Of a stretch of 64,000 nucleotides of DNA, positions 1 through 64,000 are shown one piece after another. The translations under genes were made by a program, and so were the position numbers. Under the pieces are notes generated by a model. That model was not told where the DNA came from. It was given only the letters and a program-made list of their open reading frames with translations, and did not search any database. Position 1 is the first letter of the stretch, and each line of letters opens with the position of its first letter. The stretch comes from Campylobacter curvus. GTDB lineage: Bacteria > Campylobacterota > Campylobacteria > Campylobacterales > Campylobacteraceae. The stretch is taken from assembly GCF_013372125.1 (NCBI RefSeq), contig NZ_CP053826.1, positions 1,860,001-1,924,000 of the forward strand, given 5' to 3'.

Positions 1-37
1 CGCCATTATGATCTTAAGCGCCAAGGATATAGAAATT

Positions 38-1153
38 TTAGTCATCATCGTTTTTTGCGTTCGTTGCATCGTTTAAAATTTCCATTTCTATCCTGTCTTT
101 GCCGTTTTGCTTGCCTCTGTAAAGCAGCTTATCGACCCTGTTGATGATGTATTCGAAATTTACGCTTGCGGCATTTATGCAAACTAGCATGCCAAAGGTC
201 ATACTAACAGCCGTTTTATCGGGTAGCTTCACGTGGTTTATGTTTTTAGTCAGGCGGTTTGTTATCTTGTGGATGAAGTCTATCTTCGTATCTGGCAGGA
301 TGATCAAAAACTCCTCCCCGCCCCAGCGGCAAACATAGTCGTTTTTTCTAAATGTCGCTAAAAGCGTCTTTGCTATCTCTTTTAAAATTTTATCGCCCCA
401 GTCGTGCCCGTAGGTGTCGTTTATAATCTTAAAGTTATCGATATCGCCCAGCATCACGACCAAATTCGTATTAGTATTTTTATCGCGCAGCATACTAAGC
501 TCGTATTTTAGCGCCTTTTCGATAGTGCGCCTGTTTAAAAGCCCGGTGAGGAAGTCATGCTTTGACATCTTTTCAAGCTGCTCTTTCTCCTCATGCACCT
601 GCTGATAGCCGCTAGAAGTGATCACGTCAGCATAGATGGACATCTTTAAAATGGTATAAAACACAAGGGCGATGTTGGTTATAGTTAGCGTCATCTCCGC
701 CCAGTGCGGGATGACCGCAGGCATATCTTTATACGCCAGATAAAGCCATATCAGTATGCCAAGCTCACACATCGAGACACTATATGTGATAGGCTTTGAG
801 TTAAACGCTAAAAAATAGCTCGCAAATATCGCGCCTACCATGACTATCCAGATTCCGCTGTTCCAGCCCATAGCCATCGTACCTATCACGGTCACAAGGA
901 TCAAATTTAGATGAAACATCGACGAGATCAAAATTCTATATTTTATTTTAAATTTCAACCTCATCATCACGGCAAGTATAAAAAACAAAAAGCAGATAAG
1001 CACGATAGAGGTATTTAAAAACACCAAAAAACATAGTCCGAACAAATTTCCGACCATCATGACGTTTAAGATCATCTTATAGATGTCTTCTATCGCCTTA
1101 TAGCTGCTTTGATCTACAAAATCCTGCGTCAAGATATCCCCGTTAAATTTCAA
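38..1153 (-). CDS. Membrane-bound GGDEF diguanylate cyclase
   Basis: Predicted to make cyclic di-GMP from two GTP at the inner membrane. The first ~175 residues are strongly hydrophobic and form about five to six membrane segments, followed by a short coiled linker and a GGDEF domain (~195-360). The active-site motif is GGEEF at about 278-282. The metal-binding stretch GDIDNFK lies near 236, and an RxxD inhibitory site (RKND, ~269-272) sits five residues before GGEEF, so product inhibition is expected. No PAS or receiver domain is visible; the membrane part is probably the sensor. The start is a TTG that overlaps the stop of the small acidic ORF upstream (TTGA), so it is the last gene of a carbonic anhydrase-mscS-micro-protein operon. 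Confidence 0.88.
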   Translation of the reverse strand: MKFNGDILTQDFVDQSSYKAIEDIYKMILNVMMVGNLFGLCFLVFLNTSIVLICFLFFILAVMMRLKFKIKYRILISSMFHLNLILVTVIGTMAMGWNSGIWIVMVGAIFASYFLAFNSKPITYSVSMCELGILIWLYLAYKDMPAVIPHWAEMTLTITNIALVFYTILKMSIYADVITSSGYQQVHEEKEQLEKMSKHDFLTGLLNRRTIEKALKYELSMLRDKNTNTNLVVMLGDIDNFKIINDTYGHDWGDKILKEIAKTLLATFRKNDYVCRWGGEEFLIILPDTKIDFIHKITNRLTKNINHVKLPDKTAVSMTFGMLVCINAASVNFEYIINRVDKLLYRGKQNGKDRIEMEILNDATNAKNDDD

Positions 1154-1299
1154 TACGAATCGTAGCTGTCTTCGTCTTCGTCGCTATCGTCGTATTCGTA
1201 GTCGTTTTCATCGTAGTTGTAATTATACGAATCCTCTTTTTGATCCTCCTCGAAGTCATCGTCGTCGTATTCGAAATCTTCGTCGTCAAAATCGCTCAT
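1150..1299 (-). CDS. Extremely acidic 49-residue micro-protein
   Basis: A short ORF read directly from the minus strand between mscS and the cyclase gene. It starts MSDFDDEDFEYDDDDFEE. I count 18 Asp, 9 Glu and 8 Tyr against one Lys in 49 residues, with no hydrophobic core, so it is presumably disordered. Evidence for translation: AAGGAG about five bases before the ATG, a start overlapping the mscS stop (ATGA), and a stop overlapping the next TTG start. The fit between two real genes with coupled starts makes it more than a chance ORF. Function is unknown. A charge-rich cytoplasmic partner of the channel or cyclase, or a cation-binding peptide, are guesses. Confidence 0.72.
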   Translation of the reverse strand: MSDFDDEDFEYDDDDFEEDQKEDSYNYNYDENDYEYDDSDEDEDSYDSY

Positions 1300-3197
1300 A
1301 CCGTCTCCTTTGAAATTTTATCGTTGTTTAAGATAGGTTGCAACTCGTTTGAGCCTGCATTTTCCACATATAGGCTTTGGCTCGGGAAGGCAAAGCTTAG
1401 TCCGTTGCTCTCTACGATATCCATTATCTTAAATATTATATCTTGCTTAACTAGGACGTATTCATCGCCCACTATCGTCTTTGTAAAGCAGTTTATGTTG
1501 ATGTCTATCGAGCTGTCGTTTAGTTTGTCTAGCCACACCCAAAGCCTGCTTTTATAGCCCGCGAGATCATCGATACTAACGATATTTTGCTTAAACCTAC
1601 TCCTGCTATCCTTAGCTCTGAACGCCCCGCCGTTGTCAGACTTTGAAATTTTAGGGTGTTCAAGTAGCATCTGCCTTATCTCGTCTATACATTTTAATAT
1701 CACAGGCGGCTTGGAGTCGTAGGTGAGGCCGATCGTCATTTTTATGTTTCGTCCGACCTTGCGGCGCGACCAGTTTTTTATCGGATCGCTAGTGAGCTTG
1801 GAATTTGGCACGAAAATGAGTGCGTTATCGAGGCTCCTGACCGTCGTTTTCCTAAGGCCTATCTCCACGACCGTGCCCTCTATATCGCCGCAAACTATCC
1901 AGTCTCCCTGCGAGAAAGCGTTGTCAAAGAGCAGCATCACGGAGGCGAAGAAATTTGCGATTATGTCTTTTGCCGCAAACGCTACGGCCAAACCGCCGAT
2001 ACCAAGAGATGCGATGAGCGCGGAAATATCAAAGCCTAGCCTGCTTAGCACCATCAAAAGAGCTAAGATGATTATGATGAAATAAACGATCTTTAAGACT
2101 AAATTTACAACCTCTTTGCGTCCGCTTTTTTGCGCGATCTTGCCCAGCAAAAGCGTGCCGTATCCATCAAGTATAGCTAAAATCAACCAAGTAAAGCCCG
2201 CGATATCGATGATAGAAAATACATTTGCGGTATTTATAGGCATCGGAGCCGGGTAAAATCCTATGCCTATACAGATATTTAGGGCGTAGATGATGAGCAA
2301 GCAGGTGATAGGCTTTTTGATTATGTCTAAAATTTGATCTTTTATATCTTTGCTCTCTTGAAGCGAAGTGAGCAAGGACATGAGCCAATACGTGAGCTTT
2401 GCCAAAAGCCTGGTGAGGGATACGAAAAAGGCGAATACCACGATGATGATGATGATCTTGCCGGTGTTGAATTTAGCGGAATTTAGCGGTACTAGTTTAT
2501 TGATATACTCTATCGCGTTGGTTAAATTTAGCTCCGATAGGATGAGGTTTGAGCTCAAAAGCTCGGCGTTTGCCTTTAAATATGTCAATATCTCCTCGCT
2601 AGTCTCCTTTTGCAGCTCAAGATCCGACAGCGCGCTGTCGTAGGCGTTCGTATTATCTCCCAGGCTATCTTTTAGCTCCTTGATGCTCACATAAGAATTT
2701 GTCTGCAGGTTTAAAAGTCCGGTGTCTATGAGATCTTTTATCGAGCCCGCTTTTGCGCCGTTTTTAAATATATTTTCAAGATTGACAAGAGTCGTGAAAT
2801 AAGACTCTCCTATCTTCATCTTCTCAAGCTCGATGGCATTTTTTATGTAAAGGTCCTTGTCATCTTGCTTTTCATATCTTGCGACCTTTTTTTCGAGGCT
2901 GGCTTTTTGAAGCTTGAATTTATCGATATCCTTTTGCTTGACGTCGATTTGCATTATAGAAAGCGGGATCTTATCAAGCAGCCTACTTTTTTTCTTTTCG
3001 AGCGTGTCTAAATTTGATGATTTGACCGAGGAGTTCGCGTCCGTTTGCTGCGCTTTTAGAATTTGTATCTGAGCGTTTAGGGTTTGGATCTGTTTTGTGA
3101 TGTCTACGATGTTCGTGTCGTTTTGGTCGGTATTGTTGTTATCGGCGCCAAAAACAAATGCCAGACACAAAAGCAGGGAAAATAAAATTTTACTCAT
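1296..3197 (-). CDS. MscS-family mechanosensitive channel with long N-terminal coiled-coil domain
   Basis: Releases solutes on hypo-osmotic shock. The 633-residue protein starts with a signal peptide (hydrophobic to about residue 17, ending VFGAD), then a Gln/Lys/Glu-rich coiled-coil region of roughly 200 residues expected in the periplasm. About four membrane segments follow, then the MscS pore helix (Gly/Ala-rich, ASLGIGGLAVAFAAKD), the beta domain and a soluble C-terminal domain. The length is well above that of minimal MscS (~286), which places it with the larger MscK/YbdG-like channels. Its start overlaps the end of the carbonic anhydrase gene by 8 nt, and its stop overlaps the acidic ORF start, so the genes are translationally coupled. 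Confidence 0.9.
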   Translation of the reverse strand: MSKILFSLLLCLAFVFGADNNNTDQNDTNIVDITKQIQTLNAQIQILKAQQTDANSSVKSSNLDTLEKKKSRLLDKIPLSIMQIDVKQKDIDKFKLQKASLEKKVARYEKQDDKDLYIKNAIELEKMKIGESYFTTLVNLENIFKNGAKAGSIKDLIDTGLLNLQTNSYVSIKELKDSLGDNTNAYDSALSDLELQKETSEEILTYLKANAELLSSNLILSELNLTNAIEYINKLVPLNSAKFNTGKIIIIIVVFAFFVSLTRLLAKLTYWLMSLLTSLQESKDIKDQILDIIKKPITCLLIIYALNICIGIGFYPAPMPINTANVFSIIDIAGFTWLILAILDGYGTLLLGKIAQKSGRKEVVNLVLKIVYFIIIILALLMVLSRLGFDISALIASLGIGGLAVAFAAKDIIANFFASVMLLFDNAFSQGDWIVCGDIEGTVVEIGLRKTTVRSLDNALIFVPNSKLTSDPIKNWSRRKVGRNIKMTIGLTYDSKPPVILKCIDEIRQMLLEHPKISKSDNGGAFRAKDSRSRFKQNIVSIDDLAGYKSRLWVWLDKLNDSSIDININCFTKTIVGDEYVLVKQDIIFKIMDIVESNGLSFAFPSQSLYVENAGSNELQPILNNDKISKETV

Positions 3198-3831
3198 GCT
3201 TGTCCTGTCTGACGGCTAGGAGCTTAAACGTCTTGCTTTTTAGATCGTAGCTGAAAATTTCACCCGTCTCGATGATATAATGCCAGCCGTAAATTTCGAG
3301 CCTACCCGCCTCGTGTTCGCTCTTTACGTTAGGATAGGTCAGTATATTTTCTATGGAATTTATGACATTTAGCCGCTCGGTCAGCCACGCCATCTTGGCC
3401 GGATCGTCGCTGGTAAATTTAAGCACCTCATGCTTTATCGGCTCGATGAGCTTGATCCAGTTTCTGACGTTTGGCGTATTTTTAAATTTACTCTCGTCTT
3501 GATACAGCGCCGCACAGCCGCCGCAGTCTGAGTGGCCGCATATTATTATATTTTTTATATTTAACACTTCAAGTGCATACTCTATCGCCGAAGTAGTAGC
3601 CAAAAATTCGCTACTGACGCGGTAAGGCGGTACGATATTTGCGATATTTCTGACCATGAAAAGCTCGCCCGGCAGGCAGTTTGTTATTAGATTAGGCACC
3701 ACCCGCGAGTCCACGCACGAGATAAAAAGCGTATGCGGATCTTGCGCATGTTGCAAACTTTTAAACAGCTCCTCATGCTCCAAAAAGCCATCTTCCATAA
3801 ATTTAACCGCACCTTCAAGCAGTGAATCCAT
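3190..3831 (-). CDS. Beta-class carbonic anhydrase
   Basis: Interconverts CO2 and bicarbonate in the cytoplasm, important for capnophilic campylobacters. The zinc site is complete: Cys39-x-Asp41-x-Arg43 (SCVDSRVVPN), and His100-x2-Cys103 (CGHSDCGGC). The length of 213 residues is normal for bacterial beta-CAs (CynT/Can type). It is the first gene of an operon with mscS. A TATAAT hexamer on the minus strand (3858-3863) lies just upstream and is the likely promoter. I do not assign Can or CynT because no cyanate gene is near. Confidence 0.93.
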   Translation of the reverse strand: MDSLLEGAVKFMEDGFLEHEELFKSLQHAQDPHTLFISCVDSRVVPNLITNCLPGELFMVRNIANIVPPYRVSSEFLATTSAIEYALEVLNIKNIIICGHSDCGGCAALYQDESKFKNTPNVRNWIKLIEPIKHEVLKFTSDDPAKMAWLTERLNVINSIENILTYPNVKSEHEAGRLEIYGWHYIIETGEIFSYDLKSKTFKLLAVRQDKHE

Positions 3832-3857
3832 ACCCTCTCCAAATCTATTTTTTCGTG

Positions 3858-3863
3858 ATTATA
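3858..3863 (-). promoter_or_regulatory. -10 box upstream of carbonic anhydrase operon
   Basis: TATAAT on the minus strand, preceded by T-rich sequence and about 27 bases from the ATG at 3831. Campylobacter sigma-70 promoters rely on a good -10 with little -35. This fits the start of the carbonic anhydrase-mscS-GGDEF operon. Confidence 0.5.
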
Positions 3864-3941
3864 GCAACTTTTATTTAATCTGCAGATAGTTTAAAGTAAT
3901 GATACGGGCAACGATATGCTAAATCCTAACTTAAATCTAAA

Positions 3942-4045
3942 AAAGCTATAATACCAATACTAAAGACAACTCATGAAAATTTTACTTTCTATAGTGACAC
4001 CTCATGGGACACTCCCAGAAATTGAAGTCATTATAATATTTGGGT
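3942..4045 (+). repeat. Duplicated promoter plus truncated gene start (copy 1)
   Basis: A 19-bp block AAAGCTATAATACCAATAC (with a TATAAT -10) is followed by TCATGAAAATTTTACTTTCT and ATA. The same two blocks recur at 48362-48425. Each ATG starts MKILLSI and then diverges; here it runs 24 codons to a stop near 4048. It looks like the promoter and first codons of a lost gene. The remainder of the 300-bp gap up to 4131 is AT-rich without another recognisable gene. Confidence 0.55.
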
Positions 4046-4130
4046 AGCTAGGATACCAAAAAACGATATCTTTCATCAATATATAATCTATAAAAATATA
4101 AAATATATTTAAAAATTTGAAAGAATAAAA

Positions 4131-4811
4131 ATGTCATTACAAAATTTATCTTTTATATACACCAGAGATGAGCTTTTAGAGAAGATTGATAAATTTGCCG
4201 ACATCAGCTCTCATATTACTTTTTATTGTTCGAGTTTGAATGATTTTTATCCGTATAAACTCTCAAATCCCCTACCTCTTGGACCAACCATAATAAACAA
4301 GCTATTTAATTTTAAACGTAGTGGCGACAATAAGAAAGTAGATATAGTTACAAACTACTATTTTAATAAAGATAGCTTATTTGATGATGTAGATAAAGAT
4401 AATATAAGTTCATACGGTATTAAACCAGTATCCATACCGATAGATAATAAAGGCAACAAAACTCCGCTTAAGGAATTTGGCGAAAGTCTTAAAAAACTCG
4501 TATGTGATTTGGAACGTGAGAAATGGGATGAAAGGCAAAAAGAAATTAAAAAAAATACGGAAATATCGAGCCATATATATCACAAACCAACATATAAAAG
4601 TGATATCAAAACACTTTCTGCGGCTATAAATTTTATCACGGATAATTTTGACGAATGTAAGGGTAAGCTAATAGAGCTTTTGGAAAAATTAAAAAAAGAT
4701 ATAAACACTCGCATAGATAAGATTCCAAAAGAAGAAAAGGTCGATGCTTCGATCATTAAGCAAAATATCGATACGGCTTTTAATGAGATTATAAATAATT
4801 TAAAAAAATAA
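4131..4811 (+). CDS. Unrecognised 226-residue protein, possible N-terminal part of a larger frameshifted protein
   Basis: I do not recognise a family. The protein is Lys/Asn/Asp-rich and soluble, with a helical charged C-terminal third (~150-226). The start is supported by a purine-rich GAAAGAATAAAA before the ATG. The last codons TTA AAA AAA TAA contain an A-AAA-AAA heptamer in the phase used for -1 slippage. In the -1 frame no stop occurs before the 1020-residue ORF that follows, so both could form one ~1280-residue protein. Composition is clearly more AT-rich than the flanking housekeeping genes, consistent with horizontal acquisition. Context with two further unknown proteins suggests an effector or defence cassette, but nothing proves it. 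Confidence 0.6.
   Translation: MSLQNLSFIYTRDELLEKIDKFADISSHITFYCSSLNDFYPYKLSNPLPLGPTIINKLFNFKRSGDNKKVDIVTNYYFNKDSLFDDVDKDNISSYGIKPVSIPIDNKGNKTPLKEFGESLKKLVCDLEREKWDERQKEIKKNTEISSHIYHKPTYKSDIKTLSAAINFITDNFDECKGKLIELLEKLKKDINTRIDKIPKEEKVDASIIKQNIDTAFNEIINNLKK
4802..4808 (+). promoter_or_regulatory. Candidate -1 slippery heptamer A-AAA-AAA
   Basis: Seven A residues phased as A AAA AAA immediately before the TAA of the 226-residue ORF. A -1 shift enters the open frame that leads without interruption into the 1020-residue ORF. Alternatives are a one-base deletion in a homopolymer or transcriptional slippage. Confidence 0.4.
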
Positions 4812-4915
4812 ATGATCAATCAAGCTACTACATTATCAAAGAGATAATAAAATTTATACTTGGACTTGTAGATGTAACGAATATAAGAAGTACCTTTAAA
4901 AAATCCAATTTAATA

Positions 4916-7900
4916 TTGGCTTTGCCAGATCTTGTAAATACCGGCATCAACATATACGAATACAGCAAAAAGAAAGGATATTATGCGTTAGCCGGTCCTG
5001 TAGCCAAGCTTTTATGTGATGATTTCGGTTTCATTTTCAATCTTATAAATACTACGTCTATTTGCAATATCTTAGTATTTAAGAGTGCTAAAGATAGCCA
5101 GGACGGACATTTTATAGATTTTAGCGGGTTTGATGAATTAGGACTAAATTTAAACAAGGACGATATGAGCCGTAACATAGATGTAAATTTAGATGAGTAT
5201 ATGGCTGTTTATGGCGAAATAGAAGGCGATATAGATATTTTTGCATATAATATAGGCAAAAATTATAGTGCAAGCGACATAGATTATATATATGAAAGCA
5301 TAAATAAAAACTTTGGCTCGGATATGCTAGAAAAAGATAGTCTTTTCGGTAAGATTAAAAACTCCATCATCCAAACGGATGCCAGCCTTGTATATATCCA
5401 AGCTCCTTATTTTAACTCTTTAAAATTTGCAAATCTAATATCAGGTAAAACCAATGAAGAGCATAACAACTCTTCAAAATTCTCAGGTCTTAACAAAAAC
5501 TACCTTGTTATATCAAATGCTCCTCTTAAACAAAATGCTGGGCTTAGTGACTATATAATCCAAACTGCGCTAGAACAAAATATAGATGACGATATAAATA
5601 GAAAGCGTGATAAAACATTAACGAAAGATAGCTTTGGCAATCCGGATAATATACAGTCCGTTAAAGATTACAGTCATTACAGTATAGATACGAAAGTAAA
5701 AGATGAAAAAGATACTTATATATTAAGTTTAAGCCCATTTGCCAGGGTCGATCAAGATACTATGAATAATTTTCATAAAAACATACAAGATGAATCAGCC
5801 GCTATCGACAAAATGAGATATGACTATAGCTATAACGAACAAGATTTTGGAGAAATTCATAAAAAGTCTGATATAGCAAAGTTAAATTTATCTCATATAA
5901 ATTTATACGCAAAACAACCAGAAGAGATTGAAGAAATAAAAAAGAAAGAAAAAATATTTCTTGATGAGAGTGTTACTAAATTTAAACTATTTTTTGAAAA
6001 TATCAATCAAAGATACATAACCGTCATACAAGGGTCAAAAAGCGATACTCCTATTATTATAAAAGCGAAGCTGGATAATGATGAAAAAGAGGATATGAAT
6101 GCGGAAGAATTTGAGCTGCCTTACTCGATGACAGACATATTTTTAATGGCGATTTCTTTTTATATAATGAAGCAGATGTATGACGCGACAACTATAGTAA
6201 AAAACAAAAAAGGCTTTTTTGACAAGATTTTTAAGGATGGGGAGCTGATATCCATTAATGGTAATAGCTTTAAGGTTTTAAATACAAAAGCCAATATAAA
6301 TTTAAACGGATATGACATACCTCTTTACTTTTTCAAAGAAAGTGCCGAAGAATCGGGAAGTAAGGCATATATCTGCATAGAAGATATTTCGGATAAATTC
6401 AAGGGCTACTCTTTGAATGACAGTAAAAGGATATTTGACGAGAATTTTTATAGCTTTATAGAAAATTTTGAAAAGCAAAACCAAGAGAGATTAAATAACA
6501 TCAGTGATGTAAAAGCGTCTGATACAGAGGAAGAAGGTATCAAACTAGCCTTGGCACAACAAAATAAAAATATCAAACAATACGAACATGAGATCATAAA
6601 TGAACTCAAAAAAGTTGATAACAGGCACCAAGAAGAGCTTAAAGAGATACTAAAAGTAGATACGATAAGCAAAGACTATGTCGATGAAGTGATGACATCT
6701 ATAGCAGGCGATATGCTTGAAGTGCTTTGTCCTTTTGCCTCATATATAACCGAGGGTAAGTATGACGGGTTTATAAAAAACATAACAAAAGTCATGTTTG
6801 AAAATACCTCTTTTGCATCCGCTTTGATGAGCGAGCTTGGTGCTGCAAATATCTTTACGTCATTTACGATATCCGATGCAAATATAAATGTAAAGCTAGT
6901 CCCTATAAAAGGCAAAAAACTTCCTAAATTTAGTAATCATGAGCTAGAAGGAATTTCATTTTTTAATATCTTTAGAGCTAAAAAGAGCCAATACCACATA
7001 AAATATAAAATAACCGAGGGAAGCAAGAAAAATCTAAAAAAACTTGAAGAAGCCAGGCGAAAGATAGGAAATATATCACTAAGCATTAAAAAGGATATAG
7101 CAAAAATACGATTTAAAAACTATATGAACTTAGGAATAAGAACTTTAGCGTCGGCGGGAGTGACTGCGCTGATAGATGTTTATATGACCGAATACGAAAA
7201 GCTAAAAAAGGAATTTGAAACCATATTTTACAAAAGATTTGTCGATAAGCATAATGGAGCCTACTCTCTAACCAACATCTCGCCTATGCCTATCAACCAT
7301 GAAGACTACCATATAAGTAAAACCAAGGCGTTAGAATACACCTATTATCCTATCACTATCTACTCTTCATCCATAAGTGTAAATTTGAAAGATATGTTTA
7401 TAGGGGGTAGATTTTGTACGGGAGGACTTGATTATCACTCATTTATGTTTTACCATATCAATTCTACTAATTTAGCTTCGCATGATAGTCTGCCAAGAGC
7501 TTTTCCTTTAAGTAGGCTAGCAACTTATTTATGCTTAGATGAGCTAAGGACAGTATATTATGACGATCCTAGTTACTTTAGAAATGCCGTAGGAGATAAT
7601 GGAATAAGGACTAGACTTTTAGATCTCACAGAGAATGAACACAAGGAAATTTATGAGACATACGGCGGTACGGCGGAGAATAATCAAAAAAAAATGGGTA
7701 AAGATGAAAATATTCCGATTGATTGTTATCAAGAAGCTATGGAGATTTTGCAAGATTATCGTAACGGATTATACAACGTAGACGGCTATGGTCATAAAGA
7801 CGATAAAGCAAGAAGACTTATGAAAGCCTTGGATGTCATAGGTAATAATAATGTCAAGGGAATGTATGTGGGGATCAGGGTTCCTCGTGAAAAGAAAACT

Positions 7901-7978
7901 AAAGAAGATATTCCACCAAGAATTATAGGTCGTTTGGCTACTACTATCATTATGGAAGACGGATTGTTTTTAGGATAG
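4916..7978 (+). CDS. Large unrecognised 1020-residue protein of an AT-rich accessory locus
   Basis: No family recognised. The annotated start (TTG at 4916) has no visible Shine-Dalgarno sequence, and its frame stays open upstream into the end of the previous gene, so the true N-terminus may be reached by frameshifting. Otherwise an internal ATG at 5166 with AAGGA upstream is possible. Visible parts: a short hydrophobic helix near 410-425 (IFLMAISFYIMKQMY), a long charged coiled-coil stretch around 520-610, an amphipathic Ala/Gly-rich segment (~745-760) and a basic, aromatic C-terminal domain. Size and architecture would suit a secreted effector or a large defence protein, but that is inference. 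It is followed 7 bases later by a membrane-anchored unknown. Confidence 0.65.
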   Translation: MALPDLVNTGINIYEYSKKKGYYALAGPVAKLLCDDFGFIFNLINTTSICNILVFKSAKDSQDGHFIDFSGFDELGLNLNKDDMSRNIDVNLDEYMAVYGEIEGDIDIFAYNIGKNYSASDIDYIYESINKNFGSDMLEKDSLFGKIKNSIIQTDASLVYIQAPYFNSLKFANLISGKTNEEHNNSSKFSGLNKNYLVISNAPLKQNAGLSDYIIQTALEQNIDDDINRKRDKTLTKDSFGNPDNIQSVKDYSHYSIDTKVKDEKDTYILSLSPFARVDQDTMNNFHKNIQDESAAIDKMRYDYSYNEQDFGEIHKKSDIAKLNLSHINLYAKQPEEIEEIKKKEKIFLDESVTKFKLFFENINQRYITVIQGSKSDTPIIIKAKLDNDEKEDMNAEEFELPYSMTDIFLMAISFYIMKQMYDATTIVKNKKGFFDKIFKDGELISINGNSFKVLNTKANINLNGYDIPLYFFKESAEESGSKAYICIEDISDKFKGYSLNDSKRIFDENFYSFIENFEKQNQERLNNISDVKASDTEEEGIKLALAQQNKNIKQYEHEIINELKKVDNRHQEELKEILKVDTISKDYVDEVMTSIAGDMLEVLCPFASYITEGKYDGFIKNITKVMFENTSFASALMSELGAANIFTSFTISDANINVKLVPIKGKKLPKFSNHELEGISFFNIFRAKKSQYHIKYKITEGSKKNLKKLEEARRKIGNISLSIKKDIAKIRFKNYMNLGIRTLASAGVTALIDVYMTEYEKLKKEFETIFYKRFVDKHNGAYSLTNISPMPINHEDYHISKTKALEYTYYPITIYSSSISVNLKDMFIGGRFCTGGLDYHSFMFYHINSTNLASHDSLPRAFPLSRLATYLCLDELRTVYYDDPSYFRNAVGDNGIRTRLLDLTENEHKEIYETYGGTAENNQKKMGKDENIPIDCYQEAMEILQDYRNGLYNVDGYGHKDDKARRLMKALDVIGNNNVKGMYVGIRVPREKKTKEDIPPRIIGRLATTIIMEDGLFLG

Positions 7979-7985
7979 GATAGAT

Positions 7986-8909
7986 ATGATGAAATTCAAT
8001 AAATTTATAAAATTTGGCATAATAGCAACTGTCATTTTAATAATAGGAATAATGATATATGAAGGAAATAAGTTGGAAACATACACAGTCATAGCACCAA
8101 ATGGTAAAGAAGTTAAATTTGATAAAGCCACAAATCTAATAGTATCCAATAAAAATAGTGAAGCTATGCAAGCTCCGGAAAAGGCGGCAAAACTTGTTTT
8201 AGACACGAGAAAGATCCTCGACTCCTCCCTCTACGCTAACCATAAACCATTGTATTACAATCCTAAACCTGATGCTTATGGACAGACTGATTATCTTAAA
8301 TTTAAAGAATGGCTTGATATATCTTATAAACAACCTCCCAAAGGAAAGATAGCTCCTTGGACTAAAAAAGAAAAAGCTTATTATGAAAGCTTGAAGACTA
8401 AAAGAGAAAGATATATCTATCTAGTTAAAAGAAGTGGTCTAAAGTGTACTATGATAGATATCCCAGATGATGCCATAGGTATAGTGGATGAGAATGGAAT
8501 ACTAACTAAGCCAGAGTATAAAGAAATTTATGATGAAGTAGAGAGGCATAGGGGGACTCTTAAATCAGAACTCTTTGAAGGGGAGTGGAATTTATGTGCA
8601 GGAGTATTAGGAGATCCTTCGGGGTTTTTAAAAGGAGGCATAGCTGGATTTAAAGCGAGAGGATATCAAAGTGTATTCTTGGCAGCTCAGCTTGGAAGAG
8701 TTGGTGCATTTAATGTATTATATCGCATAAATAGGAATGGTTGGTTCGGAGTAGTTAGAAATAAAATAAGAGCATTTGAATTAAAAAGCCTATTCACAAA
8801 GAATGGCTGGGGAGATAAACTATACTTTTTAAGCAAGAATGATTATAACTTATTTGATAGATTAGAAAAGAAAGAGCTTGAGATCATAAAGACTCACCCC
8901 CATCTATGA
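7986..8909 (+). CDS. Unrecognised membrane-anchored protein, probably frameshifted at its 3' end
   Basis: It starts with a single N-terminal membrane segment (residues ~10-27, IATVILIIGIMIYEG), then a soluble Lys/Tyr-rich domain that includes a Gly-rich patch (GDPSGFLKGGIAGFKARG). The frame ends at a C5 tract (8897-8901). One base fewer would continue directly as IYDEFGMIPYLDEIIGVDW into the next ORF, giving a protein of about 383 residues ending at 9138. I therefore read 7986-9138 as one gene with a +1 indel. It is probably co-transcribed with the 1020-residue ORF and could be its partner or immunity protein. Start ATG 7986 or 7989. Confidence 0.6.
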   Translation: MMKFNKFIKFGIIATVILIIGIMIYEGNKLETYTVIAPNGKEVKFDKATNLIVSNKNSEAMQAPEKAAKLVLDTRKILDSSLYANHKPLYYNPKPDAYGQTDYLKFKEWLDISYKQPPKGKIAPWTKKEKAYYESLKTKRERYIYLVKRSGLKCTMIDIPDDAIGIVDENGILTKPEYKEIYDEVERHRGTLKSELFEGEWNLCAGVLGDPSGFLKGGIAGFKARGYQSVFLAAQLGRVGAFNVLYRINRNGWFGVVRNKIRAFELKSLFTKNGWGDKLYFLSKNDYNLFDRLEKKELEIIKTHPHL

Positions 8910-8919
8910 TGAATTCGGT

Positions 8920-9138
8920 ATGATACCTTACCTTGATGAGATAATAGGTGTAGATTGGGTTATGGATTTTAATCAGGGGGGAGTGGCACTAAACCCTAGT
9001 GGTTCAATGCATAAGGATTTAAGAGAACAAATCGAAGATGAAGGAAAATTGCTAGATCCAAGAGATATAAATGCCAGTGAATACACTAGGAAAGAATTTA
9101 TGGAGTATGTAAAAAAAGAATGGCTCAAGATAAGTTAA
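8920..9138 (+). pseudogene. C-terminal part of the preceding frameshifted gene
   Basis: A 72-codon open frame that has no ribosome binding site. Its frame extends back to the C5 tract at 8897-8901, where it joins the 3' end of the upstream ORF in a consistent way (...THP / IYDEFGM...). Contains GGVALNPSGSMHKDLREQI. The stop lies inside the left arm of a perfect inverted repeat. It is best read as the detached C-terminus of the 7986 gene. Confidence 0.55.
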
Positions 9139-9173
9139 AAACTCCTTTGAAAGTTTTTAACTTATCTTGAGCC
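9122..9173. repeat. Perfect 22-bp inverted repeat, 8-nt loop
   Basis: Left arm 9122-9143 begins GGCTCAAGATAAGTTAA; right arm 9152-9173 is its exact complement; the loop is CCTTTGAA. The left arm encodes the last codons and stop of the upstream frame. A third 17-bp copy of the right arm lies at 9246-9262. The hairpin could act as a terminator, but the extra copy points to a rearrangement. Confidence 0.75.
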
Positions 9174-9245
9174 TTAGATATAATACTAAAACTACACAGG
9201 AAAACTTATATCAGAAACTGTTGAAATTGATAAGAGAGAATCCGC

Positions 9246-9262
9246 TTAACTTATCTTGAGCC
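9246..9262 (+). repeat. Third copy of the repeat arm
   Basis: TTAACTTATCTTGAGCC, identical to 9157-9173 and 89 bp downstream in the same orientation. The open frame of the next ORF fragment begins right after it, suggesting this repeat marks a junction. Confidence 0.6.
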
Positions 9263-9355
9263 AAAGAATTACCAAATTATACTGACCAATATGATGAATA
9301 TGCATTCCCTAATAAGTGGAGCCAAAGAGATTTAGAACTATACATAGATAGTGCA

Positions 9356-9571
9356 ATGCTCGAATCAAAAATAATGTCCCTAACACCAATTGAAGGCTAC
9401 CCCAATGCACCATACTATCATACACCCGAAGAGCTCATTGAGCTTTATGAAAGTGGCAAGCTAGACAAAAGGTTAAATCCTTTGATACCTGCGATGTATA
9501 GAGAGTATTTTCCTAAAGAGTTAAAAGATAAGATAGAGGAATATGCAAGAGAACATGATATAAAGGATTAA
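9356..9571 (+). CDS. Small unrecognised protein, possibly a C-terminal gene fragment
   Basis: Seventy-one residues from the ATG, but the same frame is open from 9260, directly after the repeat copy, and that upstream part looks protein-like (LPNYTDQYDEYAFPNKWSQ). No ribosome binding site precedes either position convincingly. Charged, Pro/Tyr-rich, no membrane segment. It may be the remaining 3' end of a gene whose 5' part was lost at the repeat. An immunity or toxin tail is possible; no family was recognised. Confidence 0.4.
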   Translation: MLESKIMSLTPIEGYPNAPYYHTPEELIELYESGKLDKRLNPLIPAMYREYFPKELKDKIEEYAREHDIKD

Positions 9572-9703
9572 AATTTAGATTCAAATGGCAAAATCCACAG
9601 CGATGCGCATAAGTTGAATTTATGCTCTGCGGTTAAGTCAAATTTTAACTACTATTTACCTATTTTTGGCTAAATTTAGGCAAAAATTTCAAAAGGAGAG
9701 AAA

Positions 9704-10414
9704 ATGAGTTTATACGATAGAAACTACGCTAATGAAAACTCAAGGGAAAACGAGCGCGAAGTAGCGTATCCGCAAAGCTCGTTAAGCACTTTTATCAAAC
9801 AAACATATCAGCTTTTCGCAGCTTCGCTTTTATCTGCTACCGCAGGTGCTTACGTAGGCATCAGCATAGCAAGCGTTTTTGCGACTAACAGATTGTTGTT
9901 TTGGGGTCTTGTCATAGTGGAATTTGCACTGTTATTTGGGCTAATGGCAGCCAAACGTAAAGAGGGGCTAAATTTAATACTTCTATTTGGCTTCACTTTC
10001 GTCAGCGGGCTTACGCTAACTCCGCTACTATCGGCTATCTTATCGATGCCAAGCGGTGCATCCATAGTAGCTCAAGCGTTTGCTCTCACGACAGTCGCAT
10101 TTGGCGCTCTAAGCATATTTGCGATGAACAGCAAGCGCGATTTTACTGCGATGGGTAAGATGCTCTTCATCACGCTTATCGTGATCATCGTAGCCGGCAT
10201 CATAAATATTTTTATGCAAAGCCCTATTTTTCAGATAGTTATCGCCAGCATCGGTGCGATCTTGTTTAGCGCATACATACTTTACGATACGCAAAATATC
10301 GTTCGTGGCAACTACGAGACTCCTATCGAGGGCGCAGTCGCTTTGTATCTTGACTTTGTAAATCTTTTCACCTCGTTGCTTCAAATTTTAGGAATTTTTG
10401 GCAGAGATGAGTGA
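9704..10414 (+). CDS. Bax inhibitor-1/YccA family membrane protein
   Basis: An inner-membrane protein of the TMBIM/BI-1 family. Its members act in proton/calcium leak or in FtsH regulation; the role in Campylobacter is not settled. The 236 residues have a polar N-terminal tail (~1-30), then seven close-packed membrane segments and a final YLDFVNLFTSLLQILG helix typical of the family. Strong AAAGGAGAG before the ATG. The end overlaps the next gene by 8 nt. Confidence 0.88.
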   Translation: MSLYDRNYANENSRENEREVAYPQSSLSTFIKQTYQLFAASLLSATAGAYVGISIASVFATNRLLFWGLVIVEFALLFGLMAAKRKEGLNLILLFGFTFVSGLTLTPLLSAILSMPSGASIVAQAFALTTVAFGALSIFAMNSKRDFTAMGKMLFITLIVIIVAGIINIFMQSPIFQIVIASIGAILFSAYILYDTQNIVRGNYETPIEGAVALYLDFVNLFTSLLQILGIFGRDE

Positions 10415-10790
10415 AAACGAGCGCATCTACCGCGTTATAGATGCGAATCTAAATAGACTAAAAGAGGGCTTGCGTGTCGTCGAGGATATCAAAAGATACG
10501 TCTTTGACGACGCGCAGCTCGCCTATAAAATCAAAAATCTCCGCCATAAGGCAAAAATCCCCGCAAATGAATTCATAAAATTTAGAGACGCCGACTCGGA
10601 TGTGTTAAAAAAAAGCACCAAAACCGAGCAAGATCGTCAAAATTTAGGCGACATCATGATCGCAAACCTAAAAAGAGCGCAGGAGAGCGCACGCGTTTTA
10701 GAAGAGTGCTTCAAACTTGTAAATTTAGAGTGCTCCGAGCTTTTTAAGACGATCAGATACGAGCTTTACGAGATAGAAAAGCGACTTTAA
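10407..10790 (+). CDS. ThiD2-type (thiamine-phosphate pyrophosphorylase-like) protein
   Basis: Matches the short ThiD2-domain family often labelled thiamine-phosphate pyrophosphorylase in Campylobacterota. The signature RVIDANLNRLKEGLRVVED is at the N-terminus, followed by a helical protein of ~127 residues with LGDIMIANLKRAQESARVLEE. It contains no TIM barrel, so it is not itself a ThiE. In other bacteria the domain is fused to ThiE or ThiD, which suggests a thiamine role. I chose ATG 10407, overlapping the BI-1 stop; a TTG at 10398 is the longer alternative. Confidence 0.75.
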   Translation: MSENERIYRVIDANLNRLKEGLRVVEDIKRYVFDDAQLAYKIKNLRHKAKIPANEFIKFRDADSDVLKKSTKTEQDRQNLGDIMIANLKRAQESARVLEECFKLVNLECSELFKTIRYELYEIEKRL

Positions 10791-10813
10791 CAATAAATTT
10801 AAAACTTTTTTTG

Positions 10814-10819
10814 TATAAT
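10814..10819 (+). promoter_or_regulatory. -10 box of secG operon
   Basis: TATAAT preceded by T-rich sequence (CTTTTTTTG), 38 bases before the GTG start of secG. Fits a Campylobacter vegetative promoter for secG, the deacetylase and frr. Confidence 0.55.
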
Positions 10820-10856
10820 CGCAAACAATTATTTAAAAAATTTTAAAGGAATTTCA

Positions 10857-11201
10857 GTGAGTTTGATTTTTCTGATCTTACAATTCATCCTGGCAGTAGT
10901 CATAACCATATCTGTCTTACTTCAAAAGAGCTCATCTATCGGACTTGGCGCGTATAGCGGCAGCAACGAAAGCCTCTTTGGCGCAAAGGGTCCGGCCGGA
11001 TTTTTAGCTAAATTTACCTTTGTCGTAGGCATACTTTTTATACTAAACACCTTGACGCTGGGCTATCTTTACAACAAAGATATGAAACGCTCTTTGATCG
11101 ACAGCGTCGATACGAATTCGTTAGTCGCGCCAAAACCTGCAGAGCCTAGCGAACCGTCAGTGCCGTCAGTGCCGAGCGCTCCGCAAACTCCAGCCAAATA
11201 A
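10857..11201 (+). CDS. secG: Preprotein translocase subunit SecG
   Basis: Small inner-membrane component of the SecYEG channel. Two membrane helices (~1-20 and ~50-72) flank the conserved loop SSSIGLGAYSGSNESLFGAKGPAGFL. The C-terminal tail is Pro/Ser/Val-rich (repeated SVPS units), low complexity, as is common in this family. GTG start with AAAGGAATT upstream. The deacetylase start overlaps its stop, and frr follows. A secG-frr neighbourhood is conserved in Campylobacter. Confidence 0.93.
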   Translation: MSLIFLILQFILAVVITISVLLQKSSSIGLGAYSGSNESLFGAKGPAGFLAKFTFVVGILFILNTLTLGYLYNKDMKRSLIDSVDTNSLVAPKPAEPSEPSVPSVPSAPQTPAK

Positions 11202-12163
11202 TGATGTATAAATCGCTGCTGATTTTATTTTGCAGCTTTATTTTCGCATTCGGTGATGCGCATATCTTTGTATATCACCGATTCGACGACCCTAGATACC
11301 CCAGCACGAACATATCCACTCAGACTTTACGCGCGCAGTTTGATTTTTTAAAGGCGGGCGGTTATGAAGTCGTCAAATTTTCAAAGCTGGTAGAGGCCGT
11401 CAATGCAGGTAAAGCTATCCCCGATAGCTGGGTCGTTTTGACGGTCGATGATGGGTATAAGAGCTTTTACGACAACGCTCTTAGCATTTTCAAAGAGTAT
11501 GACTATCCTTTCACACTGATGGTTTATGTCGAGGCCAGCGCACGAAGATATAAAGACTATATGAATTTCGATCAGATAAAAGAGGCCGAAAAATACGGCG
11601 AGATAGGCTACCACTCATACGGCCATCCTCGTATGACGAGACTTGATGACGAGAGTCTTAGGCAGGATTTCGTAAACGGGGTTGAAATTTTTGAAAAGCA
11701 CATGGGCTATAAGCCAAAGTATTTCGCCGTACCTTACGGAGAATATGATAAACGCGTCATAGAGCTTACAAAGGAATTTGGATTTGACGCGCTGTTAAAT
11801 CAAAATTCAGGCGCCGTTTCAGATAAAAGCGATGTTTTCGATCTTTACAGGACGCCCGTCGAGGACGGCACGAAGATAGCTCTGGCGCTAAATAGCAAAT
11901 TTTTAAAGGCCGAGTGGATATTTCCGAAAGATTACCCGCAAGACAACGCGATAGACGAGATAACGATAAAGACCGATACGAACGCGAGCGAGGGGAAATT
12001 TTTCATGACCGGCTTTAAGGGCTTTAAGCCCGTGCCTATGCAAAATGGCGTATTCAGCTACAAATTCGCCCAGCCTATCAATAAAAACAAAATTTTGATG
12101 TCGCTAAAAATCGATCATCAAAGGACAACAAAACTCTTAATAAAGGACATAAATGCTAAATGA
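11201..12163 (+). CDS. Exported polysaccharide deacetylase (CE4 family)
   Basis: Predicted to remove acetyl groups from a cell-wall or surface polysaccharide in the periplasm. Residues 1-20 form a signal peptide. The NodB-type motifs are present: TVDDGY (motif 1, DD near 84-85) and HSYGH (motif 2, metal-binding His pair near 140). FAVPYGEYD is motif 3. The last ~90 residues form an extra beta-rich region. ATG 11201 overlaps the secG stop; ATG 11204 is equally possible. It overlaps frr by 11 nt. Confidence 0.87.
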
Positions 12164-12710
12164 TGTTTATGCGGCCCAAAAGGACGGCTGCGAAAAGGCG
12201 ATCGCTTCGCTAAAGCGCGATTTCACGACGCTTAGAACAGGCAAGGTAAATATAAGTATCCTAGATCACGTCATGGTCGATTATTACGGCTCGATGACTC
12301 CGCTAAATCAAGTAGCCACCGTGCTTGCCAGCGACGCTTCTACGATCAGCATCACGCCTTGGGAAAAGAGCATGATAAAGACGATCTCAGGCGCGATCCA
12401 AGCGGCAAATATCGGTGTCAACCCAAACAGCGACGGTGAATGCGTGAAGCTGTTTTTCCCTCCGATGACTATCGAGCAACGCCAAGAAAACGCCAAACAC
12501 GCAAAGGCGATGGGCGAAAAAGCCAAAGTAAGCGTCAGAAATGTCCGCAAAGACGCAAACGACGAGGTCAAAAAGCTTGAAAAAGATAAAGCCATAACCG
12601 AGGACGAGAGCAAAAAAGGACAAGATGAGGTTCAAAAGATAACTGACGGCTATGTCGCCAAGATCGATGCTCTCGTAAAAGAAAAAGAGGCCGAACTACT
12701 AAAGGTCTAA
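12153..12710 (+). CDS. frr: Ribosome recycling factor
   Basis: Separates ribosome subunits after termination together with EF-G. The 185-residue length is standard. Characteristic stretches: [38 protein letters not shown], and the three-helix C-terminal [23 protein letters not shown]. AAGGACATAA before the ATG, embedded in the end of the deacetylase gene. A hairpin follows the stop. Confidence 0.96.
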
Positions 12711-12729
12711 GCCTAAATTTTAAGCTGCA

Positions 12730-12770
12730 AAGAGCTTTGCTAAGGCCCTGAAATTCTAGTCAAAGCTCTT
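12730..12770 (+). terminator. Stem-loop after frr
   Basis: Perfect 10-bp stem AAGAGCTTTG / CAAAGCTCTT with a 21-nt loop, followed by ATTTCT. A weak U-tract, so an imperfect intrinsic terminator closing the secG-frr operon. Confidence 0.5.
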
Positions 12771-12810
12771 ATTTCTGATCAAAATTCAGCCGTTTATTCA
12801 AAGGGAATTT

Positions 12811-14454
12811 ATGAGCCTCTTTCGCAAAAGCCTCTGCTATCTCAAGCCTACGTTATCATCACACAAGATCGAGCTCATAGCGATCGTTCTTTTCATGCTG
12901 CCGCTTTCGTTCATCAGTATGAGCACACTAAAGCAAGATAGCGCATTTTGGGTATTTGAGCCGCTCTTTTTAGTCGTCATCTTTCTTTGCAGGCGTCAAA
13001 GAGCGCTTTATATCTGCTCGGCCTTGGTGCCTATCATCGGTATAGCAGCGATAAAATTTATCGACACGGACGGCGAACACTATCTTGACAAACTGGGATT
13101 TTGGGCGGCAAATCTCATCGCGCTCATCGCCTTGATCAGCGAAAATTTCTCCAAAGAAAATCAAAATTTCGTCCGCAAAGCGCTAAATCGCATCATAAAT
13201 TTAGCCTTCGCCTTCATCGCTGCACATATATTTTATCTTGCCGTATTCTCCGTGTTTGGCGGACTTGACTATCTATTTGACACAGATATGTTAAGAGAGG
13301 GGATATTTGCCAGAGTTTACATGGGCGCAGTCCTAGGCGTCTTGCCGATCTTGTTTTTGGCGTTTGAGACCAGCAAGACGGAGTATGAATTTACTAAATT
13401 CCTTGAGCTCATCATAAATTTCATCCTGACGCCACTTTTGCTGGTTTATACGATCTTGCTTTACTGCTATATCGCAAATATCGCCATCTTTAGCGGCCTG
13501 CCTAGAGGCGGCGTGGCATACATAGTCCTTGCTTATTTGGCTGGCGGCTTTACTTTAAGCACGATAAATTTAGTCCTAGACAGGCAGCCTTGGGCTAAAT
13601 TCTTTAAAATTTTCGCCATCCTAGCCGTCCCTGCGATAGTGCTTTTATGGATCGGCATAGAGGCCAGAGTCGGCGAATACGGCCTTACGGTCGATAGAAT
13701 TTACCTGATCGCTTCGGCGGCTTTTGCGAGCGTCATTTATGTATCCATGCTATTTAAGCCGCTCTTTTCATACCGCGCAGTAGCCGTTTTTGCTATCCTA
13801 GCGACCTTCGTCACGGGCTTTGTGCTCGATGCAAAAACGATAGCGCTAAATTCGCAAAAGCAAATTTTATTTGCGAAATTCAAGCAACTAAATTTCTTGG
13901 ATGCCGACGGCAATATCAGGACCAATATCGACGAGCGGGAGCTGGCACAGCTAGGCGATGAGCTGACGTTGCGCATCAGAGATATTTTATTTTACATACA
14001 AAGCTACGACAGCGAATTCGCGAACAAAAATAAAAAAGCTATCGATATGTTTGACGCCAGCATAGCCACCATATATGCCGACAAAAACGAATACTTTTCG
14101 CTCTCGTTTGCACCGGCAAAGCTGAAAGTCGGCAAAGAAGCGCAGGTGTATTTTATAGGACCCGGATTTTATGATAGTAGAGTCGACGGACCTGTTTTGA
14201 AATTTGCCCTGGATAACAACGAAAGCGTAGATATCGATCTTGACGAGCATCTAAAAGATGCCTTTAGCAAAAACGATATGAACACCACGAAACTTTACGA
14301 CCCCGAGCGGCTCGTAAACATAAAATTCGATCTTTTAGTGTTTAAAGAGGAAAATTTAGATGTAATTTTTTATAATATGGAGCTTGAATTTAACCCGCAA
14401 AGCGGCTACAAGGTCACGTCGGTAAGGCCGCTTGGCTATGTGAGGCAAGAGTAG
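12811..14454 (+). CDS. DUF4153-type polytopic membrane protein
   Basis: Unknown function; family DUF4153 by overall look. About ten to twelve membrane segments occupy residues 20-350, with a charged soluble C-terminal domain of ~190 residues (INIDERELAQLGDEL onwards). GGGAATTT before the ATG. It stands alone between frr and pyrE. Confidence 0.65.
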   Translation: MSLFRKSLCYLKPTLSSHKIELIAIVLFMLPLSFISMSTLKQDSAFWVFEPLFLVVIFLCRRQRALYICSALVPIIGIAAIKFIDTDGEHYLDKLGFWAANLIALIALISENFSKENQNFVRKALNRIINLAFAFIAAHIFYLAVFSVFGGLDYLFDTDMLREGIFARVYMGAVLGVLPILFLAFETSKTEYEFTKFLELIINFILTPLLLVYTILLYCYIANIAIFSGLPRGGVAYIVLAYLAGGFTLSTINLVLDRQPWAKFFKIFAILAVPAIVLLWIGIEARVGEYGLTVDRIYLIASAAFASVIYVSMLFKPLFSYRAVAVFAILATFVTGFVLDAKTIALNSQKQILFAKFKQLNFLDADGNIRTNIDERELAQLGDELTLRIRDILFYIQSYDSEFANKNKKAIDMFDASIATIYADKNEYFSLSFAPAKLKVGKEAQVYFIGPGFYDSRVDGPVLKFALDNNESVDIDLDEHLKDAFSKNDMNTTKLYDPERLVNIKFDLLVFKEENLDVIFYNMELEFNPQSGYKVTSVRPLGYVRQE

Positions 14455-14501
14455 CTTAAGAGCGTGTGTGCTAAGATAGCGCAAAATTTTAAGGAGCGTA
14501 A

Positions 14502-15110
14502 ATGGATCTAGAGCGAATTTACCGCGATGCGGGCGCGTATTTGAAAGGACATTTCTTACTAACGAGCGGCAACCACTCGCAGTTTTACTTGCAAAGTGCA
14601 AAAGTGCTCGAAGATCCGCAGCTGGCAGGACGTTTGGCAGATGAGCTGGCACGGATCATAGCGGCGCATGGCGTGGAATTCGACAGCGTTTGCTCGCCTG
14701 CTTTGGGTGGAATTTTAGCCGGCTACGAGCTCGCACGAGCGGCGAAAAAGAGGTTCATATTTACAGAGCGAGTCGATAAAGTGATGACGCTTAGGCGTGG
14801 ATTTGAGGTCAAAAAAGGCGAGCGTTTCATCGTCTGCGAGGACATCATAACCACAGGCGGCTCGGCGCTAGAGGCCGCAAACATAATCAAAGGCCTAGGC
14901 GGCGAGGTCGTGGGCTTTGCAGCGCTTGCAAACAGAGGCTTTTGCTCCTTGGCAAATTTAAAAAACGAAGCGAAATCAAACTGCAAACTGCCAAGCGATG
15001 TGCCACTCTTTGCTCTGGGAAATTTTGAATTCGAGATCTACGCGCCTGAAAACTGCCCGTTGTGCGCGAGCGGGAGCCAAGCGATAAAGCCCGGCAGTCG
15101 CGGAAACTGA
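14502..15110 (+). CDS. pyrE: Orotate phosphoribosyltransferase
   Basis: Forms orotidine 5'-phosphate from orotate and PRPP in pyrimidine synthesis. The PRPP-binding motif [17 protein letters not shown] is intact (~108-124), preceded by [15 protein letters not shown]. The N-terminus contains [17 protein letters not shown]. Normal length (202). AAGGAGCGTAA before the ATG. Its stop shares one base with the ATG of the next gene. Close to frr as in other campylobacters. Confidence 0.95.
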
Positions 15111-15529
15111 TGCCAAAGCAAAAGGCGGTTATCGCGCCGGTTTGGCTGCGAGTAAAGGCGTTTATAATCGATATGTTCGTCATTTTGATGCCGATTTTGT
15201 ATTTTACGACCTATGTAGTACTGGGCAGCAAAGAGAAATTTGCCGCCAGCCAGCTCTCTATCGCCGTTTGCAACGCCGCTTTTGGCCTCATAATGTGCTT
15301 GTTTTTTAGCATTAGCGCACAGACTCCGGGCTACAAAGCCCAGCAAATTTACCTAATAAATTTACGAAATGGCCGCAAGATAGGCTTTTTACACGCTATT
15401 TTACGATATGTCTGTTTTATCGTCGCCGGATTTAGCATCGTAGGGTTGCTGCTATGCTTTTTACGAAAAGATAGGCTAAATTTACACGATATCTTGACAC
15501 ACTCGGCCGCCGTTTGTAAGAAAGAGTGA
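15110..15529 (+). CDS. RDD-family membrane protein
   Basis: Small membrane protein with the RDD domain: WLRVKAFIIDMFV at the first helix, three to four membrane helices and the LHDILTHSAAV end. I use the ATG overlapping the pyrE stop (TGATG), 139 residues; a longer upstream start inside pyrE is less likely. Function unknown; RDD proteins are often assigned to transport. Confidence 0.8.
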   Translation: MPKQKAVIAPVWLRVKAFIIDMFVILMPILYFTTYVVLGSKEKFAASQLSIAVCNAAFGLIMCLFFSISAQTPGYKAQQIYLINLRNGRKIGFLHAILRYVCFIVAGFSIVGLLLCFLRKDRLNLHDILTHSAAVCKKE

Positions 15530-15656
15530 AATTTATTCATCAGATATTCAAAAGTTATAAAATAAAAATATTCTACTAAATAGCAATTTTCAGATTGATT
15601 TTATAAAGCTGTTCCCATATAATTTTCATAAAATTATTTTAGTGGGGAGAAAAATC

Positions 15657-18308
15657 ATGTCTGACACATCAAAAATACAGAAATTTGATCGTAGGGCTTT
15701 TTTAAAAAGCGCTTTAGCTACGGCCACTGCAGCTTCCGTTCTTGGTGCGGATAACTCGCTAAGTAAGACTAGTGACACAGCGCAACAAATAAAACAAGAC
15801 AAAAAAGATACCGAGCACTCATCGCAGTGGATATCTGCGGCCTGTTGGCATAACTGCGGCGGCAGATGCGTAAATAAAGTCCTAGTCAAAGACGGCGTAG
15901 TCATAAGGCAAAAGACGGACGATACTCACGCAGATAGCCCGGACTATCCACAGCAACGTGGTTGCTTGAGGGGCAGAAGTCAAAGAAAGCAGGTCTTTAG
16001 CATCGATAGACTTAAATATCCTATGAAAAGAAAGCATTATAGCCCTGGTGGCGGAGATAAAAATTTACGCGGTCAGGACGAATGGGAGAGAATTTCATGG
16101 GATGAGGCGCTAGACCTGATAGCAAACGAGCTAAAAAGAGTAAAAAAAGAATATGGCAACCGCTCTATTTTGCTCTCAGCCGGCTGGAACAGCCAGATCG
16201 TCGAGATGTCAAGGACATTGGGGATTTTTGGCGGATATACGGAATATTGGAACACAAATTCCTTTGGCAGCTGGGCGATGACGCCAGGAGTCGTAGGCTT
16301 TTTACAGCTTGGAGTTTGGGATCAGACCATCAATGATAGATTTGATATGAGAAATTGCGACACGATCATAATGCTTAGCATGAATCCAGCTAGAAGCGCG
16401 ATGGGAAGCGCTAGTTGGCATTATTTGCAAGCCAAAAAAGCCGGAGCCAAATTTATATGTATAGATCCTATTTATAACGATACCTGCGCCCTTTTAGACG
16501 CCAAATGGCTACCCGTTAGGCCATCAACCGATACGGCTTTACTTCTTGGGGTGGCACACTCTTTGATCACTATGGATGATCCTATAAATCACCCGCTGAT
16601 AGATTGGGAATTTTTAAATAAATGCACTATCGGTTTTGACGAAGATCATATGCCTCAGGGCGAAGATGTCAAAAATAATTTTAAAGACTATGTCCTAGGC
16701 ACCCATGATGGCAAGCCAAAAACGGCCGAATGGGCGTCTGAAATTTGTGGTATCGAGCCAAGCGAGATAAGGCATCTTGCATTGGAGCTCGGCAAAAACA
16801 ACAAAGTAGCGTTTCTGTGCGGCATGGCTTCGGCAAGAACCAAAAACGCTGATAATCTACCTCAACTAATAATGACGATAGGTGCGATGACCGGGCATAT
16901 GGGTAAATCAGGTCATATGACAGGAAGCACCATGCACGCTACATCAGGCAATGGCGGTCCTGCACTTGTAAAAGCCGGTAACGACGGACTACCCGCGATC
17001 GCGAATCCTATAGATGATACAATAAACGCCAATGAGGTATGGAACGCTATAATAGATGGAAAATATAATTTTACCGGAAGCGGTTCCTTCGTTTCCCCTA
17101 AGCAATATGCCAAAGGACAGATTAGAGATATCGACATACGCGTCATTTATAGCGCTGCCGGGGCAAATTTACAAACGAGCGACGGGATGAGCAAAGGCAT
17201 AGAGGCACATAGAAAAGTCGATCTGGTTGTAGCTCACGGGCAGTTTCTCACTACAAATGCCAAATACGCCGATATCGTTTTGCCAGTCATCACCGAATGG
17301 GAGAAATTTGGCGGCTTTTTGGGTGGAAATTTAGTCCATAGCGGAAACAGAGAGATGATAATAAACTACTCTCAAATCACGCAACCGCTTTTTGAAGCAA
17401 AGTCAGATCAATGGATAGCCATAGAGCTAGGCAAAAGACTTGGCATAGATCCTAAAGAAATTTATCCGTTTGATGAAAAACAGCAGTATTTCAACGCCCT
17501 ATCGACGATAGAAGTCGTAAAAGATGATGGCAAGACGTATGAGCCGCTAGTTACCATTACGCCTGAAGATATAGCTGAGCTTGGGGTCAAAGGCTCACCG
17601 CAAACGGGCAGAATTTCATATAAAGAATTTAAAGAAAAGGGCGTTTATCAGGTAAAGAGGTTTCAAGGAGATAATTACGGCTATATAGCATATGAGAATT
17701 TTAGTAAAGATCCTACAAGCAATCCCCTAAATACCCCAAGCGGAAAGTTAGAAATTTGCTCTTTGACACTGGCAAACAAGATCAATCAAATGGGATATAG
17801 CAAAATTTCGCCTATACCAACATATATAAATGTAAAAGACGGTTACGTAGACACCTTTGCCGATTGGGACAAAAAGGTAAAAGGAGAATTTAAATATCAG
17901 CTCATATCGCCGCACTATCTAAGGCGGTCACACTCGGTATTTGACAATGTAAAATGGCTGCAAGAGGCATGGAGAAATCCCGTATTTATAAGCTCCAAAG
18001 ACGCAAAGGAAAACGGTATAAGTGAAAATGACAGTGTTTTGATCACGAGTGCTTACGGCAAGGTTTTAAGAAATGCAGTAGTGACCGAGCGTTTGATGCC
18101 AGGAGTCATAGCTTTGCCACACGGTGCATGGGTGGATATAGATGAAAAAACAGGCATTGATATGGGCGGAGCCGACAATATCTTAGCCGGTCAGTATCCA
18201 ACAGGACAAGGCGTGTCAGGCTTTAACTCGGTCATAGTAAAGATCGAGAAGTATCATAGTAAGCTGATCGATGATATCAATAAGCCTGCAAGAGTTATTT
18301 TTAGTTAA
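15657..18308 (+). CDS. dmsA: DMSO reductase-type molybdopterin oxidoreductase, catalytic subunit
   Basis: Reduces an S- or N-oxide as terminal acceptor. The N-terminus has a Tat signal (RRAFLKSALATATAAS) and then the Cys motif CWHNCGGRC plus a downstream CLRGRS, binding a [4Fe-4S] cluster as in DmsA. A Ser near FGSW in the substrate-side loop fits the molybdenum ligand. Molybdopterin-binding blocks include LSMNPARSAMGS and ICIDPIYNDTCA. The C-terminal dinucleotide-binding domain holds SPHYLRRSHS and NDSVLITSAYGKVLR. About 883 residues from ATG 15657 (GGGGAG upstream). First gene of a tightly spaced seven-gene operon. True substrate unknown. Confidence 0.87.
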   Translation: MSDTSKIQKFDRRAFLKSALATATAASVLGADNSLSKTSDTAQQIKQDKKDTEHSSQWISAACWHNCGGRCVNKVLVKDGVVIRQKTDDTHADSPDYPQQRGCLRGRSQRKQVFSIDRLKYPMKRKHYSPGGGDKNLRGQDEWERISWDEALDLIANELKRVKKEYGNRSILLSAGWNSQIVEMSRTLGIFGGYTEYWNTNSFGSWAMTPGVVGFLQLGVWDQTINDRFDMRNCDTIIMLSMNPARSAMGSASWHYLQAKKAGAKFICIDPIYNDTCALLDAKWLPVRPSTDTALLLGVAHSLITMDDPINHPLIDWEFLNKCTIGFDEDHMPQGEDVKNNFKDYVLGTHDGKPKTAEWASEICGIEPSEIRHLALELGKNNKVAFLCGMASARTKNADNLPQLIMTIGAMTGHMGKSGHMTGSTMHATSGNGGPALVKAGNDGLPAIANPIDDTINANEVWNAIIDGKYNFTGSGSFVSPKQYAKGQIRDIDIRVIYSAAGANLQTSDGMSKGIEAHRKVDLVVAHGQFLTTNAKYADIVLPVITEWEKFGGFLGGNLVHSGNREMIINYSQITQPLFEAKSDQWIAIELGKRLGIDPKEIYPFDEKQQYFNALSTIEVVKDDGKTYEPLVTITPEDIAELGVKGSPQTGRISYKEFKEKGVYQVKRFQGDNYGYIAYENFSKDPTSNPLNTPSGKLEICSLTLANKINQMGYSKISPIPTYINVKDGYVDTFADWDKKVKGEFKYQLISPHYLRRSHSVFDNVKWLQEAWRNPVFISSKDAKENGISENDSVLITSAYGKVLRNAVVTERLMPGVIALPHGAWVDIDEKTGIDMGGADNILAGQYPTGQGVSGFNSVIVKIEKYHSKLIDDINKPARVIFS

Positions 18309-18318
18309 GGAGCGATAG

Positions 18319-18891
18319 ATGAAAAGAAGAGCCTTTTATTTTGATATGACAAGCTGTATCGGCTGCAAGACATGCCAGATAGCGTGCAAAGACAAAAACG
18401 ATCTTGATATAGGAACTTTATTTAGAAAAGTAGTAAGCTTTGAGACCGGAGTCTTTCCAGATGTCAGAATTTATCACTACAGCACATCTTGCAACCACTG
18501 CGAAAATCCAAAATGTGTCGAAGGCTGCCCTACAAGAGCTATGCATATAAGCGAGGATCTTAGCGTCCAACATGATGCTTCAAAATGTATAGGATGCAAG
18601 TATTGCATTTGGAACTGCCCTTATGGCGTCCCGCAATTTTCCAAAAAAACAGGGCTAGTAAGCAAATGCAATATGTGTCAAGACCTGCTTGATATTGGTC
18701 AAGATCCAGCTTGCGTCGATGCTTGTATAATGCGTTGTCTAACGATAGTAGATACCGAAGATACGAATAGAAGCGAAAATTTAACCAAGGACTTGCCTAT
18801 CTTGCCAAATTCGCAGATAACACATCCAAGCGTTTATATAAAGCCTAAACCACAGGCATTTGATAGCTCGTTTAGCAAGAAGGAGTATTAA
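18319..18891 (+). CDS. dmsB: DmsB-like four-cluster iron-sulfur subunit
   Basis: Electron transfer subunit between membrane anchor and catalytic subunit. Four ferredoxin-type Cys clusters can be read: CIGCKTCQIAC, CNHCENPKCVEGC, CIGCKYCIWNC and CNMCQ...CVDACIMRC. About 190 residues, normal for DmsB/NrfC-type proteins. No signal peptide, as expected for a Tat co-exported partner. GGAGCGATAG before the ATG. Confidence 0.9.
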   Translation: MKRRAFYFDMTSCIGCKTCQIACKDKNDLDIGTLFRKVVSFETGVFPDVRIYHYSTSCNHCENPKCVEGCPTRAMHISEDLSVQHDASKCIGCKYCIWNCPYGVPQFSKKTGLVSKCNMCQDLLDIGQDPACVDACIMRCLTIVDTEDTNRSENLTKDLPILPNSQITHPSVYIKPKPQAFDSSFSKKEY

Positions 18892-18892
18892 G

Positions 18893-19738
18893 ATGCATAG
18901 TTTATTTCAAGATTTAGGACTTAGTGTATTTTCAGTATGTTTGCAATCCTCAATAGGCATGATCTTTTTCGTTGCGATCTTTAAATTTAGATACAAAAAG
19001 GAATTTACCAAGCCAGCTATGATAGCAGCGATATTAGCCGTGATCGGTGTTTTGAGCTCATTCTTGCACTTGGGAAATCCTATGAACGCGTATTTAACGA
19101 TGAGCAACCTTTCAAGCTCTTGGCTATCTCGCGAAATTTTCTTTACATCGCTATATACAGGGCTCGTTTGTGCGTATGCGCTTATATTATATACAGGTAA
19201 ATTCACGGGTATTTTAACGCCGATTTGCGCCTTAAGCTTACTAGCTGGCATATTTGATCTATATGTGATGTCGCAGGCTTATATATCGACAAGCGTTCCT
19301 TTCTGGGATAGTGCAAATACTTATTTTGAATACTACCTATCGGCTCTTATGCTTGGAGCGATATTTTTCTATACACTTACATATAAAGAAATGAGTTTAA
19401 ATTTTTATGTTTTTGGCATAGTGATTTTAGTTTTAGCGGGAATGCTTGGTCTCTCTTATGTCCTGCACGGACTTGGCTTATCGCAAGGCTCACTAGCCGC
19501 AAAACAAAGTGCAAGCATACTATTTTCATATTCGAGCCTTATACTTTTGATATCAGTTTTGGGTGCAGTGTCTATATTTTTATTTTTTGTGCAAGGCATA
19601 AGATCAACATCTGATAAACAGTGCTATATAGCTCTAAATTTACCACTTACCGCGACGATATTTTTATTTATAGCGGCAGTACTTGCAAAGCTGATATTTT
19701 ACGTAGCTATGGTAACTACGACAGTAGGACTTCAATGA
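18893..19738 (+). CDS. dmsC: DmsC-like membrane anchor
   Basis: Quinol-oxidising membrane anchor of the reductase. About 281 residues with eight hydrophobic segments, LHLGNPMNAYLTMSNLSSSWLSREI as in the DmsC family. Start ATG 18893 with AAGGAG upstream, two bases after dmsB. Its TGA overlaps the ATG of the chaperone gene. Confidence 0.88.
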   Translation: MHSLFQDLGLSVFSVCLQSSIGMIFFVAIFKFRYKKEFTKPAMIAAILAVIGVLSSFLHLGNPMNAYLTMSNLSSSWLSREIFFTSLYTGLVCAYALILYTGKFTGILTPICALSLLAGIFDLYVMSQAYISTSVPFWDSANTYFEYYLSALMLGAIFFYTLTYKEMSLNFYVFGIVILVLAGMLGLSYVLHGLGLSQGSLAAKQSASILFSYSSLILLISVLGAVSIFLFFVQGIRSTSDKQCYIALNLPLTATIFLFIAAVLAKLIFYVAMVTTTVGLQ

Positions 19739-20385
19739 ACCGTGAAGACATAAAAATTTATATGCTTTGCAGATACTATATCTACAAAGCTTTTTATATA
19801 GTTTTTAGCGCACCGCTAAGCGCCAAAAGTGTAAAGGAGCTATTAGATGAAAAAATAAAGCAGTCATTTGCAATTTCAGAGCAAATTTACAATATAAGCG
19901 AGCTTTATAAATTCTTGTCGAAGCTTTTAAGCGAGGTAAGCGATGAATTTTTATCTAGGCTTAGTAGCGAATACACTGCGATGCTCATCGGCCCGCAAAG
20001 GCTGCCCGCTCCACCTTGGGAAAGTGCGTATGAATCGGAAGAAAAAATACTCTTTGGCAACTCGACTCTTATAGTGAGAAACAAATACGCCAAATACGGC
20101 TTACTTCCTACTAAGCACCCACACGAGGCGGACGATCATATAGCATTTGAGTTAAATTTTATGCTATATCTTGCTGGTATCATAAACCAAGACGAGAGAT
20201 CGTATAAAGATGCTATCAACGATAGTTTGGAATTTCTAGACGAGCACTTACTTACATGGGTAGGTAAATTTAGCTCAGATTTAGAATATCAGAACGGCTT
20301 ATACATAAAAAAGGTATCATATTTTTTAACCACATTTTTAAAATATGACAAAACATTTTTGGAGATAGCAAAAGACGGGAGATAA
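19735..20385 (+). CDS. TorD/DmsD-family molybdoenzyme chaperone
   Basis: Helical chaperone expected to bind the Tat leader of the catalytic subunit during cofactor insertion. 216 residues. The family motif is visible as PWESAYESEEKILFGNSTL followed by KHPHEADDHIAFELNFM (the PDHxxxEL-type region). ATGA overlap with dmsC. Cytoplasmic, no membrane segment. Confidence 0.85.
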   Translation: MNREDIKIYMLCRYYIYKAFYIVFSAPLSAKSVKELLDEKIKQSFAISEQIYNISELYKFLSKLLSEVSDEFLSRLSSEYTAMLIGPQRLPAPPWESAYESEEKILFGNSTLIVRNKYAKYGLLPTKHPHEADDHIAFELNFMLYLAGIINQDERSYKDAINDSLEFLDEHLLTWVGKFSSDLEYQNGLYIKKVSYFLTTFLKYDKTFLEIAKDGR

Positions 20386-20387
20386 CT

Positions 20388-21395
20388 TTGGCTAATTTTT
20401 TATCGGGAGAAAAAGAAGCTTTTGATCGGCTTCACACTAGCAAAGACGCTAAAGGCTGTCTAAACAGCAAACAGGGCAAAAGTATATGCTTTAACTGCGA
20501 ACAAATTTGCCCCAAAGGCATAATGAATCACGACGCAAGCAAGCACGCTTCGTTTGAGGCCTGTATTGACTGCAATCTTTGCGCCGTAGTCTGCCCGATA
20601 AGAACCATATCTTTTTCGTCCGTAAATGCAAAGAAATTTCAAGAAATTTTAAAATCGAAATTTGAAACTATTACCATAGGATGCTACAAAAATGGATTTG
20701 ATAAAAATTTAGATCTATACTGCATAGCCTCTTTGCCTTGGGAGATTTTAGCTCATCTTGCGATCAATAAAAAGTTGATCTTTTACTATGATAAATGCAG
20801 CTCATGCCTAGAAAAAGGTCTTTTAGAAATATTTGAAAAAAATATAAAAAGAGTGAAAGAATTTTTAGGTAAAGAGCTATATGACAAAAACATCAATCTC
20901 TCTTTAAACGAAGTAAAAACCGATATCTCATCAAGAAGGGGACTATTTTCCAGCATTAAAAGATCGGTTCTAAACTATAAAGATAACTACATACATAAAA
21001 TATCAAGAAAAGATATGTATAAGTGGCTTAAATTTTATGCAAAAGATAAGATATTTGGCTGGAAAACACTAAATATAAACGATAAAAAATGCTGCGGATG
21101 TCAAATTTGTGAAAATATCTGCCCATTTGATGCTATAAGTATTACAAAAAGCAACAATACTATAACCTTGTACCACTCCGCCATGAGGTGCAACGAGTGC
21201 GGACTATGCAAAACGACCTGTTTGTTTGGGGCTATTGAAGGATTTAAACCTATATATTTAAAAGGCTCGCTTATGCATTATCATGAAAATAAAATACGAC
21301 CAAATAAATGTAGCTGCGGAGAATTTATACCACACGATAGACAAGAGTGCTTTTTATGCGAGAATAAAAGCAAAACCATAAATTTATTTGCCTGA
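20388..21395 (+). CDS. Polyferredoxin-type 4Fe-4S protein of the DMSO reductase operon
   Basis: A cytoplasmic Fe-S protein of 335 residues. N-terminal clusters (CFNCEQIC, CIDCNLCAVVCP) and C-terminal clusters (CCGCQICENICP, CNECGLCKTTC) flank a Lys-rich middle, and a final CSCGEF...CFLC could bind zinc. Similar to NapF-type helpers in Cys pattern. The TTG start follows GGGAG. Two bases from the chaperone stop. Likely to deliver electrons or help Fe-S maturation; exact role unknown. Confidence 0.75.
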   Translation: MANFLSGEKEAFDRLHTSKDAKGCLNSKQGKSICFNCEQICPKGIMNHDASKHASFEACIDCNLCAVVCPIRTISFSSVNAKKFQEILKSKFETITIGCYKNGFDKNLDLYCIASLPWEILAHLAINKKLIFYYDKCSSCLEKGLLEIFEKNIKRVKEFLGKELYDKNINLSLNEVKTDISSRRGLFSSIKRSVLNYKDNYIHKISRKDMYKWLKFYAKDKIFGWKTLNINDKKCCGCQICENICPFDAISITKSNNTITLYHSAMRCNECGLCKTTCLFGAIEGFKPIYLKGSLMHYHENKIRPNKCSCGEFIPHDRQECFLCENKSKTINLFA

Positions 21396-21403
21396 AGATC
21401 ATT

Positions 21404-22177
21404 ATGAAAACAGATAAAGACCCGCTAAAACAAGACATAGAGCGCATCATAAAGCATATATGCGAAAATCATGATAAAAAAGTTAATATAGACGAGCTGG
21501 CACAATTAATAAATATGAGCAAATTTTATTTTATAAGGGTTTTTAAAACGTATGTCGGCGTCACACCTATACAGTTTTTACACCTTATTACTATAAACTA
21601 TGCAAGAGCAAGCCTTAGAAATTCTAAAAATTTATTAGATACGTCCTTTAATATGGGGCTTTCTAGCTCCTCAAAGCTTCACAATATGTTCGTCAATGTT
21701 TATGGGGTCACACCGCTTGAGTTTAAAACATACGCAAACAATATCCAAATATCTTATGTATTGCAAGATTCGGTACTAGGTAAAGCACTTTTAGCTCATA
21801 CTAGTAGAGGGATCTGCTATTTTCGCTTTATAAATAAAGATACGGACATAGATGAATTTAAAGAGTTTTGGAAAAACGCAAATTTATCGTATGATGAGAG
21901 TTTAAAGACAAAATTTAAACATATGTTCGATCCTAATGATTATAAAATTTTAAAGTCAGTCAATGAGCAGATAAATCTTTACATCGCCCTTATATCTTTA
22001 GCCGCTAACTTGGATAAAAAAGACCGCCTTTATGATAAGAAAATAAAATTTTTACAATCAGCTGTGCCATGCTATGAGTGCATCATACAGACAAATATTT
22101 TTAGCGATTATAGGTGGGGGATAATCCCAAAAAAACATAGAGTAGTTTATGAACCTATAAAATTTAGCAAAGACTAG
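21404..22177 (+). CDS. AraC-family regulator fused to a degenerate MGMT (Ada-like) domain
   Basis: Residues ~10-110 are two AraC-type helix-turn-helix motifs (VNIDELAQLINMSKFYFIRVFKTYVGVTPIQFL). The remainder resembles the methyltransferase half of Ada: SVLGKALLAHTSRGICYFRF at the start and PCYECIIQTNIFSDYRWG near the end, which corresponds to the usual PCHRV...GYRWG. The acceptor Cys is kept but the His-Arg pair is replaced (PCYE), so DNA repair is doubtful. A Cys-based sensor of a sulfur compound or alkylation is inference. Nine bases downstream of the polyferredoxin gene; probably regulates the same operon. Confidence 0.75.
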   Translation: MKTDKDPLKQDIERIIKHICENHDKKVNIDELAQLINMSKFYFIRVFKTYVGVTPIQFLHLITINYARASLRNSKNLLDTSFNMGLSSSSKLHNMFVNVYGVTPLEFKTYANNIQISYVLQDSVLGKALLAHTSRGICYFRFINKDTDIDEFKEFWKNANLSYDESLKTKFKHMFDPNDYKILKSVNEQINLYIALISLAANLDKKDRLYDKKIKFLQSAVPCYECIIQTNIFSDYRWGIIPKKHRVVYEPIKFSKD

Positions 22178-22180
22178 AAA

Positions 22181-23434
22181 ATGAGTACGAATCTACAAAA
22201 TGCTATCGATAAGTACAAGCAGATAGAAGACGACTTTATAAAAAGCATAGAAGCCAGATATAAGCTCGTTTTCGATAAAAATGGAATTTTCACAAAAGGT
22301 TTTTCAAATAAATTTACTAATGAACTTTCATATATAAATTTTCAGTCAAATGCCTGTAAAGCATGTAGGACCGGAGTCGATACTCACAGTGTTTATCTAT
22401 CTTTAAAATGCAATAAGAACTGCTATTTTTGCTTTAATCCGAACCAAGATGATTTTAAAAAAGATGTAAAACGAAAATTTGCCGCAAAGCAGATAGCAAA
22501 TAAGATTTTAAAAAATAATCAAAACGTTAAATTTGTAGCTTTGACCGGCGGCGAACCCCTACTATACAAAGATGATGCGCTTGAATTTTTTAAAATCATA
22601 AATGAGTCAAATACCACTATCCACAAAAGACTATATACAAATGGTACTTTGATAGACACAAAATATCTCAAAAAGCTAAAATCCAGCGGACTTGACGAGA
22701 TAAGATTTAGCATAAAACTTGAGGATAGTTTAAACGAGCAAGCAGACATCATAGAAAAGATCGAAGATGCAAAACACTACATCAAAACCGTTATAGTCGA
22801 GATGCCAGTCATTCCAAAAACTCTTGAAAAGATGAAAAATATAATGTTTTATTTAGAACAAATCGGAATCGATGGTATGAATTTGCTCGAATTTTGCTTT
22901 CCTTTGACGAATGAAAAAGAGTATATAAAAAGAGGGTTTATGCTCAAATATCCGCCATTTCAAACCTACTATAACTACTGGTACGCTGGTGGCCTTGCTA
23001 TATCTGGAAGCGAAGAGGAGAGCTTGGAGCTTTTAAAATTTGCAAGTGAAAACAAATTTAAAATGGGTGTATTTTATTGCTCTTTAGCAAATAAGCATCT
23101 AGGGCAAATTTATCAACAAAATACACTATATCCCAAAGAAAAATGGCAATACTTCAGCCAAAACGACTACTTTTTAAAAACTGCAAAGGTTTTTGATGAG
23201 GATATCTTTAAGGCAACTGAAATTTTAAAGCAAAACGGAATCTTTGAGTATTATCACAATCAAGATTTAGGATTTTTAGAATTTCATCCCAAATATATAA
23301 ATTTATTTAAAGATAAATATATAGATATCGGACTATCTTCAAACGTAATAGAAGTAAAAAATGATGAAGTATATTTAAGAGAACTCAAGATACAAAAGGT
23401 AAAAATAAATGACTTTAATCTAAAAAATATTTAA
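22181..23434 (+). CDS. Radical SAM protein of the DMSO reductase operon
   Basis: A 417-residue radical SAM enzyme. The CxxxCxxC triad is CNKNCYFC, preceded by an extra CKACRTG pair, and the SAM-binding GGEP motif is intact (ALTGGEPLLYKDD). An N-terminal coiled helix precedes the barrel. The C-terminal ~130 residues contain few further Cys, so no classical SPASM domain. Four bases after the AraC-like gene, hence in the operon. Substrate unknown; modification of a peptide or a cofactor, or a route connected with sulfoxide metabolism, are all possible. Confidence 0.8.
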   Translation: MSTNLQNAIDKYKQIEDDFIKSIEARYKLVFDKNGIFTKGFSNKFTNELSYINFQSNACKACRTGVDTHSVYLSLKCNKNCYFCFNPNQDDFKKDVKRKFAAKQIANKILKNNQNVKFVALTGGEPLLYKDDALEFFKIINESNTTIHKRLYTNGTLIDTKYLKKLKSSGLDEIRFSIKLEDSLNEQADIIEKIEDAKHYIKTVIVEMPVIPKTLEKMKNIMFYLEQIGIDGMNLLEFCFPLTNEKEYIKRGFMLKYPPFQTYYNYWYAGGLAISGSEEESLELLKFASENKFKMGVFYCSLANKHLGQIYQQNTLYPKEKWQYFSQNDYFLKTAKVFDEDIFKATEILKQNGIFEYYHNQDLGFLEFHPKYINLFKDKYIDIGLSSNVIEVKNDEVYLRELKIQKVKINDFNLKNI

Positions 23435-23445
23435 ATAATATGATC

Positions 23446-23463
23446 GTGGCCGGGAGATAGGGA
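23446..23463 (+). repeat. Left attachment scar of tRNA-Ser island
   Basis: GTGGCCGGGAGATAGGGA, identical to 35690-35707, the 3' end of the tRNA-Ser gene. It lies 12 bp after the radical SAM stop. The two copies bound about 12.2 kb that contains two integrase genes next to the tRNA. Confidence 0.8.
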
Positions 23464-23680
23464 CACCTAGAGTGTAAAAACATTTTTTATTACTACAAGT
23501 ACCTAAAAATGGGATTTCTATGGCATTTTTAAGAGTATAAATTTTGACTCTTTCTGGGTAAAAAGATGTAACAAGTCTAGCACCATTAATTCCTTTCCTC
23601 TGCGATATTTTATATAAAATTTCGTCCAAAATTTTAGACGATTTTTATTTAAATATATTAATCGACAACCGCCAGGTTAC
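23464..23680. other. Element left end without an intact gene
   Basis: The minus strand holds an open frame (to 23629) whose C-terminal codons run through the attachment repeat; it contains GTCSNKKCFYTLG, which looks like part of a zinc ribbon. Without a good start it is probably a gene fragment. Confidence 0.3.
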
Positions 23681-23803
23681 CTAGATACTTAGTCTTTTGC
23701 CTGACGCTATCGCACCTTCAAGCGTGCTTAGCGTTAGCGAATCGTTGTCTGGGTTTAGTAGTCTATCGAGAGTGGCGCAACTGATTTTCATGAGCTTAGT
23801 CAT
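23681..23803 (-). pseudogene. C-terminal remnant of an XRE-type antitoxin
   Basis: Forty residues containing CATLDRLLNPDNDSLTLSTL and GKRLSI, which match the helix-turn-helix end of HigA/antidote-type antitoxins. The frame is open further upstream to about 23868 but lacks a good start, and no toxin partner adjoins. A truncated antitoxin left in the island. Confidence 0.5.
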
Positions 23804-23884
23804 CTTTGTTTTGGTTGCACATTCCAGCTTTAAGCTAACCTCCGATATAACCAACAAAAGGCTTTGTATTTACCGTATATTATA

Positions 23885-24292
23885 TCAAATGCTCCAATTT
23901 TCCATCCTAAGCTCGCTTATATCTTTAAAATCTTTTTCGTTATTCGTAACCAAAACAAGATCATTACTAAGCGCTACGGCGGCAATCAGCATGTCCATAT
24001 CGCCTATCCTTCTGTTTTTATTTCTCATCTCAAGCCTTATTTTGCCGTAGCTTGCCGCGCATTTGCTCGTAAAATCCAAAACGCCGAAATTTGAGATAAA
24101 ATCGCTCATGAGTCTTAAATTTAGCTCTTTTTGAGTGGAATTTTCTATACCGTAAAACATTTCGGCTATCGTTATGCTTGAAATAAAAATATCTTTTTTG
24201 CCATGTTTGGTCAAATGGCTTAGTATATTTTGACTGTAAGGCTCGGTGCTAGAAATCAAGTAACTACAAATATTAGTATCGAGCAAAAACAT
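23885..24292 (-). CDS. vapC: VapC-type PIN-domain toxin
   Basis: Ribonuclease toxin of a type II pair. The PIN acidic residues are present: MFLLDTNICSYL (Asp5), ITIAEMFYGIE (Glu), and RIGDMDMLIAAVAL with the second Asp pair, followed by LVTNNEKDF. 135 residues, normal. Its ATG shares one base with the stop of vapB, so translation is coupled. Confidence 0.92.
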   Translation of the reverse strand: MFLLDTNICSYLISSTEPYSQNILSHLTKHGKKDIFISSITIAEMFYGIENSTQKELNLRLMSDFISNFGVLDFTSKCAASYGKIRLEMRNKNRRIGDMDMLIAAVALSNDLVLVTNNEKDFKDISELRMENWSI

Positions 24293-24543
24293 TATTTAAA
24301 TCCAAAATTTCGCTCTTGAGGCAAGCTTGGCTCGGCTCTTTCAAATTTAACTCCAGCATCTTTTAGCTCGTTTAAAGTCTTAAATAGTCCGCTCCATTCA
24401 TCATCTTTAACCGGAGTCAAAATCACTTCGTTATTATCAAAGCTCTTTAATATAAATTCTTTTACGTTGTCTAAATTTAGGCTTTTTGGAAGCCTTAGTG
24501 CCAAAGAGTTACCGCTTTTAAATACTTTTAATCTAACCTGCAT
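24292..24543 (-). CDS. vapB: VapB-type AbrB/MazE-fold antitoxin
   Basis: Neutralises the adjacent VapC and represses the operon. The start MQVRLKVFKSGNSLALRLPKSL is the swapped-hairpin DNA-binding domain; the C-terminal half (WSGLFKTLNELKDAGVKFERAEP) would wrap the toxin. 83 residues from the ATG at 24543, with GAGAGG upstream. A longer reading starting in the tRNA fragment is an artefact. Confidence 0.9.
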   Translation of the reverse strand: MQVRLKVFKSGNSLALRLPKSLNLDNVKEFILKSFDNNEVILTPVKDDEWSGLFKTLNELKDAGVKFERAEPSLPQERNFGFK

Positions 24544-24557
24544 TATTACAACCTCTC

Positions 24558-24581
24558 GTATATACTTTTCTAAGTATATAC
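24558..24581 (-). promoter_or_regulatory. vapBC operator, two GTATATAC palindromes
   Basis: GTATATAC at 24558-24565 and 24574-24581, eight bases apart, just upstream of the vapB ribosome binding site. Paired palindromes are usual for binding of VapBC hetero-octamers; they also overlap the probable promoter. Confidence 0.6.
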
Positions 24582-24636
24582 TGAACAAGATAAAAATATT
24601 CTTATATTTTGCTCGTTTATAGTGTCGACTTGCAAT

Positions 24637-24674
24637 GCCGGAGGTCGGGAGTTCAAGTCTCCCCCGTGACACCA
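24637..24674 (+). tRNA. tRNA-Met 3' half (attachment scar)
   Basis: Thirty-eight bases from the 3' anticodon stem through the T arm (GGGAGTTCAAGTCTCCC) and acceptor strand to CCA. The 5' half is missing: the preceding bases do not pair. The identical 38-mer is at 63860-63897 on the other strand, where CTCATAA precedes it, so tRNA-Met is the likely parent. Typical trace of an integrase using the 3' half of a tRNA gene. Confidence 0.65.
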
Positions 24675-25094
24675 AAACGCACTATTTTAGGCACTAGCAG
24701 TGATGCTTTTGTTCTTTCCCTTTCTTTAAAATTTCCTTTAAGAGTGGAACACTTAGTTGCTAAAGTGGGACAGTCTCTTAAAAATTCTAGCGATTATAAA
24801 GCCATCACCCTTTTAATACCATAAAAATAAATTTGTTTTAATTTCTACTTCTAACTTTTTATCTAAAACCTCCTTAAATACACACTTTTAACCTCCATCA
24901 TTTTAATATTTCTAATTTTTCTTTCTTAAAAAATAAACTTTTTTACAAAATTTTGCATTTCTAGCTGAAATTTTTTTCAAAATTGGTGTAATTATTATAA
25001 ATATATTTTAAAAGGATAAAAATGAAAATATTTTTATTGATAGTAACTAGCACCGCTAGCACGAGAGAAAGTTTATGTAGTGAGGTGATTTGCC
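24675..25094. other. Intergenic stretch upstream of relaxase, possible oriT
   Basis: No convincing gene. It is AT-rich. A direct repeat CTAGCAC-CG-CTAGCAC at 25047-25062, which also forms the short hairpin CTAGC-ACC-GCTAG, lies ~35 bases before the relaxase gene and is a candidate transfer origin. A 26-codon ORF (MKIFLLIVTSTAST...) begins at 25022 and overlaps the relaxase start; it may be a leader. Confidence 0.35.
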
Positions 25095-26510
25095 ATGGCT
25101 AATGCATACACAATAAATGATCACAATCTAGTTATAAACGTAAGGTCAGATTTTTTAACATATGGTAGAGCTATAGGTAGATTTGCACATGCATGTCGTG
25201 AGAAAAATCAAAAGAAACATATAAAGTATCTCAACAAAAATCCAGCCACTATTAATCGTTACAAGCTCCTAAGCGAGTTTAATAATAATGGCAATATGAG
25301 AGATGCTAACGCTAAAGATGATGAACTACACAATATAGCCTTTGTAAAGAATTTACTTAAATGCTTTCAAGAAAGCTTTGAGAAAGACTATACCAATCAG
25401 TCTTATACACAAAAAAGAAAAGGTATAGAAACTCTTATAAATAAGTCTTGGCGCAAAGATATGGCTGGTTTTTGTGAGATTATCATCACATTTGGTACAG
25501 ATAGGAAGAAAGAGCCAAAAGAAGGACTAAATGACGAAGAGTCAAAATTTATAAATGAAAACATACACATGGATAGAGTAATGAGATTTATAAATACATA
25601 TTGTGCAAAGTATGGTGTAAAGTGTCTGCTTATAGCTGAACATAATGATGAGAAGACCAAGCACTATCAGATTATCTTTACAAACTACAACTTTGAGAAG
25701 CATGCAAATTTGAGATTTAGCGGTAAGGCACAAACAGCAGAATTTGGTAAAGAGCTACAAGATATGGGAGCAGAGGCATTTGAAGGTCAGGTGCTTCGTG
25801 GTAAACCAAGTAAAAATAGACATAAGAATTTAACCCAAATGCACCAAATAGCAAGTGAATATAAGAGTGAGCAAGAGCTAAAAGAGAAAATTCAAAAGCT
25901 TATAGAAGCGGAAGCAAATAAGCATATGCAAAAGAAAGAGCCTTTGTGGGGCGACGAGTACTTTAGGTTAGAGCCAAATGAAAAAAGAGCTTTAATAGTA
26001 GGTCTTAGAAATTCTGTTTTTGAACAGCTGCAAGAGAACATAACCATCACATCTGATGAAAAGCTAAAAGAACAAGTAGAGTTTCTTACTGGACAAATAA
26101 TAGAACAAAACAAGATCATAGAAGAAGATAGAGAGAAAAGTATAGAAGTCTTAAAAGAAAAAGAGCAGCTAGAAAAAGAGCTAGATGATTTAAAAGAGAC
26201 CAAAGCCGAGCAAGACAAAGAGATAATGCTTCTTAAAAACAGACTAGAAGCACATATCAATCAACAAACAAAAATATATAAGCAAAACACATTGATAGAG
26301 AGTAAGAATAGAGAAAATCAATCTCTAACACGTAAAACCGAAAGTTTGCAAAAAGAAAATATCAGACTAAGAGACCTTAATGGCAAAAGCTTAGGTATTC
26401 TAATAGAAATAGCAAATATCAACCCAGAGATAAGAGAGATTATAGTAAATGAGATACCAGAGCTAAGAGGTAAATTTACAAAAGATGATGCTGGGATGGA
26501 GATGGGGTAG
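25095..26510 (+). CDS. MobV-like plasmid mobilisation relaxase
   Basis: Resembles Mob/Pre relaxases that nick a transfer origin. The metal-binding motif appears as LIAEHNDEKTKHYQIIFTN, comparable with the HxDE-x-TPHxH motif of MobV though one His is Tyr here. The central part is basic, and the C-terminal ~200 residues are a long coiled coil, as in the family. 471 residues. GAGGTGATTTGCC before the ATG. It marks the element as once mobilisable; no replication gene is visible. Confidence 0.7.
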   Translation: MANAYTINDHNLVINVRSDFLTYGRAIGRFAHACREKNQKKHIKYLNKNPATINRYKLLSEFNNNGNMRDANAKDDELHNIAFVKNLLKCFQESFEKDYTNQSYTQKRKGIETLINKSWRKDMAGFCEIIITFGTDRKKEPKEGLNDEESKFINENIHMDRVMRFINTYCAKYGVKCLLIAEHNDEKTKHYQIIFTNYNFEKHANLRFSGKAQTAEFGKELQDMGAEAFEGQVLRGKPSKNRHKNLTQMHQIASEYKSEQELKEKIQKLIEAEANKHMQKKEPLWGDEYFRLEPNEKRALIVGLRNSVFEQLQENITITSDEKLKEQVEFLTGQIIEQNKIIEEDREKSIEVLKEKEQLEKELDDLKETKAEQDKEIMLLKNRLEAHINQQTKIYKQNTLIESKNRENQSLTRKTESLQKENIRLRDLNGKSLGILIEIANINPEIREIIVNEIPELRGKFTKDDAGMEMG

Positions 26511-26560
26511 CTAGCATCCTTTAAATTTTACAATGCGTAATCTATAAATTTAAGCCACCA

Positions 26561-26611
26561 AAGTAAGCTAGTCGTGTAAATTTTACTAAGTAAATTTACA
26601 CTAGCTTGCTT
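26561..26611. terminator. Imperfect long hairpin after relaxase
   Basis: Arms AAGTAAGCTAGT..TGTAAATTT and AAATTTACACTAGCTTGCTT pair with a two-base bulge around TACTAAGT. Lies between the convergent relaxase and response regulator genes; a bidirectional terminator is likely. Confidence 0.45.
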
Positions 26612-26634
26612 ACAAACTTAGGGCAAAACAAAAG

Positions 26635-27318
26635 TCAATAGGAGTTAAGAATATAGCCCTTTGAATGCACATTTTTTATATCAAGATTTAAATTTCTTTT
26701 TAACACGCCTACTAAATTTTGCATAGCTATTTTTGAACTCATTTTATTATGATACACTATCTCTTCTATCATTGAAAAGGTGGTTATATTATTTACGTTT
26801 TGAGCTAGGAGCAAGATGAGCTTATGCTGTAAATTTGTTAGAAAAATTTGTTCGTTATTTTTATAAATTTGCTCTTTTTCGAGATTTATCTTAATTTCTT
26901 TGTTTAGCACTAAAAAACTTGCCTCTCGGCTAGGAGATAGCATAGCGATACTATCGAGTAAAACGCTTGTTTTAATAGGCTTAAATAATATAGCAGAACT
27001 TCCGCCGTGAAAATTTTTTAAAATTTTAGAATAGACTTTTTTGTTTTTTGCTAAAAATATAAATTTTTGATTCGGCGAGATGGATGAAATATTAAAGAAA
27101 TCAATTTCTTCTTTATTCTCAAACAAAGGGTCCAGGTCGATAATTACGACATCTAAATTTGTATTGCAATTAAGATAAAAATCCAAAAAGTAATCAAAAT
27201 TTATAAAATATAAATTTAAGAATTTATCCTTGTTTAGCCTTATTTTTTCAATTAAATTTTCGTCGCTACAAACAACTAATACGCAGAGCTTTTGAAGCCT
27301 TTTTATTCTTGATGTAAT
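26635..27318 (-). CDS. OmpR-type response regulator lacking a standard start codon
   Basis: The receiver domain reads from about 27318: KLCVLVVCSDENLIEKI (acidic pocket), DVVIIDLDP (phospho-acceptor Asp) and LFKPIK (conserved Lys). The C-terminal winged helix ends HSKGYILNSY. The full open frame gives ~227 residues, the normal length, but there is no ATG, GTG or TTG at its beginning; an ATT at 27318-27316 follows AAGGATTTTAA. The first usual start (TTG 27186) would remove much of the receiver. Divergent from the TorA-like gene, so probably its regulator; no sensor kinase is adjacent. Confidence 0.7.
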   Translation of the reverse strand: MTSRIKRLQKLCVLVVCSDENLIEKIRLNKDKFLNLYFINFDYFLDFYLNCNTNLDVVIIDLDPLFENKEEIDFFNISSISPNQKFIFLAKNKKVYSKILKNFHGGSSAILFKPIKTSVLLDSIAMLSPSREASFLVLNKEIKINLEKEQIYKNNEQIFLTNLQHKLILLLAQNVNNITTFSMIEEIVYHNKMSSKIAMQNLVGVLKRNLNLDIKNVHSKGYILNSY

Positions 27319-27408
27319 TTAAAATCCTTATAAATTTTAATCTTGCTTATTATCTTAAAAATAAGCTAAATTTAATTTTAAAAATGAAAATAAAATGAAG
27401 TTATTTAA

Positions 27409-27414
27409 TATAAT
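27409..27414 (+). promoter_or_regulatory. -10 box upstream of torA-like gene
   Basis: TATAAT 33 bases before the ATG, in an AT-rich intergenic region shared with the divergent response regulator, whose product may bind here. Confidence 0.45.
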
Positions 27415-27446
27415 GGCGGCAAATTTTTGAAAATTAAGGAGAAAGA

Positions 27447-29828
27447 ATGTCAATTTCAAGACGAGATTTTTTAAAGACATCCGCTGCAGCTACGGCAATA
27501 GTATGCTCAAATCCTCTTCTAGCAAAGGAGAATAAAACCAAAAGCATACCGCACGCTTCAAATTTAGGTGCATTTTACGCTGACGTCGACGAAAACGGAA
27601 AGATAGTGAAAATTAGACCGCAGGTATCTGATAAAGACCCAAAATACCCCGGAAACGAGGCATGGATAGACAGGGTTTATTCCGATACCAGAATAAAATA
27701 TCCTTGCGTTAGAAAAAGCTACCTAGAAGGTAAAAACGCTCCCGAGCTTCGCGGCAAAGAGGAATTCGTGCGAGTAAGCTGGGACGAGGCGATGAAGCTA
27801 ATAGTTAAAAAGCTTCAAAGCGTAAAGACGGACGAAATTTATAATGCAAGTGGCGGCTGGGGGCATCCAGGTCTTCTTCACAACTGTAGCTCCGTGGCGG
27901 GTAGATTTTTTAATACCGTTTTTGGCGGAGCGGTAGGAACTGACGGCGAGTATAGCAACGGTGCTGCGGGCAGAGTAAATGCAACTATCGTTGGAGATTT
28001 GGAAGTTTATTCTCTGCAAACCGCACATGAAGCAATGCTTGAAAATACGAAAGTTTATGTGATGTGGGGTGCCGATTTGTTTAAATGCAATCAGATCGAT
28101 TTCATGATAGCAAATCGCGGGAATAATCCTTATTTTGAAAAATATGCAAAATCGGGAATAAAATTTATCACGATTGATCCGCAATACACGGAAATTGCCA
28201 AGAAATTTAACGCCGAGTGGATTAAAATTCGCCCGAATACCGACGTGGCGCTTATGCTTGGAATGTGCCATTATCTATATACAAGTAACCAATATGATAA
28301 AGAATTTATCGAAAAATACACTTTTGGATTTGATAAATTCCTGCCTTATCTACTTGGTAGGAGCGAAGATATGGTAGAAAAAACTCCTGCCTGGGCAGCA
28401 AAGATAACGGGTGTTGAGGAGAGCGTTATAAAAGCGCTTGTCGATACTTTTGTAAAAAATCGCACATTTTTAGCAGGCAACTGGGCTATGCAAAGAGCCC
28501 ATCACGGAGAGCAGGTCGACTGGATGCTTATGGTGCTTGCTTCGATGATAGGACAAGTTGGGCTTCCAGGCGGCGGATTTGGATTTTCTATGCATTATGG
28601 CGGCGGCGGACAAGCGTTTTCGGGCGTTAGTTTGCCGGTAGGCTTGCCGCAAGGTAAAAACAAAGTAGACGCAAAAATTCCAGCCTCAAGAGTTAGCGAA
28701 GCTTTGTTAAATCCGGGCAAAAAGATCAAATTTAAAGGCTCTGAGATAACATATCCAGATATAAAAGTCATGTATATAACGGGCGCAACCGTTTTAGGAC
28801 ACCATCCAAATACAAATGAACTTATAAAAGCTATCCGCAAGCTTGATACCGTGATAGTTCATGAGCCTTGGTGGACACCGATGGCAAAGATGGCTGATAT
28901 AGTGCTTCCTTCTACGACTCCGCTCGAAAGAGACGATATAAGCTATGGCGGCTCTTATTCGCAAGACTATGTTTATGCGATGAGAAAGGTTGTAGAGCCG
29001 CTTTTTGAAGCTAGAAACGATTATGACGTTTTTGCTCAGATGGCAAAAATGGTGGGCGAAAAAGAGCATCGTAAATTTACAAGCGGTAAGAGCAAAGAGG
29101 AGATCATAAGAAGCTTTTACGAAAGAAGCGATTGCGTTAATTACGTAAGTTTTGATGAATTTTGGGAAAAAGGATATTTACACTTTGAGCCAGGTGAAGA
29201 GGCAAAGAAATTTGTTCGTCACGCTGCATTTAGAGCTGATCCGGTAGCAAATAAACTAGCTACGGAAACGGGTAAAATTCAAATTTTCTCGCAAAAATTC
29301 GCTGATTATAAACTTGATGATTTTAAGGGACATCCTATGTGGTTTGAGCCTGCAGAATGGCTTGGCAATGGAGAACTTACAAAGCAATATCCGCTTCATT
29401 TGCTAAGTCCGCACCCAAAATATCGCATCCACTCTCAGCTTGATAACTCTTTTGTAAGAAAAGCATATAAGGTAGGAAATAGAGAGCCTGTGCTTATAAA
29501 CTATGAAGACGCTAAGAAATTTGGCATAAAAGACGGCGATACGGTTGAAGTATATAACGACAGGGGTAGAATTTTAGCAGGCGCCGTCGTAAGCAAAGAC
29601 ATTATGAAGGGCGTCGTGTCGATAAGCGAAGGTGCTTGGTATGATCCTGAAAATTTAACAGATGAAAACCCAAGATGCAACGCAGGACACGTAAATTTAT
29701 TAACCAGCTCAAGACCTACTTCGACTATGGCACAAGCGACTTCTATCAATACTTGCTTGGTAGCTATCAAAAAAGTTGATGCCAAGGCTTATGCCGGCAT
29801 TAAAACACCGATAATAAAAGGAGCATAA
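27447..29828 (+). CDS. torA: TorA/BisC-type trimethylamine-N-oxide reductase
   Basis: Periplasmic molybdenum enzyme for N-/S-oxides. Tat leader RRDFLKTSAAATAIVC at the N-terminus. There is no N-terminal Fe-S Cys motif, as expected for TorA/DorA/BisC. The Ser ligand region is DGEYSNGAAGRV. Other landmarks: MWGADLFKCNQIDF, NWAMQRAHHGEQVDW, GGGGQAFSG, HEPWWTPMAKMADIVLPSTTPLERDD and SPHPKYRIHSQLDNS. 793 residues. AAGGAGAAAGA upstream. Paired with a monohaem cytochrome gene one base later, as in the Cj0264c-Cj0265c pair of C. jejuni. Located inside the tRNA-Ser-bounded segment. Confidence 0.9.
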   Translation: MSISRRDFLKTSAAATAIVCSNPLLAKENKTKSIPHASNLGAFYADVDENGKIVKIRPQVSDKDPKYPGNEAWIDRVYSDTRIKYPCVRKSYLEGKNAPELRGKEEFVRVSWDEAMKLIVKKLQSVKTDEIYNASGGWGHPGLLHNCSSVAGRFFNTVFGGAVGTDGEYSNGAAGRVNATIVGDLEVYSLQTAHEAMLENTKVYVMWGADLFKCNQIDFMIANRGNNPYFEKYAKSGIKFITIDPQYTEIAKKFNAEWIKIRPNTDVALMLGMCHYLYTSNQYDKEFIEKYTFGFDKFLPYLLGRSEDMVEKTPAWAAKITGVEESVIKALVDTFVKNRTFLAGNWAMQRAHHGEQVDWMLMVLASMIGQVGLPGGGFGFSMHYGGGGQAFSGVSLPVGLPQGKNKVDAKIPASRVSEALLNPGKKIKFKGSEITYPDIKVMYITGATVLGHHPNTNELIKAIRKLDTVIVHEPWWTPMAKMADIVLPSTTPLERDDISYGGSYSQDYVYAMRKVVEPLFEARNDYDVFAQMAKMVGEKEHRKFTSGKSKEEIIRSFYERSDCVNYVSFDEFWEKGYLHFEPGEEAKKFVRHAAFRADPVANKLATETGKIQIFSQKFADYKLDDFKGHPMWFEPAEWLGNGELTKQYPLHLLSPHPKYRIHSQLDNSFVRKAYKVGNREPVLINYEDAKKFGIKDGDTVEVYNDRGRILAGAVVSKDIMKGVVSISEGAWYDPENLTDENPRCNAGHVNLLTSSRPTSTMAQATSINTCLVAIKKVDAKAYAGIKTPIIKGA

Positions 29829-30362
29829 ATGAGAAAAATTCTATTTTTAGCGGCGGTTTTGGCAAATTTTGTTTTTGCAAAAGATATGTTTATCTTTGAT
29901 ATCAAGGCCGATTTGCTTGATCCTAAAACCAAAGAGGTCGTAGGTGAAATTTACGAAGGTACGCCCGTAAAATTTATAAAGCAAGAGGGTGATTTATCGC
30001 TTATCGAAGTTAGCGGAGAGGTTACCGATAACAAAAATATCTTAGCCTACAAAAAAGATCCGTTGATAACCTTTTTGATGCTTAAAAATCAAGAGGCAAA
30101 GCCGAAGGCGCAGTACCTAATAGACAGCAAAAAGTTAAATGAAAATAGCTATGCCTCATGGGAAGAGGCGGAGCTTGTTTATTATGACACTTGTAGCTCA
30201 TGTCACGCGGCTCACAAACCAAAAGAGCATTTGATGAACGAATGGGATGCATATCTAACCGCTATGCAAACATTTGCCAAAATAAACGATGAAGAAAAAG
30301 CTAGAATACTACGCTTTATGCAAGCCTTCGCAAAAGACGGAATCGCAAAAGAAGAAGATTAA
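29829..30362 (+). CDS. Monohaem c-type cytochrome partner of the TorA-like reductase
   Basis: Secreted electron donor for the reductase. Signal peptide to about residue 19 (...NFVFAKD), an unknown N-terminal domain (~20-100), then one haem-binding motif CSSCH (~118-122) and a C-terminal helix with Met candidates (MNEWDAYLTAMQTF; RFMQAF). 177 residues; immediately downstream of the reductase gene. Similar in layout to Cj0265c. It replaces the multihaem TorC of enterobacteria. Confidence 0.87.
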   Translation: MRKILFLAAVLANFVFAKDMFIFDIKADLLDPKTKEVVGEIYEGTPVKFIKQEGDLSLIEVSGEVTDNKNILAYKKDPLITFLMLKNQEAKPKAQYLIDSKKLNENSYASWEEAELVYYDTCSSCHAAHKPKEHLMNEWDAYLTAMQTFAKINDEEKARILRFMQAFAKDGIAKEED

Positions 30363-30371
30363 AAACTTTTA

Positions 30372-30403
30372 GGTCAAATTTGGATAGAAATCTAAATTTG
30401 ACC
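30372..30403 (+). terminator. Stem-loop after the torA-cytochrome operon
   Basis: GGTCAAATTT / AAATTTGACC, ten perfect pairs, loop of 12 that can pair further (GAT/ATC). Located 10 bases after the cytochrome stop. Confidence 0.6.
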
Positions 30404-30588
30404 CATTGTAAAATCAAATAGTTGCTAACTTCAAACAAAAAGGAGTTTGGTTGGTAACTTTATATCTTTAAATAAATTTCCAAAAAAAATTAAATATTTT
30501 ATTAGCAAAGATCATCTTTGATGGATAAAGTTTTGTTTAAGCTGTATCTTTCTAAATAAAAATTTTGCCCGTCTGGCTAAGACCTTAC

Positions 30589-30643
30589 AGCAAGCTCAGT
30601 TTGAGCTTGCTAAGTAAGTTTATCAACATATAAAAATGTTGAT
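30589..30643. repeat. Two adjacent hairpins in the torA-integrase gap
   Basis: AGCAAGCTCA-GTT-TGAGCTTGCT (30589-30611) is a perfect 10-bp stem. ATCAACAT-ATAAAA-ATGTTGAT (30622-30643) follows. They occupy the 578-bp gap between the cytochrome gene and the truncated recombinase, which contains no gene. Confidence 0.55.
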
Positions 30644-30695
30644 GTTTAATAGAAGTGAATCTAGATAATTAAAGTGTATGGTAGCATAATTTTAC

Positions 30696-30919
30696 GTAAT
30701 GTTACATAAGGTAAAACCACGTAAAACACGTATAGTGAAGTACAGTAAGGTAAAACACGTATACTAAAGTAAAACTACGTAAAATAGGTATACTTAAGTA
30801 TAGTAACGTAAATTACATATAGTAAAGTAAGTATACGTATTTTACGTATAGTGAAGTTAGGTTAAGTATGGTAAGGTATAGTGAAGTAAAACACGTATAC
30901 CTAAGTAAAGTTACGTAAT
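30696..30919. repeat. Degenerate 5-bp-phased GTANN repeat array
   Basis: About 220 bp that can be read as GTATA, GTGAA, GTAAG, GTAAC and similar pentamers with interspersed 9-mers GTAAAACAC (30721, 30750, 30886). The compound unit GTAAAACACGTATA occurs three times; GTATAGTGAAGT also occurs three times. TA steps recur every 5 bp. No reading frame and no Shine-Dalgarno. It abuts the 3' end of a truncated tyrosine recombinase gene. Function unknown: recombinase or replication binding array, or a decayed microsatellite. Confidence 0.7.
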
Positions 30920-30939
30920 AAAATGTATTATGAGATATA

Positions 30940-31536
30940 TTAGTAACTTACCATTTCAACTTTTGCTTTTAACACACTAGCATTTATATTTGTAGCATAG
31001 GTTCCAAGTAAAATTTTATACTGTTTCTCATGTCCTACTATTTGAGCTATGATATTTGGCTCTACTTCTTGTTGGACAAGCGTATCTATAAAATAGTGTC
31101 TAAAAGAGTAAAAAGTCTTTTGCTTATCGTTGCTTATTAGTTTTCGTTGTATTTGAGATCTAAAAATTTCAGAAAAGTCTTTATTGCTTACTTTAAAGAT
31201 GCTTTTGTTTGAGCTAGCTCTTTGTTTTACAAACTCCATTAGTCCAAGCTCTATTAGCTTACTATGAACTGATACAAGCCTTATGGAATTTATATTTTTA
31301 GTACTCTTGCCATCATCTCTATTTATACTAAAGCAAAGCACGTTATTGTGCTGCACGATGTCACGTGCTCTTAGCTGAACTATCTCATTTATCCTCATAC
31401 CACTATATGCTGCTATCATGGTTATATAGTATAAATCATTTGCACTTATGCGTTTGCTAGGTGTTGTGTTAGTCTCTTTAAAATTTTGGACTATTTTAAA
31501 GATAGTGTTGGCTTCATCCTTGCTGTAAGGTAGCAC
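30940..31536 (-). pseudogene. Truncated tyrosine recombinase (catalytic domain only)
   Basis: Carries the catalytic residues: Arg in YSGMRINEIVQL, the HxxR-type box as YSFRHYF, VGHEKQ and the nucleophile Tyr in GTYATN. The N-terminal DNA-binding domain is missing. Upstream the frame closes after four codons, and helicase remnants on the opposite strand begin at once, so the gene was cut at about 31548. It could still encode a 198-residue protein from a GTG start. Confidence 0.7.
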
Positions 31537-31548
31537 CTTAAGCCGAAT

Positions 31549-32661
31549 TTAGAGCTAAATTTAGCGCTCACCTAGCAAAGCATCCGATCGACTACGTCCT
31601 TTGCGACGAGACACAGGATATGCCGGCCAGATTTATGGGGGTTATTTACGAGGAGATAAAGGACTGCGTGTTTTTTTATAGATGAGGCGCAGAAATTTTA
31701 CCCCCATACGATGAATAGCATCGCAGATATCTTTCATCATCCAAAATTTGAGCGCATAGACATGAGAGGGCGGGTAAAAAATCTAAAAAAACGTCTACCG
31801 AATACCATCAAATATCGCTAGATGCGCATTTGAAATCTTGCAAAACGATAGTACCATAAATACCTACTATAAAAACAGCTTTTACCTAGATAAAAGCTTT
31901 TTGAAAGATATCGAATGCGTACTGCAAGACGGAAGCGTGAATATAAAGGCGATGGATGACTTTGCGCAACTTAGAGGCGTTTTAGAGTCCTTGCCCGTAA
32001 ACGAAACTAGCGTAGTTTTAAGCAATAGTAAGAAATCGGTCGAGGGCATAAAAGAATACGCCTTACCAAAAGATAAAAACATAGATGTGCTTACGATGCA
32101 ATCTATCAAAGGCCTTGAAGCGCAAAACGTCGTTATACACAACTTTTTGCCGTTTCTGCAAACGACGCTAAAAAACGACCGCAAGCTATTTTATAGAAAA
32201 ATTTATGTTTTATTAACTAGAAGCAAGGAAAATTTATACGTTTCGATTCCAGAAAAGCTTGACGAAAATTTGCCTGCTGAGATAAAAGCATAATAGAAAC
32301 GATAAAAAAATACGCAAGCATAGCAAAAGCTGCCGAAGGGCCGAGCAAAGACGAGAAAACCGCAAGCTCAAAAATAAAACTAGCCTCCATAAAACCCGTG
32401 CTAAGAGATATAAAAGACGGAGCCGAGCTAGTGATAGCCGGAAGCGAACTGTTTGCCATAATAGCGGGGCTATTTGGGTATAGCTTTAAATTTGGGCTTG
32501 CGACTACCAGTCAAACCGAAAAACCGATTTTATACCCATGTCTACATACTAAGTTTTATCAAAATTCGGCAGATTACGGTGTCTTATCTTATTTTGCAAT
32601 CATGGCGATGGGTTTATTTTTTGTTTTTCTAGATTTTCTAGGCTTTACGTGTCCGATTTGA
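31549..32661 (+). pseudogene. Decayed superfamily 1 (UvrD-like) helicase
   Basis: Three frames piece together one protein: HPIDYVLCDETQDMP (Walker B) up to 31670; then IDEAQKFYPHTMNSIADIF; then VYRIPSNIARCAFEI; then LTMQSIKGLEAQNVVIHNF and VLLTRSKENLYVS, typical of the last helicase motifs. Breaks coincide with homopolymers: T7 at 31671-31677, A7 at 31785-31791, A4 near 32285. The last piece (IIETIKKYASIAKAAEG...) runs to 32661, overlapping the 3' end of an integrase. The N-terminal Walker A part is missing. The longest intact piece is 31838-32293 (151 codons). Confidence 0.65.
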
Positions 32662-34208
32662 TTTTTTGGGATATTCAAATATTCAAAAATATCTTCAAAG
32701 ACATTAAGCCCTCGTATTGCTAATATTTTTGGATCCGCATACTCGGATTGCGAGTATGTACCCTGTGTCATATCGGGTGCATAACCAAGTATAGTTTTGG
32801 TTATTTTATATTTTACTTGATCTTCGATATCGTCTTTCCTTAGCCTTTTCGAATGTCCCATTAAATTTTTTAAAGTGTCTTGATATTCGATAAAATCCCT
32901 AGAATACAAATACTCATCAATCGCGTTAGCAAAATTTCCCCTAAGTCTATGGACGCTTACCGTATTATCTTTTATTACCTTATCTATTTCGGCATTGAGA
33001 GCTTTGGACAAAGTTCCTTTATTTGAATATATTTTTTTAATTTTTGCAATCCAGTCGTATTTGTAGAGATCTTTTAATAATGTATGCAATGGTATGTTTC
33101 TATAAAATATCTTATCGGCACCTTGCTTCGCGGTTTTTACCTTCAAAAACGGATGATCGCAATCCGTATAAAAACTATCTTTATTTAAATTATAAAATTC
33201 CTCCGTCCTGACACCCGTTAATAATAAAAATCTTAAACAATCTAATAGCTCTTTTCGTATGCCGCTATTTTTACCGCTAAATAATTCTTTTAACTCATCG
33301 AGAGTAAAATTTCTTTTATCCGTTGTATTTTTATCCACTTTATAGTTGCTAAGTTTTTCAAACGGATTACAACTCACATATTTTTCTTGCACTGCGTAAT
33401 TAAAAAATTTTCTTAGTCTGCCTATTATATTATTTGCATTTCCCTTACTGGTTTTATCTTTTATATGCTTTTGAAAATTTTGTGCACGCAGTTGCTTTAA
33501 TTCATAGATATTGTTGTTTTTCATATATTCTACTAATCTTTCAACGTCCTTTTTGTATCTCCCCAACGTATCATCAGAATACATCTGTTTATCCCCTTCG
33601 TGCATCTCATACAACTCATATGTTTCAAGCAAATCTATCTCTGGCTTAAGTTCATTATTTGCAGGCAATAGTTGTTTTTTACTTTTTGGTATTTTTTTAA
33701 GTGTTTCGCTCTCTAAGTACCCCGCAATATTGTCGGGTACAAATTGATTATTGATAAATCTGCCGCCTTTTACTTTTTCATCCGTTAAAATGCCGTACTT
33801 TATTACTTCTTCTGGTATATCGTAATTTTTAAGATCTATTACACCTGTTTTTGGCTCATTTTGCACATCAAGTTCGTTAACCGAATTCATGACGCTTTGA
33901 ATTTTCATTGCAGTATCTTTGAAAACGACTTGAAGGTAATATTTGGTAGGTATTGAGTTGTTTAATTTTTTTAAAATATTCGCTCTTTTTCGCCATTTAT
34001 CTTTGTCTTTTTTATTTCTGTCATAATTCTTTACGCAATAGTCCATATCTCTCTCAAGCTGCTCCTTATCTAGGGTGTTTCCGATAAAGCCCATCTTGAT
34101 ATTGTCTGTTTTGTTTATAAAAGCCTTTTCTATGCCAGAGTAAAACTCATAAAGCCTACCGAAGTCTGCGTTTTCTTCGTCAAGTAAATTTAAAATCTCT
34201 TTCTTCAT
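32589..34208 (-). CDS. Tyrosine recombinase/integrase, long form
   Basis: 539 residues. Residues ~1-200 are an island-specific N-terminal region, then a core-binding domain (~215-300, SDDTLGRYKKDVERLVEYM) and the catalytic domain: Arg in LLTGVRTEEFYNL, VHRLRGNFANAI, LMGHSKR and Tyr in TQGTYSQSEYAD. All catalytic residues are kept. AGGTG before ATG 34208. Second of two tandem recombinases next to tRNA-Ser. Confidence 0.88.
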   Translation of the reverse strand: MKKEILNLLDEENADFGRLYEFYSGIEKAFINKTDNIKMGFIGNTLDKEQLERDMDYCVKNYDRNKKDKDKWRKRANILKKLNNSIPTKYYLQVVFKDTAMKIQSVMNSVNELDVQNEPKTGVIDLKNYDIPEEVIKYGILTDEKVKGGRFINNQFVPDNIAGYLESETLKKIPKSKKQLLPANNELKPEIDLLETYELYEMHEGDKQMYSDDTLGRYKKDVERLVEYMKNNNIYELKQLRAQNFQKHIKDKTSKGNANNIIGRLRKFFNYAVQEKYVSCNPFEKLSNYKVDKNTTDKRNFTLDELKELFSGKNSGIRKELLDCLRFLLLTGVRTEEFYNLNKDSFYTDCDHPFLKVKTAKQGADKIFYRNIPLHTLLKDLYKYDWIAKIKKIYSNKGTLSKALNAEIDKVIKDNTVSVHRLRGNFANAIDEYLYSRDFIEYQDTLKNLMGHSKRLRKDDIEDQVKYKITKTILGYAPDMTQGTYSQSEYADPKILAIRGLNVFEDIFEYLNIPKNQIGHVKPRKSRKTKNKPIAMIAK

Positions 34209-34270
34209 ATTTCACCTCTTTTTGCCAAATTATACATAACTAGCTAAAGATATTCAATAGAATTTCATCG

Positions 34271-35533
34271 CTAGAGACTGGAAAATATATTTAGACCATT
34301 CATAGCTTTTAACTTTGCTTTTAGCGAGATATCCTTGGCGTATACGTCTGTCGCTAGATCGGTAGCGTGCCCGAGTAGTACCGAGGTAACATCCGTAAAA
34401 CCATTTTCTAAGGAGTAATTTTTAATAGCGGACGCAAAATTTGCCCTTAGCCTATGAAAGCTTACGTTGGAGTCCGGCAAAACGGCATGAATATGTTTGT
34501 TAAGCCTTTTTCCAAGATAATTACAATCGCTTTTACCTTTTTTTATTTTCGTTAACCACTTCATATCGCTTAGACGATATATATTTTTATGTATCGGCAG
34601 CTCTCTGAATTTAACATCTCCGCCTTTTTGCTTGGCAGTTTGAACTTTGATAATTTTAATACCGTCTCGCTCGCTTACGCTACTTTCATCTAAGCTCCAA
34701 ATTTCGCTAAGCCTAAGTCCAGTGTGCAAGGCAAACGCCATATAATCTTTAAGCTCTTTTTTATCCGTCTTAAAAATCTTAACCAGTTCGTCCATGCTAA
34801 AATTATCCTTCGGCGATTTTTGATCTTTGGAAATTTTAAACGAGCTTAAAAGCTTAAACGGGTTTTGAGATATAAGGCCTATTTTGATAGCATAGTCAAA
34901 CATTCTACTTGCGTAGCACGTGTAGTTATTGATGGTCTTTTTGTTAAGCCTTTTATTATTTAAGAGATGTAATTGAAAATCCTCGCAGTCTTGGTAAGAA
35001 ATTTGGGTTATCTGCTTGTGCTTAAAATAAATGTCAAGTGCTTTGGCTACCCTCTGATAGTATCCGGTATTTTTACTATTTGACTTCTTACTTTCGTTTT
35101 GAGCGTATCTGGATGCTATATCCGTAAATTTTATCGATTTTCGTGTTTTCTTTGCCCTATCGTTTTCTTGACATTCTTTTCTATCGATAAACATATCGTT
35201 GTCGGCTTTGGTAATCCCATAAATGCCCGATATAACTTTTTCAAATATTTCTTTATATTCGGTCGTCGGTAGTCGATGCGATTTGTTTTTAATATTTTTT
35301 TGAATGTTGCGTATCTTGTATCTTAACGGTAAATCAATAAATTTTTTGGTTTGAACAGAATTACGTCTGTTATCGGCTTCGTTTTTTATTTTTAAAGCGA
35401 TGGCTTTGGCCTCAAACTCATTGTCCGTAAATAGGCAATATTTGACGGTGATAATTTTATCATTTTTCAAGGCCTTATCGAAATAGTAGTAGCTTGGTCT
35501 ATTTTTGATTCGAGTTATTAATTTAGAAGTCAT
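34271..35533 (-). CDS. Tyrosine recombinase/integrase adjacent to tRNA-Ser
   Basis: 420 residues. Core-binding domain ~145-225 (YYQRVAKALDIYFKH), catalytic Arg in LHTGLRLSEIWSL, FHRLRANFASAI, LLGHATD and nucleophile Tyr in DVYAKD. It lies 157 bp from the attachment repeat in the tRNA-Ser 3' end, so it is the most likely integrase of the element. Related in layout to the 539-residue recombinase downstream; the pair may act together. Confidence 0.88.
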   Translation of the reverse strand: MTSKLITRIKNRPSYYYFDKALKNDKIITVKYCLFTDNEFEAKAIALKIKNEADNRRNSVQTKKFIDLPLRYKIRNIQKNIKNKSHRLPTTEYKEIFEKVISGIYGITKADNDMFIDRKECQENDRAKKTRKSIKFTDIASRYAQNESKKSNSKNTGYYQRVAKALDIYFKHKQITQISYQDCEDFQLHLLNNKRLNKKTINNYTCYASRMFDYAIKIGLISQNPFKLLSSFKISKDQKSPKDNFSMDELVKIFKTDKKELKDYMAFALHTGLRLSEIWSLDESSVSERDGIKIIKVQTAKQKGGDVKFRELPIHKNIYRLSDMKWLTKIKKGKSDCNYLGKRLNKHIHAVLPDSNVSFHRLRANFASAIKNYSLENGFTDVTSVLLGHATDLATDVYAKDISLKAKLKAMNGLNIFSSL

Positions 35534-35689
35534 TGCAAACTCCTAATCTAATAAGCAAACGATGTAACAGAAATCCAAATTCGGTGTAACAAAATAAAAT
35601 CGTCCGAAATTTGAGACGAAAATATGGTGATATAGGCTGCTTAAAAATGCTGAAATACAGATATCTGAAGATATATTTTAAGAGTGGTT

Positions 35690-35707
35690 GTGGCCGGGAG
35701 ATAGGGA
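35690..35707 (+). repeat. Right attachment site in tRNA-Ser 3' end
   Basis: Same 18 bases as 23446-23463. The element restores the tRNA 3' end on this side, so the tRNA stays complete. Confidence 0.8.
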
Positions 35708-35780
35708 TTCGAACCCCAGGAGGCTTTCACACCTCAACGGTTTTCAAGACCGCCGCTTTCGACCGCTCAGCCATCTCCCG
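35691..35780 (-). tRNA. tRNA-Ser (TGA)
   Basis: Acceptor CGGGAGA/TCTCCCG with encoded CCA, long variable arm typical of serine, T loop TTCGAAT, and anticodon loop CTTGAAA giving TGA. Target of the island integrase at its 3' end. Confidence 0.95.
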
Positions 35781-35829
35781 AAAATGAAGTTTTGTGATTA
35801 TAGCGAACTTTGCTTAAAATTTACTATAA

Positions 35830-35985
35830 CTATTCGGTTTTTTCTTTGACGTAAGTAGCGCCGTCGTTGATCTTTTCTTTAGTCCATTCTTTAGCGTTAT
35901 GAGTGTCTTCTTTCACTCCATGCCATGTGTTTGAACAACCCATCATAAAAAACATAGCACATACTGCCAAAAGTATCTTTCGCAT
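35830..35985 (-). CDS. Entericidin-like small lipoprotein
   Basis: Fifty-one residues: a signal peptide with lipobox (MFFMMGCSN, Cys17), then a short Lys/Glu/Thr-rich tail (HNAKEWTKEKINDG). Size and pattern match entericidin A/B-type lipoproteins. AAAGGAAAAAT before the ATG. It sits alone between tRNA genes. Its role in stress or envelope integrity is not known here. Confidence 0.75.
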   Translation of the reverse strand: MRKILLAVCAMFFMMGCSNTWHGVKEDTHNAKEWTKEKINDGATYVKEKTE

Positions 35986-36003
35986 ATTTTTCCTTTCTTA
36001 AAT

Positions 36004-36076
36004 GGAGGCGACACCCGGATTCGAACCGGGGATCAAAGCTTTGCAGGCTCATGCCTTACCACTTGGCTATGTCGCC
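36004..36076 (-). tRNA. tRNA-Cys (GCA)
   Basis: Acceptor GGCGACA/TGTCGCC, T arm CCCCGGTTCGAATCCGGG, anticodon loop CTGCAAA, CCA encoded. Confidence 0.93.
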
Positions 36077-36083
36077 ACCGTGA

Positions 36084-36170
36084 TGGTGCCCGAGACCGGA
36101 CTTGAACCGGTACGGTAAAAACTACCGAGGGATTTTAAGTCCCTTGCGTCTACCATTCCGCCACTCGGGC
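36084..36170 (-). tRNA. tRNA-Leu (TAA)
   Basis: Acceptor GCCCGAG/CTCGGGC, long variable arm (CGGTAGTTTTTACCG), T loop TTCAAGT typical of leucine, anticodon loop CTTAAAA, CCA encoded. Confidence 0.95.
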
Positions 36171-36176
36171 ATCTGA

Positions 36177-36251
36177 TGGAGCGGGAAACGAGATTCGAAC
36201 TCGCGACCCCAACCTTGGCAAGGTTGTGCTCTACCCCTGAGCTATTCCCGC
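36177..36251 (-). tRNA. tRNA-Gly (GCC)
   Basis: Acceptor GCGGGAA/TTCCCGC, anticodon stem CAACC with loop TTGCCAA, T arm GCGAGTTCGAATCTCGT, CCA encoded. Third of three minus-strand tRNAs with spacers of 6-7 bases, probably one transcript. Confidence 0.95.
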
Positions 36252-36355
36252 GTTAAAGATTGCAATGTTAGCCAAAATTTGCTTAAAATTTTATTTTTCT
36301 TAATGTTAATTTCAAAATTCTGTAAGGCTTAAAATTGTAAAATAGCAAATCCTTT

Positions 36356-36431
<76 letters not shown>

Positions 36432-36581
36432 TCGTTTTTCACCACTTCCTTGCGCAGATTTATCACTATTTAAGATCCAAAAATCATATCCTAAATTCCA
36501 TAAATCAAATTTGATTCTGATAATGCTTTATATTTTATTTAATAAATTTAGCATAAAATTACAACTTTCAAAGGACGATCC

Positions 36582-37700
36582 ATGCTACTAAAACGCAACA
36601 AAATCATATTCAACATTCACCTCCTACTAGGCCTCATAGCCGCACTTCCGCTACTTATAATGACGCTGAGCGCGCCGTTTGTTTCATATAGGGCTCAGAT
36701 CGCCGACCTCATCAACGAAAGTAGCGTAAATTTACCTAAAAGCGACAAGCCCGACCTTAAAATGAGCGAAATTTTGACAAAATTTAAAGGACAAACGAAT
36801 TTTCAAACGCTAAATTCTATACAAACCGGCGGCGACAACACCGCCTATCGCATAAGCGTCACAAATAACGGCAAAATTTTAAACTATTTCGTCGATCCTC
36901 GTAGCGGTGAAGTGATCGGCGAGGACAACGGCGAAAATTTCAAACGCATCGTGCTTAGCCTGCACCGAAATTTAGGCCTAGCGCTCATAAACGACAACAT
37001 CAGCGCAAACATCGGTAAGCAAATCGTCGCCGTAAGCTCGATAATCATGAGCCTGCTGATGATAAGCGGCATTTGGCTCTATGCGCCGCTCATTAAGAAA
37101 AATTTCAAAGAGGCGCTTAAATTTAACCTCAAAGCCAAAGGCTACGCGCTGTTTTACAAGCTTCACGCGAGCCTTGGCTTGTGGGTGAGCGTGGCACTCA
37201 TCGTGATGCCGCTAACAGGGCTTTACTGGTCGTATGGCTGGGTGCGAAGTAGCGTAAATGCGGCCTTTGGCGTCAAAATGGTCCCAAAAAAGATGCCGCC
37301 TAAAAATCAAGCGCCGACGCAAATTTCTAAATTTCAAGAGATCGATAAGACTATGGAAATTTTTGTCGCGGGCACTGAGGGTAACTTTACCGCTTTGACG
37401 ATAAACGTACCGGACGCAAATTCCACCATTTACTCCATCTCTTACTCGCCAAAAGAGAGCCAAAAGATCGGCAGTCTCAAGATCGATACCACTACTGGCG
37501 AGATAAAAGAGCGCAAGCTGCTCACAAAAGACGATCTCGTGCCTCAAGGCAAGAAATTTAGCCAAAAGGTCTTAAGGGTGCACACGGGAGAATTTTTAGG
37601 TAAGCTTGGTCAGGTGCTATTCGCGTTTATCTGTCTCATCGGTGCGTCGCTATTTTTGACGGGCTTTTTGATGATGTTTAAGCGTATAAATAAGCGCTAA
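36582..37700 (+). CDS. PepSY-associated membrane protein
   Basis: 372 residues with about four membrane segments (~10-30, ~140-165, ~190-215, ~340-365) and periplasmic PepSY-like parts, including ILNYFVDPRSGEVIGED and LKIDTTTGEIKERKL. HLLLGLIAALPLLIMTLSAP and HASLGLWVSVALIVMPLTGLYWSYGW are typical of the PiuB-like family, often linked to iron or siderophore reduction. AAAGGACGATCC before the ATG. Not in an obvious operon. Confidence 0.8.
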   Translation: MLLKRNKIIFNIHLLLGLIAALPLLIMTLSAPFVSYRAQIADLINESSVNLPKSDKPDLKMSEILTKFKGQTNFQTLNSIQTGGDNTAYRISVTNNGKILNYFVDPRSGEVIGEDNGENFKRIVLSLHRNLGLALINDNISANIGKQIVAVSSIIMSLLMISGIWLYAPLIKKNFKEALKFNLKAKGYALFYKLHASLGLWVSVALIVMPLTGLYWSYGWVRSSVNAAFGVKMVPKKMPPKNQAPTQISKFQEIDKTMEIFVAGTEGNFTALTINVPDANSTIYSISYSPKESQKIGSLKIDTTTGEIKERKLLTKDDLVPQGKKFSQKVLRVHTGEFLGKLGQVLFAFICLIGASLFLTGFLMMFKRINKR

Positions 37701-37798
37701 ATTCGGCTTTAAAATTTTAGACCATAGCCTTGGCGGCCAAAATTTATATATTTTTTGATAAAATCGCTCTTTGATCCACTAAATTTAAGAGAGAAAAA

Positions 37799-38821
37799 AT
37801 GAATCGAAAACGCATCTACAATCCAAGCTCGAACGAAAATTTAACCGATCGACGCGTATTTAACGGCAATCCACACGGTATTTTAAATTTCACCAAGGCA
37901 AAATACCAGTGGGCGCTCAAGCTTTGGGATCTAATGGAGGCCAACACCTGGTTTCCCAAAGAGGTCGATACCACCGACGACGTGCGCGACTACGCCTACA
38001 ACCTCACGGACGCCGAAAAACGCATGTATGACCTCGTGTGGAGTCAGCTCATCTCGATGGACAGCTTTCAGACGAACAACCTCGCCGACAACATCAACCC
38101 CTACATCACCGCCCCCGAGATCAACGCCGTGCTAAGCCGCCAAGCCTACGAGGAGGCAAACCACTCCAAGTCCTACGCCGTCATGGTCGAGGCGATCTGC
38201 GATAACACCGACCTCATCTACGAGATGGAGAAGCACGACGAGGTCTTACGCGAGAAAAACGACTACATTTCAAGCGTCTATGAGGAGCTAGCGGGCGAAG
38301 TCACGGACGAGAAGCTACTGCTTGCCATGGTGGCAAATCAAATTTTAGAGGGCATTTACTTTTACAGCGGCTTTACGGCGATCTACGCGCTGGCACGCGC
38401 GGGCAAGATGCTAGGTAGCGCACAGATGATACGCTTTATCCAGCGCGACGAGATCACGCATTTGCTGTTGTTTCAAAATATGATAAATTCCGTGCGCGCC
38501 GAGAGAAGCGATCTTTTCACGCCCGAAATGGAAGAGAAAATTTACGATATGTTTGAAAAGGCGGGCAACCTCGAAATCAAATGGGGTCGCTACATCACGC
38601 AAAATCAGATCATGGGCTTTACCGACGACATCATCGAGGAATACATCCACTATCTAGTCGATCAGCGTCTAGTCGCCATCGGGCTAAAACGCAAATATAA
38701 CGCCAAACACCCGATCAAATGGGTCGATGATTTTGCTAAATTTAACGATCAAAAGAGCAACTTTTTTGAGAGTAAGGTTACTAATTACAGCAAGGGTAGT
38801 TTGAGTTTTGATGATTTTTAG
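37799..38821 (+). CDS. nrdB: Ribonucleoside-diphosphate reductase beta subunit
   Basis: Class Ia radical-generating subunit for dNTP synthesis. Diiron ligands appear in SRQAYEEANHSKSY (Glu, His, with the radical Tyr four residues after the His) and IQRDEITHLLLF (Glu, His). 340 residues. The C-terminal tail that docks to NrdA ends SKGSLSFDDF. nrdA is not in the window. GAGAGAAAAA before the ATG. Confidence 0.96.
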   Translation: MNRKRIYNPSSNENLTDRRVFNGNPHGILNFTKAKYQWALKLWDLMEANTWFPKEVDTTDDVRDYAYNLTDAEKRMYDLVWSQLISMDSFQTNNLADNINPYITAPEINAVLSRQAYEEANHSKSYAVMVEAICDNTDLIYEMEKHDEVLREKNDYISSVYEELAGEVTDEKLLLAMVANQILEGIYFYSGFTAIYALARAGKMLGSAQMIRFIQRDEITHLLLFQNMINSVRAERSDLFTPEMEEKIYDMFEKAGNLEIKWGRYITQNQIMGFTDDIIEEYIHYLVDQRLVAIGLKRKYNAKHPIKWVDDFAKFNDQKSNFFESKVTNYSKGSLSFDDF

Positions 38822-39265
38822 GCGGATCAACCCTGTCGCAAAGCAACACCCGCCCGCCCCTTGATAAATTTTAAAATTTATAAAATCGAGATTTGATATT
38901 TTTTCTAGGGAGGTGCGGCTAGAACGTTTTGTTTACGGTCGTGAAGCGTCTTGAAAAGGGAGGATACGAGCAGTATTCGAGTAGTGCAACGAAGTAGAAA
39001 AACCGCCCATGTCCCTTAGACAAACGCCGACCCCAGCACGTTCAAGGTTGCTACCTTAAGATGGGGTTAAAATTTAAGGCTCTGTTTCTAATAAAGTAAA
39101 GCGAAGTCAAACCTTGTGAAGCGACGCTATCGCCGCCGATTTACAGGGAAGCGACAGCTGACCGCGTAAATCGTGCTACATGTTCGGCGTCTTGCGGAGT
39201 GAACAGGGTTTGCGAAGCAGACATCAATACTCTGATATAACAGAGCCAAATTTAAAAAGGAAAAA
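38822..39265. other. Intergenic region with dispersed repeat and no gene
   Basis: No protein gene seen in 444 bp. It contains repeat copy A (39109-39191) and a GC-richer stretch with many GAAGC/AGTA words (38940-39000) that also occur near copy B, so the whole gap may be a larger mosaic repeat. Confidence 0.5.
39109..39191 (-). repeat. Dispersed intergenic repeat, copy A
   Basis: On the minus strand reads CGCCGAACATGTAGCACGAT ... AAATCGGCGGCGATAGCGTC. Shares this order with copies B (41761-41819) and C (55777-55860). The core GCGGCGATAGCGTCGC is an imperfect palindrome. REP-like element specific to this genome or clade. Confidence 0.7.
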
Positions 39266-40021
39266 ATGAATCTTTTAAGCGTGGTTTTAAAAGCCAAAAA
39301 CGCAAACGATCGCACTGAGGAGCTCGTAAATTTTATTAGCGAGGCTCCCCAAAATTCGCTCATCCTCGCGAGCGAGCTTTGTATCAGCGGCTATGACTTC
39401 GACGGCTTTTTCGCGGGCGCGAACGCACAGATGCTTGGCGGAGCGATCGGCAGCTTTGACGCGATACTTTTTGAGACACTTCAAGATGCCCTCAGTCCCG
39501 AGAAATTCCTCGCTCTCACGCACCTAACGAGCCTAAATCGCGCCAGCGGACTAGCCAAAATCTCGATCACGCAGCCGCATAAAACGCAAATTTACAACGA
39601 ATTTATCCTGCTAAACAGTCAAAACGTCTTCTACACGCAAAACAAAGCCATGCTCTTTCGCCCAAACCGCGAGCACGAAATTTTCGCCGCGGGCGACGCG
39701 TCGGCGATACGCCCGTTTGACTTTCGCGGGCTAAAAGTAGGCGTACTCATCTGCTTTGAGCTGCGTTTTGCCGAGCTTTGGGCGCAGCTAAAAGGCTGCG
39801 ACATCATCCTAGCGCCTGCGATGTGGGGCAAGGAGCGAGAGGACGCGTATCTTACGCTTTGCAAGGCACTTGCGCTGGCAAACGGCTGCTACGTCGTGGC
39901 ATCAAGCGCACTGATGTTAGAGTTTTCGGGCGTGTTTTTGCCGACGGGAGAACTCGTAAAAAGCGTAGAATTTGACCCGAATCTAATAACCTCGGTAAAG
40001 AAAAATTTAGGAATTTTATAA
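39266..40021 (+). CDS. Nitrilase-superfamily amidohydrolase
   Basis: Carbon-nitrogen hydrolase with the Glu-Lys-Cys triad: SLILASELCISGYDF (Glu), QNKAMLFRPN (Lys), VGVLICFELRFAELW (Cys). 251 residues, cytoplasmic. Substrate is not evident; omega-amidase- or carbamoyl-type activity are possible. Between nrdB and pcm, a region similar to C. jejuni gene order. AAAGGAAAAA upstream. Confidence 0.88.
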   Translation: MNLLSVVLKAKNANDRTEELVNFISEAPQNSLILASELCISGYDFDGFFAGANAQMLGGAIGSFDAILFETLQDALSPEKFLALTHLTSLNRASGLAKISITQPHKTQIYNEFILLNSQNVFYTQNKAMLFRPNREHEIFAAGDASAIRPFDFRGLKVGVLICFELRFAELWAQLKGCDIILAPAMWGKEREDAYLTLCKALALANGCYVVASSALMLEFSGVFLPTGELVKSVEFDPNLITSVKKNLGIL

Positions 40022-40185
40022 AATTTCACTCTACTCTACGAGTGCCTGACTACAAACAAAAAGCTACTAAGCGCTACCAAAATAGAAACATCCGTATCGT
40101 AGCGCTCGTGAAGCGAGTGAGATCTGCAAAGCGTTCGTTTAAAGATTTTAAAGTATCTTGCAAGTTTTATTTACATATAATACGA

Positions 40186-40191
40186 ATTTAA
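40186..40191 (+). promoter_or_regulatory. -10 box of pcm
   Basis: TATAAT preceded by TTTATTTACA, 20 bases before the pcm ATG, which leaves a very short leader. Confidence 0.45.
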
Positions 40192-40205
40192 TTTTCATTT
40201 AGGAT

Positions 40206-40847
40206 ATGACTTTGACATCCCTCGAAGAGATAAAATGCCAGAATTTAGCCGATGAGATCGCAGACGAGATCACACTCGCACCGGCCGTTTATAAAGCCAT
40301 CGCAACGACAGAGAGAGAAATTTTCGTTCCGATAAAAACGCACGCCTATAAGCTGGACGCGCAGCCGATCTTGGGCAATCAATGGATCAGCTCGCCACTG
40401 ACTGTGGCAAAGATGACGCTTGCGCTAGAGTGCGACAAAGGCATCGACAACGTGCTAGAGATCGGCTGTGGCAGCGGCTATCAGGCGGCCATACTTGGCA
40501 AGCTGGCGCATAGGGTATTTAGCGTGGAACGCATAGAAAAGCTGGCTATGGAGGCCAAAAAACGCTTCGAAGCGCTAAAGATACGTAACGTGCATGTGCG
40601 CTACGACGACGGTAACAACGGCTGGAAGAGCTACGCACCGTTTGACCGTATCCTGATATCGGCGGCCACTGATAAGGTCGGACAAAATCTCTTCAACCAG
40701 CTCAAAAACGGCGGCATTTTGGTCGCTCCGATCAAAAAACATGAGAAGCAATTCATCGTGAAATTTAAAAAAGACGAGAGCGGCAATATCAGCGAGAGCG
40801 TATTTGACGAGTGTTTGTTCGTGCCACTTCTAAGCGGACGAGAGTAG
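40206..40847 (+). CDS. pcm: Protein-L-isoaspartate O-methyltransferase
   Basis: Repairs isoaspartyl damage in proteins using SAM. Motif I VLEIGCGSGYQAAIL (~80-95), NQWISSPLTVAKM before it, and DRILISAATDKV after it are classical. 213 residues. The AGGA sequence is only one base before ATG 40206; TTG 40212 has a better spacing and may be the real start. Confidence 0.93.
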   Translation: MTLTSLEEIKCQNLADEIADEITLAPAVYKAIATTEREIFVPIKTHAYKLDAQPILGNQWISSPLTVAKMTLALECDKGIDNVLEIGCGSGYQAAILGKLAHRVFSVERIEKLAMEAKKRFEALKIRNVHVRYDDGNNGWKSYAPFDRILISAATDKVGQNLFNQLKNGGILVAPIKKHEKQFIVKFKKDESGNISESVFDECLFVPLLSGRE

Positions 40848-40915
40848 CGAAACTATAATAAAAATTTAAATCTAAAGGTTGTATAGTTGCTCTATATCTT
40901 TTTAAAGAAGCAACC

Positions 40916-41122
40916 ATGGCAAAAGATGCAGAGTTAGTAAATTTCTCCGAGGAATACGAGCTAAACAACATCCTCAAAAAGCACGGCAAGTCCCAAAGTG
41001 AGGTGAACCGCAAAATTTTATGTGAGCTTGGCAAAGAGTACAAGGAAAAGCTTGGCAAGAAAATTTTAAGCCAAGATGAGTTTGGCGAATTCGTTAAAAA
41101 GAATTTGGCGAAATTAGCCTAA
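40916..41122 (+). CDS. Small conserved-looking basic protein of unknown function
   Basis: Sixty-eight residues, one third Lys/Glu, helical, no membrane segment or Cys motif apart from one Cys. AAAGAAGCAACC before the ATG and a clear hairpin terminator after the stop argue that it is real. Function unknown. Confidence 0.65.
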   Translation: MAKDAELVNFSEEYELNNILKKHGKSQSEVNRKILCELGKEYKEKLGKKILSQDEFGEFVKKNLAKLA

Positions 41123-41126
41123 ATTT

Positions 41127-41143
41127 CGGGGCGTTTTGCCCCG
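41127..41143. terminator. Bidirectional hairpin terminator
   Basis: CGGGGC-GTTTT-GCCCCG flanked by AAATTT on the left and TCAAATTT on the right, between two convergent genes. Confidence 0.7.
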
Positions 41144-41166
41144 TCAAATTTATCTCTCGTGCAAAT

Positions 41167-41588
41167 TTAGCGTTTGCAGTCTGCTTCGTAGCGCGTCAAG
41201 ACCTCTTCAAAAATTTTACCCGTTTGCGTCTCATACACCCATCTCATATCAAAAGTCCCAAGCCCCAATATATTTAGCACATCTATGCCGTACAGCGTCA
41301 TAACTTTTTTACAATAAAACTCTATCGTGCCGTGTCTTATGACCTCTTTTAGCTCTTGTTTTTGTTTGCCAGCCAGCTTGTCAAAGTCAAAATTTTCAAA
41401 ATTTTTTAAGACATATCTTTGCGTGACGACGCTATTTTTGCAGGTTACTTCCTTTAACGACACATCGCTAGATGGCTTTGCTGGGCTTGTTTTTAGATTA
41501 AACAATATCCCTTGCATACCCACATCGCCGCAAATATCCCTACCAAACAGCACCGCTACAAATATCGCGCAAAAAAAGATTTTTTCAT
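41167..41588 (-). CDS. Exported protein of unknown function, frameshifted at a T7 tract
   Basis: The open frame 41167-41553 encodes 128 residues with three Cys. Upstream an ATG at 41588 with AAAGGACAAAA starts MKKSFF and, if one T is added (or a -1 slip occurs) in the T7 tract (complement of 41571-41577), continues as CAIFVAVLFGRDICGD, a proper signal peptide joined to the ORF. The heptamer T TTT TTT is in the phase for -1 slippage. Without the shift the protein would start at a GTG and lack export. No family recognised. Confidence 0.6.
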
Positions 41589-41760
41589 TTTTGTCCTTTA
41601 AATTTAAAGGTTCCGTTATAATAAATCATTGACATTTGCTTCACTTCTACTTTGTAGTTGCGAACGAAGTGAAGTTAAGCCTTAGCACGATTTTTTCTGC
41701 TTCGCATTGCTCGCAGCTTTTCAAGACGCTTCGTTGCACTCGCAACCGCAAGCGGACCGC

Positions 41761-41819
41761 ATTCAGCCTTACGGCTTCTCTGAAAATCGGCGGCGATAGC
41801 GTCGCTTCACAAGGTTTTA
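41761..41819 (+). repeat. Dispersed intergenic repeat, copy B
   Basis: CAGCCTTACGGCTTCTCTG then AAAATCGGCGGCGATAGCGT and CGCTTCACAAGG, matching copies A and C. The gap 41589-41982 has no gene; its left part is a GCTTCG-rich mosaic similar to the surroundings of copy A. Confidence 0.7.
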
Positions 41820-41982
41820 CTCGAATGCTGTTCGCATTCTCCTGCTTTGAAAGTTAAAAATCAATGAAATATTTTAACAGAGCCTAAAATTTTAAAAATT
41901 GATACTTTAAAAATAAAGCCATATCAATAGGAATTTTAGCATTCAAACAAGGCAAAGCAAGCTAAATTTAGCCCGCCTAAAT

Positions 41983-45190
<3,208 letters not shown>

Positions 45191-45218
45191 TTAAATTTAT
45201 TATTTTTTAGATGTGTCG

Positions 45219-45224
45219 ATTATA
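45219..45224 (-). promoter_or_regulatory. -10 box of pyrG-recJ
   Basis: TATAAT on the minus strand, about 38 bases before the pyrG ATG. Confidence 0.5.
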
Positions 45225-45309
45225 CCTTTTAAATATTTAGTAAGGTATTAAGTCATTGTGAAATTTAAAAATTATTTTTTAAGTTTTTTTGTTATACACT
45301 TCCAAAATC

Positions 45310-45525
45310 ATGATAAAACGATACTTAAACAACATCGCGTCTTTATATATAGACGGCTTTAAGGGCATGAAGCTGGGTAAAAAGCTATGGCTCATAATAG
45401 CGATAAAGCTTATCATAATGTTTGGCATACTTAAAATTTTTCTTTTCAATGAAACGTTAAATACAAAATTTGAGACCAACGAGGAAAAAAGCGACTTCGT
45501 TATCAACAGTCTCACAAAGGAATAA
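45310..45525 (+). CDS. DUF4492 small membrane protein, start of cytochrome bd operon
   Basis: About 71 residues. The family pattern SLYIDGFKGMKLGKKLWLI is followed by one membrane helix. DUF4492 genes regularly precede cydA in Campylobacterota and Bacteroidetes. I take ATG 45310; a TTG at 45289 is also in frame. Probably assists bd oxidase assembly. One base separates it from cydA. Confidence 0.8.
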   Translation: MIKRYLNNIASLYIDGFKGMKLGKKLWLIIAIKLIIMFGILKIFLFNETLNTKFETNEEKSDFVINSLTKE

Positions 45526-45526
45526 A

Positions 45527-47062
45527 ATGTCTGATTTGGCTTCGGTTGACTGGTCTAGGGCTCAGTTCGCGCTAACCGCGATTTATCACTTCATCTTCGT
45601 CCCGCTCACACTGGGGCTTAGTTTCATCGTCGCGATAATGGAGAGCATCTACGTCAAGACGGGCAGCAAACAATGGCTTGATATAACGAGGTTTTGGCTC
45701 AAGCTCTTTGGTATAAATTTCGCTATCGGCGTGGCCACCGGCATCATAATGGAATTTGAGTTTGGCACCAACTGGGCAAATTACAGCTGGTTCGTGGGCG
45801 ACATCTTCGGTGCACCGCTTGCGATCGAGGGATTGCTCGCATTTTTCCTAGAGAGCACGTTTTTTGCGGTCATGTTCTTTGGCTGGAACAAAGTCAGCAA
45901 GAAATTTCACCTCGTCTCGACCTGGCTTGTCGCGATCGGCTCAAATTTAAGCGCGCTTTGGATACTCATCGCAAACGGCTGGATGCAGTATCCAATAGGT
46001 ATGAAATTCAACCCTGATACCGCCAGGATGGAGATGCAAAATTTCCTAGACGTCGCACTAAATCCGGTCGGTATCATAAAATTTCTACACACCGTCACCA
46101 GCGGATACTCTATCGCGGCGCTTTTTGTGATCGGAATTTCAGCCTGGTTTTTGCTGAAAGGACGCAACGTCGTGATGGCTAAAAAAAGTATCGTCGTAGC
46201 GGCCAGCTTTGGACTGATAACGTCTGTATTTTTGCTATTTAGCGGCGATGAGAGCGCGTATCAAGCTGCAAACAAACAGCCTATGAAGCTAGCTGCGATG
46301 GAGGGGCTTTATAAAGGCGAGACAAATGCCGGCCTCGTAGCGATGGGGATTTTAAACCCCAACAAAAAAGCGGGCGATGATAAAGAGGCGTTTTTACTCG
46401 AGCTAAAGGTGCCTTATGCGCTTGGGCTCATGGCTACTAGAGGCATAAACAACTTCACTCCGGGCATCGACGACATCATCTACGGCAACGAAAAAGAGGG
46501 CATCGAAAGCGCAGCCAGCAAGATGGAAAAAGGAAGGCTCGCAGTAGATGCTTTAAGAGCCTACAAAGATGCCAAAAAAGCGGGCGATGAGAGCGTGATG
46601 GCAAGCTCAAAGCAAACTTTGGAGCAAAATTTAAAATTCTTAGGCTACGGCTACATCAAAAATGTCGAGGATCTCGTACCTCATGTCGGGCTCACGTTTT
46701 ATAGCTTTCACGTGATGGTCGCACTTGGCACTTATTTTATCGCACTATTTGCGCTGACTTTGTTTATGTGCCTTTCAAGCAAATTTGACATCGTAAATTT
46801 CAAAAAGTTACTTTGGCTGTGCGTATTTACCATACCGCTTGGCTTCGTGGCGGCTGAGGCCGGCTGGATAGTGGCCGAGGTCGGGCGTCAGCCTTGGGTC
46901 ATACAAGATCTCATGACCGTGGGCGTAGGAGCTACGAATTTAGCCGATACGAATATCAAAATTTCAGTCGCGTTGTTTACGATACTCTTTACCGTGCTTC
47001 TCATCGCTGAAGTCAAAATCATGCTAAAGCAAATAAAGATAGGATTTGAAAACCATGCATAG
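45527..47062 (+). CDS. cydA: Cytochrome bd oxidase subunit I
   Basis: Quinol oxidase of high oxygen affinity. The first helix has the haem b595-side His (QFALTAIYHFIFVPLTLGLS). A quinol loop of moderate length follows helix V-VI, and GRQPWVIQDLMTVG is the conserved end. 511 residues from ATG 45527, with AAAGGAATAAA upstream. Overlaps cydB by 8 nt. In campylobacters this oxidase may be the cyanide-insensitive CioA type. Confidence 0.93.
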   Translation: MSDLASVDWSRAQFALTAIYHFIFVPLTLGLSFIVAIMESIYVKTGSKQWLDITRFWLKLFGINFAIGVATGIIMEFEFGTNWANYSWFVGDIFGAPLAIEGLLAFFLESTFFAVMFFGWNKVSKKFHLVSTWLVAIGSNLSALWILIANGWMQYPIGMKFNPDTARMEMQNFLDVALNPVGIIKFLHTVTSGYSIAALFVIGISAWFLLKGRNVVMAKKSIVVAASFGLITSVFLLFSGDESAYQAANKQPMKLAAMEGLYKGETNAGLVAMGILNPNKKAGDDKEAFLLELKVPYALGLMATRGINNFTPGIDDIIYGNEKEGIESAASKMEKGRLAVDALRAYKDAKKAGDESVMASSKQTLEQNLKFLGYGYIKNVEDLVPHVGLTFYSFHVMVALGTYFIALFALTLFMCLSSKFDIVNFKKLLWLCVFTIPLGFVAAEAGWIVAEVGRQPWVIQDLMTVGVGATNLADTNIKISVALFTILFTVLLIAEVKIMLKQIKIGFENHA

Positions 47063-48179
47063 TCTCTCACTCGAAACTTTACAAATTTATTGGTGGTTCA
47101 TAGTCAGTCTGTTAGGCGGGCTACTCGTGTTTATGATGTTTGTTCAAGGCGGCCAAACGATGATATTTTCACTCGGTAAAAACGAGATACAAAAAGATAT
47201 GCTCATAAACTCGATCGGACGCAAATGGGAGCTCACATTCACTACGCTCGTGATGTTTGGCGGAGCGTGCTTTGCGGCGTTTCCGCTATTTTACGCGACG
47301 AGCTTTGGCGGAGCGTACTGGGTCTGGCTAGCGATACTTTTTTGCTTCATCGTCCAGGCCGTCAGCTACGAATACCGCAAAAAGCCCGATAACTTCCTGG
47401 GCGCAAAAACCTATGAAATTTTCCTTTTCATAAACGGCTCGGTGGGAGTGATACTGATAGGTATGGCCGTTAGCACGTTTTTTGCCGGTAGTGACTTTGT
47501 ACTAAACGACCAAAATTTCGTCCAATGGCAAACCCCTTGGCGTGGGCTTGAAGCACTCGCAAACCCGATGCTTTATCTACTGGGGCTTGCTATGTTTTTC
47601 CTCTCTCGCGTGGGCGGGGCGCTTTATCTCATAAACAACATTGACGACGAGGAATTTAGAGCAAACGCCAGAAAGGCGCTTTTGAAAAATACGATCGCAT
47701 TTTTGCCGTTTTTCCTTGCATTTCTTGCGTGGGTGCTAATGAAAGATGGGTTTGGATACGACAAAGACGGCATCGTTAGCATGGTAAGCTACAAATACGC
47801 TTTAAATTTGATCCAGATGCCATGGATCGCAGCTGCGATGATAGTTGGCATCTTGCTCGTGCTGTATGGAATTTTTAGAGGAGCATTTAGCAAAAGCATC
47901 TATGGGATTTTACCTTACGGCGTAGGCGTGATACTCGTCGTGACCGCGCTATTTTTGATAACAGGGCTAAACGATACGGCATTTTATCCGTCATTTAACG
48001 ACCTTCAAAGCTCACTTACCATCAAAAATGCGAGCTCCAGCCACTATACTCTTGGCGTAATGGCGTATGTGAGCCTGCTAGTTCCGGTCGTCTTAGCGTA
48101 TATATTTGTAGTTTGGTGCGCGATAGACAGCAAAAAGATCACGCAAGACGAGATCGCAAACGATCACCACGCATACTAG
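47055..48179 (+). CDS. cydB: Cytochrome bd oxidase subunit II
   Basis: Polytopic partner of CydA, about 374 residues with nine or so membrane helices. Starts LETLQIYWWFIVSLLGGLLVFMMFVQGGQT, typical of CydB. LGRKWELTFTT-like and LYLINNIDDEEFRANARK segments are conserved. Start ATG 47055 inside the cydA end. Followed by a CydX-like ORF. Confidence 0.92.
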   Translation: MHSLSLETLQIYWWFIVSLLGGLLVFMMFVQGGQTMIFSLGKNEIQKDMLINSIGRKWELTFTTLVMFGGACFAAFPLFYATSFGGAYWVWLAILFCFIVQAVSYEYRKKPDNFLGAKTYEIFLFINGSVGVILIGMAVSTFFAGSDFVLNDQNFVQWQTPWRGLEALANPMLYLLGLAMFFLSRVGGALYLINNIDDEEFRANARKALLKNTIAFLPFFLAFLAWVLMKDGFGYDKDGIVSMVSYKYALNLIQMPWIAAAMIVGILLVLYGIFRGAFSKSIYGILPYGVGVILVVTALFLITGLNDTAFYPSFNDLQSSLTIKNASSSHYTLGVMAYVSLLVPVVLAYIFVVWCAIDSKKITQDEIANDHHAY

Positions 48180-48187
48180 GAGAAAAG

Positions 48188-48301
48188 ATGATACACTCTT
48201 TGATATTTCTTATACTTTGGCCGGTGGCACTCATCGCTGGCTATAAATTTGCGTTTTTTAGCGTAGCAAAATTTGAAAAAATGACTGATAAAAATCAATA
48301 A
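48188..48301 (+). CDS. CydX-like micro-protein
   Basis: Thirty-seven residues: one membrane helix (SLIFLILWPVALIAGYKFAFF) and a short charged tail. AGGAGAAAAG before the ATG and 8 bases after cydB. By position and form it corresponds to the small third subunits of bd oxidases, although sequence is not close to E. coli CydX. Confidence 0.7.
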   Translation: MIHSLIFLILWPVALIAGYKFAFFSVAKFEKMTDKNQ

Positions 48302-48361
48302 CCTACTCCTAAATTTGGCGGTATAAATTTACCGCCAGCTCCTTTATGATTTAAAACCTTT

Positions 48362-48476
48362 AAAGCTATAATACCAATACCAAATTCCCCCAAAGGATAC
48401 TATCATGAAAATTTTACTTTCTATATTAGCAGATAATAGAGATGCTGTTTGTATATTAAGGTTTAACCAAGAACTA
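48362..48476 (+). repeat. Duplicated promoter plus truncated gene start (copy 2)
   Basis: Carries the same AAAGCTATAATACCAATAC and TCATGAAAATTTTACTTTCT blocks as 3942-3993, with a different spacer (22 bp instead of 10). The ATG reads MKILLSILADNRD and stops after 23 codons. A second relic of the same lost gene family. Confidence 0.55.
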
Positions 48477-48538
48477 TAAAAGATTATAACCACAAGATAT
48501 CCAAATTTGGCCTTGCTGAAGACAAGGCCAAATTTTAT

Positions 48539-48829
48539 CTACCCCTCTTTAAAGCAAATTCCGCATCCGCCGATCGGGTAATGCCAGTCGAGCTCACCTT
48601 TGTTCGCTAGCGCAAAACAGGTGCCACACTCCAAGCAAGCCGCATACGACGCGCTCACATCGCCGTTACTCTCCTGAGTATAAACGTGCGCAGGGCAAAT
48701 ATCCACCAAAAGCTTGCCTATACCGCTTTTTTTCAAATTTTCCTGATTTATCTTTATATGCGAATTTTTCTCATCCAAATAATATAAATTTTTATTCAGC
48801 CTCTCGGTCACATTGCCAAAATTTACCAT
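48539..48829 (-). CDS. fixX: FixX-type ferredoxin-like protein
   Basis: Small electron carrier between the ETF and the FixC flavoprotein. The single Fe-S site is CPAHVY plus CLECGTC, as in FixX. 96 residues; the end WHYPIGGCGICFKEG is typical. Last gene of the ETF operon, 11 bases after fixC. Confidence 0.9.
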   Translation of the reverse strand: MVNFGNVTERLNKNLYYLDEKNSHIKINQENLKKSGIGKLLVDICPAHVYTQESNGDVSASYAACLECGTCFALANKGELDWHYPIGGCGICFKEG

Positions 48830-48840
48830 TTTTTATCCTT

Positions 48841-50136
48841 TTATAAAGATTTCAAGCCCACAAACGCATCTCTTACGAGCTCGCTAAATTTTATCTTCGA
48901 GCTCTTAAATGCGTCAAACGCAACCTTTCGCAAAGGCCTTCTTGGTGTCAGATCGTGGTTATAAACTCCGTAAAGCACATCGGCTAAAAGCAAACCGTAG
49001 TCCTTATAAAGGCGCTTCGTCTCTAAAAAATGCGGCGCTTTTTCATACGTCTTCATATCGAGCCCGACCCAGTTTTTATCAAGCTCACTTTTATAAACGT
49101 CCATAGCGCTTTGAGAAAAATCATCTTTTTCAAACGCCATTTTTATGGTGTTTGCAGCCGCCAGTCCAGACCCAGCCGCTAGATCCATTCCGCGCACCGT
49201 AAAGCCCGTATTTAGCGCAAATCCAGCCGCATCTCCCACTATAAGAAGCCCCGGCTTTGCGATGCACTCTTTTATCATCGCGGGTCCATCCTCCATTATC
49301 AAGTGACAGCCGTATTCTAGGAGTTCGCCGCCATCGATGAGCGGTGCGATAGCTGGGTGCGAGAGATAATAATCATGAAGTTGGGAGGATTTAAATCCGC
49401 TACTTGCCATATCTTCAAGCTGAAGCACGACGCCAAGCGATATAGACTCGGCGTTCGTGTATAAAAAGCCGCCTCCTGCTACGCCTTTGGTAGCGTCTCC
49501 TACTATCGCATACGCCGCGCCCTCATCATCTTTTAGATGAAATCTGTCTTGTATCGTCTTTTTAGGCAGGGCGATGACTGATTTCACGCCTACGGCTAGG
49601 CGTTTTGGAGGCTGCTTTTGCCTGACGCCCGCATCGACTGCTAAAAATGAATTCACTCCATCAGCCAAGACGACGACCTTAGCCATCAGCTCGTCGTCTC
49701 CGGCTTTGACCCCTACAAATTTATCGCCCTCTTTGATGAGAGAATCGACCTTTACGCCAGGCATTATCATCACGCCAGCCTCCTCGCATTTTTGCGCGAG
49801 CCACGCGTCAAATTTAGCCCTCAGCACGCTTACGGCATTTACCGGTTTTGCCAAGCGCTCATCGTAATAATCGATATTCACCGCTGAGGTTTCATTTAAA
49901 AAGCTCACGATATTATGAGTTATACGCCTTTCTATCGGGGCTTCTTCTATGAAATTCGGGAAAATTTCCTCCATCACGCGGCAGTAAAATGCGCCGCCGG
50001 ATAAATTTTTAGAGCCCACTTCGCTTCCACGCTCTATAAGGACGACTTCCTTGCCGTCCTTTGCTAACTCATACGCGCACACTAGACCTGCTATACCGCC
50101 GCCAACGACGACGACATCAAGCGTTTCATCAGCCAT
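48841..50136 (-). CDS. fixC: FixC-type ETF:quinone oxidoreductase
   Basis: FAD protein that passes electrons from ETF to FixX and quinone. N-terminal dinucleotide fold DVVVVGGGIAGLVCAYELA, then ERGSEVGSKNLSGGAFY. The GLLIVGDAAGFALNTGF motif and the amphipathic C-terminus are present. 431 residues. Between the FAD reductase and fixX genes. Confidence 0.92.
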   Translation of the reverse strand: MADETLDVVVVGGGIAGLVCAYELAKDGKEVVLIERGSEVGSKNLSGGAFYCRVMEEIFPNFIEEAPIERRITHNIVSFLNETSAVNIDYYDERLAKPVNAVSVLRAKFDAWLAQKCEEAGVMIMPGVKVDSLIKEGDKFVGVKAGDDELMAKVVVLADGVNSFLAVDAGVRQKQPPKRLAVGVKSVIALPKKTIQDRFHLKDDEGAAYAIVGDATKGVAGGGFLYTNAESISLGVVLQLEDMASSGFKSSQLHDYYLSHPAIAPLIDGGELLEYGCHLIMEDGPAMIKECIAKPGLLIVGDAAGFALNTGFTVRGMDLAAGSGLAAANTIKMAFEKDDFSQSAMDVYKSELDKNWVGLDMKTYEKAPHFLETKRLYKDYGLLLADVLYGVYNHDLTPRRPLRKVAFDAFKSSKIKFSELVRDAFVGLKSL

Positions 50137-50147
50137 TACTCGCTCCT

Positions 50148-51608
50148 TTAAAGCTCTTTGGAGTTTATTCTTGCGCTTATATCATCGGCTGCAAGCCAAC
50201 CAGAAGTTAGCGCAAAACCGTTAGCCGAGCCTGGCACAGGAAGCGCATAAGACTCGCCATACATACCGCCCGCATCGCAGCCGACGACATATAGACCAGG
50301 GATAGGATCTCCATTTTCATCAAGTGATCTCATGCACTCGTCTATTTCAAGCGCACCCATAGTTATCATTATGCCCGTTTCCATTTTGATGGCGTAAAAC
50401 GGAGCTTTCCTGATAGGATAGAGATATTTTTTCTCTTTATAAAATTTATCATCCACGCCAAGGTCGCAAATTTTATTGTATTCATCGACTTGCGATTTTA
50501 ACATAGTGCTATCTACACCCATTTTTGCGGCAAGCTCCTCTATCGTGCCAGCCGAGACGACATTCGTGCGAGCAGCGTCAGCTGCATCGGCCGCTATTTC
50601 AGTCGGTAAATTTACGAGCTTTTCATAGTTTCTGACGTAAATTCCAAGACCGACCTCGTTTCCTGCATTTACTAGGTGCTCTATGGCTTCTTGTCCCAAG
50701 ACCGACCAAAACATAGAGCCATGAAGCGATGCGACCATATCGCCCGCATTACCGAAATTTAGCCCGATTTGCTCATTTACGAAGCGTTTTGCGTCTTTAT
50801 CGACCCAAAAATACGGCTGAAAGCCTGCGGCATTGGTATGGCTCGTGATCGTCTTGTCTCTCATGAAAGGAAAAAGTAGTCTCGTTCCGATATTTGAATT
50901 TAACGCTCCGCCCGCATTTAGCACCATGCGTATGCCGTCGCCTGTATTGCCCGCACCTCCTACGTTTATGACTCGCTCACCGATGTTATGCTTGCCGTAT
51001 TTATTCATCATTTCAGGATTATTTGCATATCCGCCGGTAGCCACTACGACAGCCTTTGCACCGAGTAAGACCTCTTCATTGTTTGCATCTACGGCTTTGA
51101 CGCCGATGATCTTTCCGTCTTGTTTTAAAATTTCAACAGCAGATGTCGATAAAAACAGATCCACTCCGCGCCTTACGGCGTCCGCCTCTAAAAGTTCGAT
51201 GACGCGCGCTACTTCGCCCTCTGGTAGGTGCCAAGTGACGAGCTCGCCTGGTTGATCTGGCGCTGTGACCTCGACGTTTTCATACACTGCGCCTTCTTCA
51301 CGCATTTTTACTATCGTTTTATCGGCATTATGGACGAATTTTGACACCAAAGCAGGCTTTGCCCTCCAATGAGAATAATCCATATAGGTGTTAAACGCTT
51401 CTTCTTTGCTTACGTGTATGCCTCTTTTTTCCTGCTCGTCAGACTCGAATGCCGCGTGCCCTTCGGCAAAAGACGAGCTACCGCCCGTAGTCGCCTCTTT
51501 TTCCAAAACGGCGCAAGTGTTGCCGTTTTTTGCAGCCTGAACGGCAGCCGAAAGTCCTGATCCGCCACCACCGATAACCACTACATCGTAATGTGCGTCA
51601 AATTCCAT
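50148..51608 (-). CDS. FAD-dependent reductase of the fumarate reductase/flavocytochrome family with altered active site
   Basis: FAD-binding fold DVVVIGGGGSGLSAAVQAA, FAD contact GGSSSFAEGH, and GGYANNPEMM. The capping domain contains KRFVNEQIGLNFGNAGD. In soluble fumarate and urocanate reductases the corresponding stretch has the catalytic Arg (TTRDKAS-like), and the C-terminal loop has GNAxxDxxVFGRIAG; here it reads PGSANGFALTSG. So the usual proton-delivering and carboxylate-binding Arg are not visible. No Tat signal or haem domain; cytoplasmic. Embedded between the ETF and fixC genes, it may be the ETF's electron donor or acceptor. Substrate unknown, perhaps an enoate or a steroid-like compound. 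Confidence 0.8.
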   Translation of the reverse strand: MEFDAHYDVVVIGGGGSGLSAAVQAAKNGNTCAVLEKEATTGGSSSFAEGHAAFESDEQEKRGIHVSKEEAFNTYMDYSHWRAKPALVSKFVHNADKTIVKMREEGAVYENVEVTAPDQPGELVTWHLPEGEVARVIELLEADAVRRGVDLFLSTSAVEILKQDGKIIGVKAVDANNEEVLLGAKAVVVATGGYANNPEMMNKYGKHNIGERVINVGGAGNTGDGIRMVLNAGGALNSNIGTRLLFPFMRDKTITSHTNAAGFQPYFWVDKDAKRFVNEQIGLNFGNAGDMVASLHGSMFWSVLGQEAIEHLVNAGNEVGLGIYVRNYEKLVNLPTEIAADAADAARTNVVSAGTIEELAAKMGVDSTMLKSQVDEYNKICDLGVDDKFYKEKKYLYPIRKAPFYAIKMETGIMITMGALEIDECMRSLDENGDPIPGLYVVGCDAGGMYGESYALPVPGSANGFALTSGWLAADDISARINSKEL

Positions 51609-51619
51609 TTTTTATCCTT

Positions 51620-52513
51620 TTAATTTTTAAGGGCGTCTTGAACCGCCGGTATGACCTCATAAAGATCGCCTACTATGCCGTAATCAGCGGACTTAAATAT
51701 CCTAGCGTCAGGGTCTTTATCGACCGCTACTATTATCTTTGCACCTCTTACGCCCTCTAAATGTTGAGGAGCGCCTGAAATTCCCACCGTAAAGTAAAGC
51801 TTTGGTGAAATTTTCTGACCTGAACGTCCGATGTAGCACTCCTTTGGCATCCAGCCAAGATCGTCTGCGATCGGCATCGAGCAACTCACTTCGGCATTTA
51901 GCGCCTCTGCCAAAGACCTTATGAGCGCGATATCGTCTTTTGACTTCACGCCCCTACCAAAAGATACGACCCTAGAAGCTTCCAGTAAGCCTGATTTTTC
52001 AGAGCCTAAATTCTGGCTTTTCATATCCATTTGATAGCTCTCACCGTCAAGCGTTTTTATCTCTACGCTTGAACCGCTTGGCGCTTCGACATCTTTGCCG
52101 TCATAAAAGGCAACGACTGGTTTGTCGCTTTTTAATGTCTCTAAAACATGACCACCAAGTGCGCTTTGAGTGACGACTAGCGAGTCATTTTCAAATTTAG
52201 CCTCCGTGACATTTGGTATAGCGACCCCGTCAAGTGCCGCTGTAACGGCTCCTGCTACTATCTTCGCTCCCGGAGCGAGACTTGCTAAAACAAGCTTTGG
52301 AGCTAAATTTTTTATTTCCGCTGCCACCGCTTTTGCCTTTGACTCGGGCAAATTCGTCTCGGCGAATATCACCGAGCTAACGCCGCTAGCAGCGACTTTA
52401 TCCGCTAAATTTTTAGAACCAAGCACCACGGCGCAGACATCGCCTAAGCTTTTAGCGATATTTAACATGCCGCCAAACGGCGCTTCATCAGTTACGATCA
52501 TACAAATACTCAT
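51620..52513 (-). CDS. fixB: Electron transfer flavoprotein alpha subunit
   Basis: 297 residues. The C-terminal FAD domain is diagnostic: YIGRSGQKISPKLYFTVGISGAPQHLEG followed by VDKDPDARIFKSADYGIVGDL. Starts within the end of the beta subunit gene (4-nt overlap). Called FixB because of FixC and FixX in the same operon. Confidence 0.93.
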   Translation of the reverse strand: MSICMIVTDEAPFGGMLNIAKSLGDVCAVVLGSKNLADKVAASGVSSVIFAETNLPESKAKAVAAEIKNLAPKLVLASLAPGAKIVAGAVTAALDGVAIPNVTEAKFENDSLVVTQSALGGHVLETLKSDKPVVAFYDGKDVEAPSGSSVEIKTLDGESYQMDMKSQNLGSEKSGLLEASRVVSFGRGVKSKDDIALIRSLAEALNAEVSCSMPIADDLGWMPKECYIGRSGQKISPKLYFTVGISGAPQHLEGVRGAKIIVAVDKDPDARIFKSADYGIVGDLYEVIPAVQDALKN

Positions 52514-53247
52514 AGCAATACTCCCTCTTTTTTCAATGCATCTACTAGTTTTTTAGCCGCACTTTGTGCGTCCTCGTTAAACAGCGTAGTGTGCTTAGTC
52601 TCAGGCACGCTTAATTTAAGCGAGACGAATCTATCTTTTAGCTCCACTCCAAGCTCGGCAGAAGCGACGTTGTTTATCGGTTTTTTCCTCGCCATCAGCA
52701 TATCTTTCATGCCGGGAGCATTTTTCTCCTCGGTCTGAGCCACCACGCCAAGCACGGCTGGGGTCTTAACCGTGATGGTCTGCTCTTCGTTGCCGATATG
52801 TCTTGTAGCTACGATACTATCAGCAGTCGCGCTCGCAGAGATCACACTACCAACAGCGCTAAATCCAAGCTCGCCCGCCAAGCAGCCTGCAACCATAGGA
52901 TACGCCGCACAATCTCCTATAACGACCACATCCACATCGCCTATCTTTTTGATAGCGGCGGCTAAAATTTTAGCTACCAACGCCTGATCGTCTAAATTTG
53001 GCGCGTCAGCCACGCTGAATGTCTCTTTCACACCGCGCGCAAGTATCCAGCTAGCATCGCCGTCCCCGATGCAAACTCCGACTATATCGGCATTTGTGCC
53101 ACTTGCGATGTTTTTAGCTACCGCAAGTGCGGCAGGGTCGTCCTCTAGCGCCACCATTTTCGCACCGCGCCAATCAACGTTACCGTCACTGCGTACGACG
53201 GCTGACTCGGGGTCTCTGCCCCACTTATACACTACGGCTATTTTCAT
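52510..53247 (-). CDS. fixA: Electron transfer flavoprotein beta subunit
   Basis: 245 residues; AMP/FAD-binding ETF-beta fold: VYKWGRDPESAV at the start, EDDPAALAVAKNIA and ARKKPINNV near the end (the usual KAKKKPI region). First gene of the operon, divergent from the TetR gene. AAGGAAAACAC before the ATG. Confidence 0.9.
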   Translation of the reverse strand: MKIAVVYKWGRDPESAVVRSDGNVDWRGAKMVALEDDPAALAVAKNIASGTNADIVGVCIGDGDASWILARGVKETFSVADAPNLDDQALVAKILAAAIKKIGDVDVVVIGDCAAYPMVAGCLAGELGFSAVGSVISASATADSIVATRHIGNEEQTITVKTPAVLGVVAQTEEKNAPGMKDMLMARKKPINNVASAELGVELKDRFVSLKLSVPETKHTTLFNEDAQSAAKKLVDALKKEGVLL

Positions 53248-53296
53248 GTGTTTTCCTTTCGTCTATCGTTGCGATAGGTTTGAATTTTGAAATTTT

Positions 53297-53316
53297 ATGA
53301 CTGACTAGCCAGTCAT
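53297..53316. promoter_or_regulatory. Palindromic TetR operator between fixA and tetR
   Basis: ATGACTGACTAGCCAGTCAT: a 20-bp palindrome with a single mismatched pair. It lies 50 bases upstream of fixA and in the divergent region shared with the TetR gene, fitting local repression. Confidence 0.7.
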
Positions 53317-53472
53317 TTATTTAGTAGAATAGTAATCCTTTTTACATTAATTACAGCTTAAAAATTTGATTTTTTGCTAAAATTTCTGTATTTTAATAAT
53401 TAAGTCAAAAATTTTAGTAATAAATAAGCAACAATACTGTTATAATAACGCTTTTTGCATAAAGGGGACAGG

Positions 53473-54072
53473 GTGGCAAAGGTCGTAGATAAAGAACTGA
53501 TGAGAGAAAATATAATAAAAGCGGCGGTCGCAACGTTCCTAAAAAACGGTGTGAACAGCACGACGATGGAGCACATTGCAAAAGAGGCGGATATCGCAAA
53601 AGGCACTTTGTATCTGTATTTTTCATCAAAACAAGATCTAGTCTCTGCGTGCAACGTCGATCATTACACAAGCCTAAAATCGTCCTTGATACCTAAAAAA
53701 ATGCTTCCGAGCCTTGATGATTTCTTAAAACATATAGAAAAAAATCTCTTCATCAACAAAAAAAGAGCCGAATATGTAAAAATTTTCTTCGAGGCGTTTG
53801 GGGCGCAGCTAAATAGCAAAGATTTTACCGACGAATACAATCTATTTTTCGAAGAGATCGCCGCCTTTTACGAGCAAAATTTAAAATTTTTGATAGAAAA
53901 AGGTGAGGCCGACGCCGATATCGACACTTTCACACTAAGTAGAGCCATAGTCAGCATGATGGACGGACTCACCTTGCATAGAGGATTTTTCAACATCGAA
54001 AATACCAAATATAACGGCATGGTAAGAGATGCCATAGCGATGTTTAGGATGATGCTTGCTCCTAAATTTTAG
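53473..54072 (+). CDS. TetR-family regulator of the ETF operon
   Basis: N-terminal helix-turn-helix: IIKAAVATFLKNGVNSTTMEHIAKEADIAKGTLYLYFSSKQDLV (~15-60 overall). All-helical ligand domain after it. About 199 residues from GTG 53473, which has AAGGGG upstream; a TTG at 53455 is the longer alternative. Transcribed away from fixA with a palindrome in between. The inducer may be the substrate of the ETF-linked reductase. Confidence 0.88.
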   Translation: MAKVVDKELMRENIIKAAVATFLKNGVNSTTMEHIAKEADIAKGTLYLYFSSKQDLVSACNVDHYTSLKSSLIPKKMLPSLDDFLKHIEKNLFINKKRAEYVKIFFEAFGAQLNSKDFTDEYNLFFEEIAAFYEQNLKFLIEKGEADADIDTFTLSRAIVSMMDGLTLHRGFFNIENTKYNGMVRDAIAMFRMMLAPKF

Positions 54073-54117
54073 CGGCTGTTTTGGATTTGGTATAAATTTT
54101 AATATTTTAAAGTAAGG

Positions 54118-54151
54118 AAATTTACGACCAGCCATAGCCAGCCGTAAATTT
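54118..54151. terminator. Hairpin between tetR and rhodanese genes
   Basis: AAATTTACG / CGTAAATTT with a 16-base loop, between convergent genes. Confidence 0.5.
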
Positions 54152-54153
54152 AT

Positions 54154-54513
54154 CTATTTTACGAGATCGTATTTGTATTGTTTGACACCGTCGGCGTTAT
54201 AGACGTCTTTGATGCCGTTTTTGTGTAAAATTTCAGCCGCTTTGCCGCTTTGTCTGCCGCTGTTGCAGTAAAGCACGACTTTTTTGCCGTCAAAATCCTT
54301 AAATTTACCAGGATTGGCCTCAATATCTTTGAGCGGGATATGCACGGCGTCTTTGATGTGCCCCTCGTTAAACTGCTCATCGACCCTCACATCGACGATC
54401 ACTGCGTCTTTTGAGCCCACTAGCTTGCTCACCTCATCGCCGCTTAGATGTCCTACCTCGTTTGCAGCGAACAAAACAACCGCACTCGCAAGTGCTAAAA
54501 GAAATTTTCTCAT
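54154..54513 (-). CDS. Exported single-domain rhodanese
   Basis: Signal peptide to about residue 17 (VVLFAANE). One rhodanese domain: VIVDVRVDEQFNEGHIKDAVHIPL and the active-site loop YCNSGRQSG with the catalytic Cys. 119 residues. Acts in the periplasm on sulfur-containing substrates. Probably separate from the arsenic operon although adjacent. Confidence 0.88.
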   Translation of the reverse strand: MRKFLLALASAVVLFAANEVGHLSGDEVSKLVGSKDAVIVDVRVDEQFNEGHIKDAVHIPLKDIEANPGKFKDFDGKKVVLYCNSGRQSGKAAEILHKNGIKDVYNADGVKQYKYDLVK

Positions 54514-54628
54514 GTAAATTCCTAAAATTTATTTAAAGGCGACCGCCCTCTAAGCTCGTTATTTTACTCTTTTTAGCTTAAATTTTTACCCGCGCAAAGC
54601 CGCCTAATATCGCCCTTGCTTCTTAAAT

Positions 54629-55690
54629 TTAGCAGCAGCAAGACCCGCCTTCGCACGCGCCCCCGTCTGCACCAGATGAGCCGCCACTGCAGTCAAACGG
54701 CCCAAAGTGCTTGCTCCTGTCGCCGTGTATCTCAAAATATTTGCCAAATCTAGTCACCTCGACCATCGCGCATGTATTTCCGCACACGCTCATCGGCAAG
54801 TCTTTGAAAAAGCGGTGATGATCGTCGAGGTCAAAGTAAAATTTAGCCCCTACCATGCCGCCTTTGTAGGTCGCAAACTGCCCGTATTGCTCGCAGATGT
54901 CTTCCATCAGATCGGGGATCTTGATGGCTCTAACGGTACGCGAAGTGAAATTTATATTTTCTATCAGATCTTCGATTTCTTCGTTATCTATCGTGGCTTT
55001 TGCGGTAGAAACGTATCTAAAATCGCTCCAACCGACCTTGCTCATCAGCCGCCTAAAATCCTCCACATACATAGCTCCACCCAGGCACTCTCCGCGCAAA
55101 ACAGGATCGTTTGAGATCTCCTCAGGCACGCGGCGATCGGCGAAAATATCGGAAAAATATAGCTCGCCGCCTCGCTTTAACACGCGCCAAATTTCGCTAA
55201 AAACACTTTGCTTGCACGGAGATAAATTTATCACGCAGTTTGATACGACCACATCGACGCTGGCGTCTTTGATGCCTAGGCTCGCTAGATCTTCGATGTA
55301 GCCTTGTAAAAATTCTACGTTTGATCTTTTATAGCCGAATTTCTTCGCCATCTCGTCTTGATATTTTCTGGCGATAGCCAGCTGATCTTCGTTCATATCC
55401 ACACCGATGACCCTGCCGCTCTCGCCCACTAGACGCGAGAGGATATACACATCAAGCCCGGTGCCGCAGCCAAGGTCAAGCACCGTGCAACCCTCTAACG
55501 CAGGCGGTATCGGCGAGCCGCAGCCGTAAAATCTCTGCACGATCTCATCCGGGATCATCGCCCTGATCTCCTTTAAATGGCGCGGTAAATTTTCAGCCGC
55601 GCAAGAGCAAATTTTAGTCTCCATTTTGCCCGCATTTTCTTTGGTAACCTTACTGTAATACTCTTTTACCTGTTCTCTGATGTCACTCAT
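54629..55690 (-). CDS. arsM: Arsenite S-adenosylmethionine methyltransferase
   Basis: Methylates As(III). SAM motif VLDLGCGTGLDVYILSRLVG (~70). Cys residues known to bind arsenite are in positions consistent with ArsM: KICSCAAENLP near the N-terminus, SNCVINLSP in the middle and RGECLGGAMYVEDF. The C-terminus (PMSVCGNTCAMVEV...) ends in a Cys-rich tail GGSCCC. 353 residues. Last gene of the arsenic operon. AAAGGAGAAAACG before the ATG. Confidence 0.93.
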   Translation of the reverse strand: MSDIREQVKEYYSKVTKENAGKMETKICSCAAENLPRHLKEIRAMIPDEIVQRFYGCGSPIPPALEGCTVLDLGCGTGLDVYILSRLVGESGRVIGVDMNEDQLAIARKYQDEMAKKFGYKRSNVEFLQGYIEDLASLGIKDASVDVVVSNCVINLSPCKQSVFSEIWRVLKRGGELYFSDIFADRRVPEEISNDPVLRGECLGGAMYVEDFRRLMSKVGWSDFRYVSTAKATIDNEEIEDLIENINFTSRTVRAIKIPDLMEDICEQYGQFATYKGGMVGAKFYFDLDDHHRFFKDLPMSVCGNTCAMVEVTRFGKYFEIHGDRSKHFGPFDCSGGSSGADGGACEGGSCCC

Positions 55691-55776
55691 CGTTTTCTCC
55701 TTTGGATTAAATTTTAATTTGAAAAAGTGTCAATACCCTTAAACGAACGCTTCGCAAATCTTATTTACTCCGCAAA

Positions 55777-55860
55777 GCGCCGAACATGTAGCACGATTTT
55801 CGCGGTCAGCCTTATGGCTTCCTTGAAAATCGGCGGCGATAGCGTCGCTACATAAGATTT
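55777..55860 (+). repeat. Dispersed intergenic repeat, copy C
   Basis: CGCCGAACATGTAGCACGAT ... CGCGGTCAGC ... AAAATCGGCGGCGATAGCGT. Same order as copy A with few differences. Sits in the 230-bp gap that separates arsM from the rest of the arsenic operon. Confidence 0.7.
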
Positions 55861-55920
55861 GGCTACGCTATAACGTTTTAAATTTTAAAAATCAACACTT
55901 TTAAAACATAGCCTATAAAT

Positions 55921-56751
55921 TCATATATTGCAACTATTGTTCTTTTTGTCCGTTACGTGTAGCGGCTCGATCACTTTGGTGAAAAACAGCGACGCGAGCA
56001 GCCCGCCTATCATCGGCGCTAGCGCATAAACGTAAAGAACGTCCCACGAAAAGGCCTCTTTAAAACCCACCAAAAATGCCACCACGCGCGGCCCCATATC
56101 TCTTGCTGGATTTAGCCCCGCGTCCGTCATCGGCCCTACGACTGCGATGATGCACGTGACCGTTAGCCCGATGAAAAGCGGGAAAAGGTCGTTGCTAGGG
56201 CGTCCCAGGTTGCAGCTTTCGGTCATGCAAAATATAACCATCACCAGCACAAACACGCCAAGCCCCTCGGCAAACGCCGCAACATTGGTGCTTATCACGC
56301 CTTTGGCAGTGTTTGGATAGACCTCGCACCAGATGCTATAAGCGGCGCTTTTTGCCTCCATCGTAGCACTCGCAGCGCTTAGAGCAGCCTGCACGCTATC
56401 TGCGAAAAATATCCAAAGCACGAAGCCAGCCAGTATCGCGCCCACAAACTGAGCGACGACGTAAAGCGGGAAATTTATCCACGAGCACCTGCCGCTAGCG
56501 CACATCGCAAAGGTAACGGCGGGATTAAAATGCGCCGCAGAGAGGTTTCTGGTCGCGTAGATCGCTATGGCGATGGCTAGACCCCATATCATGCCTACCT
56601 GAAAGGGCCCCGTATGCGCGCCGTAAAGCGTCGCCGTCGCCACCGCACCGATACCAAAAAAGCACATCAAAAACGTGCCGATGATCTCGCCCACGGCCTG
56701 CTTTAAAAAGATCGCCCTACTGACCGCACCGCAATCACAACTTGTATCCAT
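55921..56751 (-). CDS. MIP-family aquaglyceroporin (arsenic operon)
   Basis: Six membrane segments and both channel motifs: HFNPAVTF (first NPA) and GLNPARDMGPR (second NPA). The second motif followed by D-MGPR fits glycerol-type channels. 276 residues. Cys-rich N-terminus MDTSCDCG, unusual for the family. In arsenic operons such channels (AqpS-like) let arsenite or methylarsenicals pass. AAAGGATTTTT before the ATG. Confidence 0.9.
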   Translation of the reverse strand: MDTSCDCGAVSRAIFLKQAVGEIIGTFLMCFFGIGAVATATLYGAHTGPFQVGMIWGLAIAIAIYATRNLSAAHFNPAVTFAMCASGRCSWINFPLYVVAQFVGAILAGFVLWIFFADSVQAALSAASATMEAKSAAYSIWCEVYPNTAKGVISTNVAAFAEGLGVFVLVMVIFCMTESCNLGRPSNDLFPLFIGLTVTCIIAVVGPMTDAGLNPARDMGPRVVAFLVGFKEAFSWDVLYVYALAPMIGGLLASLFFTKVIEPLHVTDKKNNSCNI

Positions 56752-56810
56752 AAAAATCCTTTGTATTAATCTGTCTTAACTAAGACCTAAATTTAGCTCT
56801 CCAAGCCCGC

Positions 56811-57290
56811 CTACTTCGCATCGCCTAAGATCTCGTCTAAAATTTCGATGCAGTCTCTTACGACGCAAGGACAGACGCTTTTAAATAGCCCGCGCTTTTG
56901 AATCTGCGCCATTTCGTCCGGTTTGCTTAGATCAAAGCCCAAAATTTCGCGGCAAATTTTTGAATTCCATTTTTTAAAATACGCACTTTGAAATTCTGCC
57001 AACTTGGCTTCAAATTTCGCCTTCTCTTCACCAAATTTAAGCCCCAAAACAAGCACCGCCGCCAGATACGTATCGCACGTCAGTCCCTCTCGCAGCCCGC
57101 CGCCAAGCCCTGCTCCAAGGCAAATCGCGCGTTTTTCGTCTAAATTTAACGCTCCTGCGTATCGCTCGAAAAGCACCTGCGCGCAGTTTATTTGGCTAAA
57201 TTTCGCCGCGATCTGCTCGGTCGTGAGCTTTTGTAAATTTCGCGCGCCAGCCACACCCTCCGACTTCGCCGCCTTCATATCAGCCCTCAT
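56811..57290 (-). CDS. C_GCAxxG_C_C family redox protein
   Basis: About 159 residues containing the family's Cys order: a first Cys in QINCAQVLFERY, then AICLGAGLGGGLREGLTCDTYLAAVL, and CREILGF plus CPCVVRDCIEIL at the end. The family is a putative membrane- or Fe-S-related redox protein common next to arsenosugar genes. ATGA overlap with arsS. Confidence 0.8.
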   Translation of the reverse strand: MRADMKAAKSEGVAGARNLQKLTTEQIAAKFSQINCAQVLFERYAGALNLDEKRAICLGAGLGGGLREGLTCDTYLAAVLVLGLKFGEEKAKFEAKLAEFQSAYFKKWNSKICREILGFDLSKPDEMAQIQKRGLFKSVCPCVVRDCIEILDEILGDAK

Positions 57291-58216
57291 GCTATCGCTC
57301 CGCCGCAGCTGCTTCCAGCCCCCGCCGTGCAGGCATAGCAGTAGTCGCGAAACACGATCTCGCGCGAAAGCTCTTGCGCGCTGGCAAGCTCAAAAATATC
57401 GCGCACGCCGTTTGCTTTTAAATCCAGCATTTGATTGAAGTCGCAGTCGTAAAGCGAGCCGTCGTAAGCAACTGAAATTTGGCTACGGCACATGATGTTT
57501 TGCGCGGCGCAGGGGTTGAAATTTGCTTCCAACAAGCTCATATAGCTTTCCAGCTCGCCGTGGTTTTGTAGCGCGGTCTTAAAGCGGCCGATCGGCAAAT
57601 TCGTAATAGTAAAAAGATGAGAAAATTCCACGCCAAAGCCCTCTTTTAGCTCGCGTTTGTAGTCTTTTTCAAGTCCCGCTTGATCGCCTGGCAAAAAAGC
57701 GCCGCCCGGGTTATAGACTAAATTTAAGCTCAAATTTTTACCATATCCAAGCGCGTTTAAAATTTTTAAAACCTTTATCGAGCCCTCAAATACGCCGTTG
57801 CCGCGCATTTTATCGGTGTTTTCTTTGGTGTAGCAAGGCAGGCTGGCGACCAGCTCCACGCCCTTATCCGCGTAAAATTTTGGCAAGTCCTCGTAGCCCT
57901 TTTCAAGCAAAATGACTAAATTCGTGCGCACGATGACGCGCGGGACGATTTTTACCGCTTCGCTAACGAGCCAGCGAAAATTCGCGTTCATCTCAGGTGC
58001 GCCGCCCGTGATGTCAAGGGTGCTGAATTTATGCCTTTTTAGCGCCTCAACGACCGCCTGCGCAACCTCGCGGCTCATCGTCTCGGTGCGATTTGGCGAT
58101 GCGCCGACGTGGCAGTGATGACAGGCGAGGTTGCAAATTTTGCCGACGTTTATTTGAAGCGTCGTGATCTCGCTCGTGCGTTTAAACTCGGGCGCGATCC
58201 TTTCGGTGAATTTCAT
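57287..58216 (-). CDS. arsS: Arsenosugar biosynthesis radical SAM protein ArsS
   Basis: Radical SAM enzyme thought to add the SAM-derived adenosyl group to dimethylarsenite. CxxxCxxC is CNLACHHC, preceded by TLQINVGKI. TGGAPEMN is the SAM-binding loop. The DUF3641-type C-terminal half carries CAAQNIMCRSQISV, YDCDFNQMLDL and CYACTAGAGSSCGG. 309 residues. Overlaps neighbours by ATGA on both sides. Confidence 0.93.
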   Translation of the reverse strand: MKFTERIAPEFKRTSEITTLQINVGKICNLACHHCHVGASPNRTETMSREVAQAVVEALKRHKFSTLDITGGAPEMNANFRWLVSEAVKIVPRVIVRTNLVILLEKGYEDLPKFYADKGVELVASLPCYTKENTDKMRGNGVFEGSIKVLKILNALGYGKNLSLNLVYNPGGAFLPGDQAGLEKDYKRELKEGFGVEFSHLFTITNLPIGRFKTALQNHGELESYMSLLEANFNPCAAQNIMCRSQISVAYDGSLYDCDFNQMLDLKANGVRDIFELASAQELSREIVFRDYCYACTAGAGSSCGGAIA

Positions 58217-59178
58217 TTCCTGCTCCTTTTATAAAATTTTAATCCGAGCACGTTTTTTAGGTAGCTTAAATTTGGCGATTCATTGACGCCTAACATATAG
58301 CTAGCCACGTGCTTGACGTTTTTACAGCCGTTTTTGGCGAAATTTCCCGCACACGTCGCGCAGTAGGTATAGATGTTTGGCGTGTTTTTATTGCGCACGG
58401 TGATTGGGTATTGCTTGGCGATCTCGGGCTCTTCGCCGCGCGCCAGCCCGCCAAGCCCACAGCAATTAACGTCTTTGAAACTTTCCTTTTTATTTTTTAT
58501 GCGGTGCGCCATGGTGTTAAAAATTTCGCGCCCGTTGCGCTCGGGACAGGGGAAAAACATATGCGCCTCCTCTTCGATGTCCGCTGCAAGCCCTAGCTCC
58601 TCGTATTTCTCATAAAGCGTTTTTATCTTCACGCTTACCTTGTCCTTTAAAAAATGATAGCAGTTTGGACAGGCGCAGATGAGCGTCTCCACGCCCTTTG
58701 CCGCAAAGAGCTCGTCAAGGTGCTTTTTGGTCTCGTCAAAATACCCGCGGTGCGCCTCGTATAGCGGCTTGCCGCAGCAATCGATACTAAAATCGATCCC
58801 CGCTTCGCCAAAAATTTCGATGATCTTTCGCGTCGTTTTTGGATAATATCCCGTGAAATTGCAGCCAAAAAACACGAGCTCGCGGCTTTGTTTGGGCGAA
58901 TTGTTCGCGAAAAGATAGGGCGATTTTTGAAAATTTAGATACCTAAACGGCTTTGGGGCCAGGTCGCGTAAATTTAGCGCGATCTCGTTGCCGCTGATGT
59001 CTTTTGGGCAGACTTGGTAGCATTTGTCGCACAAAAAGCAGCTATACGCGAGATCCGGGCGCTTGGAGAAGTCCAGTAAATTTATGTCGTATTTGGTTAA
59101 AAACTCGCATTTTTTCGTGCATGCCCCGCAGTCAATGCACATCTGGGGCGGGTTTTTAGTAGTCTTTGGCGATCTCAT
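58213..59178 (-). CDS. CCG-domain (heterodisulfide reductase-like) iron-sulfur protein
   Basis: Two ferredoxin clusters at the N-terminus (CIDCGACTKKC, CFLCDKCYQVC) and two CCG domains (IDCCGKPLY, VNCCGLGGLARG), with CPNCYHF and YCATCAGNF. About 321 residues from ATG 59178, with AAAAGG upstream; a longer start at 59208 lacks a binding site. Probably a redox partner of ArsS or of arsenic reduction. Between the glycosyltransferase and arsS genes. Confidence 0.82.
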   Translation of the reverse strand: MRSPKTTKNPPQMCIDCGACTKKCEFLTKYDINLLDFSKRPDLAYSCFLCDKCYQVCPKDISGNEIALNLRDLAPKPFRYLNFQKSPYLFANNSPKQSRELVFFGCNFTGYYPKTTRKIIEIFGEAGIDFSIDCCGKPLYEAHRGYFDETKKHLDELFAAKGVETLICACPNCYHFLKDKVSVKIKTLYEKYEELGLAADIEEEAHMFFPCPERNGREIFNTMAHRIKNKKESFKDVNCCGLGGLARGEEPEIAKQYPITVRNKNTPNIYTYCATCAGNFAKNGCKNVKHVASYMLGVNESPNLSYLKNVLGLKFYKRSRK

Positions 59179-59845
59179 CAGCTGCCTTTTGCGCGCCCTT
59201 TGCGCCATACACGCTTAGCGCGCGCCTAAATTTGTATTGGAATTTTTGCATTTTCATTAGCGTTCTTAGCGTCCCTTCTTTTTTAAATTTTCGCGCGCTC
59301 GTGGTGATTTGCTCGCTTATTTGATGAAATTTCACGCCCACTTTTTTTAGCCTTAGGCTAAGCTCGAAATCCTCCATTATAGGGATCTGCTCAAAGCCGC
59401 CAAGCTGCGTGAAAAAATCCTTTCGCACGAAGATGCCTTGATCTCCAAATGCGATATTTCTAAATTTCACGCGCAAATTCGCACACGTGGCTATCAAATT
59501 TAACCAAACGCCGCCCTCGTCAAATTTCATCTCAAAGCAGCCTATCTGGCACTTTTCTAGCGCCGCCTCCGCCGCTAGAAGCGCACTCTCGCTTTTAAAT
59601 TTACTATCGGCGTGCAAAAATAAAATTTTTTCAAATTTTGCTACGCGTGCGCCTAAATTTTGCTGCGCGCCCCTGCCCTTTGGCGAGGCCAGCATGGCAA
59701 ATCCACCCAAATCCCTATCTTCACTCACGCCACCATCGACAAATATCGCTTCAAACTCGCCCCTTTGCTTTTTTAGCTCGCGCACGATGTTTTCCAGCAC
59801 CGCGGGGCTTTCGTTATAGATCGGGATCACGACCGAGATCGCCAT
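59156..59845 (-). CDS. TIGR04283-type arsenosugar glycosyltransferase
   Basis: Family 2 glycosyltransferase, 229 residues. VVIPIYNESPAVLENIV at the N-terminus, EAIFVDGGVSEDRDLGGFAML, SPKGRGAQQNLGARVAKFEKILFLHADS (DxD region) and FGDQGIFVRKDFFTQLGGF are typical of the family seen in arsenosugar clusters. Overlaps both neighbours. Likely attaches or modifies the sugar part. Confidence 0.87.
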   Translation of the reverse strand: MAISVVIPIYNESPAVLENIVRELKKQRGEFEAIFVDGGVSEDRDLGGFAMLASPKGRGAQQNLGARVAKFEKILFLHADSKFKSESALLAAEAALEKCQIGCFEMKFDEGGVWLNLIATCANLRVKFRNIAFGDQGIFVRKDFFTQLGGFEQIPIMEDFELSLRLKKVGVKFHQISEQITTSARKFKKEGTLRTLMKMQKFQYKFRRALSVYGAKGAQKAADEIAKDY

Positions 59846-60470
59846 TTTTAGCCCTCAGTTTCTTTGCGCCCCAGCTTGAAAGTACGACTAGTAGCACCAT
59901 CAGCACGCAGGCAAACGCAAATTCAAACGATTTTACATCAAGCACCTTATCGCCTAAATTTACCATTATAAATGTCGCTGGCACGATGCCTACAAAGGTC
60001 GCCCCCGCGTAGTCTTTTAGGCTCACGTTTATTAGCCCGCAAGCGTAGTTTAGCGCGTTATAGGGCACTAAGGGCATGAGGCGCAGTATCAAGATAAGGA
60101 CGAATTTATTTACGCTTTTATCTAGCTTGGCTAAAAAATTATCGCTCCTGCCTATAAAATTTGAAACGCTTTTAAAGCCCAAAAATCGCGCGATATAAAA
60201 CATCAAAATGGAATTTATCATCGCGCCGACGATCGTATAGACGCTGCCCCAAACGAGCCCGAACATCGCTCCTGCGACTACTGCAAGGATCGGCACGGGA
60301 AATAAAAATATCGGCAAGATCGCAAAGCACGCGATATAAACGATCGGCGCATAGATGCCATATCCGCCCACAAAGCCTTTTAGTTCGCTCACGCCGACGC
60401 GGTTTAAAAGATACGCGCCAAAAGCTATGATGAGCAGGACAGCCGCGATTTTAAGTATTTTGCTCGCCAA
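59814..60470 (-). CDS. TVP38/TMEM64-family membrane protein 1
   Basis: Five to six membrane helices. The DedA/VTT core reads VAGAMFGLVWGSVYTIVGAMINSILMFYIARFLG and PYNALNYACGLINVSLKDYAGATFVGIVPATF. 218 residues. One of two such proteins in the operon; they may move lipid or polar intermediates across the membrane. Confidence 0.87.
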   Translation of the reverse strand: MASKILKIAAVLLIIAFGAYLLNRVGVSELKGFVGGYGIYAPIVYIACFAILPIFLFPVPILAVVAGAMFGLVWGSVYTIVGAMINSILMFYIARFLGFKSVSNFIGRSDNFLAKLDKSVNKFVLILILRLMPLVPYNALNYACGLINVSLKDYAGATFVGIVPATFIMVNLGDKVLDVKSFEFAFACVLMVLLVVLSSWGAKKLRAKNGDLGRDPDL

Positions 60471-61155
60471 GCTTTTTCGCCTTGCGATCTTTTAGGATAT
60501 TTTTAGCCACATAGACCACGATAGAGAAGGCAAACATCATCATCAGCCCCCAAAATAGCACGCTGGCCGTGCCAAAAATGCTCTGACCAAAATACGAATA
60601 TACAAGCGTAGCCGGAAGCTGCCCTAAGCCAGTCGCCCAGAAAAACGACCAAAATCTCATCGACGTGAGCCCCGCTGCGTAGCTAACCAGATCAAAGCTC
60701 ACAAACGGCAGCAAGCGACATACCATGATCGTGTGCTTGCCGTATTTGGTGAAGTATTCATCGGTCGCTTGAAGTGCTCTTTTGCCCGTGATCTTCTCGA
60801 CCACATCGCGACCTAAGATCCTAGCGATATAAAAGCACATCGCAGCCCCGACCATCGCCGAGCTCCACGACAGCAAGGCACCCCACGCCCAGCCAAAGAT
60901 GAGAGCGTTTGAAAGAGTGATCAAAAATGCCGGCACGGGCGCGATGATACTTTGCAAGATCATCAAAAAAAAGCTAACGACCGCGATCACGTCCTTATGC
61001 TCGTAGCTTTGCAAGTAGTGATAGACGGCGTTTAGATCAAACGAGCTAAGCGTAGATACCGAGCTATCGATGTATGATTTCACGCTTGGCACGAAAAAAT
61101 AGATAGCGGCAATGGCGATAACCACTACCAGCAACGCGATTTGAGATTTCTTCAT
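60451..61155 (-). CDS. TVP38/TMEM64-family membrane protein 2
   Basis: 234 residues. VTT core: NALIFGWAWGALLSWSSAMVGAAMCFYIARILGRD and CRLLPFVSFDLVSYAAGLTSMRFWSFFWATGLGQLPATL. Differs clearly from the other TVP38 protein, so a divergent duplication or two separate families. Overlaps the previous ORF by 20 nt. Confidence 0.87.
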   Translation of the reverse strand: MKKSQIALLVVVIAIAAIYFFVPSVKSYIDSSVSTLSSFDLNAVYHYLQSYEHKDVIAVVSFFLMILQSIIAPVPAFLITLSNALIFGWAWGALLSWSSAMVGAAMCFYIARILGRDVVEKITGKRALQATDEYFTKYGKHTIMVCRLLPFVSFDLVSYAAGLTSMRFWSFFWATGLGQLPATLVYSYFGQSIFGTASVLFWGLMMMFAFSIVVYVAKNILKDRKAKKLGEQNT

Positions 61156-62660
61156 GAAATGTCCTTTAAAAAAATTGATATGTTCGATAAAAACTTATCG
61201 CTTAAATACTCCTTTATCTTTGCGTAGGTCGCGGCGTTTTTGATAGCGCGAGCGCCCTGATACTCGGTGTATGCCATCGCGCACCAGCTAAGCCCGCGAA
61301 AGCAAGTCATTGCCAGGTATTCGTTAAATTTCGTCCTATCGACGCTAAGGAATTTTTCGTATTCATTTAAGAAATTTTGCATTTCATTAAAATTTAAGAT
61401 GACGTCCGTTTTCCAAAACGTCGTAGTCGGGGCTAAAAAGTGCGCCAAGTCTTGCTCCTTTTCGCCTACGATCGGCTTTTCCCAGTCGATGACGTAGCTT
61501 TGCGCGCCCTCGTTTATCAAAAAATTTCCGGAATTTAGCTCGGTGTTGATGATACGAGGCTCGCTTATCTCGCGGCTTAAATTTAGCCCGCCCAGCCGCT
61601 CCTCTAGCCACGATAAAAATTCGCTCGCGTTTTTGCTTTTAAATTTCGATCCGTGATAAATTCGCGCCATTTTCCCGCACTCCGTCATCATCGCAGCTAG
61701 CGGCTTGCGAGCGATCAAAAATTTATGCTTTTTAGGAAGCGGCACGCTGTGAATGCGCACTAAAAGCTGCGCCGCGGTTTTTAGATCCCGCCTATAATCA
61801 AGCGCGCGCCCGGGCAAAAACTCCATACTCATCGCCCCGCGCGGTAAAAACGGGCTTGGCGCGAAATATTCGTACGCTTTTGGCGTCACACCCGAGCTTT
61901 CAAGCACTTTTAGCGCGTCAAATTCGTATTTGACCTGGTGCTTCAGCCCGATTTGAGATTTTGTGTTTATGCGAAAAACAAGGCTCGCGCCGCGCTTTTT
62001 AATTTTATAGTTGATGTTGTATTCGCCGCTAGCTAGCGCGCTGAGGCGGCGCACACGCAAAACGTGAGCGAAGATGTCCTCTTTGGTGTCGATGTCGCGA
62101 AGTGAGGCGAAAGACTTAAAGCTTAAATTTAGCTCGTTAAATTTAGCGCAGATGCCCTTATAGACGTTTTTTGCGTCACTGTAATCGCTGCTAAAAATCT
62201 CATCTTTTATCTCTTTTAGCCCGATGAGCGCGTATCCGCCATCAAGCGTAGGATCTATCACGACGTCGTTTGTATCAAGTGCGTCAAAACACTCGCAAAT
62301 TCGGCGTGCGCGTAAATTTACGATGTCGCTGCCAAGTAGTAAAATTTTCTCAAAGCCAAGCAATTTTACAAATTTAAACGCATTTAGCATCCTAATCGCC
62401 AGATCGCCCTCGCTTTGCGCGTGATAAAGCCACTCCTCGCCTAAAATTTCACGTAAAATTTCGCCCTCGCCCTTTGGTGTGAAAAATACGAAAATTTGCG
62501 TGTTTGTTAGCTTTTTCAGCTCTAAATTTATCTCGCCGATAAGATGAGCGTGTAGCCTCGTAGCCTCGCGCGGACTTAGGAAATCAAGTAGCCTAGTTTT
62601 GGTCTTTTTAGGTAGCGGCACTCTGGTGAAAAGTATCACCGCATTTTTTGCGTCACTCAT
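61152..62660 (-). CDS. TIGR04282-type transferase fused to a phosphotransferase-like domain
   Basis: Residues ~1-205 form the DUF2064/TIGR04282 transferase found in arsenosugar clusters: ILFTRVPLPKKTKTRLLDFL, ILLLGSDIVNL, DPTLDGGYALIGL, LRDIDTKED. From ~210 the protein looks like an aminoglycoside/choline-kinase-type domain: GEYNINYKI, EFLPGR, INTELNSGNFLI where HxDxxxxN is usual, and YVIDWEKP for the DxD site. The catalytic Asp position holds Glu, so kinase activity is uncertain. 502 residues. Could join activation and transfer of a sugar or alcohol. Confidence 0.82.
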   Translation of the reverse strand: MSDAKNAVILFTRVPLPKKTKTRLLDFLSPREATRLHAHLIGEINLELKKLTNTQIFVFFTPKGEGEILREILGEEWLYHAQSEGDLAIRMLNAFKFVKLLGFEKILLLGSDIVNLRARRICECFDALDTNDVVIDPTLDGGYALIGLKEIKDEIFSSDYSDAKNVYKGICAKFNELNLSFKSFASLRDIDTKEDIFAHVLRVRRLSALASGEYNINYKIKKRGASLVFRINTKSQIGLKHQVKYEFDALKVLESSGVTPKAYEYFAPSPFLPRGAMSMEFLPGRALDYRRDLKTAAQLLVRIHSVPLPKKHKFLIARKPLAAMMTECGKMARIYHGSKFKSKNASEFLSWLEERLGGLNLSREISEPRIINTELNSGNFLINEGAQSYVIDWEKPIVGEKEQDLAHFLAPTTTFWKTDVILNFNEMQNFLNEYEKFLSVDRTKFNEYLAMTCFRGLSWCAMAYTEYQGARAIKNAATYAKIKEYLSDKFLSNISIFLKDIS

Positions 62661-63031
62661 TTTGACCTGCGGGGTAAAATTTTAAACAGCGCAAAGCAAT
62701 TAAACGCAAGCAAAAGCCCTAAAAATGCGCACTTTATCTGCGAAAATGAAAAGGCGTCCAGATAGGTTTCTTTGATGTTGTAGTAGATCAAATTTTGCTT
62801 ATCCATCAAAAACGCAAGCAAAAATAGCAAAATTTCACAGATAAACAGGGCTGAAATTTTGGCATTTTTCTTAAAAAACGAGTAGATGACGCCAAGTATC
62901 AGTGCGCCGACGACGATGTATCTGTTGTGGATACGCATCTCCAGCCACACTGAAAGCGAAGCTAAAAGCGTCGCGCTAAGCCCGAGGAGCATAGCGCAAA
63001 ACGCGTAATAAACGGCTAGAAAAATTTTCAT
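62657..63031 (-). CDS. Small membrane protein of the arsenic operon
   Basis: 124 residues with four membrane helices and a basic tail PRRSK. No family recognised. ATGA overlaps on both sides show that it belongs to the operon. Confidence 0.7.
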   Translation of the reverse strand: MKIFLAVYYAFCAMLLGLSATLLASLSVWLEMRIHNRYIVVGALILGVIYSFFKKNAKISALFICEILLFLLAFLMDKQNLIYYNIKETYLDAFSFSQIKCAFLGLLLAFNCFALFKILPRRSK

Positions 63032-63681
63032 TGAGCGAGTTTGAAGCTGATAGCCACGTATGTGCCGTCTTTTGGCAACACGTCTTTTTTACCGTGAAAT
63101 ACGACTTCGTTGCGTTTCTCGACCGCGCCGTTTGTGTAGGTGTGATTTGAGATGATACCTACAGGGCAGCTATCCAGGCAGGCTAAGCAGCCAGTATTGA
63201 AGCTCATCGCGTTGGCTTCGTTGCCGCCAAATCTCATATCGATCGGCTTACCGTTGCTGTCAGAGATGACCTCGTTGATGTCGTAGGTCTTTGGCGCGCC
63301 GTCCCAAGTGACGCTGATATTGATCTTATCGCCCTCTACTTGCGTCTCAGCAGCGTTTTTAGGCGTCATATTGTTGCCTGGTTTGCCGCCGATTTGTATC
63401 AAAGCTTTGTAAAAATCGTTTTGATTTGCCTCGGAGATGAAAACCGGTTTCTCGCCGAATTTGCCGCCCTTAAAAACCACTGCATGGCGCGTATTTTCGT
63501 CAAGATACTTGCCATTTACCTTTGCAAGGACAGTGATAGTCTTGCTCGCCTCGTCGATGACAAGCGGGGTTTGGGTGCTTACGACACCGACTTTTACGTT
63601 CTCTTTTGGAGTATTGTCCTCGCCGCAACCGACGAAGAATAGCCCGCAAACAGCTATGAAAATAGCCATTTTCTTAAACAT
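63028..63681 (-). CDS. YdjY-domain lipoprotein with CxxC motifs, first gene of arsenic operon
   Basis: Lipoprotein signal with lipobox LFFVGCGED (Cys19). A YdjY-like beta domain: VLAKVNGKYLDENTRHAVVF and FYKALIQIGGKPGNN. A Cys pair motif CLACLDSCPVGI follows near 165-175 and could bind a metal, an Fe-S cluster or arsenic. 217 residues. Upstream 180 bp is AT-rich without a gene; the operon promoter is expected there. Confidence 0.8.
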   Translation of the reverse strand: MFKKMAIFIAVCGLFFVGCGEDNTPKENVKVGVVSTQTPLVIDEASKTITVLAKVNGKYLDENTRHAVVFKGGKFGEKPVFISEANQNDFYKALIQIGGKPGNNMTPKNAAETQVEGDKINISVTWDGAPKTYDINEVISDSNGKPIDMRFGGNEANAMSFNTGCLACLDSCPVGIISNHTYTNGAVEKRNEVVFHGKKDVLPKDGTYVAISFKLAQ

Positions 63682-63859
63682 GGTAACACCTTTAAAATGA
63701 AATTTGACAATCTAAAATTTACAGAAATTTGAATAATTTTTGTAAAAGTAATAGGCGAACTCGCCCCATGAAATTTTGCGGATTATAACCTCTAAAATCT
63801 TAAATACATATAAAAATATCATCTAAAACGATAGGTAAAAACAGGAGAAAATAGGCAGT
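63682..63859. other. Presumed promoter region of the arsenic operon
   Basis: AT-rich, no ORF of note. I could not fix a single -10 box or an operator with confidence. No ArsR gene is adjacent. Confidence 0.3.
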
Positions 63860-63904
63860 TGGTGTCACGGGGGAGACTTGAACTCCCGACCTCCGGCTTA
63901 TGAG
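63860..63904 (-). tRNA. tRNA-Met 3' half with anticodon loop (attachment scar)
   Basis: Minus strand: loop CTCATAA (CAT anticodon), stem GCCGG, variable AGGTC, T arm GGGAGTTCAAGTCTCCC, acceptor, CCA. Bases 5' of the loop do not pair with GCCGG, so the 5' half is missing. The 38 bases after the loop equal 24637-24674. Likely the end of another integrated element that continues past 64000. Confidence 0.65.
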
Positions 63905-64000
63905 GGTTTAAAATAAACTTTGTGTAAGCACCAAAAAGACGGCACATAGCCAGTTTCACACTAAATATCTGCTACATTTTGCTACAAAGTTATATTGCAT

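Follow-up and report, generated by a model that had tools for sequence, protein, structure and literature searches.

The window analysed here, a 64,000-nucleotide stretch of Campylobacter curvus contig NZ_CP053826.1, carries on its minus strand, between positions 54629 and 63681, a packed run of genes that a first-pass annotation had described as ten, nearly all overlapping. Every gene it named is present and most of the families score over curated cut-offs, but the count is eleven, and the overlap holds for nine of them, whose eight junctions overlap by 4, 4, 4, 20, 32, 53, 4, and 4 nt. The first gene encodes a 217 aa YdjY-domain lipoprotein (63028..63681; NF040466, 158.6 bits, cut-off 50) with no Pfam match in the family scan. 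It is followed by a 124 aa protein, read as a membrane protein, that matches nothing in NCBIfam or Pfam at E 0.001 (62657..63031); a 502 aa protein with a TIGR04282 domain at residues 8-196 and, fused to it, a kinase-like domain of APH type at about 206-411 (61152..62660); two VTT/TVP38 membrane proteins (60451..61155 and, with a TTG start, 59814..60470; PF09335, 102.3 and 90.7 bits, cut-off 33.9); a TIGR04283 family-2 glycosyltransferase (59156..59845; 198.6 bits, cut-off 182); a 331 aa CCG-domain Fe-S protein (58213..59208; PF02754, 39.3 bits, cut-off 20.6); the radical SAM enzyme ArsS (57287..58216; TIGR04167, 443.6 bits, cut-off 300); and, as the last overlapping gene, a C_GCAxxG_C_C protein (56811..57290) that scores 66 against PF09719 (cut-off 27) and 41.4 against TIGR01909, below its cut-off of 47.4.

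An aquaglyceroporin-like MIP channel follows the overlapping genes after 59 nt (55921..56751; PF00230, 146.7 bits, cut-off 25; TIGR00861, 162.4, below the cut-off of 171.25), and the 353 aa As(III) methyltransferase ArsM lies a further 230 nt downstream (54629..55690). Past ArsM by 115 nt, on the same strand, is a 119 aa rhodanese with a signal-like start (54154..54513; PF00581, 67.7 bits), which is probably a member of the operon's system. This rhodanese, the 124 aa protein, and the APH domain fused to TIGR04282 were all absent from the first-pass annotation. The nearest regulator is of TetR type, on the plus strand (53455..54072; PF00440, 60 bits). Gene spacing suggests that the operon is cotranscribed; promoter-like matches (16 versus 15.0 in shuffles) and terminator-like matches (21 versus 17.8) were about equally frequent in real and in shuffled sequence.

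The window thus encodes both ArsM and ArsS, as had been claimed. In ArsS, the C28xxxC32xxC35 motif and Cys243, Cys258, Cys293, Cys296, and Cys304 are invariant in an 11-row alignment, and the C-terminal Cys-rich domain matches PF12345 (DUF3641) with 184.9 bits; judged by its family, the enzyme would adenosylate dimethylarsenic(III). None of the NCBIfam ArsM models listed scores ArsM over its cut-off (the highest score is 190.8 versus 263, for NF008823; NF038099 gives 117.3 versus 400), and the protein was identified through our A3 alignment, which includes it. The A3 profile matches the solved ArsM structures 5evj (5e-92) and 4fr0 (5e-88), and Cys28, Cys57, Cys152, and Cys202, which we take to be the conserved cysteines of the long ArsM class, are invariant across its 14 rows. 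The gaps that part the channel and ArsM from the overlapping core favor a system of detoxification only, in which the methylarsenicals made by ArsM would be volatile or exported, and the core would be an unrelated redox and envelope operon, upstream by chance. We consider this very unlikely, since ArsS lies within the core, we know of no role for ArsS in methylarsenical export, and one genome (G195) has ArsM fused to ArsS.

To place the operon in the phylum, 298 genomes were scored for ArsS (TIGR04167 over its cut-off) and TIGR04282 (our A5 profile, E <= 1e-20); these genomes are related, and the counts are not independent events. ArsS was found in 12 of them, 10 of which have the overlapping core, a recurrence that goes beyond chance. 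Both VTT proteins, TIGR04283, the CCG protein, the C_GCAxxG_C_C protein, and some rhodanese protein occur at all 10 core loci, YdjY at eight, and the 124 aa protein at six. The first-pass annotation had named unconserved gene order, with the genes unlinked elsewhere, as what would refute its arsenosugar reading; for the core, order is largely kept in 10 of the 12 ArsS genomes, and on this point that reading stands. TIGR04282 was found in 23 genomes, exactly the 12 with ArsS and 11 with a radical-SAM/ArsM fusion, and this restriction bears out the claim that the membrane and transferase genes belong with the ArsS system.

The same cannot be said of ArsM and the aquaglyceroporin as conserved members of the operon. 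No full-length counterpart of the window ArsM was found in the family's other 152 genomes (153 searched), a strong ArsM match is missing from 10 of the phylum's 12 ArsS-positive genomes, and at the other 11 ArsS loci, each taken as a 20-kb stretch, the channel is absent. The channel is 44-45% identical to one beside the radical-SAM/ArsM fusion at two other loci (L191, L195). Among 80 ArsS loci from many phyla, ArsM lies near ArsS at 23; in 49 further genomes searched, it was found elsewhere in the genome in 24, with none at E <= 1e-20 in the other 25. The ArsS tree requires no fewer than 22 switches between ArsM presence and absence, against a mean of 27 after shuffling; 13 of 500 shuffles gave a value that low, so ArsM is slightly clustered.

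Such patchiness, with a window ArsM that is alone of its kind in its family, is what recommends a core whose substrate is not arsenic, joined by chance in this strain by ArsM and the channel. Three observations make this quite unlikely. ArsM varies between close relatives while ArsS stays, in Psychrobacter for instance; the window's ArsS and that of its nearest ArsM-less relatives share 76% identity; and a radical-SAM/ArsM/DUF5714 cassette in another family of the same order (11 loci) has the same partners, namely a TIGR04282-TIGR04283 fusion at 11/11 loci and CCG plus at least one VTT protein at 10/11. Unlike the window, the cassette has its ArsM fused to another kind of radical SAM enzyme, and it has a free-standing kinase resembling methylthioribose kinase (MTRK), with HGD intact in all four examined. 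Nevertheless, no strong ArsM match was obtained in 10 of the 23 genomes with TIGR04282, and arsenic is a putative substrate there, which counts against our preferred explanation.

Of the ten ArsS genomes of the phylum without a strong ArsM match, nine have instead a symporter of the SSS type together with a phosphoesterase-like protein, which is fused to ArsS in one of them. Against PF12850 (cut-off 27), this protein scores 43.0 and 42.8 at two loci (L125, L136), lies at the cut-off at a third (L039), and has no match at a fourth (L044). DxH, presumably the first metal motif of calcineurin-like phosphoesterases, is absent, with GGxYxN in 8/8 rows, and a CGC motif is invariant over the 8 rows. 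The symporter and this protein may supply a ready-made arsenical to the relatives without ArsM.

The first-pass annotation had counted two transferases, which is probably wrong for TIGR04282. Its domain scores 152.9 bits against TIGR04282 (cut-off 134) and 84.4 against PF09837 (cut-off 25.8), and it also matches the CofC nucleotidyltransferase model PF01983 (31.3, over the cut-off of 22), with 35.7 against TIGR03552, under the cut-off of 105. Lys21, Arg23, Leu24, Gly110, Asp112, Asp189, and Asp191 are invariant over 14 rows and presumably form a KTRL-type motif and acidic GSD and DID motifs. The sole solved relative found, 3cgx, is labeled a putative nucleotide-diphospho-sugar transferase. On this evidence TIGR04282 is probably a nucleotidyltransferase rather than a glycosyltransferase, although NCBI's name for the family, glycosyltransferase, counts against this.

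The attached domain matches PF01636 (53.8, cut-off 23.2), but its HxD catalytic Asp is replaced (N372-T373-E374 in 9/9 aligned rows), which speaks against a kinase role. It has no match to the methylthioribose kinase model TIGR01767, to which nothing in the window genome matches at E <= 1e-10, and profile comparison is weak (probability 27.8). A kinase of the APH/methylthioribose-kinase group is nonetheless present in all 23 TIGR04282 genomes, fused in 10, adjacent in 12, and unlinked in one. The full-length fusion occurs in 10 of the 298 genomes, all ArsS-positive, and these are all 10 core loci. At 12/12 loci the MTRK-like gene adjoins TIGR04282-TIGR04283 and scores 149-220 bits to TIGR01767, under the cut-off of 275; the unlinked gene (G167) scores 302, over the cut-off, and is thus perhaps an ordinary MtnK. 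Typical MtnK (470-505 bits) was found in 13 genomes, all without TIGR04282.

A simpler account would make this a plain arsenosugar operon with ArsM integral, TIGR04282 and TIGR04283 both glycosyltransferases, and the APH domain incidental. The NCBIfam names of both families fit it, as do the ArsM genes near or apart from ArsS in the wider set of loci and genomes. We regard it as unlikely given the CofC match, the kinase-like domain fused at every core locus, and the ArsS genomes, in the phylum and beyond, that yielded no ArsM at the thresholds used.

Enzymes that could act on the ArsS product were found as well. PF01048 gives a single strong match, of MTA/SAH nucleosidase (MTAN) size, in every one of the 12 ArsS genomes (163-187 bits, the rest under 40), and that of the window genome is an MTAN (172.3 bits, cut-off 73.8); the phosphorylase profile had no match in 24 phylum loci. 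Among the 80 loci, which come from many phyla, a nucleoside phosphorylase lies within 5 kb of ArsS at 22 and at 5-10 kb in one; 19 of the 22 also have TIGR04282. One of these phosphorylases is an MTAP (327 bits, cut-off 275) and one a PNP (341.9, cut-off 218). Profiles of both kinase types had no match in the 80 loci. TIGR04282-TIGR04283 fusions occur at L068 and L186. In the flanks fetched, most of the 80 loci have neither phosphorylase nor kinase, and 31 lack both TIGR04282 and TIGR04283, which weighs against the route proposed below.

Our preferred reading, which we hold to be an even call, is that the operon would make an arsenic-carrying ribose derivative with a conserved core, to which ArsM and the aquaglyceroporin would be later additions, enabling this strain to begin with inorganic arsenite. 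Arsenite would enter, perhaps via the MIP channel, and be methylated by ArsM, as its family suggests; ArsS would then add a 5'-deoxyadenosyl group to dimethylated arsenic, a reaction established for its family elsewhere. The genome's MTA/SAH nucleosidase could remove adenine to leave 5-arsenoribose, which the APH domain might phosphorylate at carbon 1, as methylthioribose kinase does, giving 5-arsenoribose-1-phosphate. A nucleoside phosphorylase, where present, would yield the 1-phosphate directly, so that the kinase step would not be needed. TIGR04282, as a nucleotidyltransferase, would make NDP-arsenoribose, and TIGR04283 would pass the sugar on to an acceptor that may be glycerol or a lipid. 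The two VTT proteins may flip or export the product, with YdjY, CCG, C_GCAxxG, and rhodanese proteins in redox roles.

This route has parallels. Methionine salvage turns a 5-substituted adenosine into a 5-substituted ribose-1-phosphate via MTAN and MtnK or via MTAP, and either branch follows the same logic, although the family scan does not identify the window APH domain as MtnK and its catalytic loop is changed. In the AmgK/MurU pair, an APH-fold anomeric kinase feeds a nucleotidyltransferase; in the window the two domains are fused in one protein, and the substrate is presumed to be arsenoribose. Bacteroidota ArsS clusters (TIGR04169 peroxidase-like, NF038099 ArsM, PNP, TIGR04282) often pair ArsS with TIGR04282 and ArsM; unlike the window, they often have a nucleoside phosphorylase in place of the kinase, and no YdjY/CCG core was marked in the loci surveyed. 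ArsM and ArsS form the arsenosugar pathway of Synechocystis (Xue 2019; Cheng 2021; via the portions of PMC8552651 and PMC12159101 consulted). The window shares both enzymes, and its ArsS falls in TIGR04167, the NCBIfam model named for that role, but its ArsM is an add-on, and its core adds to that pair the kinase-nucleotidyltransferase fusion, TIGR04283, two VTT proteins, CCG, C_GCAxxG, YdjY, and rhodanese.

More broadly, and more tentatively, bacteria may make a nucleotide-activated arsenoribose, in which the ArsS product would pass through a nucleosidase and an MTRK-like step, or a phosphorylase, to 5-arsenoribose-1-phosphate, then to a TIGR04282-made NDP-sugar and on to TIGR04283; this could also happen without ArsM, with methylated arsenic made by others imported via the SSS-type symporter and its CGC-bearing phosphoesterase-like partner. 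For algal arsenolipids, the portion of a review that we drew on (PMC10456119) gives only a proposed adenosyl nucleosidase and synthase, and we found no published gene for the arsenosugar activation step in the parts of the literature examined. On the way from the ArsS product to a finished arsenosugar or arsenolipid, the comparison yields named candidates for four steps: cleavage, phosphorylation, nucleotidyl activation, and transfer. This tightly packed Campylobacter gene set probably builds an arsenic-containing sugar, and the comparison also suggests that bacteria with no ArsM of their own may be able to make arsenosugars, in which case surveys with arsM as marker could miss them.

The operon at window positions 54629-63681 (the window being bases 1860001-1924000 of a genome assembled as a single 1.97 Mb contig) comprises eleven genes on the minus strand, which by gene calls and family scans run in the order YdjY, a 124-aa protein, the TIGR04282-APH fusion, two VTT proteins, the glycosyltransferase TIGR04283, a CCG Fe-S protein, the radical SAM enzyme ArsS, a C_GCAxxG protein, an MIP channel and the methyltransferase ArsM. 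The first-pass annotation had described ten nearly all overlapping genes; the genes it named are present, but they number eleven and only the first nine overlap, the MIP gene following after 59 nt and ArsM after 230 nt. A rhodanese gene lies a further 115 nt past ArsM. A promoter and terminator scan returned matches about as frequent as in shuffled sequences. Two genes at window 51620-53247, adjoining a TetR gene, encode putative electron transfer flavoprotein subunits, judged by their sequences.

At the other end, some 180 nt upstream of YdjY, a 46-bp stretch (window 63859-63904) exactly repeats the terminal part of a tRNA-Met gene. This gene is present intact about 34 kb from the copy, with the matching 46 bp at G000:C1:1957623-1957668 of the same genome, and a further 39-bp copy is found at window 24637-24675. 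A putative phage-type integrase of 713 aa, recognized by a look at its sequence, starts beside the 46-bp copy (512-2653 of the fetched stretch L202). The operon seems to be bordered by an integrated element; that it lies inside this neighboring element was ruled out, since the element's end repeat falls outside the operon.

ArsS scored over its cut-off in 12 of the 298 genomes of the window's phylum, and 6 of these 12 were among the 38 sampled from the window's genus. TIGR04282-APH, both VTT proteins, TIGR04283, CCG, ArsS, C_GCAxxG and rhodanese occur together in 20-kb stretches of 10 of the 12, with YdjY at 8 of these core loci and the 124-aa protein at 6; in the genome G020 a distance of 2 to 2.5 kb sets the VTT pair apart. 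In the remaining two genomes, G167 and G195, ArsS is fused to other domains and TIGR04282 is located elsewhere in the genome. A distant type of ArsS was found in the genomes G079 and G169; the loci L046 (9605-10492) and L047 (9688-10587) have this type in an operon that is otherwise conserved, with its gene relocated upstream of YdjY in L047. This ArsS is only 41-42% identical to the window's, against 52-74% for the other core proteins (the C_GCAxxG protein of G169, at 34%, is the exception), which suggests an exchange of ArsS itself in these two genomes.

Comparison across the phylum, the family and the core loci ruled out ArsM as a core member. Two of the 12 ArsS genomes have a strong match to the window's ArsM, namely G195 and the window genome itself, and three others reach 18-21 bits. 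Across the window's family (153 genomes) the full-length protein is unique to the window; another genus contributes two genomes with weaker partial matches, in reading frames of 991 and 262 aa. Judged by these sequence matches, ArsM is an addition to a conserved core. Across phyla, we used the best 80 of 587 ArsS loci, a set that leans towards window-like ArsS. ArsM is within 23 of these best 80 of 587, and 49 of the remaining 57 were searched genome-wide: ArsM was encoded elsewhere in 24 genomes and was not found at E <= 1e-20 in 25. Some of these 25 are named strains, e.g., Muricomes intestini and Psychrobacter cibarius, and others are metagenome assemblies in which gaps could hide ArsM. On an ArsS tree of 92 rows, with ArsM state known for 84, ArsM status changes at least 22 times against a shuffled mean of 27 (13 of 500 shuffles were as low), which rules out ArsM-bearing and ArsM-less ArsS as separate clades; ArsM is slightly clustered on the tree, yet has been gained or lost around a stable ArsS. 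Three ArsM-like matches contain one in-frame TGA (G330:C6:63612-64307, in the genome of the Lachnospiraceae locus L111; G325:C29:24371-24928; G303:C295:31162-31689) and are possible selenoproteins.

In nine of the ten ArsM-less ArsS genomes of the phylum, the 20-kb stretch encodes an SSS-type symporter together with a phosphoesterase-like protein; in G167 the latter forms the N-terminal part of a fusion with ArsS. The phosphoesterase-like protein is found in 9 of the 298 genomes, every one ArsS-positive, and among TIGR04282 genomes of the phylum it occurs in 9/10 that lack ArsM versus 0/13 that bear it (p 1e-5, uncorrected for kinship; 0.045 among the 12 ArsS genomes). This mutual exclusion was seen only within the phylum and represents few independent events. 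The pair as a strict ArsM replacement everywhere was ruled out, given that a Flavobacterium (L125) and a Flagellimonas (L136) have both and G020 has neither a strong ArsM match nor the phosphoesterase-like protein. In these two Flavobacteriaceae, related pairs adjoin ArsS (L125 11657-18483; L136 2379-9761) behind SusC/SusD, assigned by family in L125, or genes of SusC/SusD size in L136, where the phosphoesterase-like protein is also fused to a TIGR04169 "arsenosugar-associated" domain. That SusC, SusD, symporter and phosphoesterase-like genes are lined up with ArsS suggests outer-membrane uptake that may feed the pathway. Between the two phyla the symporters share 43-44% identity, and their family matches are weak: PF00474 scores 28.2 against a cut-off of 22.8 in L039, and the symporters of L043 and L044 match nothing in Pfam. 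Matches to the symporter profile are choline, urea and glucose symporters, none of them stronger than 1e-7. In the phosphoesterase-like protein the first metal motif is missing and an invariant CGC motif is present. We infer that the pair may import a ready-made arsenical.

Using a profile of the TIGR04282-APH protein at E <= 1e-20, TIGR04282 was found in 23 of the 298 genomes, as 10 full-length APH fusions and 13 proteins with the TIGR04282 part alone. This set coincides exactly with the 12 ArsS genomes together with 11 from another family of the order, which are also the only 11 of 298 to encode a radical-SAM/ArsM/DUF5714 fusion of about 995 aa (e.g., L186 10934-13921; split over two frames in G056). 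At 10 of the 11 loci this fusion is accompanied by CCG and one or more VTT genes, forming a second arsenic cassette that lacks TIGR04167 ArsS. A gene related to methylthioribose kinase (MtnK) directly adjoins a TIGR04282-TIGR04283 fusion at 12/12 loci (the same 11 and G195). Its TIGR01767 scores are divergent, at 149-220 bits in these 12, versus 470-505 bits for typical MtnK in 13 genomes without TIGR04282. G167 has an unlinked match of 302 bits, over the cut-off, which could be an ordinary MtnK. In Lachnospiraceae, VTT-TIGR04282 (L111 7125-8540) and TIGR04282-TIGR04283 (L068 10867-12330) fusions give further connections between these families.

The best 80 of 587 ArsS loci, from other phyla, gave no match to the APH- and MTRK-like kinase profiles. 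A nucleoside phosphorylase lies within 5 kb of ArsS in 22 of these 80 and at 5-10 kb in 1, with similar amounts of DNA covered (720 versus 611 kb-sides; binomial p 2e-5). By sequence motif, 21 clustered phosphorylases from this set divide into 7 MTAP-like and 14 PNP-like proteins, with one MTAP and one PNP confirmed by family among those near ArsS. The phosphorylase profile had no match in 24 loci of the window's phylum, where each of the 12 ArsS genomes encodes a single strong PF01048 match with the size of an MTAN (MTAN by family in the window genome).

In methionine salvage, a nucleosidase followed by a kinase, or a phosphorylase, turns a 5-substituted adenosine into a 5-substituted ribose-1-phosphate. 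The alternation of kinase and phosphorylase beside ArsS and TIGR04282 would be expected if the ArsS product were processed to such a ribose-1-phosphate by either route, and if TIGR04282, which resembles CofC nucleotidyltransferases, made an NDP-sugar for TIGR04283. The observations here concern gene content, linkage, co-occurrence and family matches; ArsM and ArsS chemistry is assigned by family, and we infer every step after ArsS as well as acceptor and export. What speaks most strongly against the mechanism is the window APH domain: throughout its alignment of 9 proteins N-T-E replaces HxD. The domain may use Glu as its base, catalyze a different reaction or serve in binding. This domain as an MtnK orthologue was ruled out by family scan and profile comparison. 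A general rule for ArsS loci is opposed by 31 of the best 80 of 587, whose fetched DNA lacks both TIGR04282 and TIGR04283.

ArsM and ArsS are already known as the first steps, as described in passages of PMC12159101 and PMC8552651, and the NCBI family names of TIGR04282, TIGR04283, TIGR04167 and TIGR04169 already refer to arsenosugars. Among the matches listed for CC-licensed PMC papers, none gives TIGR04282, TIGR04283, a nucleoside phosphorylase or a methylthioribose kinase a part in making arsenosugars; also absent there are the alternation of kinase and phosphorylase, TIGR04282 as a nucleotidyltransferase, a core lacking ArsM, and the pairing of symporter and phosphoesterase-like protein. 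Passages of PMC10127716 describe flippases of undecaprenyl phosphate and scramblases of phospholipids among the DedA/VTT proteins. A lipid-linked product would thus be compatible with the VTT pair, by analogy with a role that belongs to some DedA/VTT proteins only.
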